Shown here piece after piece: positions 1-64,000 of a stretch of 64,000 nucleotides of DNA. Both the position numbers and the translations under genes were made by a program. The DNA comes from Jatrophihabitans sp. Its GTDB lineage: Bacteria > Actinomycetota > Actinomycetes > Mycobacteriales > Jatrophihabitantaceae. Each line of letters opens with the position of its first letter. Position 1 is the first letter of the stretch. The notes beneath the pieces were generated by a model. That model worked only from the letters and a program-made list of their open reading frames with translations, was not told the origin of the DNA and made no database searches. The DNA lies in the NCBI GenBank assembly GCA_025924515.1, contig JAICIE010000001.1:1-64000 (forward strand), given 5' to 3'.

Positions 1-198
1 GAGGGCCCGGCAATCTCCGAGGAGGAGCACGAGGTCACCCTGCACGCCGAGCGCCCGGTGGTGCAGAAGGAGGCCGTGCCGGTGGAGCGGGTGCGGCTCG
101 ACACCGAGACCGTCACCGACCAGGCACAGGTGAACGAGGACATCCGCAAGGAGCAGATCGACGTCGACGGCGACGGCACGACCGGTCTGACGCGCTAG
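1..198 (+). CDS. C-terminal end of a DUF2382 (YsnF/AvaK-type) stress-response domain protein, truncated by the window edge
   Basis: Frame 1 reads ...EGPAISEEEHEVTLHAERPVVQKEAVPVERVRLDTETVTDQAQVNEDIRKEQIDVDGDGTTGLTR*, the typical 'EEVTLHEERPVVEKR..VPVERVRL' DUF2382 pattern. Confidence 0.85.
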   Translation, partial: EGPAISEEEHEVTLHAERPVVQKEAVPVERVRLDTETVTDQAQVNEDIRKEQIDVDGDGTTGLTR

Positions 199-549
199 CC
201 TCTCCGGCCGGTGCGGGCCGCCGTCGCGGTCCGCGCCGGCAGCGCGCACACAGCTTGCGCAATCCGAACGTCCGCGGGCGGGTCGGGATCCAACGGGATC
301 CCGGCCCGCCCGCGGTGTGTTCGGGGACATCCGATAGGCCGCCAGCGGCTTGCGCCGGTCGCGGGGGCCGAGCCGCTAGCGCAGCCCGTCGATCGGGCCC
401 GCCTCCCCTTGGGCGCGGGCGGCGGTCTGCGCGAGCACGTCCTCCAGAGGCTTGGGATTCGACGCGCAAGGTTGGAGATGCGTTTGTCACGCATGGTGAC
501 GGGGGTACGTACCGCGGCAGCATTCGGCGCGGAGGACGCGCTGGGCGGC

Positions 550-2394
550 ATGAGGGAGTCGGTCGTGGGCGCTGCACCCGAACTTCACAAGGGCCTGAAT
601 CAGCGACAGCTGAACATGATCGCCATCGGCGGCGTGATCGGCGCGGGGCTGTTCGTCGGCTCCGGGGTGGTGATCAACCAGGCCGGCCCGGGCGCCTTCC
701 TCACCTACGCGGTCACCGGCGTCCTGATCATCCTGGTGATGCGGATGCTCGGCGAGATGGCGACGGCCAACCCGTCGACCGGGTCCTTCGCCGACTACGC
801 GCGCCAAGCTCTGGGCGGATGGGCCGGCTTCTCCGTCGGCTGGCTGTACTGGTACTTCTGGGTCATCGTCGTCGGCTTCGAGGCGGTCGCCGGCGCCAAG
901 GTGCTGACGTTCTGGTTCAACGCTCCACTGTGGCTGCTCTCGTTGGGCCTGATGACGCTGATGACCATCACGAACCTGTTGTCGGTGTCGTCGTTCGGCG
1001 AGTTCGAGTTCTGGTTCGCCGGCATCAAGATCGCGGCCATCTGCGTCTTCCTCGTTCTGGGCACTCTGTACATCTTCGGACTCTGGCCTCACCACAACCT
1101 GAGCTTCGCCAACCTCACAGCGCACGGAGGATTCCTCCCGCACGGCGGCGGAGCGATCTTCTCCGCGATCGTCGTCGTGATCTTCTCCATGGTCGGCGCC
1201 GAGGTTGCGACGATAGCCGCGGCCGAGTCCCCTGATCCCGAGCGAGCGATCGCACGAGCGACCAACTCCGTCGTCACGCGGATCGCGATCTTCTTCGTCG
1301 GTTCCATCTTCCTGCTGGCGGTGATCCTGCCCTGGAACTCCTCCAAGATCGGCTCTTCACCGTATGTCTCGGCCTACGAGACGCTCGGTATCCCGGCGGC
1401 TGCCGACATCATGAACGCCGTCGTACTGACTGCGGTGCTGTCCTGCCTGAACTCCGGCCTGTACACCGCATCACGGATGCTCTTCGTGCTCGCCGCTCGC
1501 CGGGAGGCTCCGGTCCAGTTGATCCGGGTCAACCGACGCGGCGTCCCGGCTGTCGCGATCTTGACGTCCACCGTCGTCGGATTCCTGTGCGTCATCGCCG
1601 CGAAGCTCTCGCCAAATACCGTCTTCCTGTTCCTGCTGAACTCCTCCGGCGCCATCATCCTGTTCGTCTATCTGCTGATCTCGATCTCGCAGATCGTCCT
1701 GCGGCGGCGCACGCCTCCGGAGCGCCTGCGCGTCAAGATGTGGTTCCACCCGGTGCTGTCTCTGCTGGCCATCGCGGGAATCATCGCGGTCCTGATACAG
1801 ATGGGCGTCAATTCCGACGTCCGGTCGCAGCTGGTCCTGAGCCTGTTGTCATGGGCCGTGGTCGTCGTCTTGTACTTCGTCACGAAGTGGCGCGGCGGGT
1901 CCGTTGAGGCCCAGGCGCCGCAAGAGACCCCCACGGGCGAGGCTCGGCGTGTGCTCGTGCTTGCCAATGAGACAGTCGCGGCGGACGAGTTGTTGGACGA
2001 GTTGCGGCGCATCGATCGGGCCGGCCGGGCGGAGTACTGGGTTTGCGTGCCGGCGAACCCCGTCGATACCGGCCAGGCCGACCACAAGGGTGCTGTGTTC
2101 CTCTGGCAGGCGACCATGGAAGCCGCCCAACGACGGTTGGATTACATGCTCAACACGCTGCGGGGTGAAGGGCTTCATGCCGACGGTCAGCTCGGCGACT
2201 ACCGCCCGCTGCGTGCCCTCGGCGAAGCGGTGGCGTCCTTCCGCCCGGACCAATTGGTGATCTCCACCCTACCGGTGGCGCAGTCCGCCTGGCTTCGGTA
2301 CGACGTGGTTGATCGGGCCCGGAGCACCTACGACATCCCGGTGACCCACGTGGTCTCCCATGTGCCAGTTGCAACACTGGCCGCCAGCGGCTGA
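550..2394 (+). CDS. APC-family amino acid permease (GabP/AnsP/ProY-like) with C-terminal cytosolic extension
   Basis: LNQRQLNMIAIGGVIGAGLFVGSGVVINQAGPG, multiple TM segments; ATG at 550 preferred over the ORF start at 211. Confidence 0.9.
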   Translation: MRESVVGAAPELHKGLNQRQLNMIAIGGVIGAGLFVGSGVVINQAGPGAFLTYAVTGVLIILVMRMLGEMATANPSTGSFADYARQALGGWAGFSVGWLYWYFWVIVVGFEAVAGAKVLTFWFNAPLWLLSLGLMTLMTITNLLSVSSFGEFEFWFAGIKIAAICVFLVLGTLYIFGLWPHHNLSFANLTAHGGFLPHGGGAIFSAIVVVIFSMVGAEVATIAAAESPDPERAIARATNSVVTRIAIFFVGSIFLLAVILPWNSSKIGSSPYVSAYETLGIPAAADIMNAVVLTAVLSCLNSGLYTASRMLFVLAARREAPVQLIRVNRRGVPAVAILTSTVVGFLCVIAAKLSPNTVFLFLLNSSGAIILFVYLLISISQIVLRRRTPPERLRVKMWFHPVLSLLAIAGIIAVLIQMGVNSDVRSQLVLSLLSWAVVVVLYFVTKWRGGSVEAQAPQETPTGEARRVLVLANETVAADELLDELRRIDRAGRAEYWVCVPANPVDTGQADHKGAVFLWQATMEAAQRRLDYMLNTLRGEGLHADGQLGDYRPLRALGEAVASFRPDQLVISTLPVAQSAWLRYDVVDRARSTYDIPVTHVVSHVPVATLAASG

Positions 2395-2406
2395 TCGACC
2401 CACGAC

Positions 2407-3324
2407 GTGACCGTTCTGGTGGGCTTCGCGCCGGACGAGCAGAGCCAGGCTGTCCTGCACCTGGGGAGCATCGTGGCGTCGTCGCTCAACACCGACCTGG
2501 TCGTCTGTGCGGTGGTCGCGGCCCCCTGGCCGAGTCCCGAGCGGATGGATGCGGACTATCGCGCATATCTGGAGAAGGCTGCCGGTCGTGCATTGCAGCG
2601 CGCGCAGGAGCGATTGTCGCCCGAGATCGCTGCCAAATTCGTCATTCACCACGCCCGTTCGGCTCCGACCGGGCTGCTGGAAGTCGCCGAAACGTATGAC
2701 GCCACCCTGGTGGTGGCCGGATCGTCCTCGGCCGGCGTCTTCGGCCACATCGCACTCGGCAGCGTCACCGATCGGCTCCTGCACAGCTCGGACCGTCCGG
2801 TGGCCCTCGCCCCACGGGGTTACCGGCATCGCGGCGACCTGCGGATCACCCGGATCACCGCTGCGTTCGACGGCTCCGACAGGGGCCGAGAACTGGTCAC
2901 GGCGGCTGCGGCGGTGGCCGCCGGTGTCCGCGCGACGCTGCGGGTCGCGGCTTTCGCGGTGCGTCCGACAAGCGCCTTCCTAGGCATCATCGAAGCCGAT
3001 GCCGAGGATCTTGTCGTCCAGCAATGGGTCAAGCACACCGAGGACGCCATCGAATCGGCGCTCGGGCAGGTCCGCGACCTGCCCGACGTGCCACGCCAGC
3101 TGCAGACCGTCATCGGACGTGGTCGCAGTTGGGCCGAGGCGGTCGAGGATCTCGACTGGTCGGATGACGAGCTTTTGGTCGTCGGGTCGAGCACGTCAGC
3201 GCCCGTCGCCCGGGTCTTTCTCGGTTCGCACGCGTCGAAGTTGGTGCGGCATGCCCCGGTGCCTGTTGTCGTGGTGCCCCGGAGCACCGTTGCCGAACTG
3301 GCGGACCGGGCGATTCACGGCTGA
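2407..3324 (+). CDS. Universal stress protein with two tandem UspA domains
   Basis: VVAGSSSAGVFGHIALGSVTDRLLHSSDRPVALAPRG and VVGSSTSAPVARVFLGSHASKLVRHAPVPVVVVPR (two Usp C-terminal motifs). Confidence 0.88.
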   Translation: MTVLVGFAPDEQSQAVLHLGSIVASSLNTDLVVCAVVAAPWPSPERMDADYRAYLEKAAGRALQRAQERLSPEIAAKFVIHHARSAPTGLLEVAETYDATLVVAGSSSAGVFGHIALGSVTDRLLHSSDRPVALAPRGYRHRGDLRITRITAAFDGSDRGRELVTAAAAVAAGVRATLRVAAFAVRPTSAFLGIIEADAEDLVVQQWVKHTEDAIESALGQVRDLPDVPRQLQTVIGRGRSWAEAVEDLDWSDDELLVVGSSTSAPVARVFLGSHASKLVRHAPVPVVVVPRSTVAELADRAIHG

Positions 3325-3483
3325 CTCGGTGAACCGCGGCGAGCGGCTCGGCCTGCGCGAGCTCCGAGCTTGGGACGAACCGTCGCAAATCACCGCGCGA
3401 AAGCCGTTGCGCGGCTCCCGTGAACGGGCATGCTCCCAGGGCCCGTGAACCCCACGGCTCTCTCGAGAACGGGTACTCATCCC

Positions 3484-4323
3484 ATGACGCAGCCAGCCCA
3501 ACAGCAGGACGTCCCCGGTACCGAACAGGAGATGGGCCCCAAGCCCGACTGCGGCGAAAAGAGCTATGTCGGTCACGACCGACTCCGCGACAAGGTCGCC
3601 GTCATCACCGGCGGCGACAGCGGCATCGGCCGCGCCGTCGCGATTGCCTACGCTCGCGAGGGCGCCGACGTCGTCCTCTCATATCTCGATGAGGACGAGG
3701 ACGCCAAGGAGACGGCGGCGCTCGTCGAGGACGCCGGGCGCACGTGCGTTCTGATCAGCGGCGATCTCTCCGACCCTGCGCACTGCCGCAAAATTGTCAA
3801 AACGACGGTCGATCACTTCGGCCGGGTCGACGTACTGGTGAGCAACGCCGCATTCCAAATGACGCATGACTCGCTCGAGGAAGTCCCGGACGACGAATGG
3901 GATTACACCTTCGCCACAAACGTCTCCGCGTTCTTCCACCTGGCGAAGGCGTCGGTCCCCCACATGCGTCCCGGCGCGTCGATCATCGGTAGTTCATCGG
4001 TGAACTCGGACATGCCCTCGCCGACCCTTGCGCCGTACGCGGCGACCAAGGCTGCAATAGCGAACTTCTGCGCAAGCTTGGCGCAGATGTACGGCGAGCG
4101 CGGCATCCGGGTCAACAGCGTCGCCCCCGGACCGGTGTGGACGCCTCTGATCCCCGCCACCATGCCGGCTGAGAAGGTGAAGGAATTCGGCTCGGACGTC
4201 CCGCTCGGCCGCCCGGCACAGCCGGTGGAACTTGCGCCGGTGTACGTCCTCCTGGCGTCGGACGACGGCAGCTACATCTCGGGCGCGCGGATCGCGGTGA
4301 CGGGAGGGCGACCGATCCTCTGA
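3484..4323 (+). CDS. SDR family oxidoreductase (YghA/glucose-ribitol dehydrogenase-like)
   Basis: KVAVITGGDSGIGRAVAIAYAREGADV; YAATKAAIANF; PGPVWTPLIPATMP. Confidence 0.9.
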   Translation: MTQPAQQQDVPGTEQEMGPKPDCGEKSYVGHDRLRDKVAVITGGDSGIGRAVAIAYAREGADVVLSYLDEDEDAKETAALVEDAGRTCVLISGDLSDPAHCRKIVKTTVDHFGRVDVLVSNAAFQMTHDSLEEVPDDEWDYTFATNVSAFFHLAKASVPHMRPGASIIGSSSVNSDMPSPTLAPYAATKAAIANFCASLAQMYGERGIRVNSVAPGPVWTPLIPATMPAEKVKEFGSDVPLGRPAQPVELAPVYVLLASDDGSYISGARIAVTGGRPIL

Positions 4324-4376
4324 GGCGAGCGGCTTGAACGGGCCGACGCGCGCTGGCGTTCGAGACCATGCCGTTG

Positions 4377-4823
4377 TCACCGCGCGTCGGCCTCGATGTG
4401 CTGTTTCATCGCACGGAGGCTTGTCGTCATCGTTCGGCGGAACCGGCGCCTCATCAGGGGCAGCAGCAATCGCGACGTCCCGGTCGCCGCGGTGTCGATG
4501 GCCAGGTGCACTAGGGTGCGACCGTCGCCGACCGCCTCGATGCCCACCTCCTGGTGCAGGGTGAAGGGGCCGAACCGGCTGACCGCCGCGAAAGCGTGCA
4601 CCGGTTGATATGTGGTGACCGTGACCGTTCCCTCGACCGCCTTGCCCTGGTCACGCCGGATCAACCGGGCCGTCGCGCCTTCCCGCATGGGACCAGGCGA
4701 AGTGGGCGTCATTACTTCCACCGCGGGATCCCACTTCGCGTGGTTCTCGAAGTGATCGGTCGCGACGAACCGGAATACCTCTTCAGGTCGACCGTTGATC
4801 ACTTGGACGGCGTGCACGCGCAT
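4377..4823 (-). CDS. SRPBCC (polyketide cyclase/dehydrase-like) family protein
   Basis: MRVHAVQVINGRPEEVFRFVATDHFENHAKWDPAVEVMTPTSPGPMREGA. Confidence 0.8.
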   Translation of the reverse strand: MRVHAVQVINGRPEEVFRFVATDHFENHAKWDPAVEVMTPTSPGPMREGATARLIRRDQGKAVEGTVTVTTYQPVHAFAAVSRFGPFTLHQEVGIEAVGDGRTLVHLAIDTAATGTSRLLLPLMRRRFRRTMTTSLRAMKQHIEADAR

Positions 4824-4946
4824 GCCCCGCACCTTATAACGGTCAGTGGGCCGTGCCACCTGTCGTGACCTATGGCGGCGATCCTGACGCCGCATGCGCC
4901 CCGGTTAGGCTCGACCGAGAGACGTCCCCCAGCCCAGGAGTGTGCG

Positions 4947-5777
4947 ATGACATCAGGTTCGGTGACGGCCGACGGGCGGTCGCGTGTGCTCGCCGACGGG
5001 AACGAGATCCCGCTGCTGGCGCTGGGCGTGTGGCAGGTTCCCGACGGACGCGAGTGCGAGGACGCGGTGCGCTGGGCGCTGGAGGCCGGCTACCGGCACG
5101 TCGACACCGCGCAGGCCTACGGGAACGAGCCGAGCGTCGGCCGGGCCTTGCGGGACAGCGGCGTGCCGCGCGAGGACATCTTCATCACCACGAAGTTCCA
5201 CCCCGGGCGCAGCGACCCCGAGGCCGAGGCGCAGCGGAGCCTGCAGCGCCTCGGCGTCGAGTCCGTCGACCTCTACATCATCCACTGGCCGCAGGGTGGG
5301 CCGACGTGGGCGTGGGACGGGATGCAGCGCGCCCACGAACGGGGCTACGCGCGCTCGATCGGGATCTCGAACTTCAGCGCAGCCGAGGTCGAGTCCGTAT
5401 TCGCGGTCGCCGACATGCCACCCGTCGTCAACCAGGTGCAGTTCAGCCCGTTCGAATTCCGCCGCGGGTTGCTGGCGGAATGCGAGCGCCGGGGCGTGGC
5501 GCTCGAGGCCTACAGTCCGCTCGGCACAGGCCGCCATCTTGACGACCGTGAGGTGGCCCGCATCGCCGAGCGCCTGGGACGCACGCCAGCACAGGTGTTG
5601 ATCCGCTGGTCGCTGCAACGCGGCCTGATCGTCCTGCCCAAGTCGGCACACCGGGAGCGCATCGAGCAGAACGCGCAGGTCTTCGACTTCCAGTTGTCCG
5701 ACGAGGACATGGCCGCGCTCGACGGGCTCGACCAGACCGGCGGGACGGATAGCGCCCTCGAGCGCCCATGGTGGTAA
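4947..5777 (+). CDS. Aldo/keto reductase
   Basis: GNEIPLLALGVWQV; YRHVDTAQAYGNEPSVGRAL; IGISNFSAAEVE; VLPKSAHRERIEQN. Confidence 0.92.
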   Translation: MTSGSVTADGRSRVLADGNEIPLLALGVWQVPDGRECEDAVRWALEAGYRHVDTAQAYGNEPSVGRALRDSGVPREDIFITTKFHPGRSDPEAEAQRSLQRLGVESVDLYIIHWPQGGPTWAWDGMQRAHERGYARSIGISNFSAAEVESVFAVADMPPVVNQVQFSPFEFRRGLLAECERRGVALEAYSPLGTGRHLDDREVARIAERLGRTPAQVLIRWSLQRGLIVLPKSAHRERIEQNAQVFDFQLSDEDMAALDGLDQTGGTDSALERPWW

Positions 5778-5816
5778 GGCCGGGCGCGCACGACTACGGC
5801 CGACGACGCGAAGCGA

Positions 5817-5851
5817 AAGGCCGGTGGAGCGAGATGAGCTCCACCGGCCTT
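5817..5851. terminator. Perfect 14-bp stem-loop between convergent genes (bidirectional terminator candidate)
   Basis: aaggccggtggagc gagatga gctccaccggcctt between AKR stop (5777) and GH16 stop (5876). Confidence 0.75.
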
Positions 5852-5875
5852 CGAACCCCTGTGACCTGAGGATGC

Positions 5876-6649
5876 TCAGGCGGTGTAGGAATACTGCCTG
5901 ACCCAGTCGATGTCGAAGCTCACCGACTTGGTGGGCGTGATGCCCCGCTCGGGTGCGGTCTGGACGCCGAACCACATCCGCTGGTGCGGAACTCCTGTGG
6001 TGACCGTGCGAGTGACCTTCCCGTCGAGCAGGTATTCGATGCTGCCCGGGGTCCACCGCACTCCGATTGTGTGCCAGGTGGTGAAGTTACCGCTCTCCGA
6101 CGAGTGGGCCATGTAGTTCTGCGAGGGAGAGCCATAGTGCACGGTCATCGTGTTCAGCTGTCGCGTTCCCTGGGTGGATCTGCCACCCATCTCCATGAAG
6201 TCGACCTCCGGCGGCCAGCCCACGCTCGGCCAGAGCAGCGCGACAGCACGGCTGTCGCCGGCGGAGACGCGCGCCCGCATGTCCCACTCGCCGTAGGTCT
6301 GCCGCAGGCTCCAGTTGTTGCAGAGGCACATTCCGGCCGTCGTCCACTTGCCCAGCGAAGAGTTGTACCGGGTCAGCAGCGACACATAGCCGTTGTGTAT
6401 GACGATGTTCGACGCCAGGTGTGCCTTGTACGTGCGGGCGTTGTTGTACACGGCCCAGTAATGGCGGTCGATGGAGGACGTGAAGTCGTTGAAGAACACC
6501 TGGCGGAATGTGCCGGAAGTGGCCGCAGACGCCCCTGCGGCGGTGTGAGCGGATGTCGCGGCCGTTGCCACCGTCGCCGGCCCAGCGGTCAGTGCGGCGG
6601 CGACAGCAAACGTCGCGACACGGCGGATCACGCGAATTCGAGGTTCCAT
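5876..6649 (-). CDS. Secreted glycoside hydrolase family 16 protein
   Basis: Signal peptide; EVDFMEM catalytic ExDxxE motif; TYGEWDMRARVSAGDSRAVALLWP; WHTIGVRWTPGSIEYLLDG. Confidence 0.88.
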   Translation of the reverse strand: MEPRIRVIRRVATFAVAAALTAGPATVATAATSAHTAAGASAATSGTFRQVFFNDFTSSIDRHYWAVYNNARTYKAHLASNIVIHNGYVSLLTRYNSSLGKWTTAGMCLCNNWSLRQTYGEWDMRARVSAGDSRAVALLWPSVGWPPEVDFMEMGGRSTQGTRQLNTMTVHYGSPSQNYMAHSSESGNFTTWHTIGVRWTPGSIEYLLDGKVTRTVTTGVPHQRMWFGVQTAPERGITPTKSVSFDIDWVRQYSYTA

Positions 6650-7023
6650 CGAGGCTCCAAAGGCTTAAGTCGGATAGTTGAAGCGGTGCTGGCGCGGGCG
6701 GGGTTTTGCGCGTAGCACGCTGGGTCGGCAGGTCAGGAGCGGGCGGCGGGGGATCCGGTGGTCGCTCGCGAGGTTCCGGAGCGAGTTCCTCGGACGGCTA
6801 TCCAGGCGGACCTACCGCGATGGTGCGCAACACCGACGGCCTCGGTGCGCGGGCGCACCCCACGGCGGCGCACCAGATGATGATCGCGGGACTTCCGAAT
6901 CCAACGGCCGCTTTACACACAGTTGACATTCGGGCGGCGATCCGCAGACGTTAGGGCGCGATTCAACGGTTGCAAACCGAGGACGAACGTCAGCGCAGTG
7001 GGCTACCCTTGGCGGGCGTAACC

Positions 7024-7039
7024 GGGGCGTTAGTCCCTA
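7024..7039. promoter_or_regulatory. DosR/DevR-box-like palindrome
   Basis: GGGGCGTTAGTCCCTA; 12/14 match to the GGGACTTTAGTCCC-type core by eye. Confidence 0.35.
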
Positions 7040-7203
7040 GACGACAGCGGGCGCAGGCCACATCACTGCGTGAATGCCGGGCGTTCCGGACAAATCGATT
7101 TATGCCCAGGACGGTCAACGCTCACGAGGGACGCAGACGCGCAGACGCGCCGCGCTCGCGTCCGCGGCGATTAGCGACAACGAGACCACGACACTTGGCA
7201 CAT

Positions 7204-7234
7204 CGCTGAGGCAGACACGCCGTCTGCCTCAGCG
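7204..7234. terminator. Perfect 13-bp stem-loop inside a long intergenic region
   Basis: cgctgaggcagac acgcc gtctgcctcagcg. Confidence 0.6.
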
Positions 7235-7451
7235 CATGCGGTCAGCCCGGCTTCAACACATAGCCGCCAGGTTCGATCGCGCAGCGCAACACGCTGATAT
7301 CAACCGCTCGCGCCCGCATTGCAGGCAACTCCCAGCCGCGCGGCAGGGCTTTCCAAGATCCGCACCCAAGGCTGGGGATCGCCGCGCCGTCGAACCAACG
7401 GCGGGCGGACCGCGATCAGCCGCTGGTGCGGCTGGAAAGGAGATCTGCGCG

Positions 7452-7928
7452 ATGACACAAAGCAACTGGGTGAGCGGGCCGACACCGGCGGCACCGGCGC
7501 CTGTGACCCGGACTCGACGCGGGCGAGCCGGCATGGCCGCTCTCGGCGCGGTCGGCGGAGTGGTAGCGGGCGTGGCCATCACGTGGGGTGTCGTCGGGGC
7601 AAACGCCGCGTCCTCCACCTCGGGCACGGCCGTTCCCCCTGCGCGGTCGTCGGTTCAGTTCGGCCCCTGCGGCCCCCACGGCGGCGGCCTGGACACCTCA
7701 GGCACGGTCACGACCGTGGGCGCGTCGTCGGTGACCATAAAGACGAGCGCGGGCACCAAGACCTACAAGGTGACGTCCTCCAGCGACATCGACAAGAACG
7801 GAGAGGCGCAACTGTCCGACCTGAAGGCCGGGGACGTCGTGAGGTTCGACACCGAGACGGTCAACGGCGCAACGGTCATCGATCACCTGCACGCAGGCAG
7901 CGAGGCGCTCGACCGGCCGACCGGCTGA
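7452..7928 (+). CDS. Small membrane-anchored/secreted protein with a DUF5666-like beta domain
   Basis: N-terminal TM (AALGAVGGVVAGVAITWGVVGANA); TSGTVTTVGASSVTIKTSAGTKTYKVTSSSDIDKNGEAQLSDLKAGDVVRFDT; RBS ggaaaggag upstream. Confidence 0.7.
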   Translation: MTQSNWVSGPTPAAPAPVTRTRRGRAGMAALGAVGGVVAGVAITWGVVGANAASSTSGTAVPPARSSVQFGPCGPHGGGLDTSGTVTTVGASSVTIKTSAGTKTYKVTSSSDIDKNGEAQLSDLKAGDVVRFDTETVNGATVIDHLHAGSEALDRPTG

Positions 7929-8079
7929 GCATCACAGTCCGGAACCGATAGACCGCGCGTCGGCCGCTCACCCTGTCGGTGGGCGGCCGTCGCCGCCCGC
8001 AAGCCCCTCCTCGATCCCTGCGCGACCGCCTCCACTCTTCGCTCAGACCCGCCGAACCGGCGCCGATGGGGGAGGCGCC

Positions 8080-9549
8080 ATGTTCACGGTCACCTCTTTC
8101 ACCCGCCGCGCGACGATCGCTGTGATTGCCGCCGCAGTAGGCCTCGCCTCCGCCGGCGGGGCAGCAGCCACGTCCTCCCCCGCTGCCGCCGCACCGACGT
8201 CGACCGGTTCGTTCACCCCGATCTTCGCGGATGACTTCAACGGAACGTCCGTCAACCGCGCGAACTGGGCGGTGTACAACAACGCCAAGACGCCGAAGGC
8301 GCACCTGGCCGCCAACGTCGTGGTTCACGACGGCATGGTGTCGCTGGAGACGAAGTACGACTCCGCACTCGGCAGATGGACAACCGCCGGTATGTGCCTG
8401 TGCCAGAACAAGTCGCTACGGCAGACCTACGGCGAGTGGGAAATGCACGCTCGTGTCTCGGCAGGCGACAGCCGGGCCGTGGCACTGCTGTGGCCCACCT
8501 CCGGGTGGCCTCCGGAGGTCGACTTCATGGAGATGGGTGGCGAGGACGCCCAGGGCAGCCGGCAGCTCAACACCATGACCGTGCACTACGGCCCCCGTTC
8601 GCAGAACAACATGATTCATTCCTCCGAGTCGGGCGACTTCACCCAGTGGCACACCATCGGCGTCCAGTGGTCGCCGGGGGTCATTCGATACCTGCTCGAC
8701 GGGCAGGTCACCAGGACGGTGGCGAGCCCCAACGTGCCGAACCAGCAGATGTGGTTCGGCGTGCAGACCAGTCCCGAGGCCGCCGCGAAGCCGACGACAC
8801 CGGTCAATTTCGACATCGACTGGGTCAGGGAGTACGCGTACAACCCGGACGGCGCGGGCCCGGCGCTGACCGCACCGGCCGTGGTCACCGCCCCGTCGGC
8901 GGCGTTCAGACCGTCCGCCGCTGTGGGGTCCGACAGCAGCAACGACGTCATTCCCGTGTCAGTCGATTGGGCCGCAAAACCGGGCTCCAGCGCCATCTGC
9001 AAACAGGTTCTGACCCGCGCCGTCGGTGCGGCTGCGCCTGTCGGCGTACGGCTCACCTCGGCGACCGCCTCGAATGCAGTCGACACGCTCACGCTCGGCG
9101 AGCGCATCCGCTACACGGCACAGGCGACGGGGTGCGACGGTTCAGCCAGTCCGGCCGCCACCGGTCCTACCCGCATCTACAACGTCACACAGCAGGACGG
9201 GGACTGGGTCAGCCGCGCAGGTTCGTGGTCGACGCTCACCAGCTCGGCGTTCTCCGGTGGGACGATCGGGGAGACCTACGTCCCCGGGGCGTCCGTCAGG
9301 TTCTACATGGGCCACGTGGCAGCGATCGCCCTGGTCGGCGAGCGCGGACCCCACAAGGGCACAGCCAGGGTCTACGTGGACGGCGTCTATTCGACCACGT
9401 TGAACAACTACGCAACGGCGACTGCCGAACGGCGCGTGCTCTGGACGGACAGCTTCTCCGAAGCGGGACCGCACACGCTCACTGTCGTCAATGTGGGCAG
9501 CGCAGGCTCGGGCCTGGGAGTCGACGCCGTCGCCAAGCTCACCTCCTGA
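8080..9549 (+). CDS. Secreted GH16 hydrolase with additional C-terminal Ig-like and beta-jelly-roll domains
   Basis: EVDFMEMGG catalytic motif; strongly similar to the 5876-6649 product; C-terminal GERGPHKGTARVYVDGVYSTTLNNYATATAERRVLWTDSFSEAGPHTLTV. Confidence 0.88.
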   Translation: MFTVTSFTRRATIAVIAAAVGLASAGGAAATSSPAAAAPTSTGSFTPIFADDFNGTSVNRANWAVYNNAKTPKAHLAANVVVHDGMVSLETKYDSALGRWTTAGMCLCQNKSLRQTYGEWEMHARVSAGDSRAVALLWPTSGWPPEVDFMEMGGEDAQGSRQLNTMTVHYGPRSQNNMIHSSESGDFTQWHTIGVQWSPGVIRYLLDGQVTRTVASPNVPNQQMWFGVQTSPEAAAKPTTPVNFDIDWVREYAYNPDGAGPALTAPAVVTAPSAAFRPSAAVGSDSSNDVIPVSVDWAAKPGSSAICKQVLTRAVGAAAPVGVRLTSATASNAVDTLTLGERIRYTAQATGCDGSASPAATGPTRIYNVTQQDGDWVSRAGSWSTLTSSAFSGGTIGETYVPGASVRFYMGHVAAIALVGERGPHKGTARVYVDGVYSTTLNNYATATAERRVLWTDSFSEAGPHTLTVVNVGSAGSGLGVDAVAKLTS

Positions 9550-9833
9550 CCGGCACCCCCAGGCAGCTCGCCAGGCCGGTTCTGCGCAACGGCCGCGACG
9601 TGGTCATCCTCATTGCGCCTCGAAGGCGATCAGTTGCAGCCGCGGCGCCGGTCCGGGGCGATGACGCCGTGCGCCATGACGGCCGGTCCGTCAGGTCGAG
9701 GCGCACGACGCGCCCGCTGTGCAGAGCCGAGCGCCAGGCGCGATACCGGTCGATCCAATCCAGTCCCGAGACACGTCCCGCGCATGACGGGCGGCGGCTT
9801 GCTCAATTAGTCTGTGCGTGCGAATATAGCTCG

Positions 9834-11030
9834 ATGGCGGCCGCGTCGATCCTGCACGCGGACCTCGACTCCTTCTATGCATCCGTCGAGCAGCGTGACC
9901 GCGGGGAGCTCGCCGGCCGGCCCGTCATCGTCGGTGGCGGGGTCGTTCTCGCCGCGAGTTACGAGGCGAAGGCGTTCGGCGTCCGCACCGCGATGGGCGC
10001 CCGGCAGGCGCGTCGTCTCTGTCCGCAGGCGGTAGTCGTCGCGCCGCGGTTCGCGGCGTACCAAGAGGCCAGCAACGACGTGTTCGCCGTGTTCCGCGAC
10101 ACGACGCCGCTGGTGGAGGGCATTTCGATCGACGAGGCGTTCCTCGACGTCGGCGGACTGGCCCGGATCGCGGGGACACCCTGTGACATCGCGGCACGAC
10201 TGCGGCGTCGGGTCGCCGAGCAGGTTGGGTTGCCGTTGACCGTCGGGATCGCGCGCACCAAGTTCCTGGCGAAGGTCGCCAGTCGCGTCGCCAAGCCCGA
10301 CGGGCTACTGCTCGTCGAACCGGACCAGGAACTGGCCTTCCTGCACCCACTGCCGGTCGAGGTGGTCTGGGGAATCGGCAAGGTCACCGCGGCGAAGTTG
10401 CACGACCGCGGCATCGCCACCGTCGCGCAACTCGCGGAGGTGGACGAGCATGCGCTGCAGTCGATGCTCGGCCGGGCATCAGGCCGGCAGCTGCACGCCC
10501 TGTCGCACAACCGCGACCCGCGCCCCATCAACACCGGTCGTCGTCGCCGCTCCATCGGCTCGCAACGTGCCCTCGGATCGCGCTACACGCCGCCGCGGGA
10601 GCTGGAGGAATCCGTCGTCGCGTTGGTCGACCGCGTCTGCCGCCGGATGCGGCACGCGCGGCGAGTGGGGCGGACGGTCGTCCTGCGCCTGCGCTTCGAC
10701 GACTTCAGCCGGGCGACGCGATCGCACACGCTGCCGTTTGCGACCGCAGAGACCGCGCTCGTCCTCACAGCGGTGCGGGCCTTGCTGCGCGAAGCGATGC
10801 CGCGGATCCGCACCGACGGCGTGACCCTTGTCGGCGTAGCCGTGGCCAACCTCGCCGACGAGGACCCGCTCCAGCTGGAGCTGCCCTTCGCCGAACGCGG
10901 CCGGATGAGCGGCCGCGCCCTCGACCGCAGCATCGACGCGGCGCGCGACCGATTCGGCACCGCCGTGGTGACGCGAGCCGCCCTGCTGCGACGCGGTCCC
11001 GACGTCGACGTGCCGAAGCTGCCGGACTAG
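9834..11030 (+). CDS. dinB: DNA polymerase IV (Y-family)
   Basis: ILHADLDSFYASVEQRDRGELAGRPVIVGGGVVLAASYEAKAFGVRTAMG; SIDEAFLDV; GIARTKFLAKVASRVAKPDG. Confidence 0.95.
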   Translation: MAAASILHADLDSFYASVEQRDRGELAGRPVIVGGGVVLAASYEAKAFGVRTAMGARQARRLCPQAVVVAPRFAAYQEASNDVFAVFRDTTPLVEGISIDEAFLDVGGLARIAGTPCDIAARLRRRVAEQVGLPLTVGIARTKFLAKVASRVAKPDGLLLVEPDQELAFLHPLPVEVVWGIGKVTAAKLHDRGIATVAQLAEVDEHALQSMLGRASGRQLHALSHNRDPRPINTGRRRRSIGSQRALGSRYTPPRELEESVVALVDRVCRRMRHARRVGRTVVLRLRFDDFSRATRSHTLPFATAETALVLTAVRALLREAMPRIRTDGVTLVGVAVANLADEDPLQLELPFAERGRMSGRALDRSIDAARDRFGTAVVTRAALLRRGPDVDVPKLPD

Positions 11031-11099
11031 ACGCTCGCGCAGGTGCTGGGACCCGGTGGGCGTCGGGTCGTCCAGGATCGCGCACGGCAGGATGGGACG

Positions 11100-11546
11100 G
11101 TGCCGCTTCGCTTGCTGTTCGTGTGCTCCGGCAACATCTGCCGCTCGCCCACCGCCGAGACCGTGATGCGCCGACTCGTCGACGAAGCCGGCCTCGCCGG
11201 CGAGATCGACGTCGACAGCGCCGGTACCGGACACTGGCACGTAGGCGAGCCGCCCGACCCGCGCGCCGTCGTTGCAGCACGAGAACGCAGCCTCACCGTC
11301 GGCGGCGTCGCCCGGCAGATCGCCCCGACGGACTTCGAGGACTTCGATCTGATCCTCGCCGTCGACGACGAGAACCTGCGGCGGCTACGGCGACTCACCC
11401 CGCCCGGCGCGGCCGACCGCGTCCGCAAGCTGGCCCCGGACGACGTGCCGGACCCGTACTACGGCGGCCCGGACGGGTTCGACCTCGTCCTCGACCTTCT
11501 GGACAAGAACTGCCGCGCGCTGCTCGATGAGCTTCGCCAAGACTGA
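11100..11546 (+). CDS. Low-molecular-weight protein-tyrosine phosphatase
   Basis: LRLLFVCSGNICRSPTAETVMRRL (CX5R loop); DDVPDPYYGGPDGFDLVLDLL. Confidence 0.92.
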   Translation: MPLRLLFVCSGNICRSPTAETVMRRLVDEAGLAGEIDVDSAGTGHWHVGEPPDPRAVVAARERSLTVGGVARQIAPTDFEDFDLILAVDDENLRRLRRLTPPGAADRVRKLAPDDVPDPYYGGPDGFDLVLDLLDKNCRALLDELRQD

Positions 11547-12207
11547 CCCGGCTCCCCTCGAGGCCGCCGGGCTGCGTTGGCTGGCCGACGCGGGCGCGCG
11601 CGTCCCGGACATCCTCGAGGATCGACCGGGACGACTCGTCCTGCAGACGATCCCGCGAGGACGACTCACCGCAGCCGGCGAGGAGGATCTCGGCCGCATG
11701 CTCGCGACCGTGCACCGCGCAGGCGCCTCGCGATTCGGGACACTTCCCGCGGCCGGGCGATTCTTCGTCGGCCGCTGCGAACTCGACTCACCCGAGGGTG
11801 AGGACTGGAACGCCTACTACCTCGAACACCGCTGCCTGCCCCTGGCGCGCCGGATCGGGCTGGAAGGCGAGGTCGCCCGAGTGCGCGTCGACGCTCCCGT
11901 CGAACCGGTGGCGCGACTGCACGGCGATCTGTGGTCGGGCAACGTGCTCGCCGACCGTGACGGGCGACCGTGGCTCATCGATCCGGCCGCCTACGGCGGA
12001 CATCGCGAGGTCGATCTTGCGATGCTCGACCTCTTCGGCTCAATCCCGGCACGTACCGTCGCGGCCTACGACGAGATCTACCCGCTCTCGGAAGGGTGGC
12101 GGGAACGGGTTCCGCTGTGGCAACTGTTTCCGCTGCTCGTCCACGCCGTCCTCTTCGACGGCGGCTACACCGCCCGCGCCGCAGCGCTTGCACGCGCCTG
12201 CCGCTGA
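11527..12207 (+). CDS. Fructosamine/ketosamine-3-kinase family protein
   Basis: EAAGLRWLADAGARVPDIL; RLHGDLWSGNVLADRDGRPWLIDPAAYGGHREVDLAMLDLFG. Confidence 0.9.
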   Translation: MSFAKTDPAPLEAAGLRWLADAGARVPDILEDRPGRLVLQTIPRGRLTAAGEEDLGRMLATVHRAGASRFGTLPAAGRFFVGRCELDSPEGEDWNAYYLEHRCLPLARRIGLEGEVARVRVDAPVEPVARLHGDLWSGNVLADRDGRPWLIDPAAYGGHREVDLAMLDLFGSIPARTVAAYDEIYPLSEGWRERVPLWQLFPLLVHAVLFDGGYTARAAALARACR

Positions 12208-12246
12208 GGCGTGCACCGCGGCCTACATCAGAGAGTCGTAACGAAA

Positions 12247-12258
12247 TCGTCTAGACCA
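12247..12258. promoter_or_regulatory. dre-like operator 1 (TCGTCTAGACCA, 1 mismatch to TGGTCTAGACCA)
   Basis: Read directly upstream of the GntR gene; core GTCTAGAC is a perfect palindrome. Confidence 0.7.
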
Positions 12259-12263
12259 TTGTT

Positions 12264-12277
12264 ATGGTCTAGGCCAT
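12264..12277. promoter_or_regulatory. dre-like operator 2 (ATGGTCTAGGCCAT, 1 mismatch to TGGTCTAGACCA)
   Basis: 18 bp from operator 1, upstream of the GntR gene. Confidence 0.75.
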
Positions 12278-12323
12278 CTGCTTTGCTGTCAGCAGGAGTC
12301 TCGCGGCACGGAGGAGGACGTCG

Positions 12324-13085
12324 GTGGCCATCACCGCCCGGGGCGTCGCTGCCGACCCAATCGCCCGGGAGCCGAAGTATTACACGGTGAAACGGCACTT
12401 GCTCAACGCGATTTCGTCGCTGCAGCCGGGAGCCGCGGTCCCGACCGAACGGGAACTCGCCGCGGAGCTGGGCACATCTCGCACGACCGTCAGGCAGGCG
12501 TTGCTCGAGTTGGTTGCCGAAGGTCGGCTGATCCGCCGGCAGGGGTCGGGAACATATGTGGCCGACGGCAAGATCACCTGGCCGCTCCACCTAGCCAGCT
12601 TCACCGAGCAGGCCGCCGCCCACGGGCTCACCGCCTCGTCCCAACTGCTCGGTGTCGACCGCGTAGCCGCGGACGAAGGAACGGCAGAACGGCTCGGCAT
12701 CCGAGTCGGCGACGCCCTTCACCAGATCGACCGGCTGCGGTTTGCCGACGAAACCCCCATGGCCGTCGAGCGATCGCTGCTCCCGGCTAACCGCTTCCCG
12801 TTCCTCGGCCGCAAGATCCGGAAGGCCGGGTCGCTGCACGCACTGTTGGCCGCCGACTACGGCGTCACCCTGCGGCGCGGCGAGGAAACGATTGACACCA
12901 TCCCGGCGGCGCCGCGCGAAGCCGCGCTGCTCGACGCTGACGTCGGCGTGCCCATGCTGGTCGTTCGCCGCCGCAGTTTCGACTCGAGAGGCAGCGCCGT
13001 CGAATGGGGCACGACGTGGTTTCGGGGTGACCGAATCACGCTCGTCGCCCACCTCAGCCCGGGCATCCCGGCAGGAACCGCATGA
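12324..13085 (+). CDS. GntR-family (HutC/UTRA) regulator, DasR/NagR-like
   Basis: VPTERELAAELGTSRTTVRQALLELVAEGRLIRRQGSGTYVA; UTRA domain; adjacent to nagA and dre-like sites. Confidence 0.88.
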   Translation: MAITARGVAADPIAREPKYYTVKRHLLNAISSLQPGAAVPTERELAAELGTSRTTVRQALLELVAEGRLIRRQGSGTYVADGKITWPLHLASFTEQAAAHGLTASSQLLGVDRVAADEGTAERLGIRVGDALHQIDRLRFADETPMAVERSLLPANRFPFLGRKIRKAGSLHALLAADYGVTLRRGEETIDTIPAAPREAALLDADVGVPMLVVRRRSFDSRGSAVEWGTTWFRGDRITLVAHLSPGIPAGTA

Positions 13086-14305
13086 CGTCCCCCGCGCGCA
13101 TCCAGTGTTGGTCGGGGGGCCGGGTCGTCACCCCGGGCGGCGTCCTCTCACCCGGCTGGCTGCGGGCATCGGACGGAAGAATCCTCGACGTCGGAACCGG
13201 CGATCCGCCCGCTCTTCCAGCCGCCGGCGAGGCCGAGCGCCATGACCTCGCCGGCGCCTGGCTGCTACCCGGTTTCATCGACCTCCACATGCACGGCGGC
13301 GGCGGCCACGATGCGACCAATTCGCCGCGCGAGGCTTCACAGGCGGTGGCTTACCACGCCCGGCACGGGACGACGAGCACGCTCGTCTCGCTGGTGACCG
13401 CGCCGATTCCAGATCTCGCGCGCCAGCTGCGCTGGATCGCCGAGCTCGCCCAGCAGGCAGCCGGCTCACACGGCCGCGTCCTGGGTGCGCACCTGGAGGG
13501 GCCGTTCCTGTCGCCGCTACGGTGCGGGGCGCAGAACGTGCAGCACATGCGGGAACCGGACCGTGAGGTGTTCGCCAGGCTCCTTCACGCGGCTGGTGGC
13601 ACGTTGCGCTCGATCACGTTGGCGCCGGAGCTGCCGGGTGCGGTCGACGTGGTGCGCGACGCTGTCTCGGCCGGCGTGGTTGCCGCGCTGGGACATTCCG
13701 ACGCCACCTACGCCGCCGCCTGCGCGGCGATCGACGCAGGGGCCGGCCTGGCGACCCACCTGTTCAACGGGATGCGTCCGCTGCATCACCGAGAACCGGG
13801 GCTCATCGGCGCGGCGCTGGCCTCCCGAATCGCCGTGGAGCTGATAAACGACGGAATCCACGTGCACCCCGCGGTAACCAGCATGGTGGCCTGTCCCCCA
13901 GGACACCTCGCGCTGGTCTCCGACGCCATCTCGGCCGCCGGAGTGGGAGACGGAGACTACGCGCTCGGCGGCCAGCCGGTCCGCGTTCGCGACGGACGGG
14001 CCCGGCTGTCGTCGACCGGCTCGCTGGCCGGCAGCACGCTCACCATGGACGACGCCGTGCGGCGGGCCGTGCAGGAGAGCGGCCTGTCGATGGAAGCGGC
14101 TTCCGCGGCGGCGTCCGGAACCCCGGCCCGCGTGCTCGGCATGGCAGATGAGGTCGGCGCGCTGTCGCCCGGACTCGCGGCCGACCTCGTCATCCTCGAT
14201 GATGAGCTGCAGATCGTAGAGGTCGTGTTCGCCGGGCGTCCGCTGGGCGCCGCCGACGCCGGTGGCCGGGTTACGACTGCGTATCGAGAATCCGGTTTGG
14301 TCTAG
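13082..14305 (+). CDS. nagA: N-acetylglucosamine-6-phosphate deacetylase
   Basis: LLPGFIDLHMHGGGGHDATN; GAHLEGPFLS; VVAALGHSDATYAAACAAIDAGAGLATHLFNGMRPLHHREPG; LVSDAISAAGVGDGDY. Confidence 0.93.
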   Translation: MTSPARIQCWSGGRVVTPGGVLSPGWLRASDGRILDVGTGDPPALPAAGEAERHDLAGAWLLPGFIDLHMHGGGGHDATNSPREASQAVAYHARHGTTSTLVSLVTAPIPDLARQLRWIAELAQQAAGSHGRVLGAHLEGPFLSPLRCGAQNVQHMREPDREVFARLLHAAGGTLRSITLAPELPGAVDVVRDAVSAGVVAALGHSDATYAAACAAIDAGAGLATHLFNGMRPLHHREPGLIGAALASRIAVELINDGIHVHPAVTSMVACPPGHLALVSDAISAAGVGDGDYALGGQPVRVRDGRARLSSTGSLAGSTLTMDDAVRRAVQESGLSMEAASAAASGTPARVLGMADEVGALSPGLAADLVILDDELQIVEVVFAGRPLGAADAGGRVTTAYRESGLV

Positions 14306-14309
14306 ACCA
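14298..14309. promoter_or_regulatory. dre operator 3, perfect TGGTCTAGACCA
   Basis: Contains the nagA stop codon TAG (14303-14305) and precedes the SBP gene. Confidence 0.85.
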
Positions 14310-14450
14310 CCGCCGGGTGGACACGGTACTGTGCGACTATTCGATGACTGCCGAACCGCGGGGACGGAACCCCCTTCCTCACTGCGGCCGCCCGCTGGCC
14401 AAAAGCGCCGACGCTCGCCGGGTGAGTCAACTACACCACTGGAGGTTCGA

Positions 14451-15713
14451 ATGAGGCGAAGCCTGATCGGAGCCGCGGCAGTAGCAGCCGTCGGCAGCCT
14501 GGTCCTGAGTGGCTGCGGCGGTTCCAGCGGCGGCGGGGGCGGCAGCTCGAAGGGGGCCAGCGGCGGCGCCGCGACCCTGAAGCTCGTCGTCGCCGACTAC
14601 GGGACGGGCCCGCAGAACACCAGTTCCAAGTACTGGAAGGGCATCATCAGTGCCTTCCACACGAAGAACCCGTCGATCAGCGTCAACGTGACGGCGATCA
14701 ACTGGAACGACTTCGACAACCAGGTCCAGACGCTGATCCAGAATCATCAGTATCCAGACATCACCGAAGGCGACTACTTCCAGAACTACGCGCAGGAGGG
14801 CCTGCTCTACTCGGCGCAGGACGCCCTGAGCAAGCCCGGCAACCTCCTGCAGGCCTTCAAGGCGCAGGGAAGCTACAAGGGCACGCAGTACGGCATGCCG
14901 TTCACGACCAGCTCGCGCACGCTGTTCTACAACAAGAAACTCTTCCAGCAGGCCGGCATCAGCTCGCCGCCGCAGACCTGGGCGGACATCAAGGCCGACG
15001 CGGCCAAGATCACGAAGCTCGGCAAGGTCGGTTACGGCCTACCGCTCGGCCCCGAAGAGGCCCAGGCCGAAACGCTCCTGTGGTTCCTCGGCAACAACGG
15101 CGGGTACCAGACCTCCAGCGGCAAGTGGGAGATCAACAGCCCGCAGAACGTCCAGACCATGCAATTCCTGCAGTCACTGGTCAAGGCGGGACTGACCGAA
15201 CCGCACCCCGGCACCAAGAACCGTACGGACCTCTGGCAGGACTTCGCTGCCGGCAAGATCGGCATGATCAACGGGTCGCCTGCATTGATCCCGATCATGC
15301 AGAAGGCCGGCGTCCTGAAGACGTCCGACTGGGCCTCCGTGTCGATCCCGGGCAAGAGCGGGCCGCTCTCGACCACGCTCGGTGTCTGCGACAACGTCGC
15401 GGCGTTCAAGCCGAACGGGCATCAGGCACAGATCAAGAAGTTCCTCGACTTCGCCTACCAGGACAAGTACCAGCTGCAGTTCGACAAGGAGTACGACCTG
15501 CTGCCGGCGACGACCTCGGCGGCCAAGGCGCTTTCGTCCGATCCGATCTTCGCCCCGTTCCTGAAGGCGCTGCCGAACGCCCGTCAGTACCCCAGCGACA
15601 CGGTGTGGGCGAATGTGAAGAGCCAGCTCCAGCACACGGTCGGCACCGCGATCACCGGAAACCCGAAGAGCGTGCTCGACACGCTGCAGCAGACGGCCGA
15701 GAAGGGCGCCTGA
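14451..15713 (+). CDS. Extracellular sugar-binding lipoprotein of an ABC importer
   Basis: Lipobox LVLSGCGG; ALSKPGNLL; GMPFTTSSRTLFYNKKLFQQAGI; family-1 SBP. Confidence 0.92.
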   Translation: MRRSLIGAAAVAAVGSLVLSGCGGSSGGGGGSSKGASGGAATLKLVVADYGTGPQNTSSKYWKGIISAFHTKNPSISVNVTAINWNDFDNQVQTLIQNHQYPDITEGDYFQNYAQEGLLYSAQDALSKPGNLLQAFKAQGSYKGTQYGMPFTTSSRTLFYNKKLFQQAGISSPPQTWADIKADAAKITKLGKVGYGLPLGPEEAQAETLLWFLGNNGGYQTSSGKWEINSPQNVQTMQFLQSLVKAGLTEPHPGTKNRTDLWQDFAAGKIGMINGSPALIPIMQKAGVLKTSDWASVSIPGKSGPLSTTLGVCDNVAAFKPNGHQAQIKKFLDFAYQDKYQLQFDKEYDLLPATTSAAKALSSDPIFAPFLKALPNARQYPSDTVWANVKSQLQHTVGTAITGNPKSVLDTLQQTAEKGA

Positions 15714-15816
15714 ACCTCGCGGAGGCAGCCGGCGCGCAGTCGCGGGGCACGATCGCCGCGGCCGCGCGCTGGTCCGATTTCCCACAGCCGCCTATTCGTC
15801 ATCGAGGAGACCTCGC

Positions 15817-16824
15817 GTGACCGACCAGCTCACCGGAGGTTCGTCAACGGGCGCGGTCGACTCGCCCGCCCCGTCCCGACCGTCCGACAACGCACCTGCC
15901 GGCGCCGCAGGACCGTCCGGACGGACCGGTCCGCTCGCACGCCGCATCGGACAATCACTATCCCCGCTGCTGTGGGTCGGCCCGGCCGTGGCGTTGATCG
16001 CCGTGGTGGTGCTGTGGCCGGTGGTCGTCATGGTGCACACCTCGATACAACACATCAGCCCGGATGGGTTCGTCCTGGGTTCGGCCGGCGGAGGGAACTA
16101 CGGCGACCTCTTCTCCGAACCTGCGCTGAAGGGCGTCCTGATCCGCACCGTGATCTGGACGGTCGCCGTCGTCGTCGTGACAATGGTCCTCTCCCTCGCC
16201 GCGGCGCAGCTGTTCAACCAGCGCTTCCCGGGGCGGCGGGTCGCCCGCTGGGCGTTGATCATGCCGTGGGCGGCCTCGGTGATGATGACGGCGTTGATCT
16301 TCCGGTGGTCGTTGAACGCGAGCAGCGGCGTGATCAACGTGTTCCTTCGCGACGTCGGATTGTTGCACCGGCTCGGCACCAACCAGGCGGACTGGCTCGG
16401 TCGTCCCACGGCCGCGCTGGTGTGGATGATGGGCGTGGCGGTGTTCGTGTCACTGCCCTTCAGCACGTATGCCCTGCTGGCCGGGCTGCAGACGATCCCG
16501 GCGGAGCTCTACGAAGCGGCCCGCGTCGACGGAGCGGGGACGTGGCGCATCTATCGGTCGATCACCCTGCCGCTGCTGCGCCCGGCAATCATCGTCGCGA
16601 CGTTGATCAACGTCATCAACGTCTTCAACTCCTTCCCGATCATCTGGGAAATGACACGGGGCGGACCGGGCTACAGCACGAGTACCACCACGCCGTTCAT
16701 GTTCATCTTGAAACAGTCCTACATCGGCGAGTCCGCGGCCATGTCCGTGCTGAACTTCGGTCTTGTGATCGTCGTCGTGCTGCTGTTCCTGCGGCTGACG
16801 CGGTGGAAGGAGCAGATGGGCTGA
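15817..16824 (+). CDS. Carbohydrate ABC transporter permease (MalF/UgpA type)
   Basis: TM segments; EAARVDGAGTWRIYRSITLPLLRPAIIVA (EAA loop). Confidence 0.92.
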   Translation: MTDQLTGGSSTGAVDSPAPSRPSDNAPAGAAGPSGRTGPLARRIGQSLSPLLWVGPAVALIAVVVLWPVVVMVHTSIQHISPDGFVLGSAGGGNYGDLFSEPALKGVLIRTVIWTVAVVVVTMVLSLAAAQLFNQRFPGRRVARWALIMPWAASVMMTALIFRWSLNASSGVINVFLRDVGLLHRLGTNQADWLGRPTAALVWMMGVAVFVSLPFSTYALLAGLQTIPAELYEAARVDGAGTWRIYRSITLPLLRPAIIVATLINVINVFNSFPIIWEMTRGGPGYSTSTTTPFMFILKQSYIGESAAMSVLNFGLVIVVVLLFLRLTRWKEQMG

Positions 16825-17720
16825 TGACCGCCGTCACCGCAGACACGACCCCGAAACGGGGCGCCGACCATCACCGCCGCGCCGCCGGCCCCCCGCGGAG
16901 CACAACAAGAGGCCGCACGATCCTGCTGGCCTTCGCGGCCTACGTCATCGCCATGCTGTTCGTGCTGCCGTATGCCGAGATGGTTATCACCGCGCTGCGG
17001 CCGCCCCGGGAGCTCAACCGTCCCGGCTACCTGCCGCAGCACTGGAACTTCTCGAACTTCACCACGATCTGGAAGACCGGCTTCGGAGGGAATCTGGGCG
17101 CCAGCCTGAAGATCGCGGCCGGGGCCACTGTGCTGGTTCTTCTCGTTTCACTTCCCGCTGGCTATTACACCGCGCGGCGGCGCTTCCGGGGGCGCACGCT
17201 GTTCTTGCTGTTGGTGCTCGCGACCCAGATGTTCCAGCCTGCGGCCATGCTGGTCGGGATTCAGCGCGAGTTCATCAGCTTCAAACTGCCGAGTCCGGTC
17301 TTCTCGCTGATCCTGGTGAATGCCGGCTTCAACCTGGCCTTCGCGGTGTGGATCCTCAACGCCTACTTCTCGTCTATCCCCGCCGAACTCGAGGAAGCCG
17401 CGATGGTCGACGGCACCAGTCGCCTCGGCGCGATGTGGAGGATCACCTTCCCGTTGGCGCTGCCGGGAATCGTCACCGCGCTCATCTTCACCTTCATCGG
17501 GGCGTGGAACGAGTTCATCGTGGCGCTTACGCTGACCCTGGGCGTGAGCAACACGCAGACCCCGCTGACCGTCGCGATCAACAGCTACATCGGGCAGTAC
17601 TCGGTGGACTGGGGGCACCTGTTCGCCGGCGCGGTCATCGCGACCCTGCCCGTCATCGTCCTCTTCGCGATCATCGAAAAGCACGTCGTCAGCGGCCTCA
17701 CAGCGGGCTCCATCAAGTAG
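16824..17720 (+). CDS. Carbohydrate ABC transporter permease (MalG/UgpE type)
   Basis: EAAMVDGTSRLGAMWRITFPLALPGIVTA; ATGA overlap with the upstream permease. Confidence 0.92.
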   Translation: MTAVTADTTPKRGADHHRRAAGPPRSTTRGRTILLAFAAYVIAMLFVLPYAEMVITALRPPRELNRPGYLPQHWNFSNFTTIWKTGFGGNLGASLKIAAGATVLVLLVSLPAGYYTARRRFRGRTLFLLLVLATQMFQPAAMLVGIQREFISFKLPSPVFSLILVNAGFNLAFAVWILNAYFSSIPAELEEAAMVDGTSRLGAMWRITFPLALPGIVTALIFTFIGAWNEFIVALTLTLGVSNTQTPLTVAINSYIGQYSVDWGHLFAGAVIATLPVIVLFAIIEKHVVSGLTAGSIK

Positions 17721-17837
17721 CGGGTATCCGCCGTCGTTCGACGGGGGCGCCCCTGACAGGAGCGGACGGGTCATGTCCCACATCGCCACGGAAGCACCAG
17801 CTCAGCCGACCCGGTGCATCGTGCTGACGGGCGGTCG

Positions 17838-18806
17838 GTGAGCGTCGATCCGTGCGTGTCCGGTCCCCGTGAGGTGGTGGCGGCTCTTGACGTCGGCGGC
17901 ACCACGATCAAGGCCGCGATCGTCGGCGTGGGCGGTCGGTTCCAACACCGTCGGGTGCTTCGGACACCGGTCACCGAGGGGCCGGACGCGGTCGTCGCGG
18001 CCGTGCTCGGTGAAGTGCGGGCGCTCATCGCCCACGCGGAGGGATCGGGCTCGTCGAGCGTCTGCGGCATCGGCCTGGTCGTCCCAGGCTCCGTCGACGC
18101 GGCGGCCGGGGTGGCCCGGTTCGCCGCCAACATCGGTTGGCGCAACGTCGCCTTGGGCGCCTTGGTCGAGAAGGAAACCGGAATACCGTGCAGCGTCGAG
18201 CATGACGTGCGCGCGGCCGGAATCGCGGAGGCCGCCCTCGGCCGGGTCGCCGGCGTCGACGACGCCATTCTGGCTGTCATCGGCACCGGTCTCGCGGCCG
18301 TCCTGTGGTCGGCCGGACGGCAGGTGTCCGGCGCCTCCCGGCTGGCCGGCGAGCTAGGGCACCTGCCGGTCTGGCCCGACGGCGAGCCGTGCCCGTGCGG
18401 TCAGCGCGGCTGCCTCGAGCGCTACGCCTCCGCCGGCGCCATCGTGCGCCGGTACGAGCAGGCAACCGGACGACACACGACAGGCGAGGCGATCGTCGCT
18501 CTCGCCGAGCATGAGGGTGCCGCGCGCGACGTGTGGCGGGATGCGATAACGGCGCTCTCGATCGGTCTGGCCTCGTGCACGATGCTGCTCGACCCTGCCC
18601 TGATCGTGTTGGGTGGCGGCCTGTCCAGCGCCGGTGAGCGATTGCGCGCCGCGGTCAGCAACGCGTTGGCGACCCGGGTCGTCTGGCGCGACCCGCCGCC
18701 GGTCGAGATCTCGCCGCTCGGCGCGGGCGCCGGATTGCTCGGGGCGGCAATCCTCGCCGCGGACGCCGCTGGGGTGCCCGGACTTGTGGCCAGCGGGTCG
18801 CGATAG
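17838..18806 (+). CDS. ROK-family sugar kinase (candidate GlcNAc/glucose kinase)
   Basis: ALDVGGTTIKAAIVG; GELGHLPVWPDGEPCPCGQRGCLERYASAGAI (ROK Zn-binding signature); GTG start assumed. Confidence 0.9.
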   Translation: MSVDPCVSGPREVVAALDVGGTTIKAAIVGVGGRFQHRRVLRTPVTEGPDAVVAAVLGEVRALIAHAEGSGSSSVCGIGLVVPGSVDAAAGVARFAANIGWRNVALGALVEKETGIPCSVEHDVRAAGIAEAALGRVAGVDDAILAVIGTGLAAVLWSAGRQVSGASRLAGELGHLPVWPDGEPCPCGQRGCLERYASAGAIVRRYEQATGRHTTGEAIVALAEHEGAARDVWRDAITALSIGLASCTMLLDPALIVLGGGLSSAGERLRAAVSNALATRVVWRDPPPVEISPLGAGAGLLGAAILAADAAGVPGLVASGSR

Positions 18807-18824
18807 CGCCTAAAAGTCAGGACC

Positions 18825-19587
18825 TCAGAGCAGCCAGGGGTCGATCTCTACGGTCTGGCGCGGCGGATCGGCTATGACCGGCGATTCCCGGCGCCGCCTG
18901 CGGATCGGTGCGGTTCCCCACCGCCGGACCAGTCCGCGCATCCCCTCGGCGCCCGCGCCGAGCCGCGTGAAATCGGCCCGGCGCGGGCCGGTCGGCAGAT
19001 CCCGGGGTAGAGCGGCGGCGCTCACCACCCAGGCCGGCAATCGAAGCAGGTCGAGGACGGCGAACAACCGCTCCGACTCGATGAAACTGTCGGGGTCCAG
19101 TTCGGCGATCAATAGCTCGAGCAGGTCTTCCAGGGCCTCGGGGCGCCCGCAGATATCGGCGAAAGCCCCTGCGTACTCCACGCCCACCGGTTCGGTGATC
19201 ATGTCGGTGCGGTCCTCATGATCGAAGGACGGGTCGGAGACATAGCGTCCGACCTCCTGTCCTTCGCGCCATCCGATGACCACCAGCTGCCGGTCGCGCA
19301 GAACGCGGACCACAAGGACGGGAACCCCGAGCTCGGCGGCCAGCGTCGCGCCGACTCCGATCAGGTCGCGGCGTCGCGCTGCTACGGCGCCGGCAGCCCG
19401 CGCCGGCACCCCCACGACCCAGTCCCCTTCGGTCGGCGCTATCCACCCCGTGAACCGCATCCGGCGCAGCGCGGCAACGACATCCGCGTGCGAGCCGCGA
19501 CCGTCCGCTCCCCCGCCGACCCGGACCAGCACGGCGGCATAGGTCGACCCAGCAGGGCCATCCGCGTCCCGCGGAGGCCGAGCCATG
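18825..19587 (-). CDS. Conserved hypothetical protein
   Basis: Long ORF with codon-consistent translation; no family recognised; start uncertain (ORF opens at 19601). Confidence 0.6.
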
Positions 19588-19659
19588 CCCGGATACACCA
19601 TGCCTCCAGGATGCCCACCGTCCTTCTTCGTACGTTCGTCGCGGGGGCATGCTGGTCCC

Positions 19660-20514
19660 GTGCCGTCCGATCAGGTCAGCGCCGCAACGTCACCGGGGTG
19701 GACGTGGGATCCCTCGCTGTATGCGGGCAGCGCCCCGTACTACGCCGTCGGCCGGGTCGGCTACCCGGCCGAGGTCGCCGCGCTGTTGGTCGACGCGCTG
19801 CAACTGGACGGTTCCGGGCGGCTGCTCGATGTCGGCTGCGGCCCGGGATCGCTGACCCTGCTGCTCGCGCCGCACTTCAGCGAGGCGTTCGGCATCGACG
19901 CGGACCGCGACATGCTGACCGAGGCAGCCAGGCTGGCCGAGGAGAAGGGCATCGGCAACGTCAGGTGGCGACAGCTGCGCGCCGAGGAACTGCCCGCTGA
20001 CCTGCCACCGGCGCAGCTGGTCACCTTCGCCCAGTCACTTCACTGGATGGACCGGCGCCGCGTGACCAGAGCCGTCCGCGCGCTGCTCGTCCCGCACGGC
20101 GCGGTCGTGCATGTGCACGCCACCACCCACGAAGGCGTCGGCACCGATGCCCCGCTCTCGCATCCCCAGCCGCCACGGAAGGCCATCACCCTGCTGGTGC
20201 AGCGCTACCTCGGCCCGCAGCGCCGGGCCGGGCAGGGCGTCCTCACGCCGGGGGTGGCGGACAGCGAGGACGTCGTCTACCGCGCCGCCGGGTTCACGGG
20301 TCCGCGGCACCTGGAGGTCCCCGGCCGGGTGGTGGACCGCTCCGCAGCCGAGGTCGCAGCATCGGTCTACTCGCTGTCCGGATCGACCCCGTCCCTGTTC
20401 GGCGACCGCCTGCCGGACTTCGACGCAGATCTGCGCCGTCTGCTCGCCGACGCAAGCCCTGATGGGCGCTTCAGCGAGCAGATGGCTCCGATCGCTCTGG
20501 ACATCTGGCGCTGA
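19660..20514 (+). CDS. Class I SAM-dependent methyltransferase
   Basis: GRLLDVGCGPGSLTLLLAPHFSEAFGIDADRDMLTEA. Confidence 0.9.
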   Translation: MPSDQVSAATSPGWTWDPSLYAGSAPYYAVGRVGYPAEVAALLVDALQLDGSGRLLDVGCGPGSLTLLLAPHFSEAFGIDADRDMLTEAARLAEEKGIGNVRWRQLRAEELPADLPPAQLVTFAQSLHWMDRRRVTRAVRALLVPHGAVVHVHATTHEGVGTDAPLSHPQPPRKAITLLVQRYLGPQRRAGQGVLTPGVADSEDVVYRAAGFTGPRHLEVPGRVVDRSAAEVAASVYSLSGSTPSLFGDRLPDFDADLRRLLADASPDGRFSEQMAPIALDIWR

Positions 20515-21694
20515 CGGCTCGTGCGCGAGCGGCCGAACGCACCAGGTGATCACGCTCGGCGACGTCCGTAGCCCGACGGGCGGCTTCCGCGTAGGCCGTC
20601 GCGGCGGCAGCGAGGTCGCCGCCGAGCTCGTGGAGGTGGCCGCGGACGGCGTGCCAGCGATGCCTCTCGCCCAACACCTGACGCAGGCGGTCGGTCTCGC
20701 GGAGCCCGCCGGCAGAGCCGAGGACGTGGCCGACCGCGACCGCGCGCCCGAGCACCGCTGCGGGGTCCTGGCGCACCGGGTCGTCGCTGAGGGCGACGAG
20801 GTCGTCGTACCAGGCGAGGATCTGCGCCCAGTCGGTCTCGTCGGAGCTCGCCGCGTCGTCGTGCAGCGCGGCGATTGCGGCCTCGATCTGGTAGCGGCCG
20901 GGGCATTGTGCCGCCAGCGCCGACTGCAGGATGCGCACACCCTCGGCGATCTCGCGGGTGTCCCAGAGGTCGCGGTCCTGTCGATCCAGCGGCACGATGC
21001 GGCCCTCGGCGTCGAACCGCGCCGCCAGGCGAGCGTGATTGAGCAGCATCAGCGCAAGCAGTCCCCGCGCCTCCGGTTCGTCGGTGGCCAGAGTGAGCTG
21101 GCGGGCGAGCCGGATCGCCTCGCCCGCCAGGTCCACCCGTCCCGCGTGCCCGGCCGTGTAGACCAGGTACAGCACCCGGAGGACGACGGCGAGGTCGCCG
21201 GGCTGGTCGAGGCGGCGGCCCTGCAGGGTGCGCTTGGCCCGGCTGATCCGCTGCGCCATCGTCGCCTCGGGCACGTAGAACGCGTCTGCGATCTCCCGGG
21301 TGGTCAGTCCGCCGACCGCGCGGAGCGTCAGCGCGACCTGGGAGGCGGGCGCGAGATGTGGAACGCAGCAGCAGAAGAGCAGGAACAGGGTGTCGTCGCC
21401 CGCCTCGGCGGCGCCTGGCCGCGGCTCGGCGTAGGTCGCCTCCTCGCGCCGGCGCCGGGCCGCCTCGCTGCGGCGGGCGTCGACGAGCCGCCGGGTCGCG
21501 ACCGTCGCCAGCCAGGCCCGCGGGTCGCGCGGCGGGTGTTCCGGCCACACCCGCAGAGCCTCCAGCAGGGCGTCCTGCAGGGCGTCCTCGGCGGCATCGA
21601 AGTCCTCACCCCGACGGACCAGGGCCGCGAGCACCCGGGGGACGAGGGCGCGCAGCGCGCCCTCGTCCGGCAGTCGTGTCGGGTCGTCGATCAC
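20471..21694 (-). CDS. ECF-type RNA polymerase sigma factor, ECF42/DUF6596-like with long C-terminal extension
   Basis: DFDAAEDALQDALLEALRVWPEHPPRDPRAWLATVATRRLVD; VALTLRAVGGLTTREIADAFYVPEATMAQRISRAKRTL; FNEGYAA-region equivalent YLVYTAGHAGRVDLAGEAIRLARQL. Confidence 0.9.
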   Translation of the reverse strand: MIDDPTRLPDEGALRALVPRVLAALVRRGEDFDAAEDALQDALLEALRVWPEHPPRDPRAWLATVATRRLVDARRSEAARRRREEATYAEPRPGAAEAGDDTLFLLFCCCVPHLAPASQVALTLRAVGGLTTREIADAFYVPEATMAQRISRAKRTLQGRRLDQPGDLAVVLRVLYLVYTAGHAGRVDLAGEAIRLARQLTLATDEPEARGLLALMLLNHARLAARFDAEGRIVPLDRQDRDLWDTREIAEGVRILQSALAAQCPGRYQIEAAIAALHDDAASSDETDWAQILAWYDDLVALSDDPVRQDPAAVLGRAVAVGHVLGSAGGLRETDRLRQVLGERHRWHAVRGHLHELGGDLAAAATAYAEAARRATDVAERDHLVRSAARARAVSARCPERSEPSAR

Positions 21695-21700
21695 GCCGGG

Positions 21701-22111
21701 TCAGGCGTCCGCCGGCGCCTCGGACATGACCTCCCGCACGTCGATCCACTCGTACAGCGGCTTCCCGCCCGGGCCGGGTTCGGAGGAGACGTAGGCCGCC
21801 ACCTGGAGGGCGCGCTGGTACGACTCGACGTCGATCATGTACCAGCCGGCGACCAGATCACTCGTCTCCGGGTGGGGGCCCTCGGTGGTGACCGGCGCGG
21901 CGTCCGGGCCGCCGTAGCGCACCCACGTGCGCGTCGGCGTCAGGGCGTGCGCGCCGACGAACTCCCCGTTCTCCTCGAGCAGTTCGCTGACATGCCTGAG
22001 GAAGGCCATGTGCGCCTCAACGTCCTCGGGCGCCCACTGGTCCATCGGCGGGAAGGGGTGGTGCGGCGCCGGTCCGCCGCGGTAGTGCTTGAGGAGCAGG
22101 TACTTCGGCAT
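21701..22111 (-). CDS. YciI/DGPF-family protein, partner of the ECF42-like sigma factor
   Basis: MPKYLLLKHYRGGP...DVESYQRALQVAAYVSSEPGPGGKPLYEWIDVREVM; 7 bp upstream of the sigma gene. Confidence 0.88.
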   Translation of the reverse strand: MPKYLLLKHYRGGPAPHHPFPPMDQWAPEDVEAHMAFLRHVSELLEENGEFVGAHALTPTRTWVRYGGPDAAPVTTEGPHPETSDLVAGWYMIDVESYQRALQVAAYVSSEPGPGGKPLYEWIDVREVMSEAPADA

Positions 22112-22272
22112 GGTGATCTCCTGGGGTCGTGGGCCGCGCCGATCGTGGCCCGTCATCTCGTGAGCGGAGCCGGACGGGCCTTCTCGACATGGAATCACCC
22201 ACGGACTTCCGCGACCGCGCAGAGCGCTCGCAAATACCGGCCGACGGGGGCGTTCGAGGCCAGACTGGGGCC

Positions 22273-22995
22273 ATGGATCGTGGCGGCAAGGAGCAGCGTC
22301 GGCGCGACCGGTTGCGGGACTATCAGGCGCAGCTCGAGGCGACCCGGCAGTCCGTCGCCGTCCTGGCGGAGTTCGCCCGAGGCCGCGAGTCCCGCGCCGC
22401 GGACCGGCCCTTGGAGGCTGAGTTCGCCGCCACAGCCGTCGAGGGATGTGCCGAGCCGCTGCCGGCGGGGGTGTGGGTCGCCTTGCGGCGAGGGGACCTG
22501 GACGCGGTCGTCGACATCCTCGTGCAGGCCGCCACGGAGCAGTTCTTGATCGCAGAGCACGAGGAGCTGGGCAGCGGCTATCGGCTGACTGCGGTCCCCG
22601 AGTCCCGCGGCGTGCCGGACCTCGACCGGCTTATCGCGCAGGTCGCCGCCCTGCTCCGGGTGCCGAACGACGTCTTGTCGGTCATCGCCGGCTGGGGGCC
22701 GGAGGATCCCCGCACGGTTGCCGAGATCGACCACTTGCTCGATCCGCGGCACGGCCCGCCCACTGCGGCGACCGGCGCCCGGCCCGCGCCCCGACCGGCC
22801 TCATTGCCGGCGCCCACCAAGGCACCGGCCGACCCGAGAACGCGGTTGACCTTGTCGCGTGCGGAGTTCGCCGCCGTGTTGGCGCTGACACCGGATCAAC
22901 GCGACGTGTTCGCAGCGCTGACTCGGGAGGCCGACATCCTGATCAGAGCCGACTCCGGCGGATCGTCCGCGGCCAGCCCGACCGCGGAGGCGTGA
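22273..22995 (+). CDS. Hypothetical protein
   Basis: Long ORF with divergent orientation; no family recognised; alternative start at 22189. Confidence 0.55.
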   Translation: MDRGGKEQRRRDRLRDYQAQLEATRQSVAVLAEFARGRESRAADRPLEAEFAATAVEGCAEPLPAGVWVALRRGDLDAVVDILVQAATEQFLIAEHEELGSGYRLTAVPESRGVPDLDRLIAQVAALLRVPNDVLSVIAGWGPEDPRTVAEIDHLLDPRHGPPTAATGARPAPRPASLPAPTKAPADPRTRLTLSRAEFAAVLALTPDQRDVFAALTREADILIRADSGGSSAASPTAEA

Positions 22996-23091
22996 ACGTC
23001 AAATCCCTCGGTGACCCGGTGGGATCCGAGGGGTACACGGCGCCCTCACAGGAACCGAGGCGGGCAGGTGCGCTTGTCCCTAGGGACGACA

Positions 23092-23122
23092 GCATGGCCG
23101 TGCAGCAACTGCACGGCCATGC
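23092..23122. terminator. Perfect 14-bp stem with CAA loop, bidirectional terminator candidate
   Basis: gcatggccgtgcag caa ctgcacggccatgc between convergent ORFs (22995 and 23136). Confidence 0.78.
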
Positions 23123-23135
23123 CTGGTGTGACGGT

Positions 23136-23339
23136 TCAGACGACGCGGACGTTGTCCGCCTGGGGACCCTTCTGGCCCTGAACGGCGTCGAACTCCACGC
23201 GCTGGTTCTCGTCGAGGGACTTGTACCCGTTACCGACGATGGCAGAGAAATGCACGAAAAGGTCCTTGCCGCCGTCGTCGGGGGTGATGAAGCCGAAGCC
23301 CTTTTCGCTGTTGAACCACTTCACGGTGCCTTGTGCCAT
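23136..23339 (-). CDS. Cold shock protein (CspA family)
   Basis: [34 protein letters not shown]. Confidence 0.96.
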
Positions 23340-23586
23340 TACTGCTTCCCTTCGATGAAGCCGGTGCCGCAACGCACCCCGCGTGCGTCGCGTGGTTTTG
23401 CGGATGACGGCCTTCGAGTCAAGCAACAAAGGCGACAGGCGCAACTGCAACAATCCTGCGTCGCGCATCAAGCCGATGAAGGAACTGCTGACAACCGTCC
23501 ACCACCATAGCAGGCTCGCTGGTGCTCGGCATCGGATGGGGCGTGCCGCCCCCTGTGCTCGCTCGTGCGATGCGCCGCAACCGGCT

Positions 23587-25029
23587 TCACCGGGTCGGCA
23601 ATGTGATCCCGTACCGGGTGATCTTGCGATAGATGGTCGCCCGACCGATCCCGAGCTTCTGCGCGGCTTGCACCATGCTCACGCCGGGCTCGGTCAGGCA
23701 CCGCACGATCTCGTCGCGCTCGACGACTTCCAGCCGGCTCAGCGGTGCCCGGCCGCTGGTGAAGACCTCGGGCGGCAGGTGACGGGCGTCCACGAGGTCG
23801 GTGCGTGCGGCCGCCTGGCGGACAACCTCGCGCAACTGCGCGACGTTGCCCGGCCAGTGATAGGCGCTCAGCGCGCGGGCGGCCGCGGGTGCGAACCCGA
23901 TCGGCCGCTGCCGCTCCGTCCCGGCGATCTGCTGTGCCAACGGCAGAACGTCTTCGGTGCGGTGCCGCAAGGGCGGCGCCTCCACGACCGTGTCGACGAG
24001 GCCGGCTAGCGGGGTCGGAATGGCGTGAAATGCCCGAGCGGCCAGGACGAACGGCTGCGGCTGTGCGCGAGTGTGCCGGTGTCCGGCCAGGACGGCCGCG
24101 AGCTCGTCGGCCGCCCAGGCGGGCAAGGTGTCGATGCGCGACACGACGACGCAGGTGTCCTCGGCCTTGATCTCCGGCGTCCAGGAGGCGAGCCACGCCC
24201 CCACGTGGTCGCCGGCCGGCGCCCGGGCGTGCAGGATGCGAGCGCGAGCGGTGAGCCGCCGCCGCGCCAGGGCCGCGAGGGTCGCCTTGCCCGCGCCTCG
24301 CTCACCCACCACGGCGGCCACCCGCCCGGCCGCGAGCGCCGCCCCGAGCTCGCTCACCGCCGAGCGCCAGCAGGCCGACACGCAGGGGTCGGCGTCCTGC
24401 GTCCCGGTCGCGACGACGACGTGGAAAACCTCGCCGCGCAGCGCACGGCCGGGAGCGCGGCCCCCCGCCCGCGCGAGCATGAGCGCCGCCGTGGCGCCGG
24501 CCGCAGCCTGCGCCAGCGCCAGCAGCAGCTGTGAGGACCGGTCGGACCAGGTGGTCAGGTTGACGGTCCCCGCCAGGTCGCCGCTGCGCGGGTCCACTAC
24601 CGGCACCGCCGCACAGGTGTAGCCCCGCAGGTCCGCGCAGTAGTGCTCCTCCCCACGCACCAGCGTGGGCGCCCGGTCTGCCAGCGACAGACCGAGACCG
24701 TTCGTGCCCGCGGACCGCTCGGCGAAGGTGAACCCGGGGGCCAGATGGACCCGGTCGAGCGACCGGGCGATAGCCGCGTCGTTGCAGTGCCGGTCGAGAA
24801 CGAACCCGTCCGGATCGGCGAGCATCAGGCTGACCGGCTCGTTGGCGATGGTGCCGTACAGGTCCTGCAGCACCTGGTGGCCGCAGTCGTAGAACAGGCA
24901 ATCGGTGTCGAGCGCGGCGCTGAAGGCCGGCTCCACGTGCTCCAGCGATACGCCGTAGCTTTCCGACCGCCGCCATGAAGCACGCACCCGGGCCGGCGCC
25001 GCGATCTCTGGCAGGTCCGGGTCGGACAC
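23587..25029 (-). CDS. AcoR/MimR-like enhancer-binding-type regulator (GAF + degenerate AAA+ + Fis HTH)
   Basis: [73 protein letters not shown]; degenerate Walker [26 protein letters not shown]-terminal Fis helix [21 protein letters not shown]. Confidence 0.88.
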
Positions 25030-25081
25030 GCCGTCAGCCTACGTCGGGACATCTCGATCCCGGGCCCCGCGAACGTTCTGC

Positions 25082-25114
25082 GGTCTCTCGGGAGACCTGT
25101 CCCAAAGTGAGACA
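25082..25114. promoter_or_regulatory. Two adjacent inverted repeats (GGTCTC-tcgg-GAGACC and TGTCCC-aaagt-GAGACA) in the divergent promoter region
   Basis: Directly read between 25029 and 25203. Confidence 0.55.
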
Positions 25115-25202
25115 TCACCCGGGTTACGCCGCGACGTCGCGCTGCCTACCGTCCTGCTTCAGGGGCGCCGGGCGCCCGACCAGATCCAGGCGGAGGTTGT
25201 TG

Positions 25203-26228
25203 ATGTACACCAAGGACAACGAGAAGTACTTCGTCGTCGACGCCCACGTGGCGCTGTGGGACGCCCGTCCGGAGAACCAGCGCAACATCCACGGCAAGCA
25301 GTTCATCGACTGCTTCTACGACTATCACAAGAACCTCTCACCGGAGTCCGAGGTCTGGCCTTACGAGGACTACCTGTACTACGGCGGCGACCGCCTGATG
25401 AAGGACCTTTTCGAGGACGGCTACGTCGATCATGCGATCTTCCAACCGGCGCTGCTCGGCGAGTTCTACAAATCCGGGTTCGGGCAGACCGAGGAGGCGA
25501 TTGCGCTCGCTCAGGCGCACCCGGGAAAGCTGACCTACAACCATGTCTTCGACCCGCGCTTCGGTGAGGACGGCCTCGAGCGGTTCCGCCGCGACGCCGA
25601 GCGGATGAAGCTCAAGGGGGTCAAGCTGTACACGGCCGAGTGGCAGGGTAACTCGCGCGGCTACTCACTCGCCGACCCGTGGACCTACCGCTACCTGGAG
25701 GCATGCCAGGAGATGGGAGTCGCCAACATTCACGTCCACAAGGGCCCGACGATCCGGCCGCTGGACCGCGACGCGTTCGACGTCGCCGACGTGGACAAGG
25801 TCGCCACCGACTTCACCGACCTCAACTTCGTGGTGGAGCACTGCGGGCTGCCACGGCTCGAGGACTTCTGCTGGATCGCGACCCAGGAGCCGAACGTGTA
25901 TGCCGGCCTTGCGGTGGCGATGCCGTTCATCCACACGCGTCCGCGCTACTTCGCGCAGATAATCGGCGAGCTGCTCTACTGGCTGGACGAAAACCGGATC
26001 TTGTTCTCCAGCGATTATGCGATCTGGACGCCCAAGTGGCTCGTCGAGAGGTTCGTCGACTTCCAGATCCCCGAGGACATGGCGGAGTACACGAAGTTGA
26101 CCGCGGACATCAAGAAAAAAATCCTCGGACTCAACGCCGCAGCGCTCTACGGGATTCCTGTGCCCGACGAGCTGCAGGTCCGACCCGCTCCCGACCAAGT
26201 CGAGCGCGAGGCCGCGGCGGTCGCCTGA
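25203..26228 (+). CDS. Amidohydrolase-family (amidohydrolase 2) protein as in mim/prm propane monooxygenase clusters
   Basis: MYTKDNEKYFVVDAHVALWDARPENQRNIHGKQFIDCFYDYHKNLSPE; FVVEHCGLPRLEDFCWIATQEPNVYAGLAV. Confidence 0.87.
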   Translation: MYTKDNEKYFVVDAHVALWDARPENQRNIHGKQFIDCFYDYHKNLSPESEVWPYEDYLYYGGDRLMKDLFEDGYVDHAIFQPALLGEFYKSGFGQTEEAIALAQAHPGKLTYNHVFDPRFGEDGLERFRRDAERMKLKGVKLYTAEWQGNSRGYSLADPWTYRYLEACQEMGVANIHVHKGPTIRPLDRDAFDVADVDKVATDFTDLNFVVEHCGLPRLEDFCWIATQEPNVYAGLAVAMPFIHTRPRYFAQIIGELLYWLDENRILFSSDYAIWTPKWLVERFVDFQIPEDMAEYTKLTADIKKKILGLNAAALYGIPVPDELQVRPAPDQVEREAAAVA

Positions 26229-27025
26229 TGACGGTGGCGCAGAGGTCCCGACACGCGGCATGCCTGGAGATGGAGGTCCGCCGCGCGCTGGACGCCGTAT
26301 TCGATCCGGAGCTGGACGAGCCGATCACGGACCTCGGCTTCGTGCGGTCGGTGGAGGTCGACGAGGGAACGGTGACCGTGCACCTGCGGTTGCCGACCTC
26401 GTTCTGCGCGCCGAACTTCGCCTGGCTGATGGCGTCCGACGCGCGCGAGGCGGTCCGCGCCGTTCCCGGCGTCGACCGTGTCACCGTCGAACTCGACGAC
26501 CATCACGACTCCGAGATCGTCAACCGCGGCCTGGCAGCCGGCAATGACTTCAAGGCGACCTTCGGCGCGGAGGCCGAGCAGGATCTTGACGCGCTGCGGT
26601 CGGTCTTCCGCCGCAAGGCGCACGTGGCGGCGATGGAGCGAGCGGTCACCGCTTGGATGAGCGCCGACGCCACCCGGACGGAGGCCGACGTCGCCGGCCT
26701 GGTCCTTGCCGACCTGCCGCCCGGACGAGCGGCCGACGCACTGGTCCGGCGCCGGGGCGCGCTCGGCTGGTCGAGCGAGCCGCACGATCGCGTCTTGGTG
26801 GACGAGCACGGCAGCGCCGTCCGGCCGGAGGACGCGGTGCGGCGGTTGCGACAGGCGCGTTCGGTTCGGGTGTCCGTCGACGGCAACGCCTACTTCTGCC
26901 GCGGCCTGCTGGCCACCCGCTACCCCGGCGCCGAGGCCGACCAGTCGCCGCGCGACCAGGGGGACGGCACCACCCGTCCCGTCCTACCGATTGTTCTACG
27001 TTCGCCGAAGGGTGCAAACGCATGA
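26228..27025 (+). CDS. DUF59/MIP18-type metal-sulfur cluster assembly protein with C-terminal extension
   Basis: VRRALDAVFDPELDEPITDLGFVRSVEVDEGTVTVHLRLPTSFCAPNFAWLMA. Confidence 0.85.
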   Translation: MTVAQRSRHAACLEMEVRRALDAVFDPELDEPITDLGFVRSVEVDEGTVTVHLRLPTSFCAPNFAWLMASDAREAVRAVPGVDRVTVELDDHHDSEIVNRGLAAGNDFKATFGAEAEQDLDALRSVFRRKAHVAAMERAVTAWMSADATRTEADVAGLVLADLPPGRAADALVRRRGALGWSSEPHDRVLVDEHGSAVRPEDAVRRLRQARSVRVSVDGNAYFCRGLLATRYPGAEADQSPRDQGDGTTRPVLPIVLRSPKGANA

Positions 27026-28047
27026 GAGCCGTCCGCGTCGTCGAGTATCACGAGAGCCTGCAGATGGACGACGTTTCGGAGCCGCGGATCACCGGTCCGT
27101 TCGACGTCATCGTGAGAATCGGGGGCGCCGGAGTCTGCCGCACCGACATCCACATCCTCGAAGGCCAGTGGGCCGAGAAGTCCGGCGTCGAGCTGCCTTA
27201 CACGATCGGGCACGAGAACGCCGGATGGGTGTCGTCCGTGGGTGATGCGGTCACCAACGTCGCCGAGGGCGACAAGGTCATCCTGCACCCGCTGGTGACG
27301 TGTGGACTGTGCCGCGCGTGCCGTTTCGGCGACGACGTGCATTGCGTGAACTCCCGCTTCCCCGGCATCGACTCTGACGGGGGCTACGCCGAGTTCCTCA
27401 AGACGTCCGCGCGCAGCGTTGTGAAGATCGACGATGCGTTGGAGCCGGCCGATGTCGCCGCGCTCGCCGACGCCGGGCTCACCGCCTACCACGCCGCGGC
27501 GAAGGCGGCGCGTCGTCTGCGGCCCGGCGATCGGGTGGTGATGATCGGCGCAGGCGGCCTGGGGCACATCGGGATCCAGGTCATGGCAGCCCTCAGCCCA
27601 GCCGAGATCATCGTCGTCGACCGAAACCCTGACGCCGTCAAACTCGGCGTCGAGGTCGGCGCGACGCACGGAGTCGTCGCGACCGGCGGGCACGTCGACG
27701 AGGTGCTCGAACTCACCGGGGGAAACGGCGCCGAGCAAGTTCTCGACTTCGTCGGCGAGGGCGGATCGACCGCTGAGGGAATCCGGATGACCCGGCGGGC
27801 GGGTGACTATCACGTCGTCGGCTACGGCGAGAACGTCAACGTGCCGACGATCGACGTCATCTCCTCCGAGATCAACATCATCGGCAACCTAGTGGGGTCG
27901 TACAACGACCTCGTTGAGCTCATGGCCCTGGCCGCCCAGCAGAAGGTCACGCTGCACACCGCCAAGTATTCGCTCGACGACTTTCAAGAAGCGGTCGACG
28001 ACCTTTCCGCAGGTCGCGTGCGTGGGCGCGCCATTCTCATTCCGTAA
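27022..28047 (+). CDS. Zinc-dependent NAD(P) alcohol dehydrogenase
   Basis: GAGVCRTDIHILEGQWAEKSGVELPYTIGHENAGWVSSVGD; MIGAGGLGHIGIQVMAALSPAEIIVVDRN; ATGA overlap with upstream gene. Confidence 0.93.
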   Translation: MRAVRVVEYHESLQMDDVSEPRITGPFDVIVRIGGAGVCRTDIHILEGQWAEKSGVELPYTIGHENAGWVSSVGDAVTNVAEGDKVILHPLVTCGLCRACRFGDDVHCVNSRFPGIDSDGGYAEFLKTSARSVVKIDDALEPADVAALADAGLTAYHAAAKAARRLRPGDRVVMIGAGGLGHIGIQVMAALSPAEIIVVDRNPDAVKLGVEVGATHGVVATGGHVDEVLELTGGNGAEQVLDFVGEGGSTAEGIRMTRRAGDYHVVGYGENVNVPTIDVISSEINIIGNLVGSYNDLVELMALAAQQKVTLHTAKYSLDDFQEAVDDLSAGRVRGRAILIP

Positions 28048-28075
28048 CTCGGTCGACTCCGATGGAGGACATCCG

Positions 28076-28399
28076 TTGATATTCATCACCGCCAAGTTCC
28101 GGGTCCGGCCGGAGAAGGCCGACCAGTGGCCCGCCATCACCAACTCCTTCACCGAAGCGACCCGCGCGGAGCCGGGATGCCTCTGGTTCGACTGGTCGCG
28201 CAGCCTCGACGACCCGGCCGAGTACGTCCTCGTCGAGGCGTTCCGTGACGACGAGGCCGGCGCCGCCCATGTCGGCTCGCAACATTTCAAGGCGGCGCAA
28301 CGTGACCTGCCGCGGCACCTGGCCGAGACGCCGCGGATCGTGAACTTCTCCGTGCCCGGCACCGACTGGTCGGAGCTCGGGGAGCTCAGGGTCGACTGA
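28076..28399 (+). CDS. Antibiotic biosynthesis monooxygenase (ABM)/quinol monooxygenase-like protein, TTG start
   Basis: IFITAKFRVRPEKADQWPAITNSFTEATRAEPGCLWFDWSRSLDDPAEYVLVEAFRDDEAGAAHVGSQHFKAA. Confidence 0.88.
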   Translation: MIFITAKFRVRPEKADQWPAITNSFTEATRAEPGCLWFDWSRSLDDPAEYVLVEAFRDDEAGAAHVGSQHFKAAQRDLPRHLAETPRIVNFSVPGTDWSELGELRVD

Positions 28400-28464
28400 C
28401 TGCGCGGTCGACCGTCGCGGCCGGCTGCGCCGACCGCGGCATTGCCGTTTGTAGCTGTTCCGGG

Positions 28465-29961
28465 CTAGTCCGGGTCGCCGTGCTCGTTGAACCAGCGCGC
28501 GAGGGGGCCACGACGGCCGACCGCGCGCAGGCGGCGCTCGGTGGCCTCCCGTTGCAGGCGCGTGGTCACGATCAGCAGTTCGTCACCCACGCGCAGTTGC
28601 GTATCAGCCGTCGGCACGAACGTGCGCCCCTCCCGGATGATCAACGTGATCACGCTGGGGTCGGGCAGGCGCAACTCGACGAGCGAGACGCCGTTCAACG
28701 CCGATCCCGCGGGGATGGTGGTGGTGAGCAGCTCGGCGTCGAGCACGTCGAGAGGTGCGGCCTCGACAACGATCTCGCGGGTGGCCTGACGCGGGATGAG
28801 TCGGAGACGGCGCGCTACCGGTCGCAGGCTCGGTCCCTGGATGAGCGTGAAGATCACGACGAGGACGAAGACGATGTTCAGCAGGCGCGCGCTGTCAGGA
28901 ACGCCGCGGACAATCGGAAAGGTCGCCAGCACGATCGGAACCGCACCGCGCAACCCCGCCCACGACAGAAAGCCCTGCTCGCGGGCCGAGACGCGAAAGA
29001 ACCCCAACGAGGCGGCTACGGACAGGGGCCGAGCCACCCCAAGCAGCACCAGGCCCGCGACGACCGCCGGAAGGACCTGTGCGGACAGGTCATGGGGTGT
29101 CACCAGGAGGCCGAGGAGGACGAACAGGCCGATCTGGGCCAGCCAGCCGAGCCCCTCGGCGAAGGAGCGCGTCGCCGCCCGGTGCGGAAGTCCGGCGTTG
29201 GCGAGCACGACACCGGCCAGGTAGGCGGCCAGGAACCCGCTGGCGTGCGCCGCGCCGGCCGCGGCGAAGGCACCGAACCCGAGCCCGAATGTTGCCAGCG
29301 GATACAACCCCGAGGCCGGTAGCGCCATCCGCGGCAGCAGCCACGCACCCAGCCAGCCGGCGGCGAGCCCGATCAGCATTCCGGCGCCCAGCTCATAGAT
29401 CAGTGAACCGATGAACTCGAGAACGTTGAGATGAAACGGGGTTGTGCTGAGCAGCAGCACGAGAATGACGCTCGGGGCGTCGTTCAATCCGGACTCGGCC
29501 TCCAGCAGCCCGGCGACGCGGGCGGTGAGCGGCAATACCCTCAGGACGGAGAACACCGCGGCGGCGTCTGTCGACGACACGATGGCGCCCAGAAGGAAAG
29601 CCTGCTGCCAGCCGAGGTCGAGCAGATAATGGACACCGGCCGCGGTGACCGTCGTGCTCACCCCCACCCCGACAGTCGCCAGCACGCCGGCCGGAGCCAG
29701 CAGCGAGCGAATTTCGCTCCACCGGGTCGTGAGCCCGCCTTCGACGAGGATCACTGCGAGTGCGGCCGTGCCCAGATCTTGCGCCACCTGCGCGTTGTTG
29801 AACCGGATTCCCACGACGTCCTCACCGAGCAGTACTCCGAGCGCTAGGAACAGCAGCAGGCTCGGCAACCCCACCCTGGAGGCCAACCGCGTCGCCACAA
29901 CGCTGACCAGGACGACCGCGGCGCCGGCCAGCAGGGTCAGGTAGAGCTGCTGCAGGCTCAT
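28465..29961 (-). CDS. CPA1/CvrA-type potassium/proton antiporter with C-terminal TrkA-C (RCK_C) domain
   Basis: LLLFLALGVLLGEDVVGIRFNNAQVAQDLGTAALAVILVEGGL; SWAGLRGAVPIVLATFP; C-term LRVGDELLIVTTRLQREATERRLRAVG. Confidence 0.92.
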   Translation of the reverse strand: MSLQQLYLTLLAGAAVVLVSVVATRLASRVGLPSLLLFLALGVLLGEDVVGIRFNNAQVAQDLGTAALAVILVEGGLTTRWSEIRSLLAPAGVLATVGVGVSTTVTAAGVHYLLDLGWQQAFLLGAIVSSTDAAAVFSVLRVLPLTARVAGLLEAESGLNDAPSVILVLLLSTTPFHLNVLEFIGSLIYELGAGMLIGLAAGWLGAWLLPRMALPASGLYPLATFGLGFGAFAAAGAAHASGFLAAYLAGVVLANAGLPHRAATRSFAEGLGWLAQIGLFVLLGLLVTPHDLSAQVLPAVVAGLVLLGVARPLSVAASLGFFRVSAREQGFLSWAGLRGAVPIVLATFPIVRGVPDSARLLNIVFVLVVIFTLIQGPSLRPVARRLRLIPRQATREIVVEAAPLDVLDAELLTTTIPAGSALNGVSLVELRLPDPSVITLIIREGRTFVPTADTQLRVGDELLIVTTRLQREATERRLRAVGRRGPLARWFNEHGDPD

Positions 29962-30087
29962 GCGGCTCCCGTCCTGGCGATGCGACGACATTGCCAGACC
30001 GGACAGCCGGCGCTCCTGCCCGCCCCGGAACCGGGAACCTGGGCGGTACGGTGGCGCACACCGTCGCACAAGACTGGAACGGTGCAC

Positions 30088-30765
30088 ATGCGAGTCGCGG
30101 TCGCCGGCGCCGGTGACACCGGGCGATCCATCGCGCACGCACTGGTGCACGCCCGGCACCAGGTGCTGCTGATCGAGCGCTACCGCCACGCCTACCGCCC
30201 CAGCCGGGTCGCGGACGCCGAATGGATGTTCGCCGACGCCTGCGAGCTCGCCACGCTTCAGGCCGCAGGCATCAACACCTGCGATGCTGTCATCGCCGCC
30301 ACCGGCGACGACAAAGTGAACGTCGTCTTCGCGTTTCTTGCCAAGACCGAGTTCGCCGTGCCCCGGGTGGTGGCCCGGATCAACAACCCCACGAACCGGC
30401 ATCTCTTCAGCGCCGACTGGGGTGTGGACGTTGCGGTTGCGACCCGGGACAGCCTCATCGCGGCCGCCGACCAAGAGGTGGCCCCGCGCCGCGCGGTCCC
30501 GCTGCTCACCCTGCACTCGCAGACGAGCCTGATCGAGCTCACCGTGGCGGCCGGATCACCCGCCGACGGCTGCGCCCTCGACGATCTGCCGGTCCCGGCG
30601 AACGCGGCCGTGCTCGCGGTCGTCCACGCCAAGCGACTGACGCCGCCGGCGTCGATCACCGAGCTGACGGCCGGCGACGAACTGCTCGTCCTGGCTGCGC
30701 CGCAGGCCGAGCCGCGGATGCGCGAGCTGGTTGACGCCGCGACCACACCGCGCGCCCGGCCTTGA
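30088..30765 (+). CDS. TrkA-type potassium regulatory protein (TrkA-N/TrkA-C)
   Basis: MRVAVAGAGDTGRSIAHALVHARHQVLLIER; AVIAATGDDKVNVVFAFLAKTEFAVPRVVARINNP. Confidence 0.93.
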   Translation: MRVAVAGAGDTGRSIAHALVHARHQVLLIERYRHAYRPSRVADAEWMFADACELATLQAAGINTCDAVIAATGDDKVNVVFAFLAKTEFAVPRVVARINNPTNRHLFSADWGVDVAVATRDSLIAAADQEVAPRRAVPLLTLHSQTSLIELTVAAGSPADGCALDDLPVPANAAVLAVVHAKRLTPPASITELTAGDELLVLAAPQAEPRMRELVDAATTPRARP

Positions 30766-30806
30766 AGCCGGCCTGATCCCTACCCGTCGGCCAGCGACCC
30801 CTTCTC

Positions 30807-30856
30807 GATCAACAGACAGAATCTGCTGCTATCACAGCCTCGGCCGTCTGTTGATC
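30807..30856. repeat. Perfect 11-bp inverted repeat with 28-nt spacer between convergent genes
   Basis: gatcaacagac ... gtctgttgatc; terminator or protein-binding site. Confidence 0.55.
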
Positions 30857-30919
30857 ACGGAGATTAGGCGAAGATCAGACGGCGGCTGGCGGTGATCGGT
30901 TGTTGCCCGCGGTGCGCGG

Positions 30920-31543
30920 TCAGGGCTTGCGGCTGATGGTTACGGCGAACTCTGAGGTCGGATGCCATGGCCGCAGATCCCAGGTGGCGAATCGATGCTC
31001 GAGCACCAGCCCGGCCCGCGCGAGGTGCGCGTCGAAGTCCTCCAGCGCATAGCCGCGGCCGGTGCCGAACCCGGCCACCAGGAGGCCGTCGGAACGAAGG
31101 TGGGCGGCGGTGCGGGACAACACGTCCGGCTCGGTGCCGTGCGCCACGAACGGCAGCACGTTGCCGGCAAGGACCGCGGCGTCGAACGGCTCGGACTCGC
31201 CCAACTTCGTCAGGTCGAGCACCGCGAGATCAGCGACGATCCACCGTGAACCGGGGTGGTCGCCGTGCGCCACCTCGATCAATGCCGCGTCCGCATCCAC
31301 ACCGATCACCCGGTGCCCACGCGCAGCCAGTTCGCCGCCCACCCGCCCGGTTCCGCAGCCGGCATCGAGCACGCGGGAGCCACGCGGCAACAGCGCATCG
31401 AGCAGGCGCGCCTCTCCGGCAAGATCGGCCCCTTCGGCAGCCAGTCGCCGGAATCTGTCGATGTACCACTGGCTATGGCCATCGCCGTGCTGAGTCACCC
31501 ACCGCGTCGCCCTGCTCATCGGCACACGGTATCCGTGGATCAC
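30920..31543 (-). CDS. Class I SAM-dependent methyltransferase
   Basis: GSRVLDAGCGTGRVGGELAARGHRVIGVDADAALIEVA. Confidence 0.88.
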   Translation of the reverse strand: MIHGYRVPMSRATRWVTQHGDGHSQWYIDRFRRLAAEGADLAGEARLLDALLPRGSRVLDAGCGTGRVGGELAARGHRVIGVDADAALIEVAHGDHPGSRWIVADLAVLDLTKLGESEPFDAAVLAGNVLPFVAHGTEPDVLSRTAAHLRSDGLLVAGFGTGRGYALEDFDAHLARAGLVLEHRFATWDLRPWHPTSEFAVTISRKP

Positions 31544-31677
31544 GGCCCGCTCAGCAAGGACGTGCAGCGCCGTTCGCTCCTTCGCCGCGGGCGTGGGGTT
31601 GGGACGGCGCGCTCCGTCTTCCGCGGTGCTCCGCGCCGATCGTCGGCCGGAACCGGCTCAGGCGCTACGGTCGCGTT

Positions 31678-31944
31678 GTGGGGGTTCGGGTAGTGCCGGG
31701 CGGGGTGGTGCACGAGCTGCCGTCCGACCTGCGCACGGCCCTGCTGGCCGACAGCACAGCACTCGCGGCGTGGAAGGACATCACGCCGCTGGCCCGCAAC
31801 GAGTTCATCTGCTGGGTTGAGGACGCCAAGCAGGGGGCGACCCGCGAGCGCCGGATTCGCCGCACCCGGGAGGAACTGCAGGAGGGCCAGCGCCGGCCAT
31901 GCTGCTGGCCGGGGTGCAGGCACCGCGAGCGGACCGGCAGCTGA
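31678..31944 (+). CDS. Small YdeI/OmpD-associated family protein
   Basis: DLRTALLADSTALAAWKDITPLARNEFICWVEDAKQGATRERRIRRTREELQEGQRRPCCWPGCRHR; GTG start. Confidence 0.8.
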   Translation: MGVRVVPGGVVHELPSDLRTALLADSTALAAWKDITPLARNEFICWVEDAKQGATRERRIRRTREELQEGQRRPCCWPGCRHRERTGS

Positions 31945-31949
31945 CGACG

Positions 31950-32110
31950 GACCCTCGGCGTCAGGGACGCGGTTCGGCGACCTCATGACGTTGCGACAGA
32001 TGGGCTTCGGCGTCGCGGTCGCGCCGCTCATCGACGCCACCCTGATCCGGTCGGCGGTCCTGACGGCGCCCGCATGGAATCGGCTGCAGCGTCGGGAAGT
32101 CGTCAGCCGT
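31950..32110 (+). pseudogene. C-terminal remnant of an MMPL-family RND transporter
   Basis: DGPSASGTRFGDLMTLRQMGFGVAVAPLIDATLIRSAVLTAPAWNRLQ resembles the MMPL last-TM motif 'MGFGLAVAVLIDATVVRSVLVPA'. Confidence 0.65.
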
Positions 32111-33146
32111 AGTCGGCGAACAGGCGGCGGTTGACGCCGTCGACGGTCATGAATCCGCCGTACGGCAGGATCCATTGCGGTCGGGTGTGCCCGAACGGAG
32201 CGCCCACGACGATCACCGCCTCAGGGTTGTACCGAGCCACCAGGTCGATCACGGTGTCGCGCTGTTCCGCGCGCTTCGCGCGCCTGGCCTCCGGTGACGG
32301 TCGGACGGTGAAATCAGAGGTCGGCGGACGTGCAACGACGACCGCGCTGACAGCGGTCAAAATGCCACGCTCGCCGAGCGACCGCAGGATCCAGCCGAAT
32401 TCGCGGGCGGGAATCAACTCCTCGGACGACTCGAGGAGCAGGATTCCGCCGTCGAGCGCGGTGGGGTCATGCGGGAACCGGCCGGCGGTGAGAATCCACT
32501 GGATCACCTCGATGCAGCCGCCCCACGTGCGGCCGGTGACCGAGGTCCGCGGTCCTGACCAGACCCACGGCTCGGTGGGGTCTCGCTCGCCGAATTCGGT
32601 GAGCGCTCGCGGATCGTTCCAGTCGTGCCCGATATCCTCGGACTCCCCCGGCTCGGTGATTTCGATGCGTTCTCCAGTGAGGAGCGCGGCCCGCAACGAT
32701 TGTCCGTGGATGGGATCGACCCGCGGACCCGGTCCGAGATGAACCTGCGTTGATCCGCCGTAGAAGCCGGCAACGCCGTTGGTCCACAGCCAGTTGAGCA
32801 GGTTCGTGTTGTCGCTGTATCCGAGGAATGGCTTCGGGTCGAGGGCGAGGAGTCCGGCGTCGAGATGCGGAATCACGGTGATTTGGTCGTCGCCGCCGAT
32901 GGTGGCGAGGACGGCGCGAATCTGGGGGTCCGCGAACGCCGCGTTCAGGTCGTCGGCACGATCGCGCGCGGAAGCGCCGAGGCGACGCGTGGTCGGGAAT
33001 TCCACCGGAACCAAGCCGGTCACTTCGCGCAGCCGCCGTAGCGCCTGTTGGTGGACCGCCGGGGCGACCGCCGGCGCCGCGAACGACGGCGACATTACAG
33101 CGACCTTGTCGCCGGCTTCGGCCTTCCTCGGCGAAACCAACTTCAT
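32103..33146 (-). CDS. S66 peptidase / LD-carboxypeptidase (MccF-like)
   Basis: GDKVAVMSPSFAAPA; IGGDDQITVIPHLDAGLLALDPKPFLGYSDNTNLLNWL; FGHTRPQWILPYG. Confidence 0.92.
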   Translation of the reverse strand: MKLVSPRKAEAGDKVAVMSPSFAAPAVAPAVHQQALRRLREVTGLVPVEFPTTRRLGASARDRADDLNAAFADPQIRAVLATIGGDDQITVIPHLDAGLLALDPKPFLGYSDNTNLLNWLWTNGVAGFYGGSTQVHLGPGPRVDPIHGQSLRAALLTGERIEITEPGESEDIGHDWNDPRALTEFGERDPTEPWVWSGPRTSVTGRTWGGCIEVIQWILTAGRFPHDPTALDGGILLLESSEELIPAREFGWILRSLGERGILTAVSAVVVARPPTSDFTVRPSPEARRAKRAEQRDTVIDLVARYNPEAVIVVGAPFGHTRPQWILPYGGFMTVDGVNRRLFADYG

Positions 33147-33155
33147 TTCGAAAGC

Positions 33156-33530
33156 TTAATGCCCCCGCCACGGCTGTGGACGGTGATCGGTGCGGAGCCA
33201 CCGCGAGTTCCGGACGTGGTCGAGCAGCGCCGCCACCAGGTCGTCAGGATTCTCTTCGCCTACATGGTGACCGCTGGCGAGAGGTCGGCCGCGAAGGTCG
33301 TCTGCCCACGGACGCCAGGCGCGCGACCGACAGAGAGGGCCGGCTCGGTAATCCTCGAGCACCGCTCGCACGACGGCGTCGGGGATGTTCGGAGCGACCT
33401 GGTGCCAAGTCGCGTGAGTGCGCGGATGCCCGTGCAGCATCACCACCGCGGGTCCCTGCCCACCGACCCGGACTCGAAGTCGAACGTCCGCCACCACCTG
33501 GACGATGTGCAGGCCGAACGCGTCGAACAC
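33156..33530 (-). pseudogene. Internally deleted alpha/beta hydrolase (haloacetate/fluoroacetate dehalogenase-like)
   Basis: N-term VRLRVRVGGQGPAVVMLHGHPRTHATWHQVAP directly followed by C-terminal motifs EDYRAG...WRPWADDLRGRPLASGHHVGEENPDDLVAALLDHV; nucleophile elbow GHDRG and middle missing. Confidence 0.75.
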
Positions 33531-33673
33531 TCCTTCATCCTGCTCGGCGAGGTGGAAAGGCCGCGTTCATCGCCCCCCGGTAGCTCGCGTCCTCGTCTAG
33601 CATGCCGGTGTACGGGTGATGGCGATCCGTTCGAGCAGCGGCCCGCTTCCGGCCGAGCAGTGAGGAGCCCGTG

Positions 33674-34315
33674 ATGTTCCGTGTCCTGTTCGAACTCGTC
33701 GTCGGGCTCGGCATCATGGCGATCATCGTTGTGGCCTTACTCGCCGCGGCCGTCGTCGCCGGCGTGCGCGCGGTGGCAAGGAGGCCTCGCAACCTCCGCG
33801 GCCGTGTCCGGCCGCAGGGACGCCCGCTCGGCTCCCGGTGTGGTCGTCGGCTGCTCGACGTACGGGCGCTGGCTGACCCCAATCCCTTGGCGCGACGCAT
33901 CGCCACGCTTCGGCACCGCCTGGCCGACGAGATGGAGGCGACCGACCGCATGCTCACGCAGACCGGCGACGGTCGCGTGTTCACCGCCGACGCACGGGCC
34001 CTGCTCGGCGAGTTGGGCGAGTCGGCAGCGAGCATCGACGCCGACCTGCGCGCCGTCGCTGCGTACCGCGACCCGACACTGCAGGACCGTGCGCTGGCGA
34101 TGCTCACCCAACAAGCCGAGCAGCTCATCACGGTGAGCTACCGCGCTCGCCAGACCGCCCTGGAGACGAGCGTGCACGACAGGTGGCGTCACATAACGTC
34201 CTTGACGTCCGAGGTCGACCAGCAGGCAGGAGCATTGGCCCGCTACCGCGATCAGGCCAGTGAGCTCGATCTCGACACCGGCCCGGCGGCGCCGTTCGGC
34301 GGGGCAACGGTCTGA
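33674..34315 (+). CDS. Hypothetical single-TM membrane protein
   Basis: N-terminal TM LFELVVGLGIMAIIVVALLAAAVVAGV followed by a helical cytosolic region. Confidence 0.65.
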   Translation: MFRVLFELVVGLGIMAIIVVALLAAAVVAGVRAVARRPRNLRGRVRPQGRPLGSRCGRRLLDVRALADPNPLARRIATLRHRLADEMEATDRMLTQTGDGRVFTADARALLGELGESAASIDADLRAVAAYRDPTLQDRALAMLTQQAEQLITVSYRARQTALETSVHDRWRHITSLTSEVDQQAGALARYRDQASELDLDTGPAAPFGGATV

Positions 34316-34337
34316 CTGAGCGCCCTGGCTCGGTTGG

Positions 34338-35096
34338 TCAGGTGGTCGCAGCCAGGTCGAGAACCCGCCGGACCAGCTCCAGATGCCGCCGATCGGCGAT
34401 CGGCCCCGGACGCCAGGTCGCGGCCAGGCCGACGGCAACGACCCGGCCCGTGGCGATGACCCGAGCGACGGCGTCGACCAGCGCGTCGAGGGACGGCCCG
34501 CCGGGCGCCGGGTAGCGGAGGTCGGGGACGTCGTCGGGGTCGGCCACGTCGACGTCGAGGTGCAGGTACAACTCCCCCTCGGGCAGGTCAGGTTCGCCCA
34601 GGTCCTCGACGTGGTCGACCCGAGGCACCGCGTGCTCCTGCAGCAGCCGCAGCTCGGGCGGGTCGATGTCCCGGGCGCCGACGAGCAGGACCCGCGGCGG
34701 TGGCACCGGCCGCAGGTCCAGGATGTCGGGCAGCGTCAGGGTCCCGACCCCGGCGGCCAACGCGAGCGGCAGCCCGCCCAGGAACCCCGACGAGGTCGTC
34801 GCCTCGGTGTGGAAGTCGCCGTGCGCGTCGAACCAGACGACGCCCGGATCTCGCCCGGCGCGTTGGAGACCCGCCAGCACGCCGAGGCTGGCGATGCAGT
34901 CCCCCGTCACGACGACGAGATCTTGACGCCGCTCGGCCGCGACGGCACGGGCGACCTGTTCGTAGAGCGCGCCCAGGCGATGCCAGACGTCGAGACCCCG
35001 AGGCAGCTCCGCAGTGACCTCTGCTGACACCGGCACGCCGACGTCAAACCTGTGGAGCCGTTCGTCGACGAAGTACGGCACCAGCAGGGTCGGCAC
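34338..35096 (-). CDS. Arginase/agmatinase superfamily protein
   Basis: DPGVVWFDAHGDFHTEATTSSGFLGGLPLALAAG; LHLDVDVADPDDVPDLRYPAPGG. Confidence 0.9.
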   Translation of the reverse strand: MPTLLVPYFVDERLHRFDVGVPVSAEVTAELPRGLDVWHRLGALYEQVARAVAAERRQDLVVVTGDCIASLGVLAGLQRAGRDPGVVWFDAHGDFHTEATTSSGFLGGLPLALAAGVGTLTLPDILDLRPVPPPRVLLVGARDIDPPELRLLQEHAVPRVDHVEDLGEPDLPEGELYLHLDVDVADPDDVPDLRYPAPGGPSLDALVDAVARVIATGRVVAVGLAATWRPGPIADRRHLELVRRVLDLAATT

Positions 35097-35199
35097 GGCC
35101 CTAACATAGGGCAGCAGCCACGGGCGTCGATCAGTTCGCGAGCACGTCGCTCTTCCGGCTACGTTCTGCGCCAACTGTGGACGGAACCGGCCCGACTCG

Positions 35200-35570
35200 T
35201 CAGCCGGTGAGAGCGGCGATGGCGGGTGGTATTCGACGTGACCCTGCAGGGCAGGCTGGTACGCGGACAGAAGGAATGCTTTCGCGGCCTCGCATGGCGC
35301 CCAATCCGGTAGGGCGACGGAAATGCCGTGACCGCCCGCGTATCGGAACCCGAGCCGGCCGTAGTAGTCAGGGCTGCCCTTGAGGACGACCAACGCTTCC
35401 CCGACACGCTCGGCGGCGCGAAGCGCCGCACCGACCAAGCCGCTTCCGATGCCGCGGCGCTGATGCTCCGGTGCGACAGCCGGATGGTCCCGGAACGCCC
35501 GGCGCACCACCGCGTCGATCGCGTGCGCGTCGTCTGGCCGCTCCGATTCGATGATCAGGTCCTGCGTGAA
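35200..35570 (-). pseudogene. GNAT acetyltransferase with internal deletion of the central fold
   Basis: RPDDAHAIDAVVRRAFRDHP joined directly to AVAPEHQRRGIGSGLVGAALRAAERVGEALVVLKGSPDYYGRLGFRYAGGHGI; the strands usually between AF..HP and VAPEHQRRG are absent. Confidence 0.7.
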
Positions 35571-35845
35571 CGGTGACCGTAAGCGCGAACGAAAGCCGCG
35601 CCCAGTGGTCACCCGTCGACCGGCCGACGAGCCTCGGGCCGGAGGCGACCGGCAACGGGTCCGCAGGAGGGACGGACGGCCGTTGTCACGGCCCGCGCAA
35701 GGCTGCTTGCCGCTGCACCCAAGGCGGCGGGCCCGCAACGCGCACTGATGACAGGTCGCGTGTCTCACGCCCACCGTCGTCCGCATCCCTGACCGAACCG
35801 CATCCTGGCCGGGGCATGTCCGAGATGGCCTGAGGGGCAAGCCGA

Positions 35846-36382
35846 TCATGCCGACGAGATCTGCTCCGAGCGCAGGATCCCCATGCGGACAATGTCCTCG
35901 TACGTGCCTCTGACCCATGCGTGCTGGCGCTGCCGCGCCTCGATCAGGAAGCCCGCCCTCTGATAAGCGCGGATCGCGGCAAGGTTCGATGCGATCGCCT
36001 GGAGGTGGATCCGGCGAAGGTTGCGGCGCATGAACCCGAATTTGACGAGTTGAGTGATCGCAGCCGTCCCAATGCCGCGGCCCCGAGCGCTGCGTACCAG
36101 GCTGATCCCGGCCTCGGCATGGCCGGCGAAGAAGTCGAAGTCGAAGAGCGAAGCCGCGCCAACAGCCGCCCCGTCCACATCGACGACAAAAGAGACGCGG
36201 TCGCCAAGGGCATCGCTCCCTGCGGCGCGCACGAAACGCGCGGTGAATTGATCCCGCGTCAACGGGCGCGGCGCCTGCGGATTCCGCTCCTCCCAGGTGT
36301 CGAGGTCGGCGGCGATCTCGTACAGCACATCCAGGTCATCGTCGGTGCGCGCTCGCAGGGACACGATCGGCGCCTCCGGCAC
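35846..36382 (-). CDS. GNAT family N-acetyltransferase
   Basis: GISLVRSARGRGIGTAAITQLVKFGFMRRNLRRIHLQAIASNLAAIRAYQRAGFLIEAR. Confidence 0.9.
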   Translation of the reverse strand: MPEAPIVSLRARTDDDLDVLYEIAADLDTWEERNPQAPRPLTRDQFTARFVRAAGSDALGDRVSFVVDVDGAAVGAASLFDFDFFAGHAEAGISLVRSARGRGIGTAAITQLVKFGFMRRNLRRIHLQAIASNLAAIRAYQRAGFLIEARQRQHAWVRGTYEDIVRMGILRSEQISSA

Positions 36383-36435
36383 GGCGATGACACTAATCTG
36401 CGACTTCGGCGATCAACAACCCGGGCGCACGCGCT

Positions 36436-37158
36436 TTATCCCGGCCGCAGTTCCCGCTGCAGCCAAATTCTCAGTGGGCCGACTTGTTCGAACCCATGGC
36501 CGACAGCGCTGATCAGGTCGTCGCCACGGTCATAGCTCACGACCGGCAGCGCCGGGAACAGCGTCTGCACCGCCCGGAGCACGACGGGCCACGCGGCATC
36601 CGCTCCGCCGCGGAGGGCGAAGAGGTTCGAGATTCCGATCACCTGCTCGCTCTGTGACGCGATCGCGCCCGCGACGATCTCGCCCTGCGCGTCCTGGCCC
36701 GCTACCACCGTTGCGCGCCCGTCGTCGAGCAACTGAGGTCGGAAGAGGCTCTCGTGACCTTCACCGCGATCCCAGGCACGAGCCCATGCGCGCAGTCGCA
36801 GCGCGTCGGTCACCATCCCCCAGGTCAGCTCGGACCTCGGGACGATCGCGCCGGCAGGACGGTGCAGCCACTGGGCCTCGAACAGGACGCGGAAGCCGGC
36901 CGTCGTCAAGTCCAGATCAGCGAAGCTGTCCTTCACGCTAGCGCCGGACGTGGCGACGTCGATGCGCGCCAGCAACCCGTCAACGTCGGCGCCGGGCACC
37001 AGCGTCACCGCGTCCGGATAGAGCGGCGGGGTCCGTGTCGGAGCGGTCCAGGCCTGGGCGCCGAAGTGTCCGGAAACACCATGGGACCGGCACATCGCCT
37101 CGCACCACTCGGCGTTGTTCCGCGCCGCGTGAAACGCTGCCGGGTCAGGAATCGCCAC
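36436..37158 (-). CDS. GNAT-like N-acetyltransferase family protein
   Basis: MAIPDPAAFHAARNNAEWCEAMCRSHGVSG...VISYDRGDDLISAVGHGFEQVGPLRIWL-type C-terminus. Confidence 0.7.
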   Translation of the reverse strand: MAIPDPAAFHAARNNAEWCEAMCRSHGVSGHFGAQAWTAPTRTPPLYPDAVTLVPGADVDGLLARIDVATSGASVKDSFADLDLTTAGFRVLFEAQWLHRPAGAIVPRSELTWGMVTDALRLRAWARAWDRGEGHESLFRPQLLDDGRATVVAGQDAQGEIVAGAIASQSEQVIGISNLFALRGGADAAWPVVLRAVQTLFPALPVVSYDRGDDLISAVGHGFEQVGPLRIWLQRELRPG

Positions 37159-37222
37159 GCCTCCACATTGTGGACCTCGACATTCGCAGACGTCTCGAAG
37201 GAGCTCGGCCTAGGGTGGGTCG

Positions 37223-37981
37223 GTGGCAGCAGGGCGGCCCTCCGAGCAGCACCTGGCCGGTCGAGCGGCGCTTGTAACCGGTGCCAGCGGCGGCATCGGC
37301 CAGGCGCTGTGCGAATCGTTGATCTCCGCAGGTGTGCGGGTGGCGATGCATTACTCGTCTTCGGCTGAGGCGGTCGAACAGTTGGCCGGTCGAGCGGCCG
37401 CACAGGGCGCCACAGCGCTAGCTTTCCAAGCCGACCTCTCCGATCCTCACCAGTGTGTACGCCTGATCCAGGAGGTCCGCCGGCAGATCGGATCCATCGA
37501 GATCCTGATCGTCAATCACGGTCGTGGTGTGCGCCGATCGGGATACGAGGAGGTGACCGCGGAGGACTGGGACGCCACAATGGCGACCAACACTCGTGCG
37601 GCGTTCCTTCTTACGCGCGAGGCCCTTCCGGACATGCAGGCAGCGGGGTTCGGCCGGGTGCTGTTCACTTCGTCGGTCGCCGCCTTGACCGGGGGTGTCG
37701 TCGGCCCGGACTACGCCGCGTCGAAGGCCGCGTTGCACGGCCTGCTGCACTATTTGGCGCCGCGCGTCGCAACCGACGGGGTGACGGTCAACGCCATCGC
37801 GCCCGCTTTGATCGAGCGGACCGGCATGTTGCCGGGCGACCCAACTGAATTGGCGACCCGGATACCGGTGCGTCGGCTCGGGCGTCCGAGTGAAGTGGCT
37901 GACCTGGCCGTAGCGATTCTCGCCAACGGTTACGTCACCAATCAGGTGATCTCGATCGACGGCGGCATCCACCCGAGCTGA
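37223..37981 (+). CDS. SDR family 3-oxoacyl-ACP reductase-like
   Basis: RAALVTGASGGIGQALCESLISAGVRV; YAASKAALHGL; VTNQVISIDGGIHPS. Confidence 0.92.
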   Translation: MAAGRPSEQHLAGRAALVTGASGGIGQALCESLISAGVRVAMHYSSSAEAVEQLAGRAAAQGATALAFQADLSDPHQCVRLIQEVRRQIGSIEILIVNHGRGVRRSGYEEVTAEDWDATMATNTRAAFLLTREALPDMQAAGFGRVLFTSSVAALTGGVVGPDYAASKAALHGLLHYLAPRVATDGVTVNAIAPALIERTGMLPGDPTELATRIPVRRLGRPSEVADLAVAILANGYVTNQVISIDGGIHPS

Positions 37982-38056
37982 CCGAGGCGCCGCGAGGTTG
38001 ACATCACCGGGAGTGCCGGACCTGTCGCCGCGCCCCATGCCCCACCGGTGGCGTCG

Positions 38057-39148
38057 CTATGCCAGCGACGGGTGGACGACTGCGGCGGCCGCGCGCGCCG
38101 TCCTCGGTCGGGTGAGGACGTCGGTATTGTCGACGAACTGGTCCACGCCGCCGAAGAGATCGAGGGACGCCAGCTCCGTGTCGCGCAGGGTGCGCTGCAG
38201 CGAAGCGACGAACCGGGCGGCGTCGATGACTTGATACGGACGGTCGAAATAGCCCCGGGGGGACGCGTCGAGCGTCTCGGTCATGCCCAGCGAGTTGTGC
38301 CGCTCGGCGACGAGGCGGTAGGCGTCCGCAAGATGCTGTTCCCGCTCGGTCCAGGTGTTGGCTGTGCACGCCCCGCGCAGCGTCGGCGCGAGTCGAGCGC
38401 CGAACGGCGAGGACCCGAACGCGGAGCCAAGCCATTTGCTGTACGGCGCGTAGCGCCGGTCCATGAGCAGGCTCAGCCGCATCAGATCGCGCACGAGCCG
38501 CGTGGTGACAACCCGACTGCCAAGCTCGTCCCCGACCTCGTCGCAGCGGCCCGGGAAGGCCTCCTCCTGCGCGATTCGCTGCCACTGACAGGCCAGCAGG
38601 TAGCGCTCCACCTCAGGCGGATACCAGCTCAGCGCTCGTCTTAACTCGTGCATGTTCCCAAGACCGTCATGGAAGACCGATCCGCCGACCGTCTCGGCCA
38701 GGCGCTGCCCCGGCGTGGCCAGCCAGTCGAACGTGCTCACCCCGCTTCGCGGGTCGAAGCCGAGCCGCTCCAGGCACCATGCGCCGACGCTGACGACATC
38801 CACGCGGTGGCGCACCGGTCCCTCGGTAGGTTCCATCCTGCGAATGTCCGCGTTCGAGGGTCCGAAGTGCGTCGACCAACCGCGGAACGTCTTGGGTAGC
38901 CGCTCGGCCAGAACAGCTCGGATCTCATCGCCGAGTCGATCGAGATCTTCCGGACGGACGAACAGCTGCAGCCGAGGTCCCCACTCGTGATCGGCCGAGC
39001 GCACCGTGTCGTGTCCCAGGACCTCCGAGCCACTGCCCAGACGAGCCGCCGAGTACAGCAGTGTCGGGAAGGTCCGGGCGAGAAGCGGACCAACCGCCTC
39101 CTCGTAGAAGAGCCTGGCGAGCTGCAGGCCTGGAACGAACGCACTCAC
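38057..39148 (-). CDS. DUF4037 domain protein (nucleotidyltransferase-like)
   Basis: VSAFVPGLQLARLFYEEAVGPLLARTFPTLLYSAARLGSGSEVLGHDTVRSADHEWGPRLQLF. Confidence 0.85.
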   Translation of the reverse strand: MSAFVPGLQLARLFYEEAVGPLLARTFPTLLYSAARLGSGSEVLGHDTVRSADHEWGPRLQLFVRPEDLDRLGDEIRAVLAERLPKTFRGWSTHFGPSNADIRRMEPTEGPVRHRVDVVSVGAWCLERLGFDPRSGVSTFDWLATPGQRLAETVGGSVFHDGLGNMHELRRALSWYPPEVERYLLACQWQRIAQEEAFPGRCDEVGDELGSRVVTTRLVRDLMRLSLLMDRRYAPYSKWLGSAFGSSPFGARLAPTLRGACTANTWTEREQHLADAYRLVAERHNSLGMTETLDASPRGYFDRPYQVIDAARFVASLQRTLRDTELASLDLFGGVDQFVDNTDVLTRPRTARAAAAVVHPSLA

Positions 39149-39194
39149 GCCTGCAAGTGTGCGTTCACCTGGCGGCCGCGGCCGACCGGCCGAG

Positions 39195-40514
39195 TCAGAC
39201 GGGCGGGAACGCAGCCAGCTTCGGCCGCGGATAAGGGGTCGTCCCGACGGCGACGGTCTTGAAGGCGCCGCCTGCCCACAGGCTGCCATCGGCGGTGATC
39301 TCCAGGCTCCATACGCCGAAGAAATAGGGCTGCGTGGTCGGGTTCATGCTCGGCGCCCAGGTGGGGTCCACCGCGCCCGTGCTCACGTTCACCGCCGCGA
39401 TGTGTACGCGCTTGACGCCGCCGGACGGGTAGCACGACGCAGGCGCGGTGGCGACACAGGTGAAGTGGCCACCGACGTAGACGGTGCTGCCCGAGACGGC
39501 CGCTGCCTGCATGTCCCCGTCGGGAGCGAGCTTCCACGTCAACGAACCGGTCGTGCTGAACCGGTAGGTCCGGTTGACGTGCGCGGCCTGGGCCACCACG
39601 ATCCCCGTCGTCCCGTCCTGGGAGCCGTCGAGCCACACGATGCTGTCGACGGCCTGCAGCCCGTCGTTCGCCGAGACATCGAGCTTCGGCGCGAACGCGG
39701 CGTCGACCGCTCCCGTGACGGGGTTGACACGGATCACCGATTGATGCGCAGCGCCGGCGACGGTGTCGAAGTGGCCGCCGACATACAGCGCCGGTGCCCC
39801 GGTCGCGTCGGCGCCCACCGCGAGCGTGCGCACGTCCGGGAGGTTCGTGGTTTCGGTCCAGGTGATCGTAGGCGGCAGGAACGTGGAGGACACCGTCCCG
39901 GTGGTCGGGTCGACCGCGGCGAGCAGGGTTCGCGGCGCGCCCTGCACCGTGCCGAACTTGCCGCCGAGGTAGAGGACGTTGTCAGCCAGCAGCAGGGCCC
40001 GCACCGAGGCGTTGGCCTTGACGTTGAACCCGGTGCGCAGCGCACCCGTCGTCTCGTCGAAGGCGGCCGCATGTTGGTCGTGCAGCCCGGAGCCGTCGAC
40101 CTTGGTGAAGTCGCCGCCGACATACACCGTGTGCGTCGACGGGTCGACCGCGACGGCGTAGATGCGCCCGTTGAAGGTGTGGGCCGCGAAGGTTTGCACC
40201 ACCGTCCCGGTCGACTCGTCGATCGGGACCAGGTTCTGGTACGGCAGCGTCGCGGTTGCGGTGTTGTCAATGGCGCTGGTGAAGTCCCCTCCCGCGAACA
40301 GCGTCCGGGTGGTGGGATCCTCGGCGGTCGCCCGTACCTCGCCGCAGTTCTGGCTCGGATAGGCGGAGCCGCAGCTCTTCCACACGCCCCAGTTGCTCAG
40401 CGTCGGCACCTGGGTCGTGGTGGCAGCGGACGCCGGCACCGCGGAGCCCATCATCGCCGCGAAAAGCGCGGTCACCGCCAGACCGGCTCGGCGGAGCCCC
40501 GCCCTGCGCGTCAT
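39195..40514 (-). CDS. Secreted beta-propeller (delta-60/Kelch-like repeat) protein
   Basis: Signal peptide; repeated (L)YVGGxFTxVxG motifs: TLFAGGDFTSAIDNT, TVYVGGDFTKVDGSG, VLYLGGKFGTVQGAP, ALYVGGHFDTVAGAA, TVYVGGHFTCVATAP. Confidence 0.88.
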   Translation of the reverse strand: MTRRAGLRRAGLAVTALFAAMMGSAVPASAATTTQVPTLSNWGVWKSCGSAYPSQNCGEVRATAEDPTTRTLFAGGDFTSAIDNTATATLPYQNLVPIDESTGTVVQTFAAHTFNGRIYAVAVDPSTHTVYVGGDFTKVDGSGLHDQHAAAFDETTGALRTGFNVKANASVRALLLADNVLYLGGKFGTVQGAPRTLLAAVDPTTGTVSSTFLPPTITWTETTNLPDVRTLAVGADATGAPALYVGGHFDTVAGAAHQSVIRVNPVTGAVDAAFAPKLDVSANDGLQAVDSIVWLDGSQDGTTGIVVAQAAHVNRTYRFSTTGSLTWKLAPDGDMQAAAVSGSTVYVGGHFTCVATAPASCYPSGGVKRVHIAAVNVSTGAVDPTWAPSMNPTTQPYFFGVWSLEITADGSLWAGGAFKTVAVGTTPYPRPKLAAFPPV

Positions 40515-40638
40515 GATCTACGTCCTCCTGCTCCGATCGTCCGCGCGGGTGCACGAACCGCCCGCCACAGTGTCAGGCCCGGAGCAGATTCGGGCAAATT
40601 GCGACAGTTCGACTGCCGGGATCGGCTACTCGAAGTAA

Positions 40639-41418
40639 TCAGAACGGGACGCGGGTGCTCAACAGGCCTTCTCCGGTGCCGCGGCCGGACAGGATTCGGC
40701 AGAACTCGACGGCCTCCAGCTCGTAGCAGGGTCCCTTCTCGCCGAACATCCACCTCCCGCCGGCTGCGCCGGTCAGAGTCAACGAGCACGCCTGGCCGTG
40801 CCGCCGTGCCCATTCGCTCACCACGTCGGCGACCAGGACGCCGTCGTGGTCTGGCGTGAGGACCAGCCGGCACCCAGTGGCAGCGGCGATGTCGCCGCGG
40901 TGCATCCACGGGTCGCGCGTGAGGATGACGTCGACGAGATAGGCATAGGTCCACCACTCGTAGACTCGCCCCGGTTCGATCGCCTGTTCGTCCGGGATCG
41001 TTCGGCGGCGCATCAAGCCCGGCATCCGGGTCCGTCCCTTCACCGCCTTCGGTGCCAGCCGCTCGTACTCCGCGATGAGCCGTCGCGGCGCCCATCCGTC
41101 GTACTTGTCGACCTGTACCGCAGTCAGCGCGTCGATGAAGTCGCCGCCGGTGAACCGCTTCTTCGCCGCCCGCGTCTGGCGCAGCTGTTCCGGCACCGAT
41201 GCGGCCATGGCGACCATGCCGGTCATGTGCGCGACGAGATCGCGGACGTGCCAACCGGAGTTGCAGGTCGGTCGCGACCAGTCGGAGTCAGACAGCGCGT
41301 TGAGCTGTTCGACCACGCGGCCGTACTCGGTCGTCATCAGCCGCTTCGCCGTGTCTCGGTCGAGGTTGGGTGAGCGCCCGGTCCGCGTGGTCGACGCTGC
41401 CGTCGTCGGGGCCGTCAT
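40639..41418 (-). CDS. Maleylpyruvate isomerase/DinB-like (mycothiol-dependent family) protein
   Basis: YGRVVEQLNALSDSDWSRPTCNSGWHVRDLVAHMTGMVAMAAS. Confidence 0.88.
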   Translation of the reverse strand: MTAPTTAASTTRTGRSPNLDRDTAKRLMTTEYGRVVEQLNALSDSDWSRPTCNSGWHVRDLVAHMTGMVAMAASVPEQLRQTRAAKKRFTGGDFIDALTAVQVDKYDGWAPRRLIAEYERLAPKAVKGRTRMPGLMRRRTIPDEQAIEPGRVYEWWTYAYLVDVILTRDPWMHRGDIAAATGCRLVLTPDHDGVLVADVVSEWARRHGQACSLTLTGAAGGRWMFGEKGPCYELEAVEFCRILSGRGTGEGLLSTRVPF

Positions 41419-42206
41419 GACTGCGCTCCGAATGCCAGGGCGTGTCCGGGCAACGGCTGGGGTTCAACCTCGAGCCGCGCACAGCCGTAGCGCTGCTCGT
41501 ACACATCGGCCATCGTGCGCAGCAAGGCCGGCGCGTCACCCTCGTAGGACGAGCCGTGCATGATCGCGAGCCGTTTCGGGTTGAGCGCGGCAAGGCGACG
41601 GTAGGTCGCCGGAACCAGCGGCCCTAGCGAGGTCTGGTGGAACACGTCCTCGGCCTCGGTCGCCGCGTCGATCAGGTCGTCGCCGACCAGCGCGGGGCCG
41701 TTGCCCAGTTGAGTCAGCAGGTCGCCGCAAAAGAGCGTGCCGGACACCTCCTCGTAGAACATGTGCGACTCCCAGTTATGCGGCACGTGCGGCGTCGGGA
41801 CTTCCACGACGCGGTGGCCGAGGCCGGCCCCGCCGAGGTCGATGACCTCACCGTCCTCCAGCGGCCGCGGCGGCCGCGCCGCTTGGTCCTGCAACGACAA
41901 CACGCACCCGAGGGCGCCGTGTGCGACCTGCGCCTGCGGGGCGACCGAGAGGAATTCGTTCATCGCGCCGTTCTCGTCAGCCTCGACGTGGGCGAACGCG
42001 ATCCAACGGAGCTTTTCGGTCGGCACAACCTTATTGACGGCCTCGCGCACGCTCGGAAACAGGGCGCGCATCCCCGTGTGGTAGAGCAACGGTTCTTCCG
42101 CGTCGACGAGAAACTGGTTGAAGGTGAATCCGGTCGGACCGATGTCCGGGACATACGTCGAGATCCGGTAGATGCGATCCGCGATCTCGTCAACCTTTGC
42201 TGGCAT
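41415..42206 (-). CDS. MBL-fold metallohydrolase, flavodiiron/ODP-like
   Basis: IAFAHVEADENGAMNEFLSVAP; HNWESHMFYEEVSGTLFCGDLLTQLG; ATGA overlap with downstream gene. Confidence 0.88.
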   Translation of the reverse strand: MPAKVDEIADRIYRISTYVPDIGPTGFTFNQFLVDAEEPLLYHTGMRALFPSVREAVNKVVPTEKLRWIAFAHVEADENGAMNEFLSVAPQAQVAHGALGCVLSLQDQAARPPRPLEDGEVIDLGGAGLGHRVVEVPTPHVPHNWESHMFYEEVSGTLFCGDLLTQLGNGPALVGDDLIDAATEAEDVFHQTSLGPLVPATYRRLAALNPKRLAIMHGSSYEGDAPALLRTMADVYEQRYGCARLEVEPQPLPGHALAFGAQS

Positions 42207-42888
42207 TTCTCCTCCTGCCCCGCGTGAACGTCGTGGCGCGGGTGTCGCGCCGGTCGGCGTAATGGTCGGCGAACATAAGAGCGAGTGCCGGAATCTGCGT
42301 GGTGAACCGACCGCGGTCGAACGGTTCCTCCGGCGCGTTGGCGAGTTGCTGGCTGACGACGCCGGCAATGACGATGGTCCACTGCTGCTGCACCAGGGTC
42401 AGGTCGGCATCAGGACGGATCAGGCCGCGTTCCTGCAGGGTGCGGAATTGTGCGAACGTATCGTCGTAAAGCCGGACGGCGGGTTGGTACGCCTCGTCCG
42501 ATGGCTGAAATCCCGGCACCGGACGCCAGAACAGCAGCTGGGCGTAGGCCGGGTGCTCGACCGACCAGCGCGCGAAGCGCTGTCCGAACCGAGTGAGCAC
42601 CGCCGCCAAGTCGCCGTCGTCGGGCGGTTGCTCCCGGCCATATCTCCGCATGTCCTCCAGAAGCAACACCCACCCTCGCTGGAACAGCGCGTCATAGAGG
42701 GCGTGCTTCGACGGGAAGTAGACGTAGAGCGACGGCGGACGGATTCCCATCCGCCTGGCGATCTCGCCGAGTGAGAGCCCGGCGACGCCCTCGTCAGCCA
42801 TGATCTCGATCGCGTGATCGAGGACCTCTTGGATCGTCTGCAGCCGACGCCGGTGCCGGCGGTCGAGCGGAACTGCCTCGGACGCCAT
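42190..42888 (-). CDS. TetR/AcrR family regulator
   Basis: ILDHAIEIMADEGVAGLSLGEIARRMGIRPPSLYVYFPSKHALYDALF-type HTH. Confidence 0.93.
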   Translation of the reverse strand: MASEAVPLDRRHRRRLQTIQEVLDHAIEIMADEGVAGLSLGEIARRMGIRPPSLYVYFPSKHALYDALFQRGWVLLLEDMRRYGREQPPDDGDLAAVLTRFGQRFARWSVEHPAYAQLLFWRPVPGFQPSDEAYQPAVRLYDDTFAQFRTLQERGLIRPDADLTLVQQQWTIVIAGVVSQQLANAPEEPFDRGRFTTQIPALALMFADHYADRRDTRATTFTRGRRRNASKG

Positions 42889-42903
42889 AGCCCAGAAGTA
42901 TTA

Positions 42904-42918
42904 CCTAATGCCGTTAGG
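42904..42918. promoter_or_regulatory. Inverted repeat CCTAA-tgccg-TTAGG, TetR operator candidate
   Basis: 16 bp upstream of the TetR start codon. Confidence 0.6.
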
Positions 42919-42989
42919 ACGTCAAGAGCTCGGTCGGCGGTCCACCGGCGGTCAGTCGGCGCCTGGGCCGAGCCGTCCGAAGGTCGTGG

Positions 42990-44039
42990 TCAGTGCGAAC
43001 GGCTCGGTTCGGCGATCAGAGTCCCGGTTGGTGGGGAGTCGCCCATCCTCGCCAACGCGCCGTCGCGTCCGACCAGCGCGTCCAGGCCGACCCGGTCACT
43101 GACCAGCCGGTCCGGCCGCAGCCGGCCAGCTGCGATCTCGGCCAGCATTGCCGGGTAGTCGCCGGCGGCCATGCCGTGGCTGCCGTAAATCTCGAGTTCT
43201 TTGGCGATCACCATCCCCATCGGTACCGGAGGGGTTGCGGCTGCCCCCACCAGCAGCCCGATCTGCACATGCCGGCCGCGGGGTCGCAGGGACTCGATCG
43301 CGGCGCGGCAGGTCTGGACCGAGCCGAACGCGTCGATCGACACCTGCGGTCCCCCATCGGTCAGGTCGCGGACGGCCGGTGCGGGGTCGGCCGAGCAGAC
43401 CGTGGCAGCAGCCCCGAGGGCCTGCGCGATCGCGAGGGCGCGCTCGGACAGGTCCACGCCGACGACCCGGGCACCTCGTGCCGCTGCGATCATGACGGCG
43501 GCCAGTCCGACACCGCCGCAGCCGAAGACGGCCACCGTGTCGCCGGCGCCCACCCGTCCGTGCGCGGTGATCGCCCGGTATGCGGTGGCGAAGCGGCAAC
43601 CCAGACCAGCCGCGGTGCTGAACTGCAGATCTTCCGGCAGCCGGACCGCGTTCAGGTCGGCGCGAGGTATCGCGACACGCTCAGCGAACGACCCCCAGCC
43701 GGTGAAACCCGGCTGGTACTGGTCCTCGCACACCTGCCCGGCGCCGGCCCGGCAGGTGGGGCATCGCCCGCACGCGCAGACGAACGGCACCGTGACCCAA
43801 TCGCCCACTCGCACGCGCTTGACGTCAGCGCCTACCTCGCTCACCACGCCGGCGAACTCGTGCCCGGGCACGTGCGGCAGCGCGATGCCGGGGTCGTGAC
43901 CCACCCATCCGTGCCAGTCGCTACGACAGAGCCCGGTCGCCCGGACGTCGATCACCGCGCCGTCTCGCGGACACGGTGGCTCGCGGACCTCCCGCAGGTG
44001 CGGCGCCTTCCCGAAAGCCTCGACGATTACCGCTCTCAT
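42990..44039 (-). CDS. Zinc-dependent alcohol dehydrogenase
   Basis: DVRATGLCRSDWHGWVGHDPGIALPHVPGHEFAGVVSEVG; CACGRCPTCRAGAGQVC; VFGCGGVGLAAVMIA. Confidence 0.93.
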   Translation of the reverse strand: MRAVIVEAFGKAPHLREVREPPCPRDGAVIDVRATGLCRSDWHGWVGHDPGIALPHVPGHEFAGVVSEVGADVKRVRVGDWVTVPFVCACGRCPTCRAGAGQVCEDQYQPGFTGWGSFAERVAIPRADLNAVRLPEDLQFSTAAGLGCRFATAYRAITAHGRVGAGDTVAVFGCGGVGLAAVMIAAARGARVVGVDLSERALAIAQALGAAATVCSADPAPAVRDLTDGGPQVSIDAFGSVQTCRAAIESLRPRGRHVQIGLLVGAAATPPVPMGMVIAKELEIYGSHGMAAGDYPAMLAEIAAGRLRPDRLVSDRVGLDALVGRDGALARMGDSPPTGTLIAEPSRSH

Positions 44040-44241
44040 CGCAGCTCGCATCTCCCGTTCCTCGCCGCACGTGCGGCTGCTTCACGCGGCGAGCGACGAA
44101 CAGCAGCGCGGCCGCCGACGCGTCCTGCAGTCATTGCACACCGTGGGGTGGGTGAAGTACCCGCAGGCGTCCGCAGGAATCTTCTCCCGCCGGTCCGGTA
44201 TGAAGGCGTAATCACTGTCCGGACTTCAGAAAGGCACTGCC

Positions 44242-44802
44242 GTGGTTCAGGTCGGCGATAGTTTCGAGAACCCGATCACCCGCGAGCGATTCCTATTCCG
44301 GGCCACGGCCGCGACTACCGGCGGCGAGTTCTGCGAGTTCGATCTGCATCTGGGTTCCCAGGCCAAGCTTGCCGCCGCGCACCGCCATCCCGGCCAGGTA
44401 GAGACCTTCGCGCTCATCAGCGGTTCACTGACGGTCAAGATCGGACGCCAGAAGCGCAGCGTGGCGGCAGGGGAAGACGTCGCGGTTCCGGTGGGCACCG
44501 CCCACGCGTGGGCGAACACCGGCGACCAGCCGGCACACGTTATCGTCCGGCTCACGCCGTCCTACTTGATCGAGGACTTCTTCGACGCGTTCTGCCGCAT
44601 CGCCAGCACCGGGCACGCGAACAAGCTCGGACTGCCGAAGAATCCGCTGCAATTCGCCGTGCTGATCGACCGGCACCGCGACGAGTTCGCGCTGCCGTCT
44701 CCGCTGGCCCAGGCGGTGGCCGGACCAGCCGTTCGGGCGCTTGCGGTAGTCGGCCGTGCGGCCGGTTTCCGACCCGACGGCACGCGAACGCGGCGCAGCT
44801 GA
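44242..44802 (+). CDS. Cupin domain protein
   Basis: AAHRHPGQVETFALISGSLTVKIGRQKRSVAAGEDVAVPVGTAHAWANTGDQPAHVIVRLTP. Confidence 0.88.
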   Translation: MVQVGDSFENPITRERFLFRATAATTGGEFCEFDLHLGSQAKLAAAHRHPGQVETFALISGSLTVKIGRQKRSVAAGEDVAVPVGTAHAWANTGDQPAHVIVRLTPSYLIEDFFDAFCRIASTGHANKLGLPKNPLQFAVLIDRHRDEFALPSPLAQAVAGPAVRALAVVGRAAGFRPDGTRTRRS

Positions 44803-44814
44803 GTACACCGTTCC

Positions 44815-45010
44815 AGCGCCCGGGACGAACCCGGGAACCCACACGTCAGAAGGACAAGTGCCGGCCGCGGTGAAGGAGCCGCCGATGTAGAGCCCGCTGC
44901 CTGCCACCGCGATCCGAGCCGACCGGCGTGTCGCCCGCTCGATCGAAGCAGCCACCGACGAAGAGTTCGTCGCCGCGTAGCGCCAGGGCGCGGACGCTGG
45001 CGGGCTCGGG
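44815..45010 (-). pseudogene. Frameshifted fragment of a beta-propeller (Kelch-like) protein
   Basis: ASVRALALRGDELFVGGCFDRAG in one frame continues as VAGSGLYIGGSFTAAGTCPSDVWVPGF in another frame. Confidence 0.65.
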
Positions 45011-45456
45011 ACTGTAGCTGGCCGACACGCTCGGCGGCGACCGCCGTGCGGCAGCCGGATGGCAGCGTCGGGGAACCGAACACCGTCGACCATGCCGCGT
45101 CGGACGGCTGCCGTCCGGTGCCGGCACCGGTCCGCGGACGGCGCCTGAGCGGCCGGCGCAGCGTGAGCTGCCGAGGTCGGCGCGGTCGCGGGCCCGTTCG
45201 TCCTGCCCCCGGCTGGTGTGCGACCCGCCAGCGGCGGCCGACCCCGCTCGATCGGCGAGGTCGTCGTATCCGGCTGCATGCGGACCCCCTACAGGGTCTT
45301 CGCCGAAGGCCGCATTCTGTCGTGGCCGAGGGAAGCTGGCAAAGAGCCAAGAGCGAACCGCTCGGCGGGCGCCGGACGCGGCGCGGATCCGTGCCAGCCG
45401 GTAGGGCGGCGCGGTCTCCGTGATCAGCGGGAGGGCCGCCCCCTAGATTGGTCGCC

Positions 45457-46809
45457 GTGACTGTCGTCGGTGCCCCCGCGCATCAGCGCGCGGTCCGCGA
45501 CCTGCAGGCGAGGTTCACCGAGCTACCGGACGGCCGGATGCGTCTGGCCAAGCCGACCTCGAATCTGTTCCGAACGCGCACCCGGGCGGGGTCCGGGCTC
45601 GACGTCGGCGGATTGGCCCAGGTCATCAGTGTGGATCCGGAGTCGAGGACGGCAGACGTCCAGGGGATGTGCACCTACGAGACCCTGGTGGCGGAGACCC
45701 TCGGCCACGGCTTGATGCCGTTGGTCGTGCCGCAACTGAGAACGATCACGGTCGGCGGCGCGGTGACGGGTCTCGGGATCGAATCGACGTCGTTGCGACA
45801 CGGCCTACCGCACGAGTCGGTGTTGGAGATGGACGTGCTGGTCGGCACGGGGGAAGTGGTCACCGCGAGCCCGACCGAACACCCCGAGTTGTTCGAGGCT
45901 TTCCCGAATTCGTACGGCAGCCTGGGTTATGCGGTGCGGCTGCGCATCGCGCTGCAGCCGGTGGCGCCGTTCGTCGCACTGCGGCACGTGCGTTTCACCG
46001 ACCTGGACGAACTGACCGCCGCCGTGGATGTGATCGCGAAGCAGGGGATGTGGGAGGACGAGCCCGTTGATTTCCTCGACGGGGTCATGTTCGCGCCGAC
46101 CGAGTCGTATCTGACCCTCGGAGCGTGGGCCGATGCTGGTCGGCCGAGCGACTACACAGGTCAACACATCTATTACCGCTCCATCCGCGAACGCGAACGG
46201 GATTGCCTCACCGTGGCCGACTACCTGTGGCGGTGGGACACCGACTGGTTCTGGTGTTCCGCGGCGTTCGGGCTCGGGCGACCGTTGGTGCGACGAGTGT
46301 GGCCGCGACGGCTGCGCCGCAGCGACGTGTACCACCGGTTGGTGGCGCTGGAGGGCCGGTTCCAGGTGGCAGCGAGACTCGATCGCTTGCGCCACCAACC
46401 GTTGCGTGAGCGGGTCGTCCAGGACGTCGAGATACCGCTGAGCCGAACGGCAGAATTCCTGCGCTGGTTCGATGACCAGGTCGGCATGAGCCCCGTCTGG
46501 CTGTGCCCGCTGCGCGCCCGGAGATCGTGGCCGCTGTACCCGCTCGACCCTGGAACCACGTACGTCAATGTCGGGTTCTGGGGGACCGTGGCGATCGCTC
46601 AAGGTCGCCGTGACGGTGACGTCAACCGCGCGATCGAACTGAAGCTCGGCGAGCTGCACGGCCACAAGTCGTTGTACTCGGACGTCTTCTACGACCGGGA
46701 GACCTTCGACACCCTGTATGGCGGAGCAACGTACGAGTCGGCGAAGCGGTCATATGATCCGGGAAACCGGCTGACCGGGATGTACGAGAAGGTGGTCGGA
46801 CGGCGATGA
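45457..46809 (+). CDS. FAD-binding oxidoreductase, TmsA/BfaA-like (10-methyl fatty acid reductase candidate)
   Basis: LAKPTSNLFRTRTRAGSGLDVGGLAQVISVDPESRTADVQGMCTYETLVAETLGHGLMPLVVPQLRTITVGGAVTGLGIESTSLRHGLPHESVLEMDVL. Confidence 0.88.
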   Translation: MTVVGAPAHQRAVRDLQARFTELPDGRMRLAKPTSNLFRTRTRAGSGLDVGGLAQVISVDPESRTADVQGMCTYETLVAETLGHGLMPLVVPQLRTITVGGAVTGLGIESTSLRHGLPHESVLEMDVLVGTGEVVTASPTEHPELFEAFPNSYGSLGYAVRLRIALQPVAPFVALRHVRFTDLDELTAAVDVIAKQGMWEDEPVDFLDGVMFAPTESYLTLGAWADAGRPSDYTGQHIYYRSIRERERDCLTVADYLWRWDTDWFWCSAAFGLGRPLVRRVWPRRLRRSDVYHRLVALEGRFQVAARLDRLRHQPLRERVVQDVEIPLSRTAEFLRWFDDQVGMSPVWLCPLRARRSWPLYPLDPGTTYVNVGFWGTVAIAQGRRDGDVNRAIELKLGELHGHKSLYSDVFYDRETFDTLYGGATYESAKRSYDPGNRLTGMYEKVVGRR

Positions 46810-48065
46810 CGATGGCGGACCTGATCAGCACAGTAACCGCGGGCAGCGTGCCGATGCGGGTCGAGGCGCCGGACGGCTCGGTCGTCGGTGCCTCCGACGA
46901 CGGTCTGACTCTGCGCCTCTGCTCGGACCGTGCACTGCGGTACCTGATCACGGCGCCGGGAGATCTGGGGCTCGCGCGCGCCTACGTCTCCGGCGAGCTC
47001 GAACTGATCGGCGCCCATCCGGGCGACCCGTACGTGGCGTTGCGCGCCCTCGCCGACTGGAAGTTCCGCCGACCGGCCGTTTCCGAACTACCGGCACTGA
47101 CCCAGCAGTTGGGTGTGCGCCAACTCCTGCCGCCCAAACCGCCACCGCAGGAGGCGCCGGCACGCATTCGTCGCACGCTGAACGGGTTGCGGCATTCCCG
47201 CCGTCGCGATCGCGAATCGATCGGCCAGCACTACGACGTGTCGAACCGGTTCTACGAATACGTCCTCGGCCGCACCATGGCGTACACCTGCGCGGTGTTC
47301 CCCACTGCGGATACCTCGCTCGACGATGCTCAGACCGAGAAATTCGACCTCGTGGCGCGGAAGCTGGCGCTCAAGCCCGGAATGCGGCTGCTGGACGTCG
47401 GCTGCGGTTGGGGTGGCATGGCCCGTCATGCCGCGGCGAACTACGGCGTCGAGGTCGTTGCGATCACTCTGTCGGCACAACAGGCGTCCTGGGCCGAAGC
47501 GGAGATCGAACGGGCCGGGTTGTCCCGCCTCGTCACGATCCTGCACGGCGATTACCGCGACGCGCCGGGAACAGGCTACGACGCGGTCAGCTCGATCGGA
47601 TTGCTGGAGCACGTCGGCGTGGCCAACTACCCGGGCTATTTCCGGCTCATCAAGAGCAAGCTGCGTCCGGGCGGACGTCTTCTGAATCATTGCATCACCC
47701 GGCCCGACAACCGGACCAGCCCCATGCCCGGTGCGTTCATCGATCGATACGTCTTTCCCGACGGCGAACTCACCGGCGTAGGGCGCATCATCGCCACGGC
47801 GCAAGACTGCGGGCTGGAAGTGCGTCATGAGGAGAACCTGCGCGAACACTATGCGCTCACCCTCCGGCACTGGACCGCCAACCTCGTCGAGAACTGGGAC
47901 GCCTGCGTCGAGGAAGTCGGCTTACCGACTGCGCGGGTGTGGGGGCTGTACATGGCGGGGTCCCGCCTCGGCTTCGAGGGAAACGTCGTCCAGTTGCATC
48001 AGGTGCTGGCCGTGAACGTGGGCGCTGACGGCTCGGCGTCCTTCGGGCTCAGACCCGACTGGTAG
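46806..48065 (+). CDS. Cyclopropane/10-methylene fatty-acyl SAM methyltransferase, TmsB/UfaA1-like
   Basis: SIGQHYDVSNRFYEYVLGRTMAYTCAVFPTADTSLDDAQTEKFDLVARKLALKPGMRLLDVGCGWGGMARHAA; ATGA overlap with upstream FAD gene. Confidence 0.92.
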   Translation: MTMADLISTVTAGSVPMRVEAPDGSVVGASDDGLTLRLCSDRALRYLITAPGDLGLARAYVSGELELIGAHPGDPYVALRALADWKFRRPAVSELPALTQQLGVRQLLPPKPPPQEAPARIRRTLNGLRHSRRRDRESIGQHYDVSNRFYEYVLGRTMAYTCAVFPTADTSLDDAQTEKFDLVARKLALKPGMRLLDVGCGWGGMARHAAANYGVEVVAITLSAQQASWAEAEIERAGLSRLVTILHGDYRDAPGTGYDAVSSIGLLEHVGVANYPGYFRLIKSKLRPGGRLLNHCITRPDNRTSPMPGAFIDRYVFPDGELTGVGRIIATAQDCGLEVRHEENLREHYALTLRHWTANLVENWDACVEEVGLPTARVWGLYMAGSRLGFEGNVVQLHQVLAVNVGADGSASFGLRPDW

Positions 48066-48082
48066 CCCGACGGCTGCGGGCC

Positions 48083-48117
48083 GACGGGTTCGACCGCTAC
48101 CAGCGGTCGAACCCGTC
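48083..48117. terminator. Perfect 16-bp stem-loop, bidirectional terminator candidate
   Basis: gacgggttcgaccgct acc agcggtcgaacccgtc between convergent genes. Confidence 0.82.
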
Positions 48118-48132
48118 ACCCGTGGGATCGGT

Positions 48133-49218
48133 TCAGCCTGCGGACGTGGCGGGAGCGGTTGTCACCTTGAAGCCCTCGAGCTTGTTCGCCTTCTGGGCGT
48201 AGCTGTTCGTGAAGGTGTTGGCCAGGGTCACCTTGGCGACGTCGACGCCGAGCACCTTCTCCATCGCGTACACGGTCTTCGGGCCGCCCGCAGGCATGAT
48301 CCCGTCAGGGAGGAACTGGCCCTTGTCGGTGGTCAGGCCGGCGACATACTGCGCCTTCGTGATCGTGCTGTTCGACACGAACTGCGACGGCATGTGGCTG
48401 GCGATGTCAGCCGCCGAGTGGGTGTGGATCCAATGCATCGTCGCGACCAGCGCATCGACGACCTTCTGGACCGCCGACTGATGCGAGTTCACCCAGTCTG
48501 CGCGAGCCAGCACGCCGGCGGCCGGCCAGGCGCCGCCGAGAGCGGCCTTGGCGCCCTTCGTGGTGGCAAGGTCGATAGCCGGGTAGGCCAGATGCTTCGC
48601 CTCCAGCGAGCCGACCGTGGGCTGGGTCGTCATGACACACTGCGCCGACTTGCGTTGGATCGCGGCGATAGCCGTGGCTCCTGCGCCGACGGCGAGAGTG
48701 TGGTACTGGCTGTGCGAGATGCCATGCTGAGCGGCCAGGAACTGGGTGAGCTCGTCGGTACCTGACCCAAGGTCCGTCACGCCGAGGCTCTTGCCTCGGA
48801 AGTCCGCAGCGGTATGCACCCCACTGCCGGTGCCGCACATCTCGCGCTCACCTGGCGCGCCGGAAAGCTGAACCACGTCGATGACGTCCTTGCCCTTGGC
48901 CTGGAAGTCGATGGTGTGGATGTACCAGGCTCCGGCCATGTCCACCTGTCCCGAGGCCATGGCGTCCTCGGCTCCGACGCCGCCCTGTGATTCGGTGGAC
49001 AGTTGGACGTTGACGCCGTACTTCTTGTAGAAGCCGAGGTCCTGCGCCAGCTGGTACGGCAGGTAGATCTGCTTGTCGATGCCGCCGACCATCACCTTGA
49101 CGGTCGGGTCGGTGCCCGAACCGCCGCCGGCCGACTTGCCCGAGCTGCCGCTGGAGCAGGCCGCCACGCCCAGCGACAGGGCTCCGACAGCCGCCAGACA
49201 GAGTGCGCGTTTGATCAT
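48133..49218 (-). CDS. NMT1/SsuA/TauA-like ABC substrate-binding lipoprotein
   Basis: Lipobox LGVAACSSGS; LAQDLGFYKKYGVNVQLSTESQGGVGAEDAMASGQVDMAG. Confidence 0.9.
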   Translation of the reverse strand: MIKRALCLAAVGALSLGVAACSSGSSGKSAGGGSGTDPTVKVMVGGIDKQIYLPYQLAQDLGFYKKYGVNVQLSTESQGGVGAEDAMASGQVDMAGAWYIHTIDFQAKGKDVIDVVQLSGAPGEREMCGTGSGVHTAADFRGKSLGVTDLGSGTDELTQFLAAQHGISHSQYHTLAVGAGATAIAAIQRKSAQCVMTTQPTVGSLEAKHLAYPAIDLATTKGAKAALGGAWPAAGVLARADWVNSHQSAVQKVVDALVATMHWIHTHSAADIASHMPSQFVSNSTITKAQYVAGLTTDKGQFLPDGIMPAGGPKTVYAMEKVLGVDVAKVTLANTFTNSYAQKANKLEGFKVTTAPATSAG

Positions 49219-49271
49219 GCGAGTTTCCTTTCGGTACGGGTGAGTGGGGAAATAGGAGTCGGCTGTCGTGC

Positions 49272-50159
49272 TCAGATGCTCGCCGCCTCGGCCCGGCTCG
49301 GCGGACGCCAGGCAAGGACGCGCCGCTCCAGAAGCGTGATCAGGTACTCCGCGACCAGGGTGACCACCGACGTGATCGTCATGCAGGCGAAGACCGTGTT
49401 CATGTCGAACTGACCCTGCGCCTGGCTGATCAGCAGCCCGATCCCGTGCTGGGCGCCGAGCACCTCGGCCACCAGCGCGCCGATGATCGCGAAACCGAAT
49501 GCGGTGTGCAGGCTGGCGATGATCCAGGTGAGTGCAGACGGGATGGTGACATGGCGCGCGACCTGCAGCGGTGAGGCACCGAGAACCTTCACGTTGGCCA
49601 CGAGGTTGGGGTCGACCTCGCGAACACCCTGGAAGGCGTTGAAGAAGACGATGAAAAAGACGAGGACGGCGGCCAGCAGAACCTTCGGAAAGGTGCCGAG
49701 GCCGAATGCGACGATGAATATGGCGCCCAAGATGATGCGCGGTATCGAGTTGAGGATCTTGATGTAGGGGCCGATCACATCGGCGAGGAACCGGTTCTGA
49801 CCCAGTAACAAGCCCAGGAGGATTCCGGCCGCGGTACCGAGGAGGAAACCGTAAAGCGCCTCCTTGATTGTGACCCAGAGGTTGAGCCAGATCGAGCCGA
49901 ACGCCGTACCGTGCTGGAACAGGTGCACCAGGCTGTGCCAGACCCCGGACGGCTGGCCGAAGAAGAACTTGTCGACGATCCCGGTGGCAGTGAACAACTG
50001 CCATCCTCCGATGACGACGACCGGAACAAGCACGCGAGCCAGCCACACGAGTCGGACCCGCCGTCGCCGAGCTCGTCGAGCCGCGACCTGGAAGCCGTCC
50101 CTCGTCTCGTCGGCTGCGACGGGCGTCGCCGACGAGGTAAATGTCGTCGTCGTCGTCAT
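49272..50159 (-). CDS. SsuC/TauC-like ABC permease
   Basis: GWQLFTATGIVDKFFFGQPSGVWHSL; VDPNLVANVKVLGASPLQVARHVTIPSALTWIIASLHTAFGFAIIGALVAE. Confidence 0.92.
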   Translation of the reverse strand: MTTTTTFTSSATPVAADETRDGFQVAARRARRRRVRLVWLARVLVPVVVIGGWQLFTATGIVDKFFFGQPSGVWHSLVHLFQHGTAFGSIWLNLWVTIKEALYGFLLGTAAGILLGLLLGQNRFLADVIGPYIKILNSIPRIILGAIFIVAFGLGTFPKVLLAAVLVFFIVFFNAFQGVREVDPNLVANVKVLGASPLQVARHVTIPSALTWIIASLHTAFGFAIIGALVAEVLGAQHGIGLLISQAQGQFDMNTVFACMTITSVVTLVAEYLITLLERRVLAWRPPSRAEAASI

Positions 50160-51019
50160 GCCGCACCGGCCGTCTGCGCGTACGCGCGCTCGACTTCTTC
50201 TCTGAGCGACGCCCAAATCTGGCCCTGCAGCTCGAGGAACCGTGGCTCGTGCCGAATCTCCTGCACCTCACCCCGCGGACGTGGCAGGTCGATGTCGAAG
50301 CTCTGCTTGATCGACCCCGGGCTGGTTGTCATGATCAGGACCCGGTCGGCCAGCGCGACCGCCTCGTCGAGGTCATGTGTGATGAACAGAACCGATGGGC
50401 GCAGCTGCTCCCAAAGCCCTAGCAGCTCGGTTTGCATGATGGCCTTGGTCTGCACGTCGAGCGCACCGAAAGGCTCGTCCATCAGCAGAATTTGAGGTTC
50501 GTTGATGAGCGCTGCCGCCATCGCGACCCTTTTGCGCATCCCACCGGAGAGCTGATGAGGGTACCTGTCCTCGAATCCCGCGAGGCCGACGCGGCGCAGC
50601 CAGTTCCGGGCCAATTCGACGGCGTCCTTTCTCGCCATCCCGTGCAGGGTCGGACCGACCATGACGTTGGCGAGCACGGTCTTCCACGGGAACAGCGCGT
50701 CGGCCTGGAACATGAAGCCGACGCCACGGGTGACGCCGTTCACCTCTCGGCCGCCGACCCGTACCGAGCCAGCGCTCGGCCGCTCCAGGCCTGACACCTG
50801 GCCGAGTGTGGTGGACTTGCCGCACCCCGTCGGCCCCACGATCGCGCAGAACTGTCCGGGCTCCACGGTGAAGGTCACGTCGCTGACGGCTGTGAACGGG
50901 ACCCCTTTGCGGGTCACGAACCGCTTGGTGAGGCCGGTGATCTCGATTTGCGCGGCGCCGGCGGACGCGGCGCCCGGGTCGCCCACCGCCCGGACACGTT
51001 GGTCTGCTCGCTGCACCAT
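50156..51019 (-). CDS. SsuB/TauB-like ABC ATP-binding protein
   Basis: Walker A GPTGCGKSTT; LSGGMRKRVAMAAALINEPQILLMDEPFGALD. Confidence 0.94.
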   Translation of the reverse strand: MVQRADQRVRAVGDPGAASAGAAQIEITGLTKRFVTRKGVPFTAVSDVTFTVEPGQFCAIVGPTGCGKSTTLGQVSGLERPSAGSVRVGGREVNGVTRGVGFMFQADALFPWKTVLANVMVGPTLHGMARKDAVELARNWLRRVGLAGFEDRYPHQLSGGMRKRVAMAAALINEPQILLMDEPFGALDVQTKAIMQTELLGLWEQLRPSVLFITHDLDEAVALADRVLIMTTSPGSIKQSFDIDLPRPRGEVQEIRHEPRFLELQGQIWASLREEVERAYAQTAGAA

Positions 51020-51195
51020 CTCGTCCTCTCCGTCGACCGTTCGTGTTGTGGGTGCTGACCGTAAGGACGAGACGCCCGTCACGTCGCCGTTTTGGCGGAA
51101 TCCCGTCTTCCCCGCGTTGATCGCGGTTCTGCTCGTTTTGCGCCGGCGCGGTGCGGTTGTTCCGTCGCCGCAGGTGCCGTCACAATGGGCGCACC

Positions 51196-52818
51196 ATGGG
51201 CACCGTGCGGTTCGGCATGCGAAAGCTCTCCAGCCAGATCTTCGTGGCGCAGCTGGCAATCTTGACGGCGACCGTGCTGGTCGGGTTCGTCCTGTTCGCT
51301 CGCGTGGAGCGGATCCACCTCGACGTGCAATATCAAGACCGAGCCGCCTCGATCGCTGGAACTGTGGCCAGTGTTCCGCTGATCCGCAGCTGCCTGGCGC
51401 GGGAGGGGCCCGGTTGCGCAGCCGCCGTCCAGAGCTTCGCCACCACCGCGGAACGCAACACCGGGGCGTCCTACGTGGTCGTCATCGACCTGCACCGGGT
51501 GCGGCACTCGCATCCGCACCCGGCGCTGGTCGGGCGGAAGGTGACGGAGCCGATCGTCACGCGCGACGGCCGCGTGCATCTCGGCATCGACAACGGCAGT
51601 ACCGGGCGCTCGGCCAACGCCCGGGTCCCGCTCTACGGCCCCGACGGACGGATGGCGGGCGAGGTCTCAGTCGGGATTCGGGAGCGGTCTGTCTCCAGCG
51701 CGCTATGGCACGAACTGCCCTCCTATGCCACCTGGTTCGCTCTGGCACTGGCTATCGGCGCGCTCGCCTCCTGGGCGCTGGCGCGGCGGTTGAAACGCCG
51801 AACGTTCGGCTTGGAACTGGATGAGATTGCACGGCTGCTGCAGGAGCGGGAAGCCACCCTGCACGGCATCCGAGAGGGGGTCATTGCCTTCGACGCCGCC
51901 GGCCGGATCAGCGTTGTGAACGACGAAGCGCAACGCCTGCTTCACGTACCGACGAGCGCCGTAGGCAGCCGACTGGATGAGGTCCTGCCCGACGGGCGGC
52001 TACGGGACGTCCTCTCCGGGGCCGACCCGCGTCAGGACAATCTCGTGTTCACCGATGACTTCTGCCTGATGATCAACCGGATGCCGGTTCGGCTGGGAGG
52101 ACGACCGCACGGGTCGGTTGTGACACTTCGTGACCGGACGGAAATGGCGGGGCTGCTGCAGGAACTCGACGGTGAGCGAAGTTTGACGGAGTCGCTTCGT
52201 GCCCAACAACATGAGTTCTCCAACCGCATGCACGCGGTGGCCGGGCTGTTGGAGCTGGGCCGATCGGATGAGGCCCTCACCTACGTGACCGAGATTCGCG
52301 GTACCGCGGCAGAATTCGACCACACGCTGCGCACTCACATCGCGGCGCCCCAGATCGTGGGCCTGTTATTGGGCAAGGCGGCCGAAGCGAGCGAACGCGG
52401 GATTGACCTGGTGGTCTCTCCGCAGACCTGGCTCGGCGACTCACCGCAACGCATTCAGGCACTGACGACCATCGTCGGCAACCTGGTCGACAACGCCTTC
52501 GACGCCCTGACCGCCGTGCCGGCACCTCGGCGCGTCGTCGTGGAAATTCTGGACAGGCCGAGCGAGCTGTCCGTCACGGTGTCCGACAACGGCCCGGGCG
52601 TGCCCGCCGATGCAACGCGGCTCATCTTCCAGGACGGCTACACCACGAAGGCCGCGTCGGACGGGAACCGGGGCGGGCTCGGGCTCGCGCTGGTGCACCG
52701 ACTCGTGACCCGGCTGCACGGCTCGATCGACGTCTCCGAGGGACCCGGCGCGCGGTTCACCGTTCGGCTCCCGCAGAGTTTGGAACCGACGAAGGTGCGG
52801 GCGCACAGCCTGTCATGA
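51196..52818 (+). CDS. DcuS/CitA-type sensor histidine kinase (extracytoplasmic PAS, PAS, SPOB-type HK)
   Basis: SYVVVIDLHRVRHSHPHPALVGRKV; LRAQQHEFSNRMHAVAGLLELG; DNGPGVPADATRLIFQDGYTTKAASDGNRGGLGLALV. Confidence 0.92.
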   Translation: MGTVRFGMRKLSSQIFVAQLAILTATVLVGFVLFARVERIHLDVQYQDRAASIAGTVASVPLIRSCLAREGPGCAAAVQSFATTAERNTGASYVVVIDLHRVRHSHPHPALVGRKVTEPIVTRDGRVHLGIDNGSTGRSANARVPLYGPDGRMAGEVSVGIRERSVSSALWHELPSYATWFALALAIGALASWALARRLKRRTFGLELDEIARLLQEREATLHGIREGVIAFDAAGRISVVNDEAQRLLHVPTSAVGSRLDEVLPDGRLRDVLSGADPRQDNLVFTDDFCLMINRMPVRLGGRPHGSVVTLRDRTEMAGLLQELDGERSLTESLRAQQHEFSNRMHAVAGLLELGRSDEALTYVTEIRGTAAEFDHTLRTHIAAPQIVGLLLGKAAEASERGIDLVVSPQTWLGDSPQRIQALTTIVGNLVDNAFDALTAVPAPRRVVVEILDRPSELSVTVSDNGPGVPADATRLIFQDGYTTKAASDGNRGGLGLALVHRLVTRLHGSIDVSEGPGARFTVRLPQSLEPTKVRAHSLS

Positions 52819-53507
52819 CCGGGGACGCGCTCACGGTGCTGGTCGTCGACGACGACTACCGCGTCGCCGGCATCCATGCCGCGTTCGTCGAGCGGGTGCC
52901 CGGCTACGCCGTCGTGGGTCAAGCGCATTCGGCCGAGCAAGCTCTGGCCCTCGGCCGATCCCTTCGGCCGGACGTCGTGCTGATGGACATCTACCTGCCA
53001 GACGGCGACGGTCTCGAGGTTGTGCGGGCATTGCTCGAGGACGGCGATCCTCCCGCGGTCATTGTGATCAGTGCGGCGAGGGATATCGCTTCGGTCCGTC
53101 AGGCGATCCAGCTCGGTGCCGTTCACTACCTCGTCAAACCTTTTCGGTTCGCCGCGCTCGCCGAGCGGTTGACGGCATATCAGCAGCTGCGGCGCCACAT
53201 CGCCGGACTCGGGAGCGAGCCCGAGCAGGCTGACGTCGACAAATTGTTCGGGATCCTGCGAGCGCCGTCCTCAGCGCTGACCCGCCCGGACAAGGGCCAC
53301 TCCGCACCGACACTGGAACTGGTGCGCGAGGCCGTCGTTGCCAGCGGGCGCGACCTCTCTGCCGCCGAGGTAGCCGAGACAGTCGGCATCAGCCGCGCCA
53401 CCGCACAGCGCTACCTCACCTATCTCGAGCGGCACGGCGTGCTGAAGCTGCAGCTGCGCTACGGCGTGACCGGCCGCCCCGAGCATCGGTACCGGCGCAT
53501 CACCTGA
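52815..53507 (+). CDS. CitB/DcuR-type response regulator
   Basis: VLVVDDDYRVAGIHAAFVERVPGYAVVGQA; VVLMDIYLPDGDGLEVVRAL; VHYLVKPFRFAALAERL; C-terminal HTH. Confidence 0.93.
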   Translation: MTGDALTVLVVDDDYRVAGIHAAFVERVPGYAVVGQAHSAEQALALGRSLRPDVVLMDIYLPDGDGLEVVRALLEDGDPPAVIVISAARDIASVRQAIQLGAVHYLVKPFRFAALAERLTAYQQLRRHIAGLGSEPEQADVDKLFGILRAPSSALTRPDKGHSAPTLELVREAVVASGRDLSAAEVAETVGISRATAQRYLTYLERHGVLKLQLRYGVTGRPEHRYRRIT

Positions 53508-53534
53508 CCGGGCCGGTCAACGCGACCGGTCCGG
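53508..53534 (+). terminator. 11-bp hairpin (1 G-U) immediately after the response regulator stop
   Basis: ccgggccggtc aacgc gaccggtccgg. Confidence 0.6.
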
Positions 53535-53743
53535 AAGGCATTCGACACCCGCCGGGTCTCCCGTTCCCATCTCGGTCCGAGGCCGGGCACGCTCTGACGG
53601 TAGGACGGCGCACGGCGCGGGGATGCAGCTCAGGACGTGGCGTTCCGGTCGGACGGCGACGGTCTCGGCTCCCGCACTGACCAGGGCCGGCGCTGGCTGC
53701 TCGGCCACAGTCGAGAGCCGCGAACCTAGGGTGAGAGGACGCG

Positions 53744-55453
53744 ATGACGGCCGACGCTGGGCTGAGTCCGCACGTCCTGTCCGCCGTGCGCGAGATGCGC
53801 GAGGCGGCCTTCGGGGTGCGGCTGGATCTGGACACCGCGGGCGCAGTGGCCGGCCGGCGGTTGCAGGGGGAGCTTGTCGGGCAACTCGACGACTACGTTC
53901 TGCCGCGGCTGGAGCAGCAGGGCGCGCCGCTTCTGGTGGTAGTGGGCGGGTCGACCGGCGCCGGCAAATCGACCCTCGTCAACACCCTGGTCGGCGTCTC
54001 GGTCAGCCCCGCTGGGGTGCTCCGGCCGACGACCCGCTCCCCGGTTCTCGTCCTCAACCCGGCGGATGCCGGCTGGTTCGGCGACGACCGGCTGCTTCCG
54101 GGGCTGATCCGGGTCCTTGCCGGCGGCCGCGACCCGGTCGACCGGGCGGGAGTGCTGCAGGTGACCACCGTGCAGACCCTGCCCAGCGGGCTCGCCCTGC
54201 TGGACGCACCGGACATCGACTCGGTCGTCGAGTCGAACCGCGAGCTGGCCCGCCAGCTGCTCGCCGCCGCCGACGTCTGGTTGTTCGTGACCACCGCGGC
54301 GCGGTACGCGGACGCGGTGCCGTGGGAGCTGCTCCGGGTGGCGCGGGAACGGTCGACTGCCCTCGCAGTCGTTCTCGACCGGGTGCCGGCTGAGGCGCTC
54401 ACGGAGGTGAGCGACCACCTGCGGCAGCTGCTCGACCGGGAAGGGCTAGCCGAATCCGAACTGTTGATCGTGCCGGAGGCACAGCTCGACGGCGGGCGGC
54501 TGCCCGACACCGCGGTGGCGCCGGTGCGGCACTGGATCGACGCGCTCGCCGCCGACGCCGGAGCCCGCGCGGAACTGATGCGGCGCACGCTGCGCGGAGC
54601 GGTGGACAGCCTGCAGGTGCGCGCCGCGTCGCTGGCCGGCGCGGTCGAGGAGCAGGAACGCGCGGCAGGCGAGCTCGGCGGAGACCTCGACAGCGCCTAC
54701 GTCTCGGCACGGTCGATCGTCGCGCGGGAGGTCGACGACGGGACCCTTCTGCGTGGGGAGGTGCTCAGCCGCTGGCAGGAGTTCCTCGGCACCGGACAGT
54801 TCATGCGGACGGTCGAGTCCGGGATGGGACGGTTGCGTGACCGCATCACATCGGCGTTCACCGGCCGGGCGCCGGCGAGTCCGGTGGAGGAAGCGCTGGA
54901 GAACAACCTCGAGGCGCTGCTGCAGGACGCGGTCGAACGCGCCGCCGGCGCGGCTGCGGACGCCTGGTCGGGGCGGGCAGAGGGACGCCGGCTGCTGCAG
55001 GCGGCCGGGCAGGACCTCAGCCGTGCCGCGCGCGAGACGCTCGCTGACATTCCCGGTGTCGTCCGCGCCTGGCAGGCCGACGTTCTCGAACTTGTGACGG
55101 CCGAGGGCGGGGACCGGCGCAGGGTGGCGCGGCTCGCGTCCTACGGGGTCAACGGCGCAGGCTCGCTGCTGATCGTGGGGTTGTTCGCCCACACCGGCGG
55201 GCTCACCGGTGGGGAGGTCGCGATCGCCGGGGGCACCGCGGCGGTCAGCCAGCGCGTTCTCGAGGCGATCTTCGGCGATCAAGCTGTTCGGACCCTGGCC
55301 GACAAGGCCCGGGAGGGCTTGCTCACCCGCTTCGACGAGGTTCTCGCGGCTGACTCGGCGCGATTCCGGGCGCTGCTGGAGCCGGCGGTCCCCTTGCCGG
55401 GAACCGCAGCGCGGCTGCGTGCGGCAGCGCGCGCCGTCCGGGCGGCCCAATGA
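53744..55453 (+). CDS. Dynamin-like GTPase-domain protein (first of tandem pair)
   Basis: PLLVVVGGSTGAGKSTLVNTLVGVSVSPAGVLRPTTRSPVLV; LLDAPDIDSVVESNRELARQLLAAADVWLFVTTAARYADAVPW. Confidence 0.88.
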   Translation: MTADAGLSPHVLSAVREMREAAFGVRLDLDTAGAVAGRRLQGELVGQLDDYVLPRLEQQGAPLLVVVGGSTGAGKSTLVNTLVGVSVSPAGVLRPTTRSPVLVLNPADAGWFGDDRLLPGLIRVLAGGRDPVDRAGVLQVTTVQTLPSGLALLDAPDIDSVVESNRELARQLLAAADVWLFVTTAARYADAVPWELLRVARERSTALAVVLDRVPAEALTEVSDHLRQLLDREGLAESELLIVPEAQLDGGRLPDTAVAPVRHWIDALAADAGARAELMRRTLRGAVDSLQVRAASLAGAVEEQERAAGELGGDLDSAYVSARSIVAREVDDGTLLRGEVLSRWQEFLGTGQFMRTVESGMGRLRDRITSAFTGRAPASPVEEALENNLEALLQDAVERAAGAAADAWSGRAEGRRLLQAAGQDLSRAARETLADIPGVVRAWQADVLELVTAEGGDRRRVARLASYGVNGAGSLLIVGLFAHTGGLTGGEVAIAGGTAAVSQRVLEAIFGDQAVRTLADKAREGLLTRFDEVLAADSARFRALLEPAVPLPGTAARLRAAARAVRAAQ

Positions 55454-57039
55454 GACGGGCCCGCGCCGATCTCGGGCAGCGGATCGACGCGCTCTCGCGC
55501 GCGGTCGAACTCGCTCCGGCGGACGACCTCGTCGCGGCTGCGCGGACGGTGCTCGCACGGTCGGCGGCGCGGCGCAGCCTCGCTCCCGAGCGCACGGTGG
55601 TCGCGTTGGCCGGCGGAACCGGGAGCGGCAAGTCGACGCTGTTCAACCGACTGGTGCAAGCCGATCTCGCGCCGACCGGCGTCCGGCGTCCGATGACGAG
55701 CCGCTCCCGGGCGGCGGTGTGGCCCTCGCTCGGCGACAAGGACGACGCCGAGGACGCGGCCCGGTTGCTCGACTGGCTCGAGGTCCGCGACCGCCACTGG
55801 GTCGACAGCGCAGCGGAACTGGCGGGGCTCGTTCTGATCGATCTGCCGGACTACGACTCGACGGTCGCCGAGCACCGGGTCGAGGCCGAGCGGATGGCGG
55901 CCGTCGCCGACCTGCTGGTGTGGGTCGTCGATCCACAGAAGTATGCCGACGCGGCGCTGCACGAGCGGTACCTGCGCCCGCTGGCCAGTCACCGGGACGT
56001 GATGATGGTCGTGCTCAACCAGGCCGACCGGCTCGCCGGGAGCGAGGTCGACGCCTGCGTGCGCCATCTCGGTCGGCTGCTCGCGGAGGACGGCCTGGCA
56101 GGCGCGCCCGTCGTTGCGACCTCGGCCGTGCAGGGTGCGGGGCTGGACGCGCTGTGCGGTGCGCTAGTCGGACGGGTGCGGACCACCCGGGCGTCCGTCG
56201 AGCGGCTGCACGCGGACATCGACGCCGTGGTCGCCGACCTGGCGCCGCTGTGCGGGCCCGTGCGGGAAGGCGGACGGCGGACCCGCGAGGCAGACGAGGG
56301 TTTCCTCGCGGCCTTGGAGCGCGCTGCCGGGGTGCCTGCGGTGGCCGCCGCCGCGGCCGGCCAATACCGCCGGGATGCACAGCGGTCGGTCGGGTGGCCG
56401 CTCACCCGGTGGGTGGCACGGCTGCGCCCGGATCCGTTGCGCCGGGTCCGCGTCGCCGCTGCGCGGCTGTCCGTCCCGACCGCTGGGGCCGGCATCCAAC
56501 GCGCGCAGATCGCCAATGCGGTGCGCGATCTGGCCGACGCCCACACGTCCGGCTTGCCGGACGGGTGGGGTTCGGCCGTGCGCGCGCAGACCGACCGGCA
56601 GGGCAACGAACTGCCGGCCGCGCTCGCGCGGGCCGTCTCTGAAGCGACTCCGCCCGGGCCGCGCCGGCCGCGGTGGTGGGCGGGCGCCCGTGCTGTCCAC
56701 ACGCTCTTTCTGGTGGTCGCAGCCGCAGGTGCGGTATGGCTGGCGACACTCGCCGTGCTCGGCTACCTGCGGCTCTCGCCGCCCACGCCGCACCTCGGCC
56801 GGCTGACGCTGCCGACCGTGCTGCTCATCGGCGGGCTCGTTGCGGGGCTGCTCGTCGCGCTGTTGCTCCGGCCGGTAGTCGCCTGGGGCGCCCGACGGCG
56901 CCGCGCAGCCGTTGCCGCGTCGCTGTCCGCCGCGGTGCGGGCGGCCGGGCGCCGGCACGTCCTCGTGCCGTTGAGCGACCGCTTGGACGATCAGCGCCGG
57001 TTCTGCGCCGCGGTGCAGACGGCCGCCCGGCGGCGATAG
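55450..57039 (+). CDS. YfjP/dynamin-like GTPase with C-terminal TM segments (second of tandem pair)
   Basis: VVALAGGTGSGKSTLFNRLVQADLAPTGVRRPMTSRSRAAVWPS; LIDLPDYDSTVAEHRVEAERMAAVADLLVWVVDPQKYADAALHERYLRPL; VLNQADRL; ATGA overlap. Confidence 0.9.
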   Translation: MRRARADLGQRIDALSRAVELAPADDLVAAARTVLARSAARRSLAPERTVVALAGGTGSGKSTLFNRLVQADLAPTGVRRPMTSRSRAAVWPSLGDKDDAEDAARLLDWLEVRDRHWVDSAAELAGLVLIDLPDYDSTVAEHRVEAERMAAVADLLVWVVDPQKYADAALHERYLRPLASHRDVMMVVLNQADRLAGSEVDACVRHLGRLLAEDGLAGAPVVATSAVQGAGLDALCGALVGRVRTTRASVERLHADIDAVVADLAPLCGPVREGGRRTREADEGFLAALERAAGVPAVAAAAAGQYRRDAQRSVGWPLTRWVARLRPDPLRRVRVAAARLSVPTAGAGIQRAQIANAVRDLADAHTSGLPDGWGSAVRAQTDRQGNELPAALARAVSEATPPGPRRPRWWAGARAVHTLFLVVAAAGAVWLATLAVLGYLRLSPPTPHLGRLTLPTVLLIGGLVAGLLVALLLRPVVAWGARRRRAAVAASLSAAVRAAGRRHVLVPLSDRLDDQRRFCAAVQTAARRR

Positions 57040-57281
57040 CCGCAGCCACCCGGCGGCCGACCCAGCCGGCAGCGGGCGCACTGCTCGGAGACCGGCTGTA
57101 GCGGGTTGTTCGGCGAGCCATCGACCCGGAAGGAGTACCTGCTGCCGTGGCGCGCTGGCAGGCCGACACGCCGCAGATCGCCCTGCTCGCGGGCCATCGA
57201 AGCGGCCCCCGGGGGCCGTCCACCTACGACGGGAGCCCAAACCAGGATTTGGGCGACTGCGAGCCCGCCCAGCGGCGCGGA

Positions 57282-57944
57282 TCAGGAGGGTTCGACCAGT
57301 TTGGTCTCGTACGCGAAGATCACCGCCTGGACCCGGTCGCGCAGGTCCAGTTTTGTCAGGATCCTGCTGACGTGACTCTTCACCGTCGCTTCCGAGAGGA
57401 CCAGCGAGGCGGCGATCTCCTGGTTGCTCTGGCCGACGGCGAGGGCGTGCAGCACGTCGCGCTCACGCTCGGTGAGTTGCGCGAGCCGTTCGTCTCGGGC
57501 CGCCTGCGTGCTGGTGGGCATCCGCTCTGCGAACGTGTCGAGCAGTCGACGGGTCACCCGCGGCGCCACCACCGCGTCGCCGGCGGCGACGGTGCGGATC
57601 GCGGCGACGAGCTCGTCCGGGGGCGCGTTCTTCAGCAAGAAGCCGCTGGCCCCCGCTCGCAGCCCAGCGAAGGCGTACTCGTCCAGGTCGAAGGTGGTGA
57701 GTATCAGAACCCGAACCACGGGCAGCTGCCGAACGATTGCCTCGGTGGCGGCGATGCCGTCGAGCTCGGGCATGCGCACGTCCATGACGACTACATCAGG
57801 ACGGTGGGCGCCAGCCGCGGCGATGGCTTCGCGTCCGTCGCCGGCCTCGGCGACCACATCGAAGTCTCCGTGCGCGTCGAGGATCATGCGGAATCCGACG
57901 CGGAGCAGCTGCTCGTCATCGGCCAGGACGACCCGGATGGTCAC
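57282..57944 (-). CDS. NarL/LuxR-family response regulator
   Basis: IRVVLADDEQLLRVGFRMILDAHGDFDVVAEAGDGREAI; LTERERDVLHALAVGQSNQEIAASLVLSEATVKSHVSRILTKLDLRDRVQAV. Confidence 0.95.
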   Translation of the reverse strand: MTIRVVLADDEQLLRVGFRMILDAHGDFDVVAEAGDGREAIAAAGAHRPDVVVMDVRMPELDGIAATEAIVRQLPVVRVLILTTFDLDEYAFAGLRAGASGFLLKNAPPDELVAAIRTVAAGDAVVAPRVTRRLLDTFAERMPTSTQAARDERLAQLTERERDVLHALAVGQSNQEIAASLVLSEATVKSHVSRILTKLDLRDRVQAVIFAYETKLVEPS

Positions 57945-58687
57945 GTGCGCGCCGTCCGTCCGGCTTGGCGATCGAGCGGGAGCCATGCGCTCACCCGCCA
58001 GCCGCTGGTGGTCGCCCCGGCGAAGATCCGCCCGTTGTGCAGGGAGACGCGCTCTCGCATCCCGATCAGTCCCTGCCCGATTGCGCCGGGCGGTGATCCG
58101 ATGCCGCCGTTGTCGTCGACGACCACGCGTAGATCCTCCTGCCCCCGGCGGATTGACACCTGCAGCCGGGTCGCTCGGGGCGCGTGCTTCACCGTATTGG
58201 TGATGCCTTCCTGCACGAGCCGGAAGACCGCCAGCTGCAGGCCGGTGGAGAGCCCCTCCGTCGAGCCGCTTATCTGGTAGGTGACCTGCAGGCCGGTGCT
58301 CCGGGCAGTCTCGAGCAGCGCGTCCAGGTCCGCCAGGTTCGGCTCCGGGTGCAGCGTCGGGTCGGCGTCCTCGAGCCCCGAACGCAGTAGCGCGAAGGTG
58401 TTGCGCATCTCGGCGAGCGCGGCCCGGCCCGTCGCCGCAACCTGGTCGATTGCCGCCCGGGCGCGGGCCGGGTCACGTTCGAGGGTCAGCGCGGCGCCGT
58501 CGGTGAGCGCGATCATCACCGAGAGGTTGTGCGCCACGATGTCGTGCATCTCGCGCGCGATGCGGTTGCGTTCCGCCGTCACCGCCAACTGGGTGAGCCC
58601 ATCACGGTCCTGCTCGACCAGCTGATCGCCGCCGCTCGCACGCCGATGGCGGGATCTGCTGGGATGAGACCGGCGCATCCACGACAT
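57941..58687 (-). CDS. Short HisKA_3-type sensor histidine kinase without an evident sensor/TM region
   Basis: AERNRIAREMHDIVAHNLSVMIALTDGAALTLERDPARARAAIDQV; DNGGIGSPPGAIGQGLIGMRERVSLHNGRIFAG; predicted start MSWMRRSHPSR about 30 codons before the kinase core. Confidence 0.85.
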   Translation of the reverse strand: MSWMRRSHPSRSRHRRASGGDQLVEQDRDGLTQLAVTAERNRIAREMHDIVAHNLSVMIALTDGAALTLERDPARARAAIDQVAATGRAALAEMRNTFALLRSGLEDADPTLHPEPNLADLDALLETARSTGLQVTYQISGSTEGLSTGLQLAVFRLVQEGITNTVKHAPRATRLQVSIRRGQEDLRVVVDDNGGIGSPPGAIGQGLIGMRERVSLHNGRIFAGATTSGWRVSAWLPLDRQAGRTART

Positions 58688-58710
58688 GTGGCAAGTTTCG
58701 CGCGTACCTC

Positions 58711-59589
58711 TCAGGCGTCGCGGCGACGCAACACGAGCAGGCCTATGCCGAGCGCGGCGACGACGTACAGCGCGAAGACGCCGAGACCTGCCCACGGAGC
58801 CAATTGATCGGTGCTGGACACCGTGTTCATCCCGGCGGTTCCCGCGATGAGCGGCAGGTATTTGGTCACGTGCTGCTGCATCGAGCCGGGCAGAGCCTGC
58901 GCCAGCAGAGGCAGGACGAGCACTAGGCCGAAGAGCGCCGCGATCGCGCCGCCGGTGTTGCGCAGGATGAATCCGCAGCCGAGGCCCAGCAGACCGATGC
59001 CGACCATGTACAGCGCTGCGCCGAAGATCGCCCGGATCGAGCCCGGATGGCTGATCGACACGCCGAGACTGTGCACGGTGCCGGCGGAGCCGGGAGAGAA
59101 GCCGATGTTGCCGTTCGGGCCGGACAGGAAGATGCCGTGCACCTGGTATGCGCTCAGCACCGCCTGTCCGCCCAGAAATGCGATGAAGGCGGCCACCAAG
59201 GTCACGGCGAAGATCACCGCCGCGAAGATTGCGATCTTGCCCGCCCACACCGGGACCCGCTTCGGCACGGCCGAGAGCGTCGCGCGGATCATCCCGGTGC
59301 TGTACTCGCCGCTGATGAACAGCACTCCGAGCACGCCGACGGCCAGCTGCGCCAGGTAGAAGCCGCGCAGGGTCAGGGCGGTCTGATCGGGTTCGAACCC
59401 GCCGTGGCTGGCGAGGTCGTTGCCGCGCAGGTCCGAGAAAAGAATGCCGAGTCCGATCGAAATCAACAGCGCGATTCCGATGCTCCACCACGTCGAGCGC
59501 AGGGAGCGGAACTTGATCCACTCTGAGACCACAGCCCGGGACTGGGTGACCGCTAGACGGGCGTCGGGGTTCATCGCGATCGACGTCAC
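58711..59589 (-). CDS. ABC-2 type transporter permease
   Basis: SEWIKFRSLRSTWWSIGIALLISIGLGILFS; FISGEYSTGMIRATLSAVPKRVPVWAGKI. Confidence 0.92.
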   Translation of the reverse strand: MTSIAMNPDARLAVTQSRAVVSEWIKFRSLRSTWWSIGIALLISIGLGILFSDLRGNDLASHGGFEPDQTALTLRGFYLAQLAVGVLGVLFISGEYSTGMIRATLSAVPKRVPVWAGKIAIFAAVIFAVTLVAAFIAFLGGQAVLSAYQVHGIFLSGPNGNIGFSPGSAGTVHSLGVSISHPGSIRAIFGAALYMVGIGLLGLGCGFILRNTGGAIAALFGLVLVLPLLAQALPGSMQQHVTKYLPLIAGTAGMNTVSSTDQLAPWAGLGVFALYVVAALGIGLLVLRRRDA

Positions 59590-60506
59590 AGCGCCGCCTC
59601 CTCCATCGGCGTACCGAATTCGACGGCATCGCGGGTGAGTTCCATGAATGCCTCTTCCAGCGAGGCTTGCTGCGGTGTCAACTCGACGAGTGCGATGCGC
59701 GCCTCCGCCGCGACCTTGCCGATCTCCGCGCTCGACAGCCCGCTGACCGTGAGCAGATCGCGCTCGGTGCTGGTGACGCTGACGCCGTCAGCGGCCAGCA
59801 GATCCCGCAGCCGCGGGGCTTCGTCCGTGCGCACCCGTACTACTGTGCGGCCCGCAGAAGCCGTGAACTCGGACATGCTGGCATCGGCGATCAGCCGCCC
59901 TTGACCTACGACGATGAGGTGCGACGCGGTAAGCGACATCTCGCTCATGAGATGGGAAGAGACGAAGATGGTTCGGCCTTCGGCCGCAAGCGACCGCAGC
60001 AGGGTGCGGATCCACAGAATCCCTTCCGGGTCCAGCCCGTTCACCGGCTCGTCGAGGATCAACGTGTGCGGGTCGCCGAGCAAGGCCGAGGCGATTCCCA
60101 GGCGCTGGCCCATCCCTAGCGAGAACCCGCCCACGCGCTTGCCAGCGACCTGGGTGAGGCCGACGAGATCAAGCACCTCGTCCACCCGGCGCCGACCGAT
60201 GCCGTGTGTCGCGGCCAGCGCAAGCAGATGATTCCGGGCGGAGCGGCCGGTGTGAATGGCCCGAGCCTCGAGCAGGGCCCCCACCTCGCACAACGGCGCC
60301 CTCAACCGCTCATACGGTCGTCCGTTGATGCTCGCCGATCCTGCGGTGGGGCGATCGAGGCCGAGGAGCATGCGCATCGTCGTGGACTTGCCGGCGCCGT
60401 TCGGGCCGAGGAAACCCGTAACGATTCCCGGCTGCACCTCGAAGGACAGCCCGTCGACGGCGACCTTCTCGCCGTACCGCTTCGTCAATCCTACGGCCTC
60501 GATCAC
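59586..60506 (-). CDS. ABC exporter ATP-binding protein
   Basis: LTKRYGEKVAVDGLSFEVQPGIVTGFLGPNGAGKSTTMRMLLGLDRPTAG; FSLGMGQRLGIASALLGDPHTLILDEPVNGLDPEG; GTG start. Confidence 0.94.
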   Translation of the reverse strand: MIEAVGLTKRYGEKVAVDGLSFEVQPGIVTGFLGPNGAGKSTTMRMLLGLDRPTAGSASINGRPYERLRAPLCEVGALLEARAIHTGRSARNHLLALAATHGIGRRRVDEVLDLVGLTQVAGKRVGGFSLGMGQRLGIASALLGDPHTLILDEPVNGLDPEGILWIRTLLRSLAAEGRTIFVSSHLMSEMSLTASHLIVVGQGRLIADASMSEFTASAGRTVVRVRTDEAPRLRDLLAADGVSVTSTERDLLTVSGLSSAEIGKVAAEARIALVELTPQQASLEEAFMELTRDAVEFGTPMEEAAL

Positions 60507-60884
60507 GCACCTGAGGCTAGGCAGCTTCCGCGGCAACCGCATCGTTCCAGCGGATGAACCTGAGCCTCCACCCTTCGACTGACCTCCGTGACCGCAATCC
60601 CGCCGCCCGACTGAACGCCATCCTGGCCACGAGGCCGACCGGATGCACCGCCAGCCGGCAACCGACACGAAGACCGTGTGGATGCGTCCGGTAGGCCGCA
60701 TCCCGTTCCAGGAGGGTTTGTCGGTCGCCATGCGCAGACGGTCGATGCTGGGCGTTCGGCCACCGTCGGGTGCGAGGGTTCATCTCGAGTGGGCCTTCCG
60801 GGCACGCAGCGTGTATTTCAGGTGCGCTCGCACGTCGCGGTCGCTCTTCGCAGATCGCGGGCATTTGTAACCGCGGCGACTGGC

Positions 60885-61365
60885 TCAGGCCATTTCGGCG
60901 GCGGCCTTGATGCGGGCGAGCGTGGTCGTCATGCCACGCTGCAGGTCGGCGTCACGGTCGTTGCTGCCTGTCCACTTCTCGGTGATCCAGGTCATGACCG
61001 AGCCGAGAGGACGGTCGGCGTCGAACGATTCTGTCAGGCGGGTGCCGCTGGCCGTCGGCTCCATGAGGTAGCGCCAGGTGTAGGAGCCGATGCCGGGACC
61101 GCTGCGGTTGAAGGCGAATTCGCGCCCGCGGTCGGCGGCGGTGACTGTGGGCGTGTTTGAACCAGGCCGGGCCGCGCCTGCCCTTGTTCTTCGCCTTGAA
61201 TCGCGCCCCGACCGTTGGTCCGGTGGCTCCCTTCGTCCAGGCGCAGCGGATACACTCAGGGCTCCACTCCCCCATACGGGAGATGTCGGAGACTAGCCCG
61301 TACACCTTTTCCGGCGAGGCCGAGATGTCAATCACTGCGGCGCCGTGCGGAATCCTCTTCGACAT
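60885..61365 (-). pseudogene. SRPBCC family protein gene interrupted by an apparent +1 frameshift near 61155-61162
   Basis: N-term MSKRIPHGAAVIDISASPEKVYGLVSDISRMGEWSPECIRCAW...GRRGPAWF in one frame; continuation SNTPTVTAADRGREFAFNRSGPGIGSYTWRYLMEPTASGTRLTESF in the next. Confidence 0.8.
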
Positions 61366-61468
61366 CAATGGTCCCTCTTCTCCGGCGTCGTGATCGGCCG
61401 GACGCTTTTTCGTTCGGCTGCCCTCTGTCGTACCGACGCAAGGGCTACCCGTGGCTGTTCCTTTCTAC

Positions 61469-61481
61469 CTGTCAGTGACAG
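61469..61481. promoter_or_regulatory. Palindromic operator A: CTGTCA-g-TGACAG
   Basis: Perfect 6+1+6 palindrome between divergent SRPBCC and TetR genes. Confidence 0.8.
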
Positions 61482-61521
61482 ACAAGCGTGACGTCGCTAC
61501 TCTGGCACCCGGGAGGCTTAC

Positions 61522-61534
61522 CTGTCAATGACAG
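61522..61534. promoter_or_regulatory. Palindromic operator B: CTGTCA-a-TGACAG, overlapping the TetR start codon
   Basis: ATG at 61528-61530 lies inside the palindrome; 53 bp from operator A. Confidence 0.8.
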
Positions 61535-62190
61535 ACTCGAAGATGCCCGACGTGCGTGCCCGCCGAGCCCGGGCCGAACGAGACATTCTCGACGCCGCGT
61601 GGACCCTGATGGCACGCGAGGGCGTGGCGGCGCTGAGTGTCCGCGAGGTCGCCCGGTCGGTCGGCATCCGGCAGCAGTCACTCACGTACTACTTCCCGAC
61701 CAAGCACGCACTGCTCGATGCGCTGTTCGCAGACGGCTTCGCCGATCTCCGACAACGCTTCGACCGACTCCCGCCGATCACGGATCCCGACCAAGGCGTG
61801 GTGGACGTAGCCAGCGCCTTCGTCGACCACCTGGTCGCTCGGCCGGCCGCCTATCACCTGATGTTCCAGGGCACCGTCCCCGGCTTTCGCCCCACGCCGG
61901 ACAGCCATCAGGTTGCGCTCACCGTCCTGCGCGAACTCGTCTCACGACTTGCCGCGGCCGGGGTCAGGGAACCCGCCGACCTCGCACTCGTCCGCAGCGT
62001 GATCAGCGGAATCGCTGCGGAACAGATCGCGAACGACCCGCGAGGCCACCTATTCGCCGATCAGACCGAGCGAGGTATTCGCGCCGTCGTCGCCGCGATT
62101 CGCTCGGCTCAGAAAGCAGGCGACGACATGCCGTCCGCGAGGCGCGCCACGCTCAGAAAACGGCCGTCGAACAAAGTCGCACGGCTGTGA
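61528..62190 (+). CDS. TetR/AcrR family regulator
   Basis: ILDAAWTLMAREGVAALSVREVARSVGIRQQSLTYYFPTKHALLDALFADG. Confidence 0.93.
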   Translation: MTDSKMPDVRARRARAERDILDAAWTLMAREGVAALSVREVARSVGIRQQSLTYYFPTKHALLDALFADGFADLRQRFDRLPPITDPDQGVVDVASAFVDHLVARPAAYHLMFQGTVPGFRPTPDSHQVALTVLRELVSRLAAAGVREPADLALVRSVISGIAAEQIANDPRGHLFADQTERGIRAVVAAIRSAQKAGDDMPSARRATLRKRPSNKVARL

Positions 62191-62217
62191 CGGCCGGGTG
62201 GGTGCGGACCGCGACCG

Positions 62218-62862
62218 TCAGACCTGCGTCGTCACTGCGAGCAGGTCCGAGCACTCCACGGTGCAGTACTCGAGGGTGGGGATGACGGCGCTCGCCGCGC
62301 TGAGCTGATCGCTGTTGTGGGAGGTGGCCACCGCGAGGACATGAGCACCGGCGGCGCGTCCGGCCTCGATGCCGGCGGGGGCGTCCTCGATCACCAGGCA
62401 TTGCGCGATGTCGTACCCCAGCGCCGCGGCGGCCTTCAGGTATCCCTCGGGATCGGGCTTTCCTGCGCTCACAGCCTCGGCTGAGATCAAGACGTCCGGC
62501 AGCGGCAGGCCCGCCGCTCGCAGCCGGGCCTGCATCAGCGATCGAGAACCCGACGTCACCGCCGCCCACCGATCATCGGGTAGCCGCTTCAGCAACGTCT
62601 GTGTCGCGGGCAACGCGACGACATCGTCCAGGTCCGAGAGTTCCAACTGAGCGAGTTCACTCACGGCCGCGGCCCGGTGCACGTCCGGAAGGAAGCGGGC
62701 GATCGTGTCCTCGCTGCGCCTGCCGTGGCATACCCGCAGGATCGTATCGGCGTCGATCTCGCGCCGAGCCGCCCACGTCCGCCACGCGCGTTCGACCGCT
62801 CCGGTCGAGTCGACCAAAGTGCCGTCGATGTCGAACAGGATCGCCTGGACATCGAACCGCAT
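62218..62862 (-). CDS. HAD-superfamily hydrolase (beta-phosphoglucomutase/GPP-like)
   Basis: AILFDIDGTLVDSTGAVERAW; AAVTSGSRSLMQARLRAAGLPLPDVLISAEAVSAGKPDPEGYLKAAAALG. Confidence 0.93.
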   Translation of the reverse strand: MRFDVQAILFDIDGTLVDSTGAVERAWRTWAARREIDADTILRVCHGRRSEDTIARFLPDVHRAAAVSELAQLELSDLDDVVALPATQTLLKRLPDDRWAAVTSGSRSLMQARLRAAGLPLPDVLISAEAVSAGKPDPEGYLKAAAALGYDIAQCLVIEDAPAGIEAGRAAGAHVLAVATSHNSDQLSAASAVIPTLEYCTVECSDLLAVTTQV

Positions 62863-63239
62863 GCTGACACGCTACGTGTTGAAGACGCCTACCACGGCCT
62901 ATTGCGGGCGCTGAAGGGCCGCTGAGCCGGCATTCCGGAGGTGGCCGCCAGCGAGGACGCCGACTCGGCGTTTTCGGTCTGTCGAGATATCGTTGCGCAC
63001 CCACGCCGTCGGTCGGAGTCTGCGATGTTGCGCGCGATCGCCACAGTCGGCGTGGCTACCCGTCCTGGTCGCTCGCGTCGCGTTGTCCCAGAACGCTGCT
63101 GCGTCGTCGTCCGCGATGAGAATCACGACGGTCGAGGTGTCGCAGAGCACGCCACCGGGCTCGCGTCCGGCCGTGTCCTCGCCGACGTCCGCACCGGACT
63201 CGCCATCACGCCAGGTCGCATGCGCACCGGTCGAACTCG

Positions 63240-63671
63240 ATGACGCTGCCTGTCGCCGAGGCGCGTGCGCGGCTGGCCGCGCACGACCACGGAGTCCTGT
63301 GCACAGTGCATCGCGAGCGCGGCGTCGACGCGGTACCGGTCGTGTACGTCGTGAACGAGGCAGGGTGGGTCGGCGTACCCGTCGATCGGGTGAAGCCGAA
63401 GTCGTCGTCGGTGCTGCAGCGCGAGCGGAACCTGGCGGCCGACCCGCGGGCCTCACTACTCGTCGAGCACTGGGTGCGCGGCGACTGGTCACAGCTCTGG
63501 TGGGTGCGCGCTGAGCTGCGTTGGCAGGACGAGGGCACGACCGCCCTAGGCGCGGACCTGGCCGCCGGGCTGGTCCGCGCGTTTCCGCAGTATCGCGGCC
63601 GGCAGCCGTTTCGCCGGGTGCTGGTCCTGCGCGTCGTCGGCATTACCGGATGGGCCGCCAGCCTGCCGTGA
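63240..63671 (+). CDS. F420-dependent/PPOX-class oxidoreductase (TIGR03668-like)
   Basis: ARARLAAHDHGVLCTVHRERGVDAVPVVYVVNEAGWVGVPVDRVKPKSSSVLQRERNLAADPRASLLVEHW. Confidence 0.88.
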   Translation: MTLPVAEARARLAAHDHGVLCTVHRERGVDAVPVVYVVNEAGWVGVPVDRVKPKSSSVLQRERNLAADPRASLLVEHWVRGDWSQLWWVRAELRWQDEGTTALGADLAAGLVRAFPQYRGRQPFRRVLVLRVVGITGWAASLP

Positions 63672-63779
63672 CGCGGCCGACGCCTCCACGTTCGGTGTCG
63701 GACCGCTGCAAAACGTCGGAGAAGATGCACGGCCAGCCCTTCGATTTCCGCCGCCGGGATCGGCTGCCATGCTGGACGC

Positions 63780-64000
63780 GTGCACCAAACGAGCGGATTG
63801 CGCGAATCAGCCGCGGCGTTCCCGCTGCCGACCGTTGTCGACGACGCCGCTGAGCGACGGCACGCCAACCGGGCCGTCGGCTGGAGCGCCGCCGGGTTAG
63901 CGGTCACGGGTCTGCTGGAGCTGGCAGTAGCACTTGTTTCCGGCTCGGTCGGGTTGCTCGGCGATGCCCTGCACAATCTTTCCGATGTCTCCACGAGTCT
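63780..64000 (+). CDS. N-terminal part of a cation diffusion facilitator (CDF) transporter, truncated by the window edge
   Basis: GTG start; ANRAVGWSAAGLAVTGLLELAVALVSGSVGLLGDALHNLSDVSTS. Confidence 0.85.
   Translation, partial: MHQTSGLRESAAAFPLPTVVDDAAERRHANRAVGWSAAGLAVTGLLELAVALVSGSVGLLGDALHNLSDVSTS

Follow-up and report, generated by a model that had tools for sequence, protein, structure and literature searches.

The window, a stretch of 64,000 nucleotides from Jatrophihabitans sp., contains a regulator gene lying back to back with an operon that encodes an amidohydrolase, a DUF59 protein, a Zn-dependent alcohol dehydrogenase (Zn-ADH) and an ABM-family protein (Table 1). Profile matches confirmed all five genes of the initial annotation, at their positions and in their divergent arrangement. 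The ATGA coupling described for the DUF59 and Zn-ADH genes is present at 27022–27025; the one described at 26228 is instead a 1-nt TGATG overlap between the amidohydrolase and DUF59 genes (TGA 26226–26228, ATG 26228–26230). The DUF59 protein had been called small, which does not fit its length of about 265 amino acids. The ABM gene likely starts at TTG 28076, with GGAGG upstream. The palindromic operator at 25098–25114 had not been named in the initial annotation.

Table 1. Features of the regulator–amidohydrolase locus in the window.
Feature	Position	Strand	Remarks
AcoR/DhaR-type regulator	23587..25029	-	GTG start; degenerate AAA, Fis-type HTH
Operator TGTCCCAAAGTGAGACA	25098..25114		17-bp palindrome in divergent intergenic region; matches YGTCYCA-N3-TGRGACR
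Amidohydrolase-2 family enzyme	25203..26228	+	PF04909, E 2.6e-52
Long DUF59/MIP18-type protein	26228..27025	+	PF01883, E 1e-18; helical C-terminal region added
Zn-dependent medium-chain alcohol dehydrogenase	27022..28047	+	PF08240/PF00107
ABM-family small monooxygenase-like protein	28076..28399	+	PF03992, E 9.5e-23

The N-terminal half of the regulator resembles the AcoR/DhaR regulators of acetoin and dihydroxyacetone operons, and the protein has an AAA lid and a Fis-type HTH; among NCBIfam profiles it matches DhaR best (118 bits, under the DhaR cut-off). It differs from these regulators in giving no Pfam match to the sigma-54 activation domain, and in belonging to a subfamily specific to stand-alone operons (see below). 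The amidohydrolase scores 178.8 bits against PF04909 (cut-off 26.4) and has the conserved residues H15, H177, H179, E212, H213, D271 and K141. Its HxH metal motif is not canonical: His15 is kept and the second His is replaced by Ala17, as in most actinobacterial relatives (across the alignment, Ala in 110 of 143 rows and His in 32). A tie between Ala17 and the absence of a monooxygenase, suggested by raw counts, was set aside, as the tree holds only four changes and an independent-pairs test was uninformative. The TIM barrel is nearest that of the decarboxylase/hydratase members of the amidohydrolase-2 family (LigW, LigJ, dihydroxybenzoate decarboxylases; Foldseek E to about 1e-10), whereas sequence identity to these members is about 12–18%; a search for a solved structure close by sequence found none. 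In the literature, we found no experiment on this amidohydrolase in any organism, and no role assigned to the amidohydrolase and DUF59 genes that accompany propane/acetone monooxygenases.

DUF59 proteins include PaaD, which is tied to phenylacetyl-CoA epoxidase. The window protein carries an invariant DPEL motif, Cys60 and Cys224 (numbered from Met), and shares the domain, the DPEL motif and a conserved Cys with PaaD, SufT and TTHB138. It differs from these in that its C-terminal part adds a helical region, in which a Cys is invariant, and it falls below the equivalog cut-offs for PaaD (40.1 vs 180 bits) and SufT (31 vs 202.6 bits). The Zn-ADH is a homologue of the ADH of mim/prm clusters (46–77% identity) and does not fix the substrate, because its family is catalytically broad.

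Homologous amidohydrolase, DUF59 and Zn-ADH genes occur in the same order in the group V soluble di-iron monooxygenase (BMM) clusters, i.e. mimABCD of mycobacteria with amidohydrolase, DUF59, ADH and mimG, and prmABCD of Gordonia TY-5 and Rhodococcus. These clusters also have the operator type of the window locus and, in some cases, an ABM gene. The window locus differs in carrying this accessory set without PF02332, MimG or a MimR orthologue: hydroxylase, reductase, coupling protein and dedicated GroEL are missing from the operon, as had been observed initially, and the regulator is of another subfamily. In Mycobacterium sp. AT1 (PMC6849523), where a split arrangement has already been reported, the amidohydrolase, a gene of unknown function and the ADH gene lie apart from mimABCD-groEL on the chromosome. 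That strain carries a BMM, whereas none was found in the window genome (G000), and stand-alone operation is general. G000 is a MAG of 3.70 Mb in 253 contigs, 82.57% complete. Neither the BMM hydroxylase profile (alpha/beta, PF02332) nor a MimA protein query matched its assembled sequence; the same PF02332 search was positive in nine relatives. The operator is the sole site in the assembled genome, and the case that the initial annotation had considered as counter-evidence, BMM hydroxylase genes elsewhere with the same operator motif, was not found there.

The monooxygenase-free arrangement is conserved in relatives, being found around most of the 80 closest amidohydrolase relatives, and its recurrence in dozens of genera is far beyond chance. 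We tallied 117 loci, 94 of them stand-alone and 23 BMM-linked. GroEL is present in 23/23 BMM-linked vs 2/94 stand-alone loci and the DUF59 gene adjoins the amidohydrolase gene in 116 of the 117; GroEL goes with the BMM, and DUF59 goes with the amidohydrolase in an obligate pairing. ABM is a facultative last gene, found in 41 of the 94 stand-alone loci. The initial annotation had offered two options, a BMM encoded elsewhere or a stand-alone pathway. Both occur in nature and the latter is commoner: in two samples of genomes with the amidohydrolase or a stand-alone locus, PF02332 was absent genome-wide in 20/26 and 34/46, so that most host genomes tested lack any BMM, unlike those of mim/prm clusters. 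In the amidohydrolase tree, the majority of the actinobacterial clade is stand-alone. Whether these genes fall outside the BMM-associated clades, as the initial annotation had asked, received a mixed answer: the window branch is BMM-free and BMM-linked branches are interspersed.

A regulator of the window type (an orthologue of at least 44% identity) adjoins 80 of the 94 stand-alone modules and none of the 23 BMM-linked ones, and coexists with a separate MimR in three complete genomes (G034, G025, G040). The regulator is a stand-alone-specific paralogue and not MimR; the label MimR-like is right only loosely, in that its operator type is common to BMM promoters in many genomes. The window locus bears the hallmark of the stand-alone operon, i.e. 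a divergent regulator of this type together with YGTCYCA-N3-TGRGACR.

The operator is conserved upstream of stand-alone operons, and a second site, where there is one, lies most often in a BMM promoter; a strict-form scan of 50 genomes gave 0 sites in the reversed control. Further sites precede BMM operons, where present, and genes for acetoin reductase and glycerol/diol dehydrogenase. Acetoin reductase (TIGR02415; all five copies tested scored above the cut-off) is one of the operon genes in L127 and in seven loci from Streptomyces; in L096, L216 and L219 a separate copy of the operator precedes it, and two of these three genes are unlinked to the module. A GldA-type glycerol/1,2-propanediol dehydrogenase is found inside the operon (L121, L145) or behind its own operator (L217, L218, L229), and in Prauserella a diol dehydratase (PF02286) and an ALDH-like gene adjoin the module. 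The acetoin reductase orthologue is not general: of 13 genomes, the four with a linked copy have it, and so does G129. No close acetoin reductase was found in the assembled part of the window genome, and most stand-alone operons, that of the window included, have neither it nor GldA nearby. The genes that share the operator suggest that the substrates are vicinal diols and alpha-hydroxyketones, the class to which acetol belongs.

Some operator sites mark genes whose relevance is unclear, such as those for a luciferase-like and a YCII-like protein. Neighbourhoods were clustered after ORFs had been filtered by GC3 against shadow ORFs, and in a Pfam count over 105 neighbours no one flanking family stood out as dominant. 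The module is flanked in one genus (L154, L156) by genes resembling those for formate dehydrogenase and FdhD, which would fit a C1 product.

On balance, we lean towards a catabolic operon that is self-contained, has a single operator and serves vicinal diols or alpha-hydroxyketones (acetol, acetoin or something closely related), as the stand-alone form of the mim/prm accessory set. On sensing a ketone or hydroxyketone, the regulator probably activates the operon through the palindrome. The Zn-ADH would convert an alcohol or diol to the corresponding (hydroxy)ketone and back, and the amidohydrolase-fold metalloenzyme, probably metallated by the DUF59 protein as its maturation factor, would convert the hydroxyketone further in a reaction that is a guess. 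Group V BMMs convert acetone to acetol; in cells grown on 2-HIBA the cluster amidohydrolase accounted for 3.2% of the proteome, and acetone, too, strongly induced the Mim cluster (PMC7176365). In genomes with such a monooxygenase, the module may handle acetol derived from acetone, which would explain its repeated recruitment into mim/prm operons. The initial suggestion that the genes serve another substrate needs recasting: the operator-linked genes point to one substrate class common to both settings.

Alternatively, the operon may serve secondary alcohols and ketones (2-propanol, 2-butanol etc.), with hydroxyketones not a substrate and the acetoin reductase and GldA links reflecting broad co-regulation. 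The operators shared with BMM promoters would agree with this, as would a published description of the cluster ADH as a requirement for the metabolism of propane by Gordonia TY-5 (PMC6849523). We consider it unlikely, as neither acetoin reductase nor GldA is expected with simple ketones and both turn up repeatedly under the same operator, in several separate arrangements. Very unlikely, in our view, is a split mim/prm system in which the window holds the accessory half, and BMM, GroEL and MimR lie in sequence missing from the MAG. Its incomplete assembly leaves room for this, and the split form exists in AT1 and in G034, G025 and G040, which are of the same order; against it stand the single operator site, the lack of PF02332 or MimA matches in G000 and the BMM-free majority of genomes with the operon (rough Bayes estimate, 7–20%). 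Highly improbable and already largely refuted, except for BMM-linked copies, is the reading of amidohydrolase and DUF59 as di-iron monooxygenase maturation factors, left as a remnant after BMM loss: PaaD (a weak match) and L001, a plasmid record in which mimBCD are lost and the rest is kept, speak for it, but a solely BMM-directed role and a degraded cluster were both rejected on account of the stand-alone majority, the latter also on account of the distinct, conserved regulator and operator, and dozens of genera keep intact reading frames, BMM-free loci extend to haloarchaea, Thermomicrobium and Peribacillus, and L086 holds both forms side by side.

In conclusion, the operon is a conserved stand-alone arrangement and not a broken mim/prm cluster. 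Within the favoured diol/hydroxyketone reading, a more specific and quite unlikely version makes the amidohydrolase–DUF59 pair an alpha-hydroxyketone C–C-cleaving metalloenzyme, with DUF59 as a dedicated metal or Fe–S maturation factor; its substrate would be acetol in organisms that degrade propane or acetone, and acetoin or ketones derived from diols in others. It would be a candidate for the activity of the acetol monooxygenase of Mycobacterium Py1, cited in PMC4033308 as cleaving acetol into acetate and formaldehyde in an O2-dependent manner, and, if this holds, for the step of acetone metabolism in which acetol is cleaved. Their tie to a complex monooxygenase makes the amidohydrolase and DUF59 genes difficult to investigate; the many BMM-free actinobacteria with the operon, common laboratory genera among them, could reveal their role more simply, and the shared operator provides a testable substrate class.

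The five genes that the initial annotation placed at this locus, an AcoR/DhaR-type regulator and a divergent four-gene operon with no bacterial di-iron monooxygenase (BMM; group V, mim/prm type), are confirmed at the same positions. No gene for a hydroxylase, reductase, coupling protein or GroEL was found there. Of the ATGA couplings proposed for both junctions, the one between the DUF59 and Zn-ADH genes stands, while the amidohydrolase and DUF59 genes meet in TGATG. TTG 28076, which has GGAGG upstream, is the probable start of the ABM gene. Directly past the regulator lies an ORF (23136-23402, minus strand) whose translation reads as cold-shock-protein-like.

Features of the monooxygenase-free locus in the window
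Feature	Position	Strand	Remark
Regulator	23587-25029	minus	divergent from the four-gene operon
Operator TGTCCCAAAGTGAGACA	25098-25114		regulator/amidohydrolase intergenic region
Amidohydrolase	25203-26228	plus	PF04909
Long DUF59 protein	26228-27025	plus	PF01883
Zn-ADH	27022-28047	plus	PF08240/PF00107
ABM	28076-28399	plus	PF03992

The arrangement without a monooxygenase is conserved. In a scan limited to one genome per species, the amidohydrolase had 412 relatives, and the best 80 of these were retrieved, from Amycolatopsis, Streptomyces, Saccharopolyspora, Nocardioides, Arthrobacter, Geodermatophilus and other genera. Among these 80 loci, mimABCD shares the operon with the amidohydrolase in five (L092, L102, L132, L140, L149), and all others are BMM-free except L086 (Prauserella alba), in which a stand-alone and a BMM-linked module adjoin on opposite strands. 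Genome-wide searches with the hydroxylase profile PF02332 gave no BMM hydroxylase in 20 of 26 amidohydrolase-bearing genomes (at least 95% complete, class level, single-contig ones among them) and no match in 34 of the 46 named genomes that carry a stand-alone locus (completeness not displayed), the two sets overlapping by a few genomes. The suggested option of a stand-alone pathway is supported in general. Beyond actinobacteria, the amidohydrolase-DUF59 pair occurs without a BMM on replicons of Thermomicrobium roseum, Peribacillus, Halorarius, Halomicrococcus and Rhizobium N324, and with one in several proteobacteria. A literature search that took in few subscription journals found neither the stand-alone operon nor its operator described before. 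On a plasmid of Rhodococcus aetherivorans BW2 (L001, NZ_CP154794.1, 5530-7888), the hydroxylase alpha gene runs straight into the middle of a Zn-ADH gene; by comparison with Rhodococcus sp. JS3073 (L007), whose cluster is intact, mimB, mimC and mimD are gone and amidohydrolase, DUF59, ADH and GroEL genes are kept.

The other option, a monooxygenase encoded elsewhere, is true of some genomes. G034, G025 and G040, all complete genomes from the same order, have both the stand-alone operon and, apart from it, a MimR-MimABCD-GroEL locus without accessory genes; this is the split form previously noted in Mycobacterium sp. AT1 (PMC6849523). The genome of the window is a MAG (3.70 Mb, 253 contigs, 82.57% complete) in which neither PF02332, which matched nine relatives in the same run, nor a MimA protein query found a match, and its one operator site is that of the window operon. 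Because about 17% of this genome is missing, a BMM could have been lost from the assembly, which a rough estimate from BMM frequency in relatives makes unlikely.

Gene content was counted at 117 loci (94 stand-alone, 23 BMM-linked; a few genomes counted twice). DUF59 adjoins the amidohydrolase in 116; GroEL is present in 23/23 BMM-linked versus 2/94 stand-alone loci, and a window-type regulator (at least 44% identity) in 0/23 versus 80/94. GroEL therefore goes with the monooxygenase and DUF59 with the amidohydrolase; the stand-alone operon comes with a regulator of its own. ADH is found in 91/94 stand-alone and 18/23 BMM-linked loci, and ABM in 41/94 and 6/23. The sole locus of the 117 lacking DUF59, L160 (second amidohydrolase locus of G105), has a window-type regulator and amidohydrolase, and no ADH. 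In the single-contig 1.3 Mb genome G152, a 40% identical amidohydrolase relative (L161) lies 3´ of ABC-transporter-like genes; DUF59 was not detected at that locus. A DUF1097 membrane protein gene, with a possible transport or membrane role, follows the module in L070, L073, L074, L119, L120, L126, L130, L131, L136, L144, L155, L167, L228 and L229.

In a quick ML tree of 128 amidohydrolase rows (some near-duplicates; SH-aLRT as the sole support measure), the window protein falls inside an actinobacterial clade (support 100) of 88 stand-alone and 12 BMM-linked rows. Linkage to a BMM switches at least four times on starred branches and eight times on the best tree. The module has repeatedly entered or left BMM operons. 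Most of this clade has Ala at position 17, the place of the second His in the HxH motif; a tie to BMM absence was dropped, the distribution of Ala17 on the tree being too clumped.

Relatives have the same operator about 100 bp 5´ of the amidohydrolase. Among 98 promoters, TGTCNC-N5-GNGACA occurs exactly in 43, with one mismatch in 20 and with two in 19. YGTCTCA-N3-TGAGACR has sites in 46 of 50 whole genomes, and its reversed control has none in the same 50. Second sites precede BMM operons in most BMM-bearing stand-alone genomes (by coordinates G334, G335, G337, G338, G339, G344, G346 and G378; also G231). Others precede acetoin reductase (L216 and L219, the latter also with an ABM gene), GldA-type dehydrogenase (L217, L218, L229) and a further Zn-ADH (L227); in L096 an acetoin reductase beside the operon bears its own site. 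By sequence reading, sites also lie 5´ of a MimR-like regulator gene whose divergent neighbours are VOC-like and luciferase-like genes (L220, L222, L223; Amycolatopsis/Prauserella), at a YCII-like gene (L225), at an aldo-keto reductase-like/TetR-like pair (L231) and at no clear target (L221, L232). Genes identified in the same way as formate dehydrogenase-like and FdhD-like border the module in L154 and L156 (one genus). Acetoin reductase heads the operon, 22-110 bp 5´ of the amidohydrolase, in seven Streptomyces loci (L095, L103, L110, L117, L128, L137, L141) with a different regulator; four of the seven have a CCGCAC-N5-GTGCGG-type repeat upstream in place of the window-type operator. It is the last operon gene in L127, and GldA follows ADH in L121 and L145. 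All five acetoin reductase copies tested exceed the TIGR02415 cut-off and all three GldA copies that of PRK09423; an acetoin reductase orthologue is not general among genomes with the operon. In four Prauserella species, close kin taken as one case, the module has diol dehydratase genes and one ALDH-like gene as neighbours.

The predicted DUF59 protein (pLDDT 89.4) combines a DUF59 domain, resembling TTHB138 and B. anthracis DUF59 in Foldseek, with a helical C-terminal region. Its DPEL, Cys60 and Cys224 are invariant across 37 actinobacterial sequences, and both cysteines also in 21 sequences from proteobacteria, haloarchaea and others. The amidohydrolase model is a TIM barrel (pLDDT 81.8), nearest in Foldseek to an uncharacterised Bordetella protein and then to LigW/LigJ/dihydroxybenzoate decarboxylases; a PDB sequence search found no relative. 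The nearest solved structure for the ADH is 1h2b.

Group V BMMs turn acetone into acetol by hydroxylation, and both acetone and 2-HIBA strongly induce the Mim cluster of Actinomycetospora (PMC7176365). The amidohydrolase of that cluster makes up 3.2% of the proteome of 2-HIBA-grown cells (PMC7176365), an abundance that fits a metabolic enzyme. Mycobacterium Py1 cleaves acetol to acetate and formaldehyde, as cited in PMC4033308. On the basis of this literature and the regulon, we infer that the stand-alone operon serves vicinal diols and alpha-hydroxyketones. The ADH would perform an alcohol/ketone step, and the DUF59 protein would help to load metal into the amidohydrolase, which would then act on the hydroxyketone. 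The exact reaction is a guess; a C1 product would fit the neighbours in L154 and L156, a single lineage.
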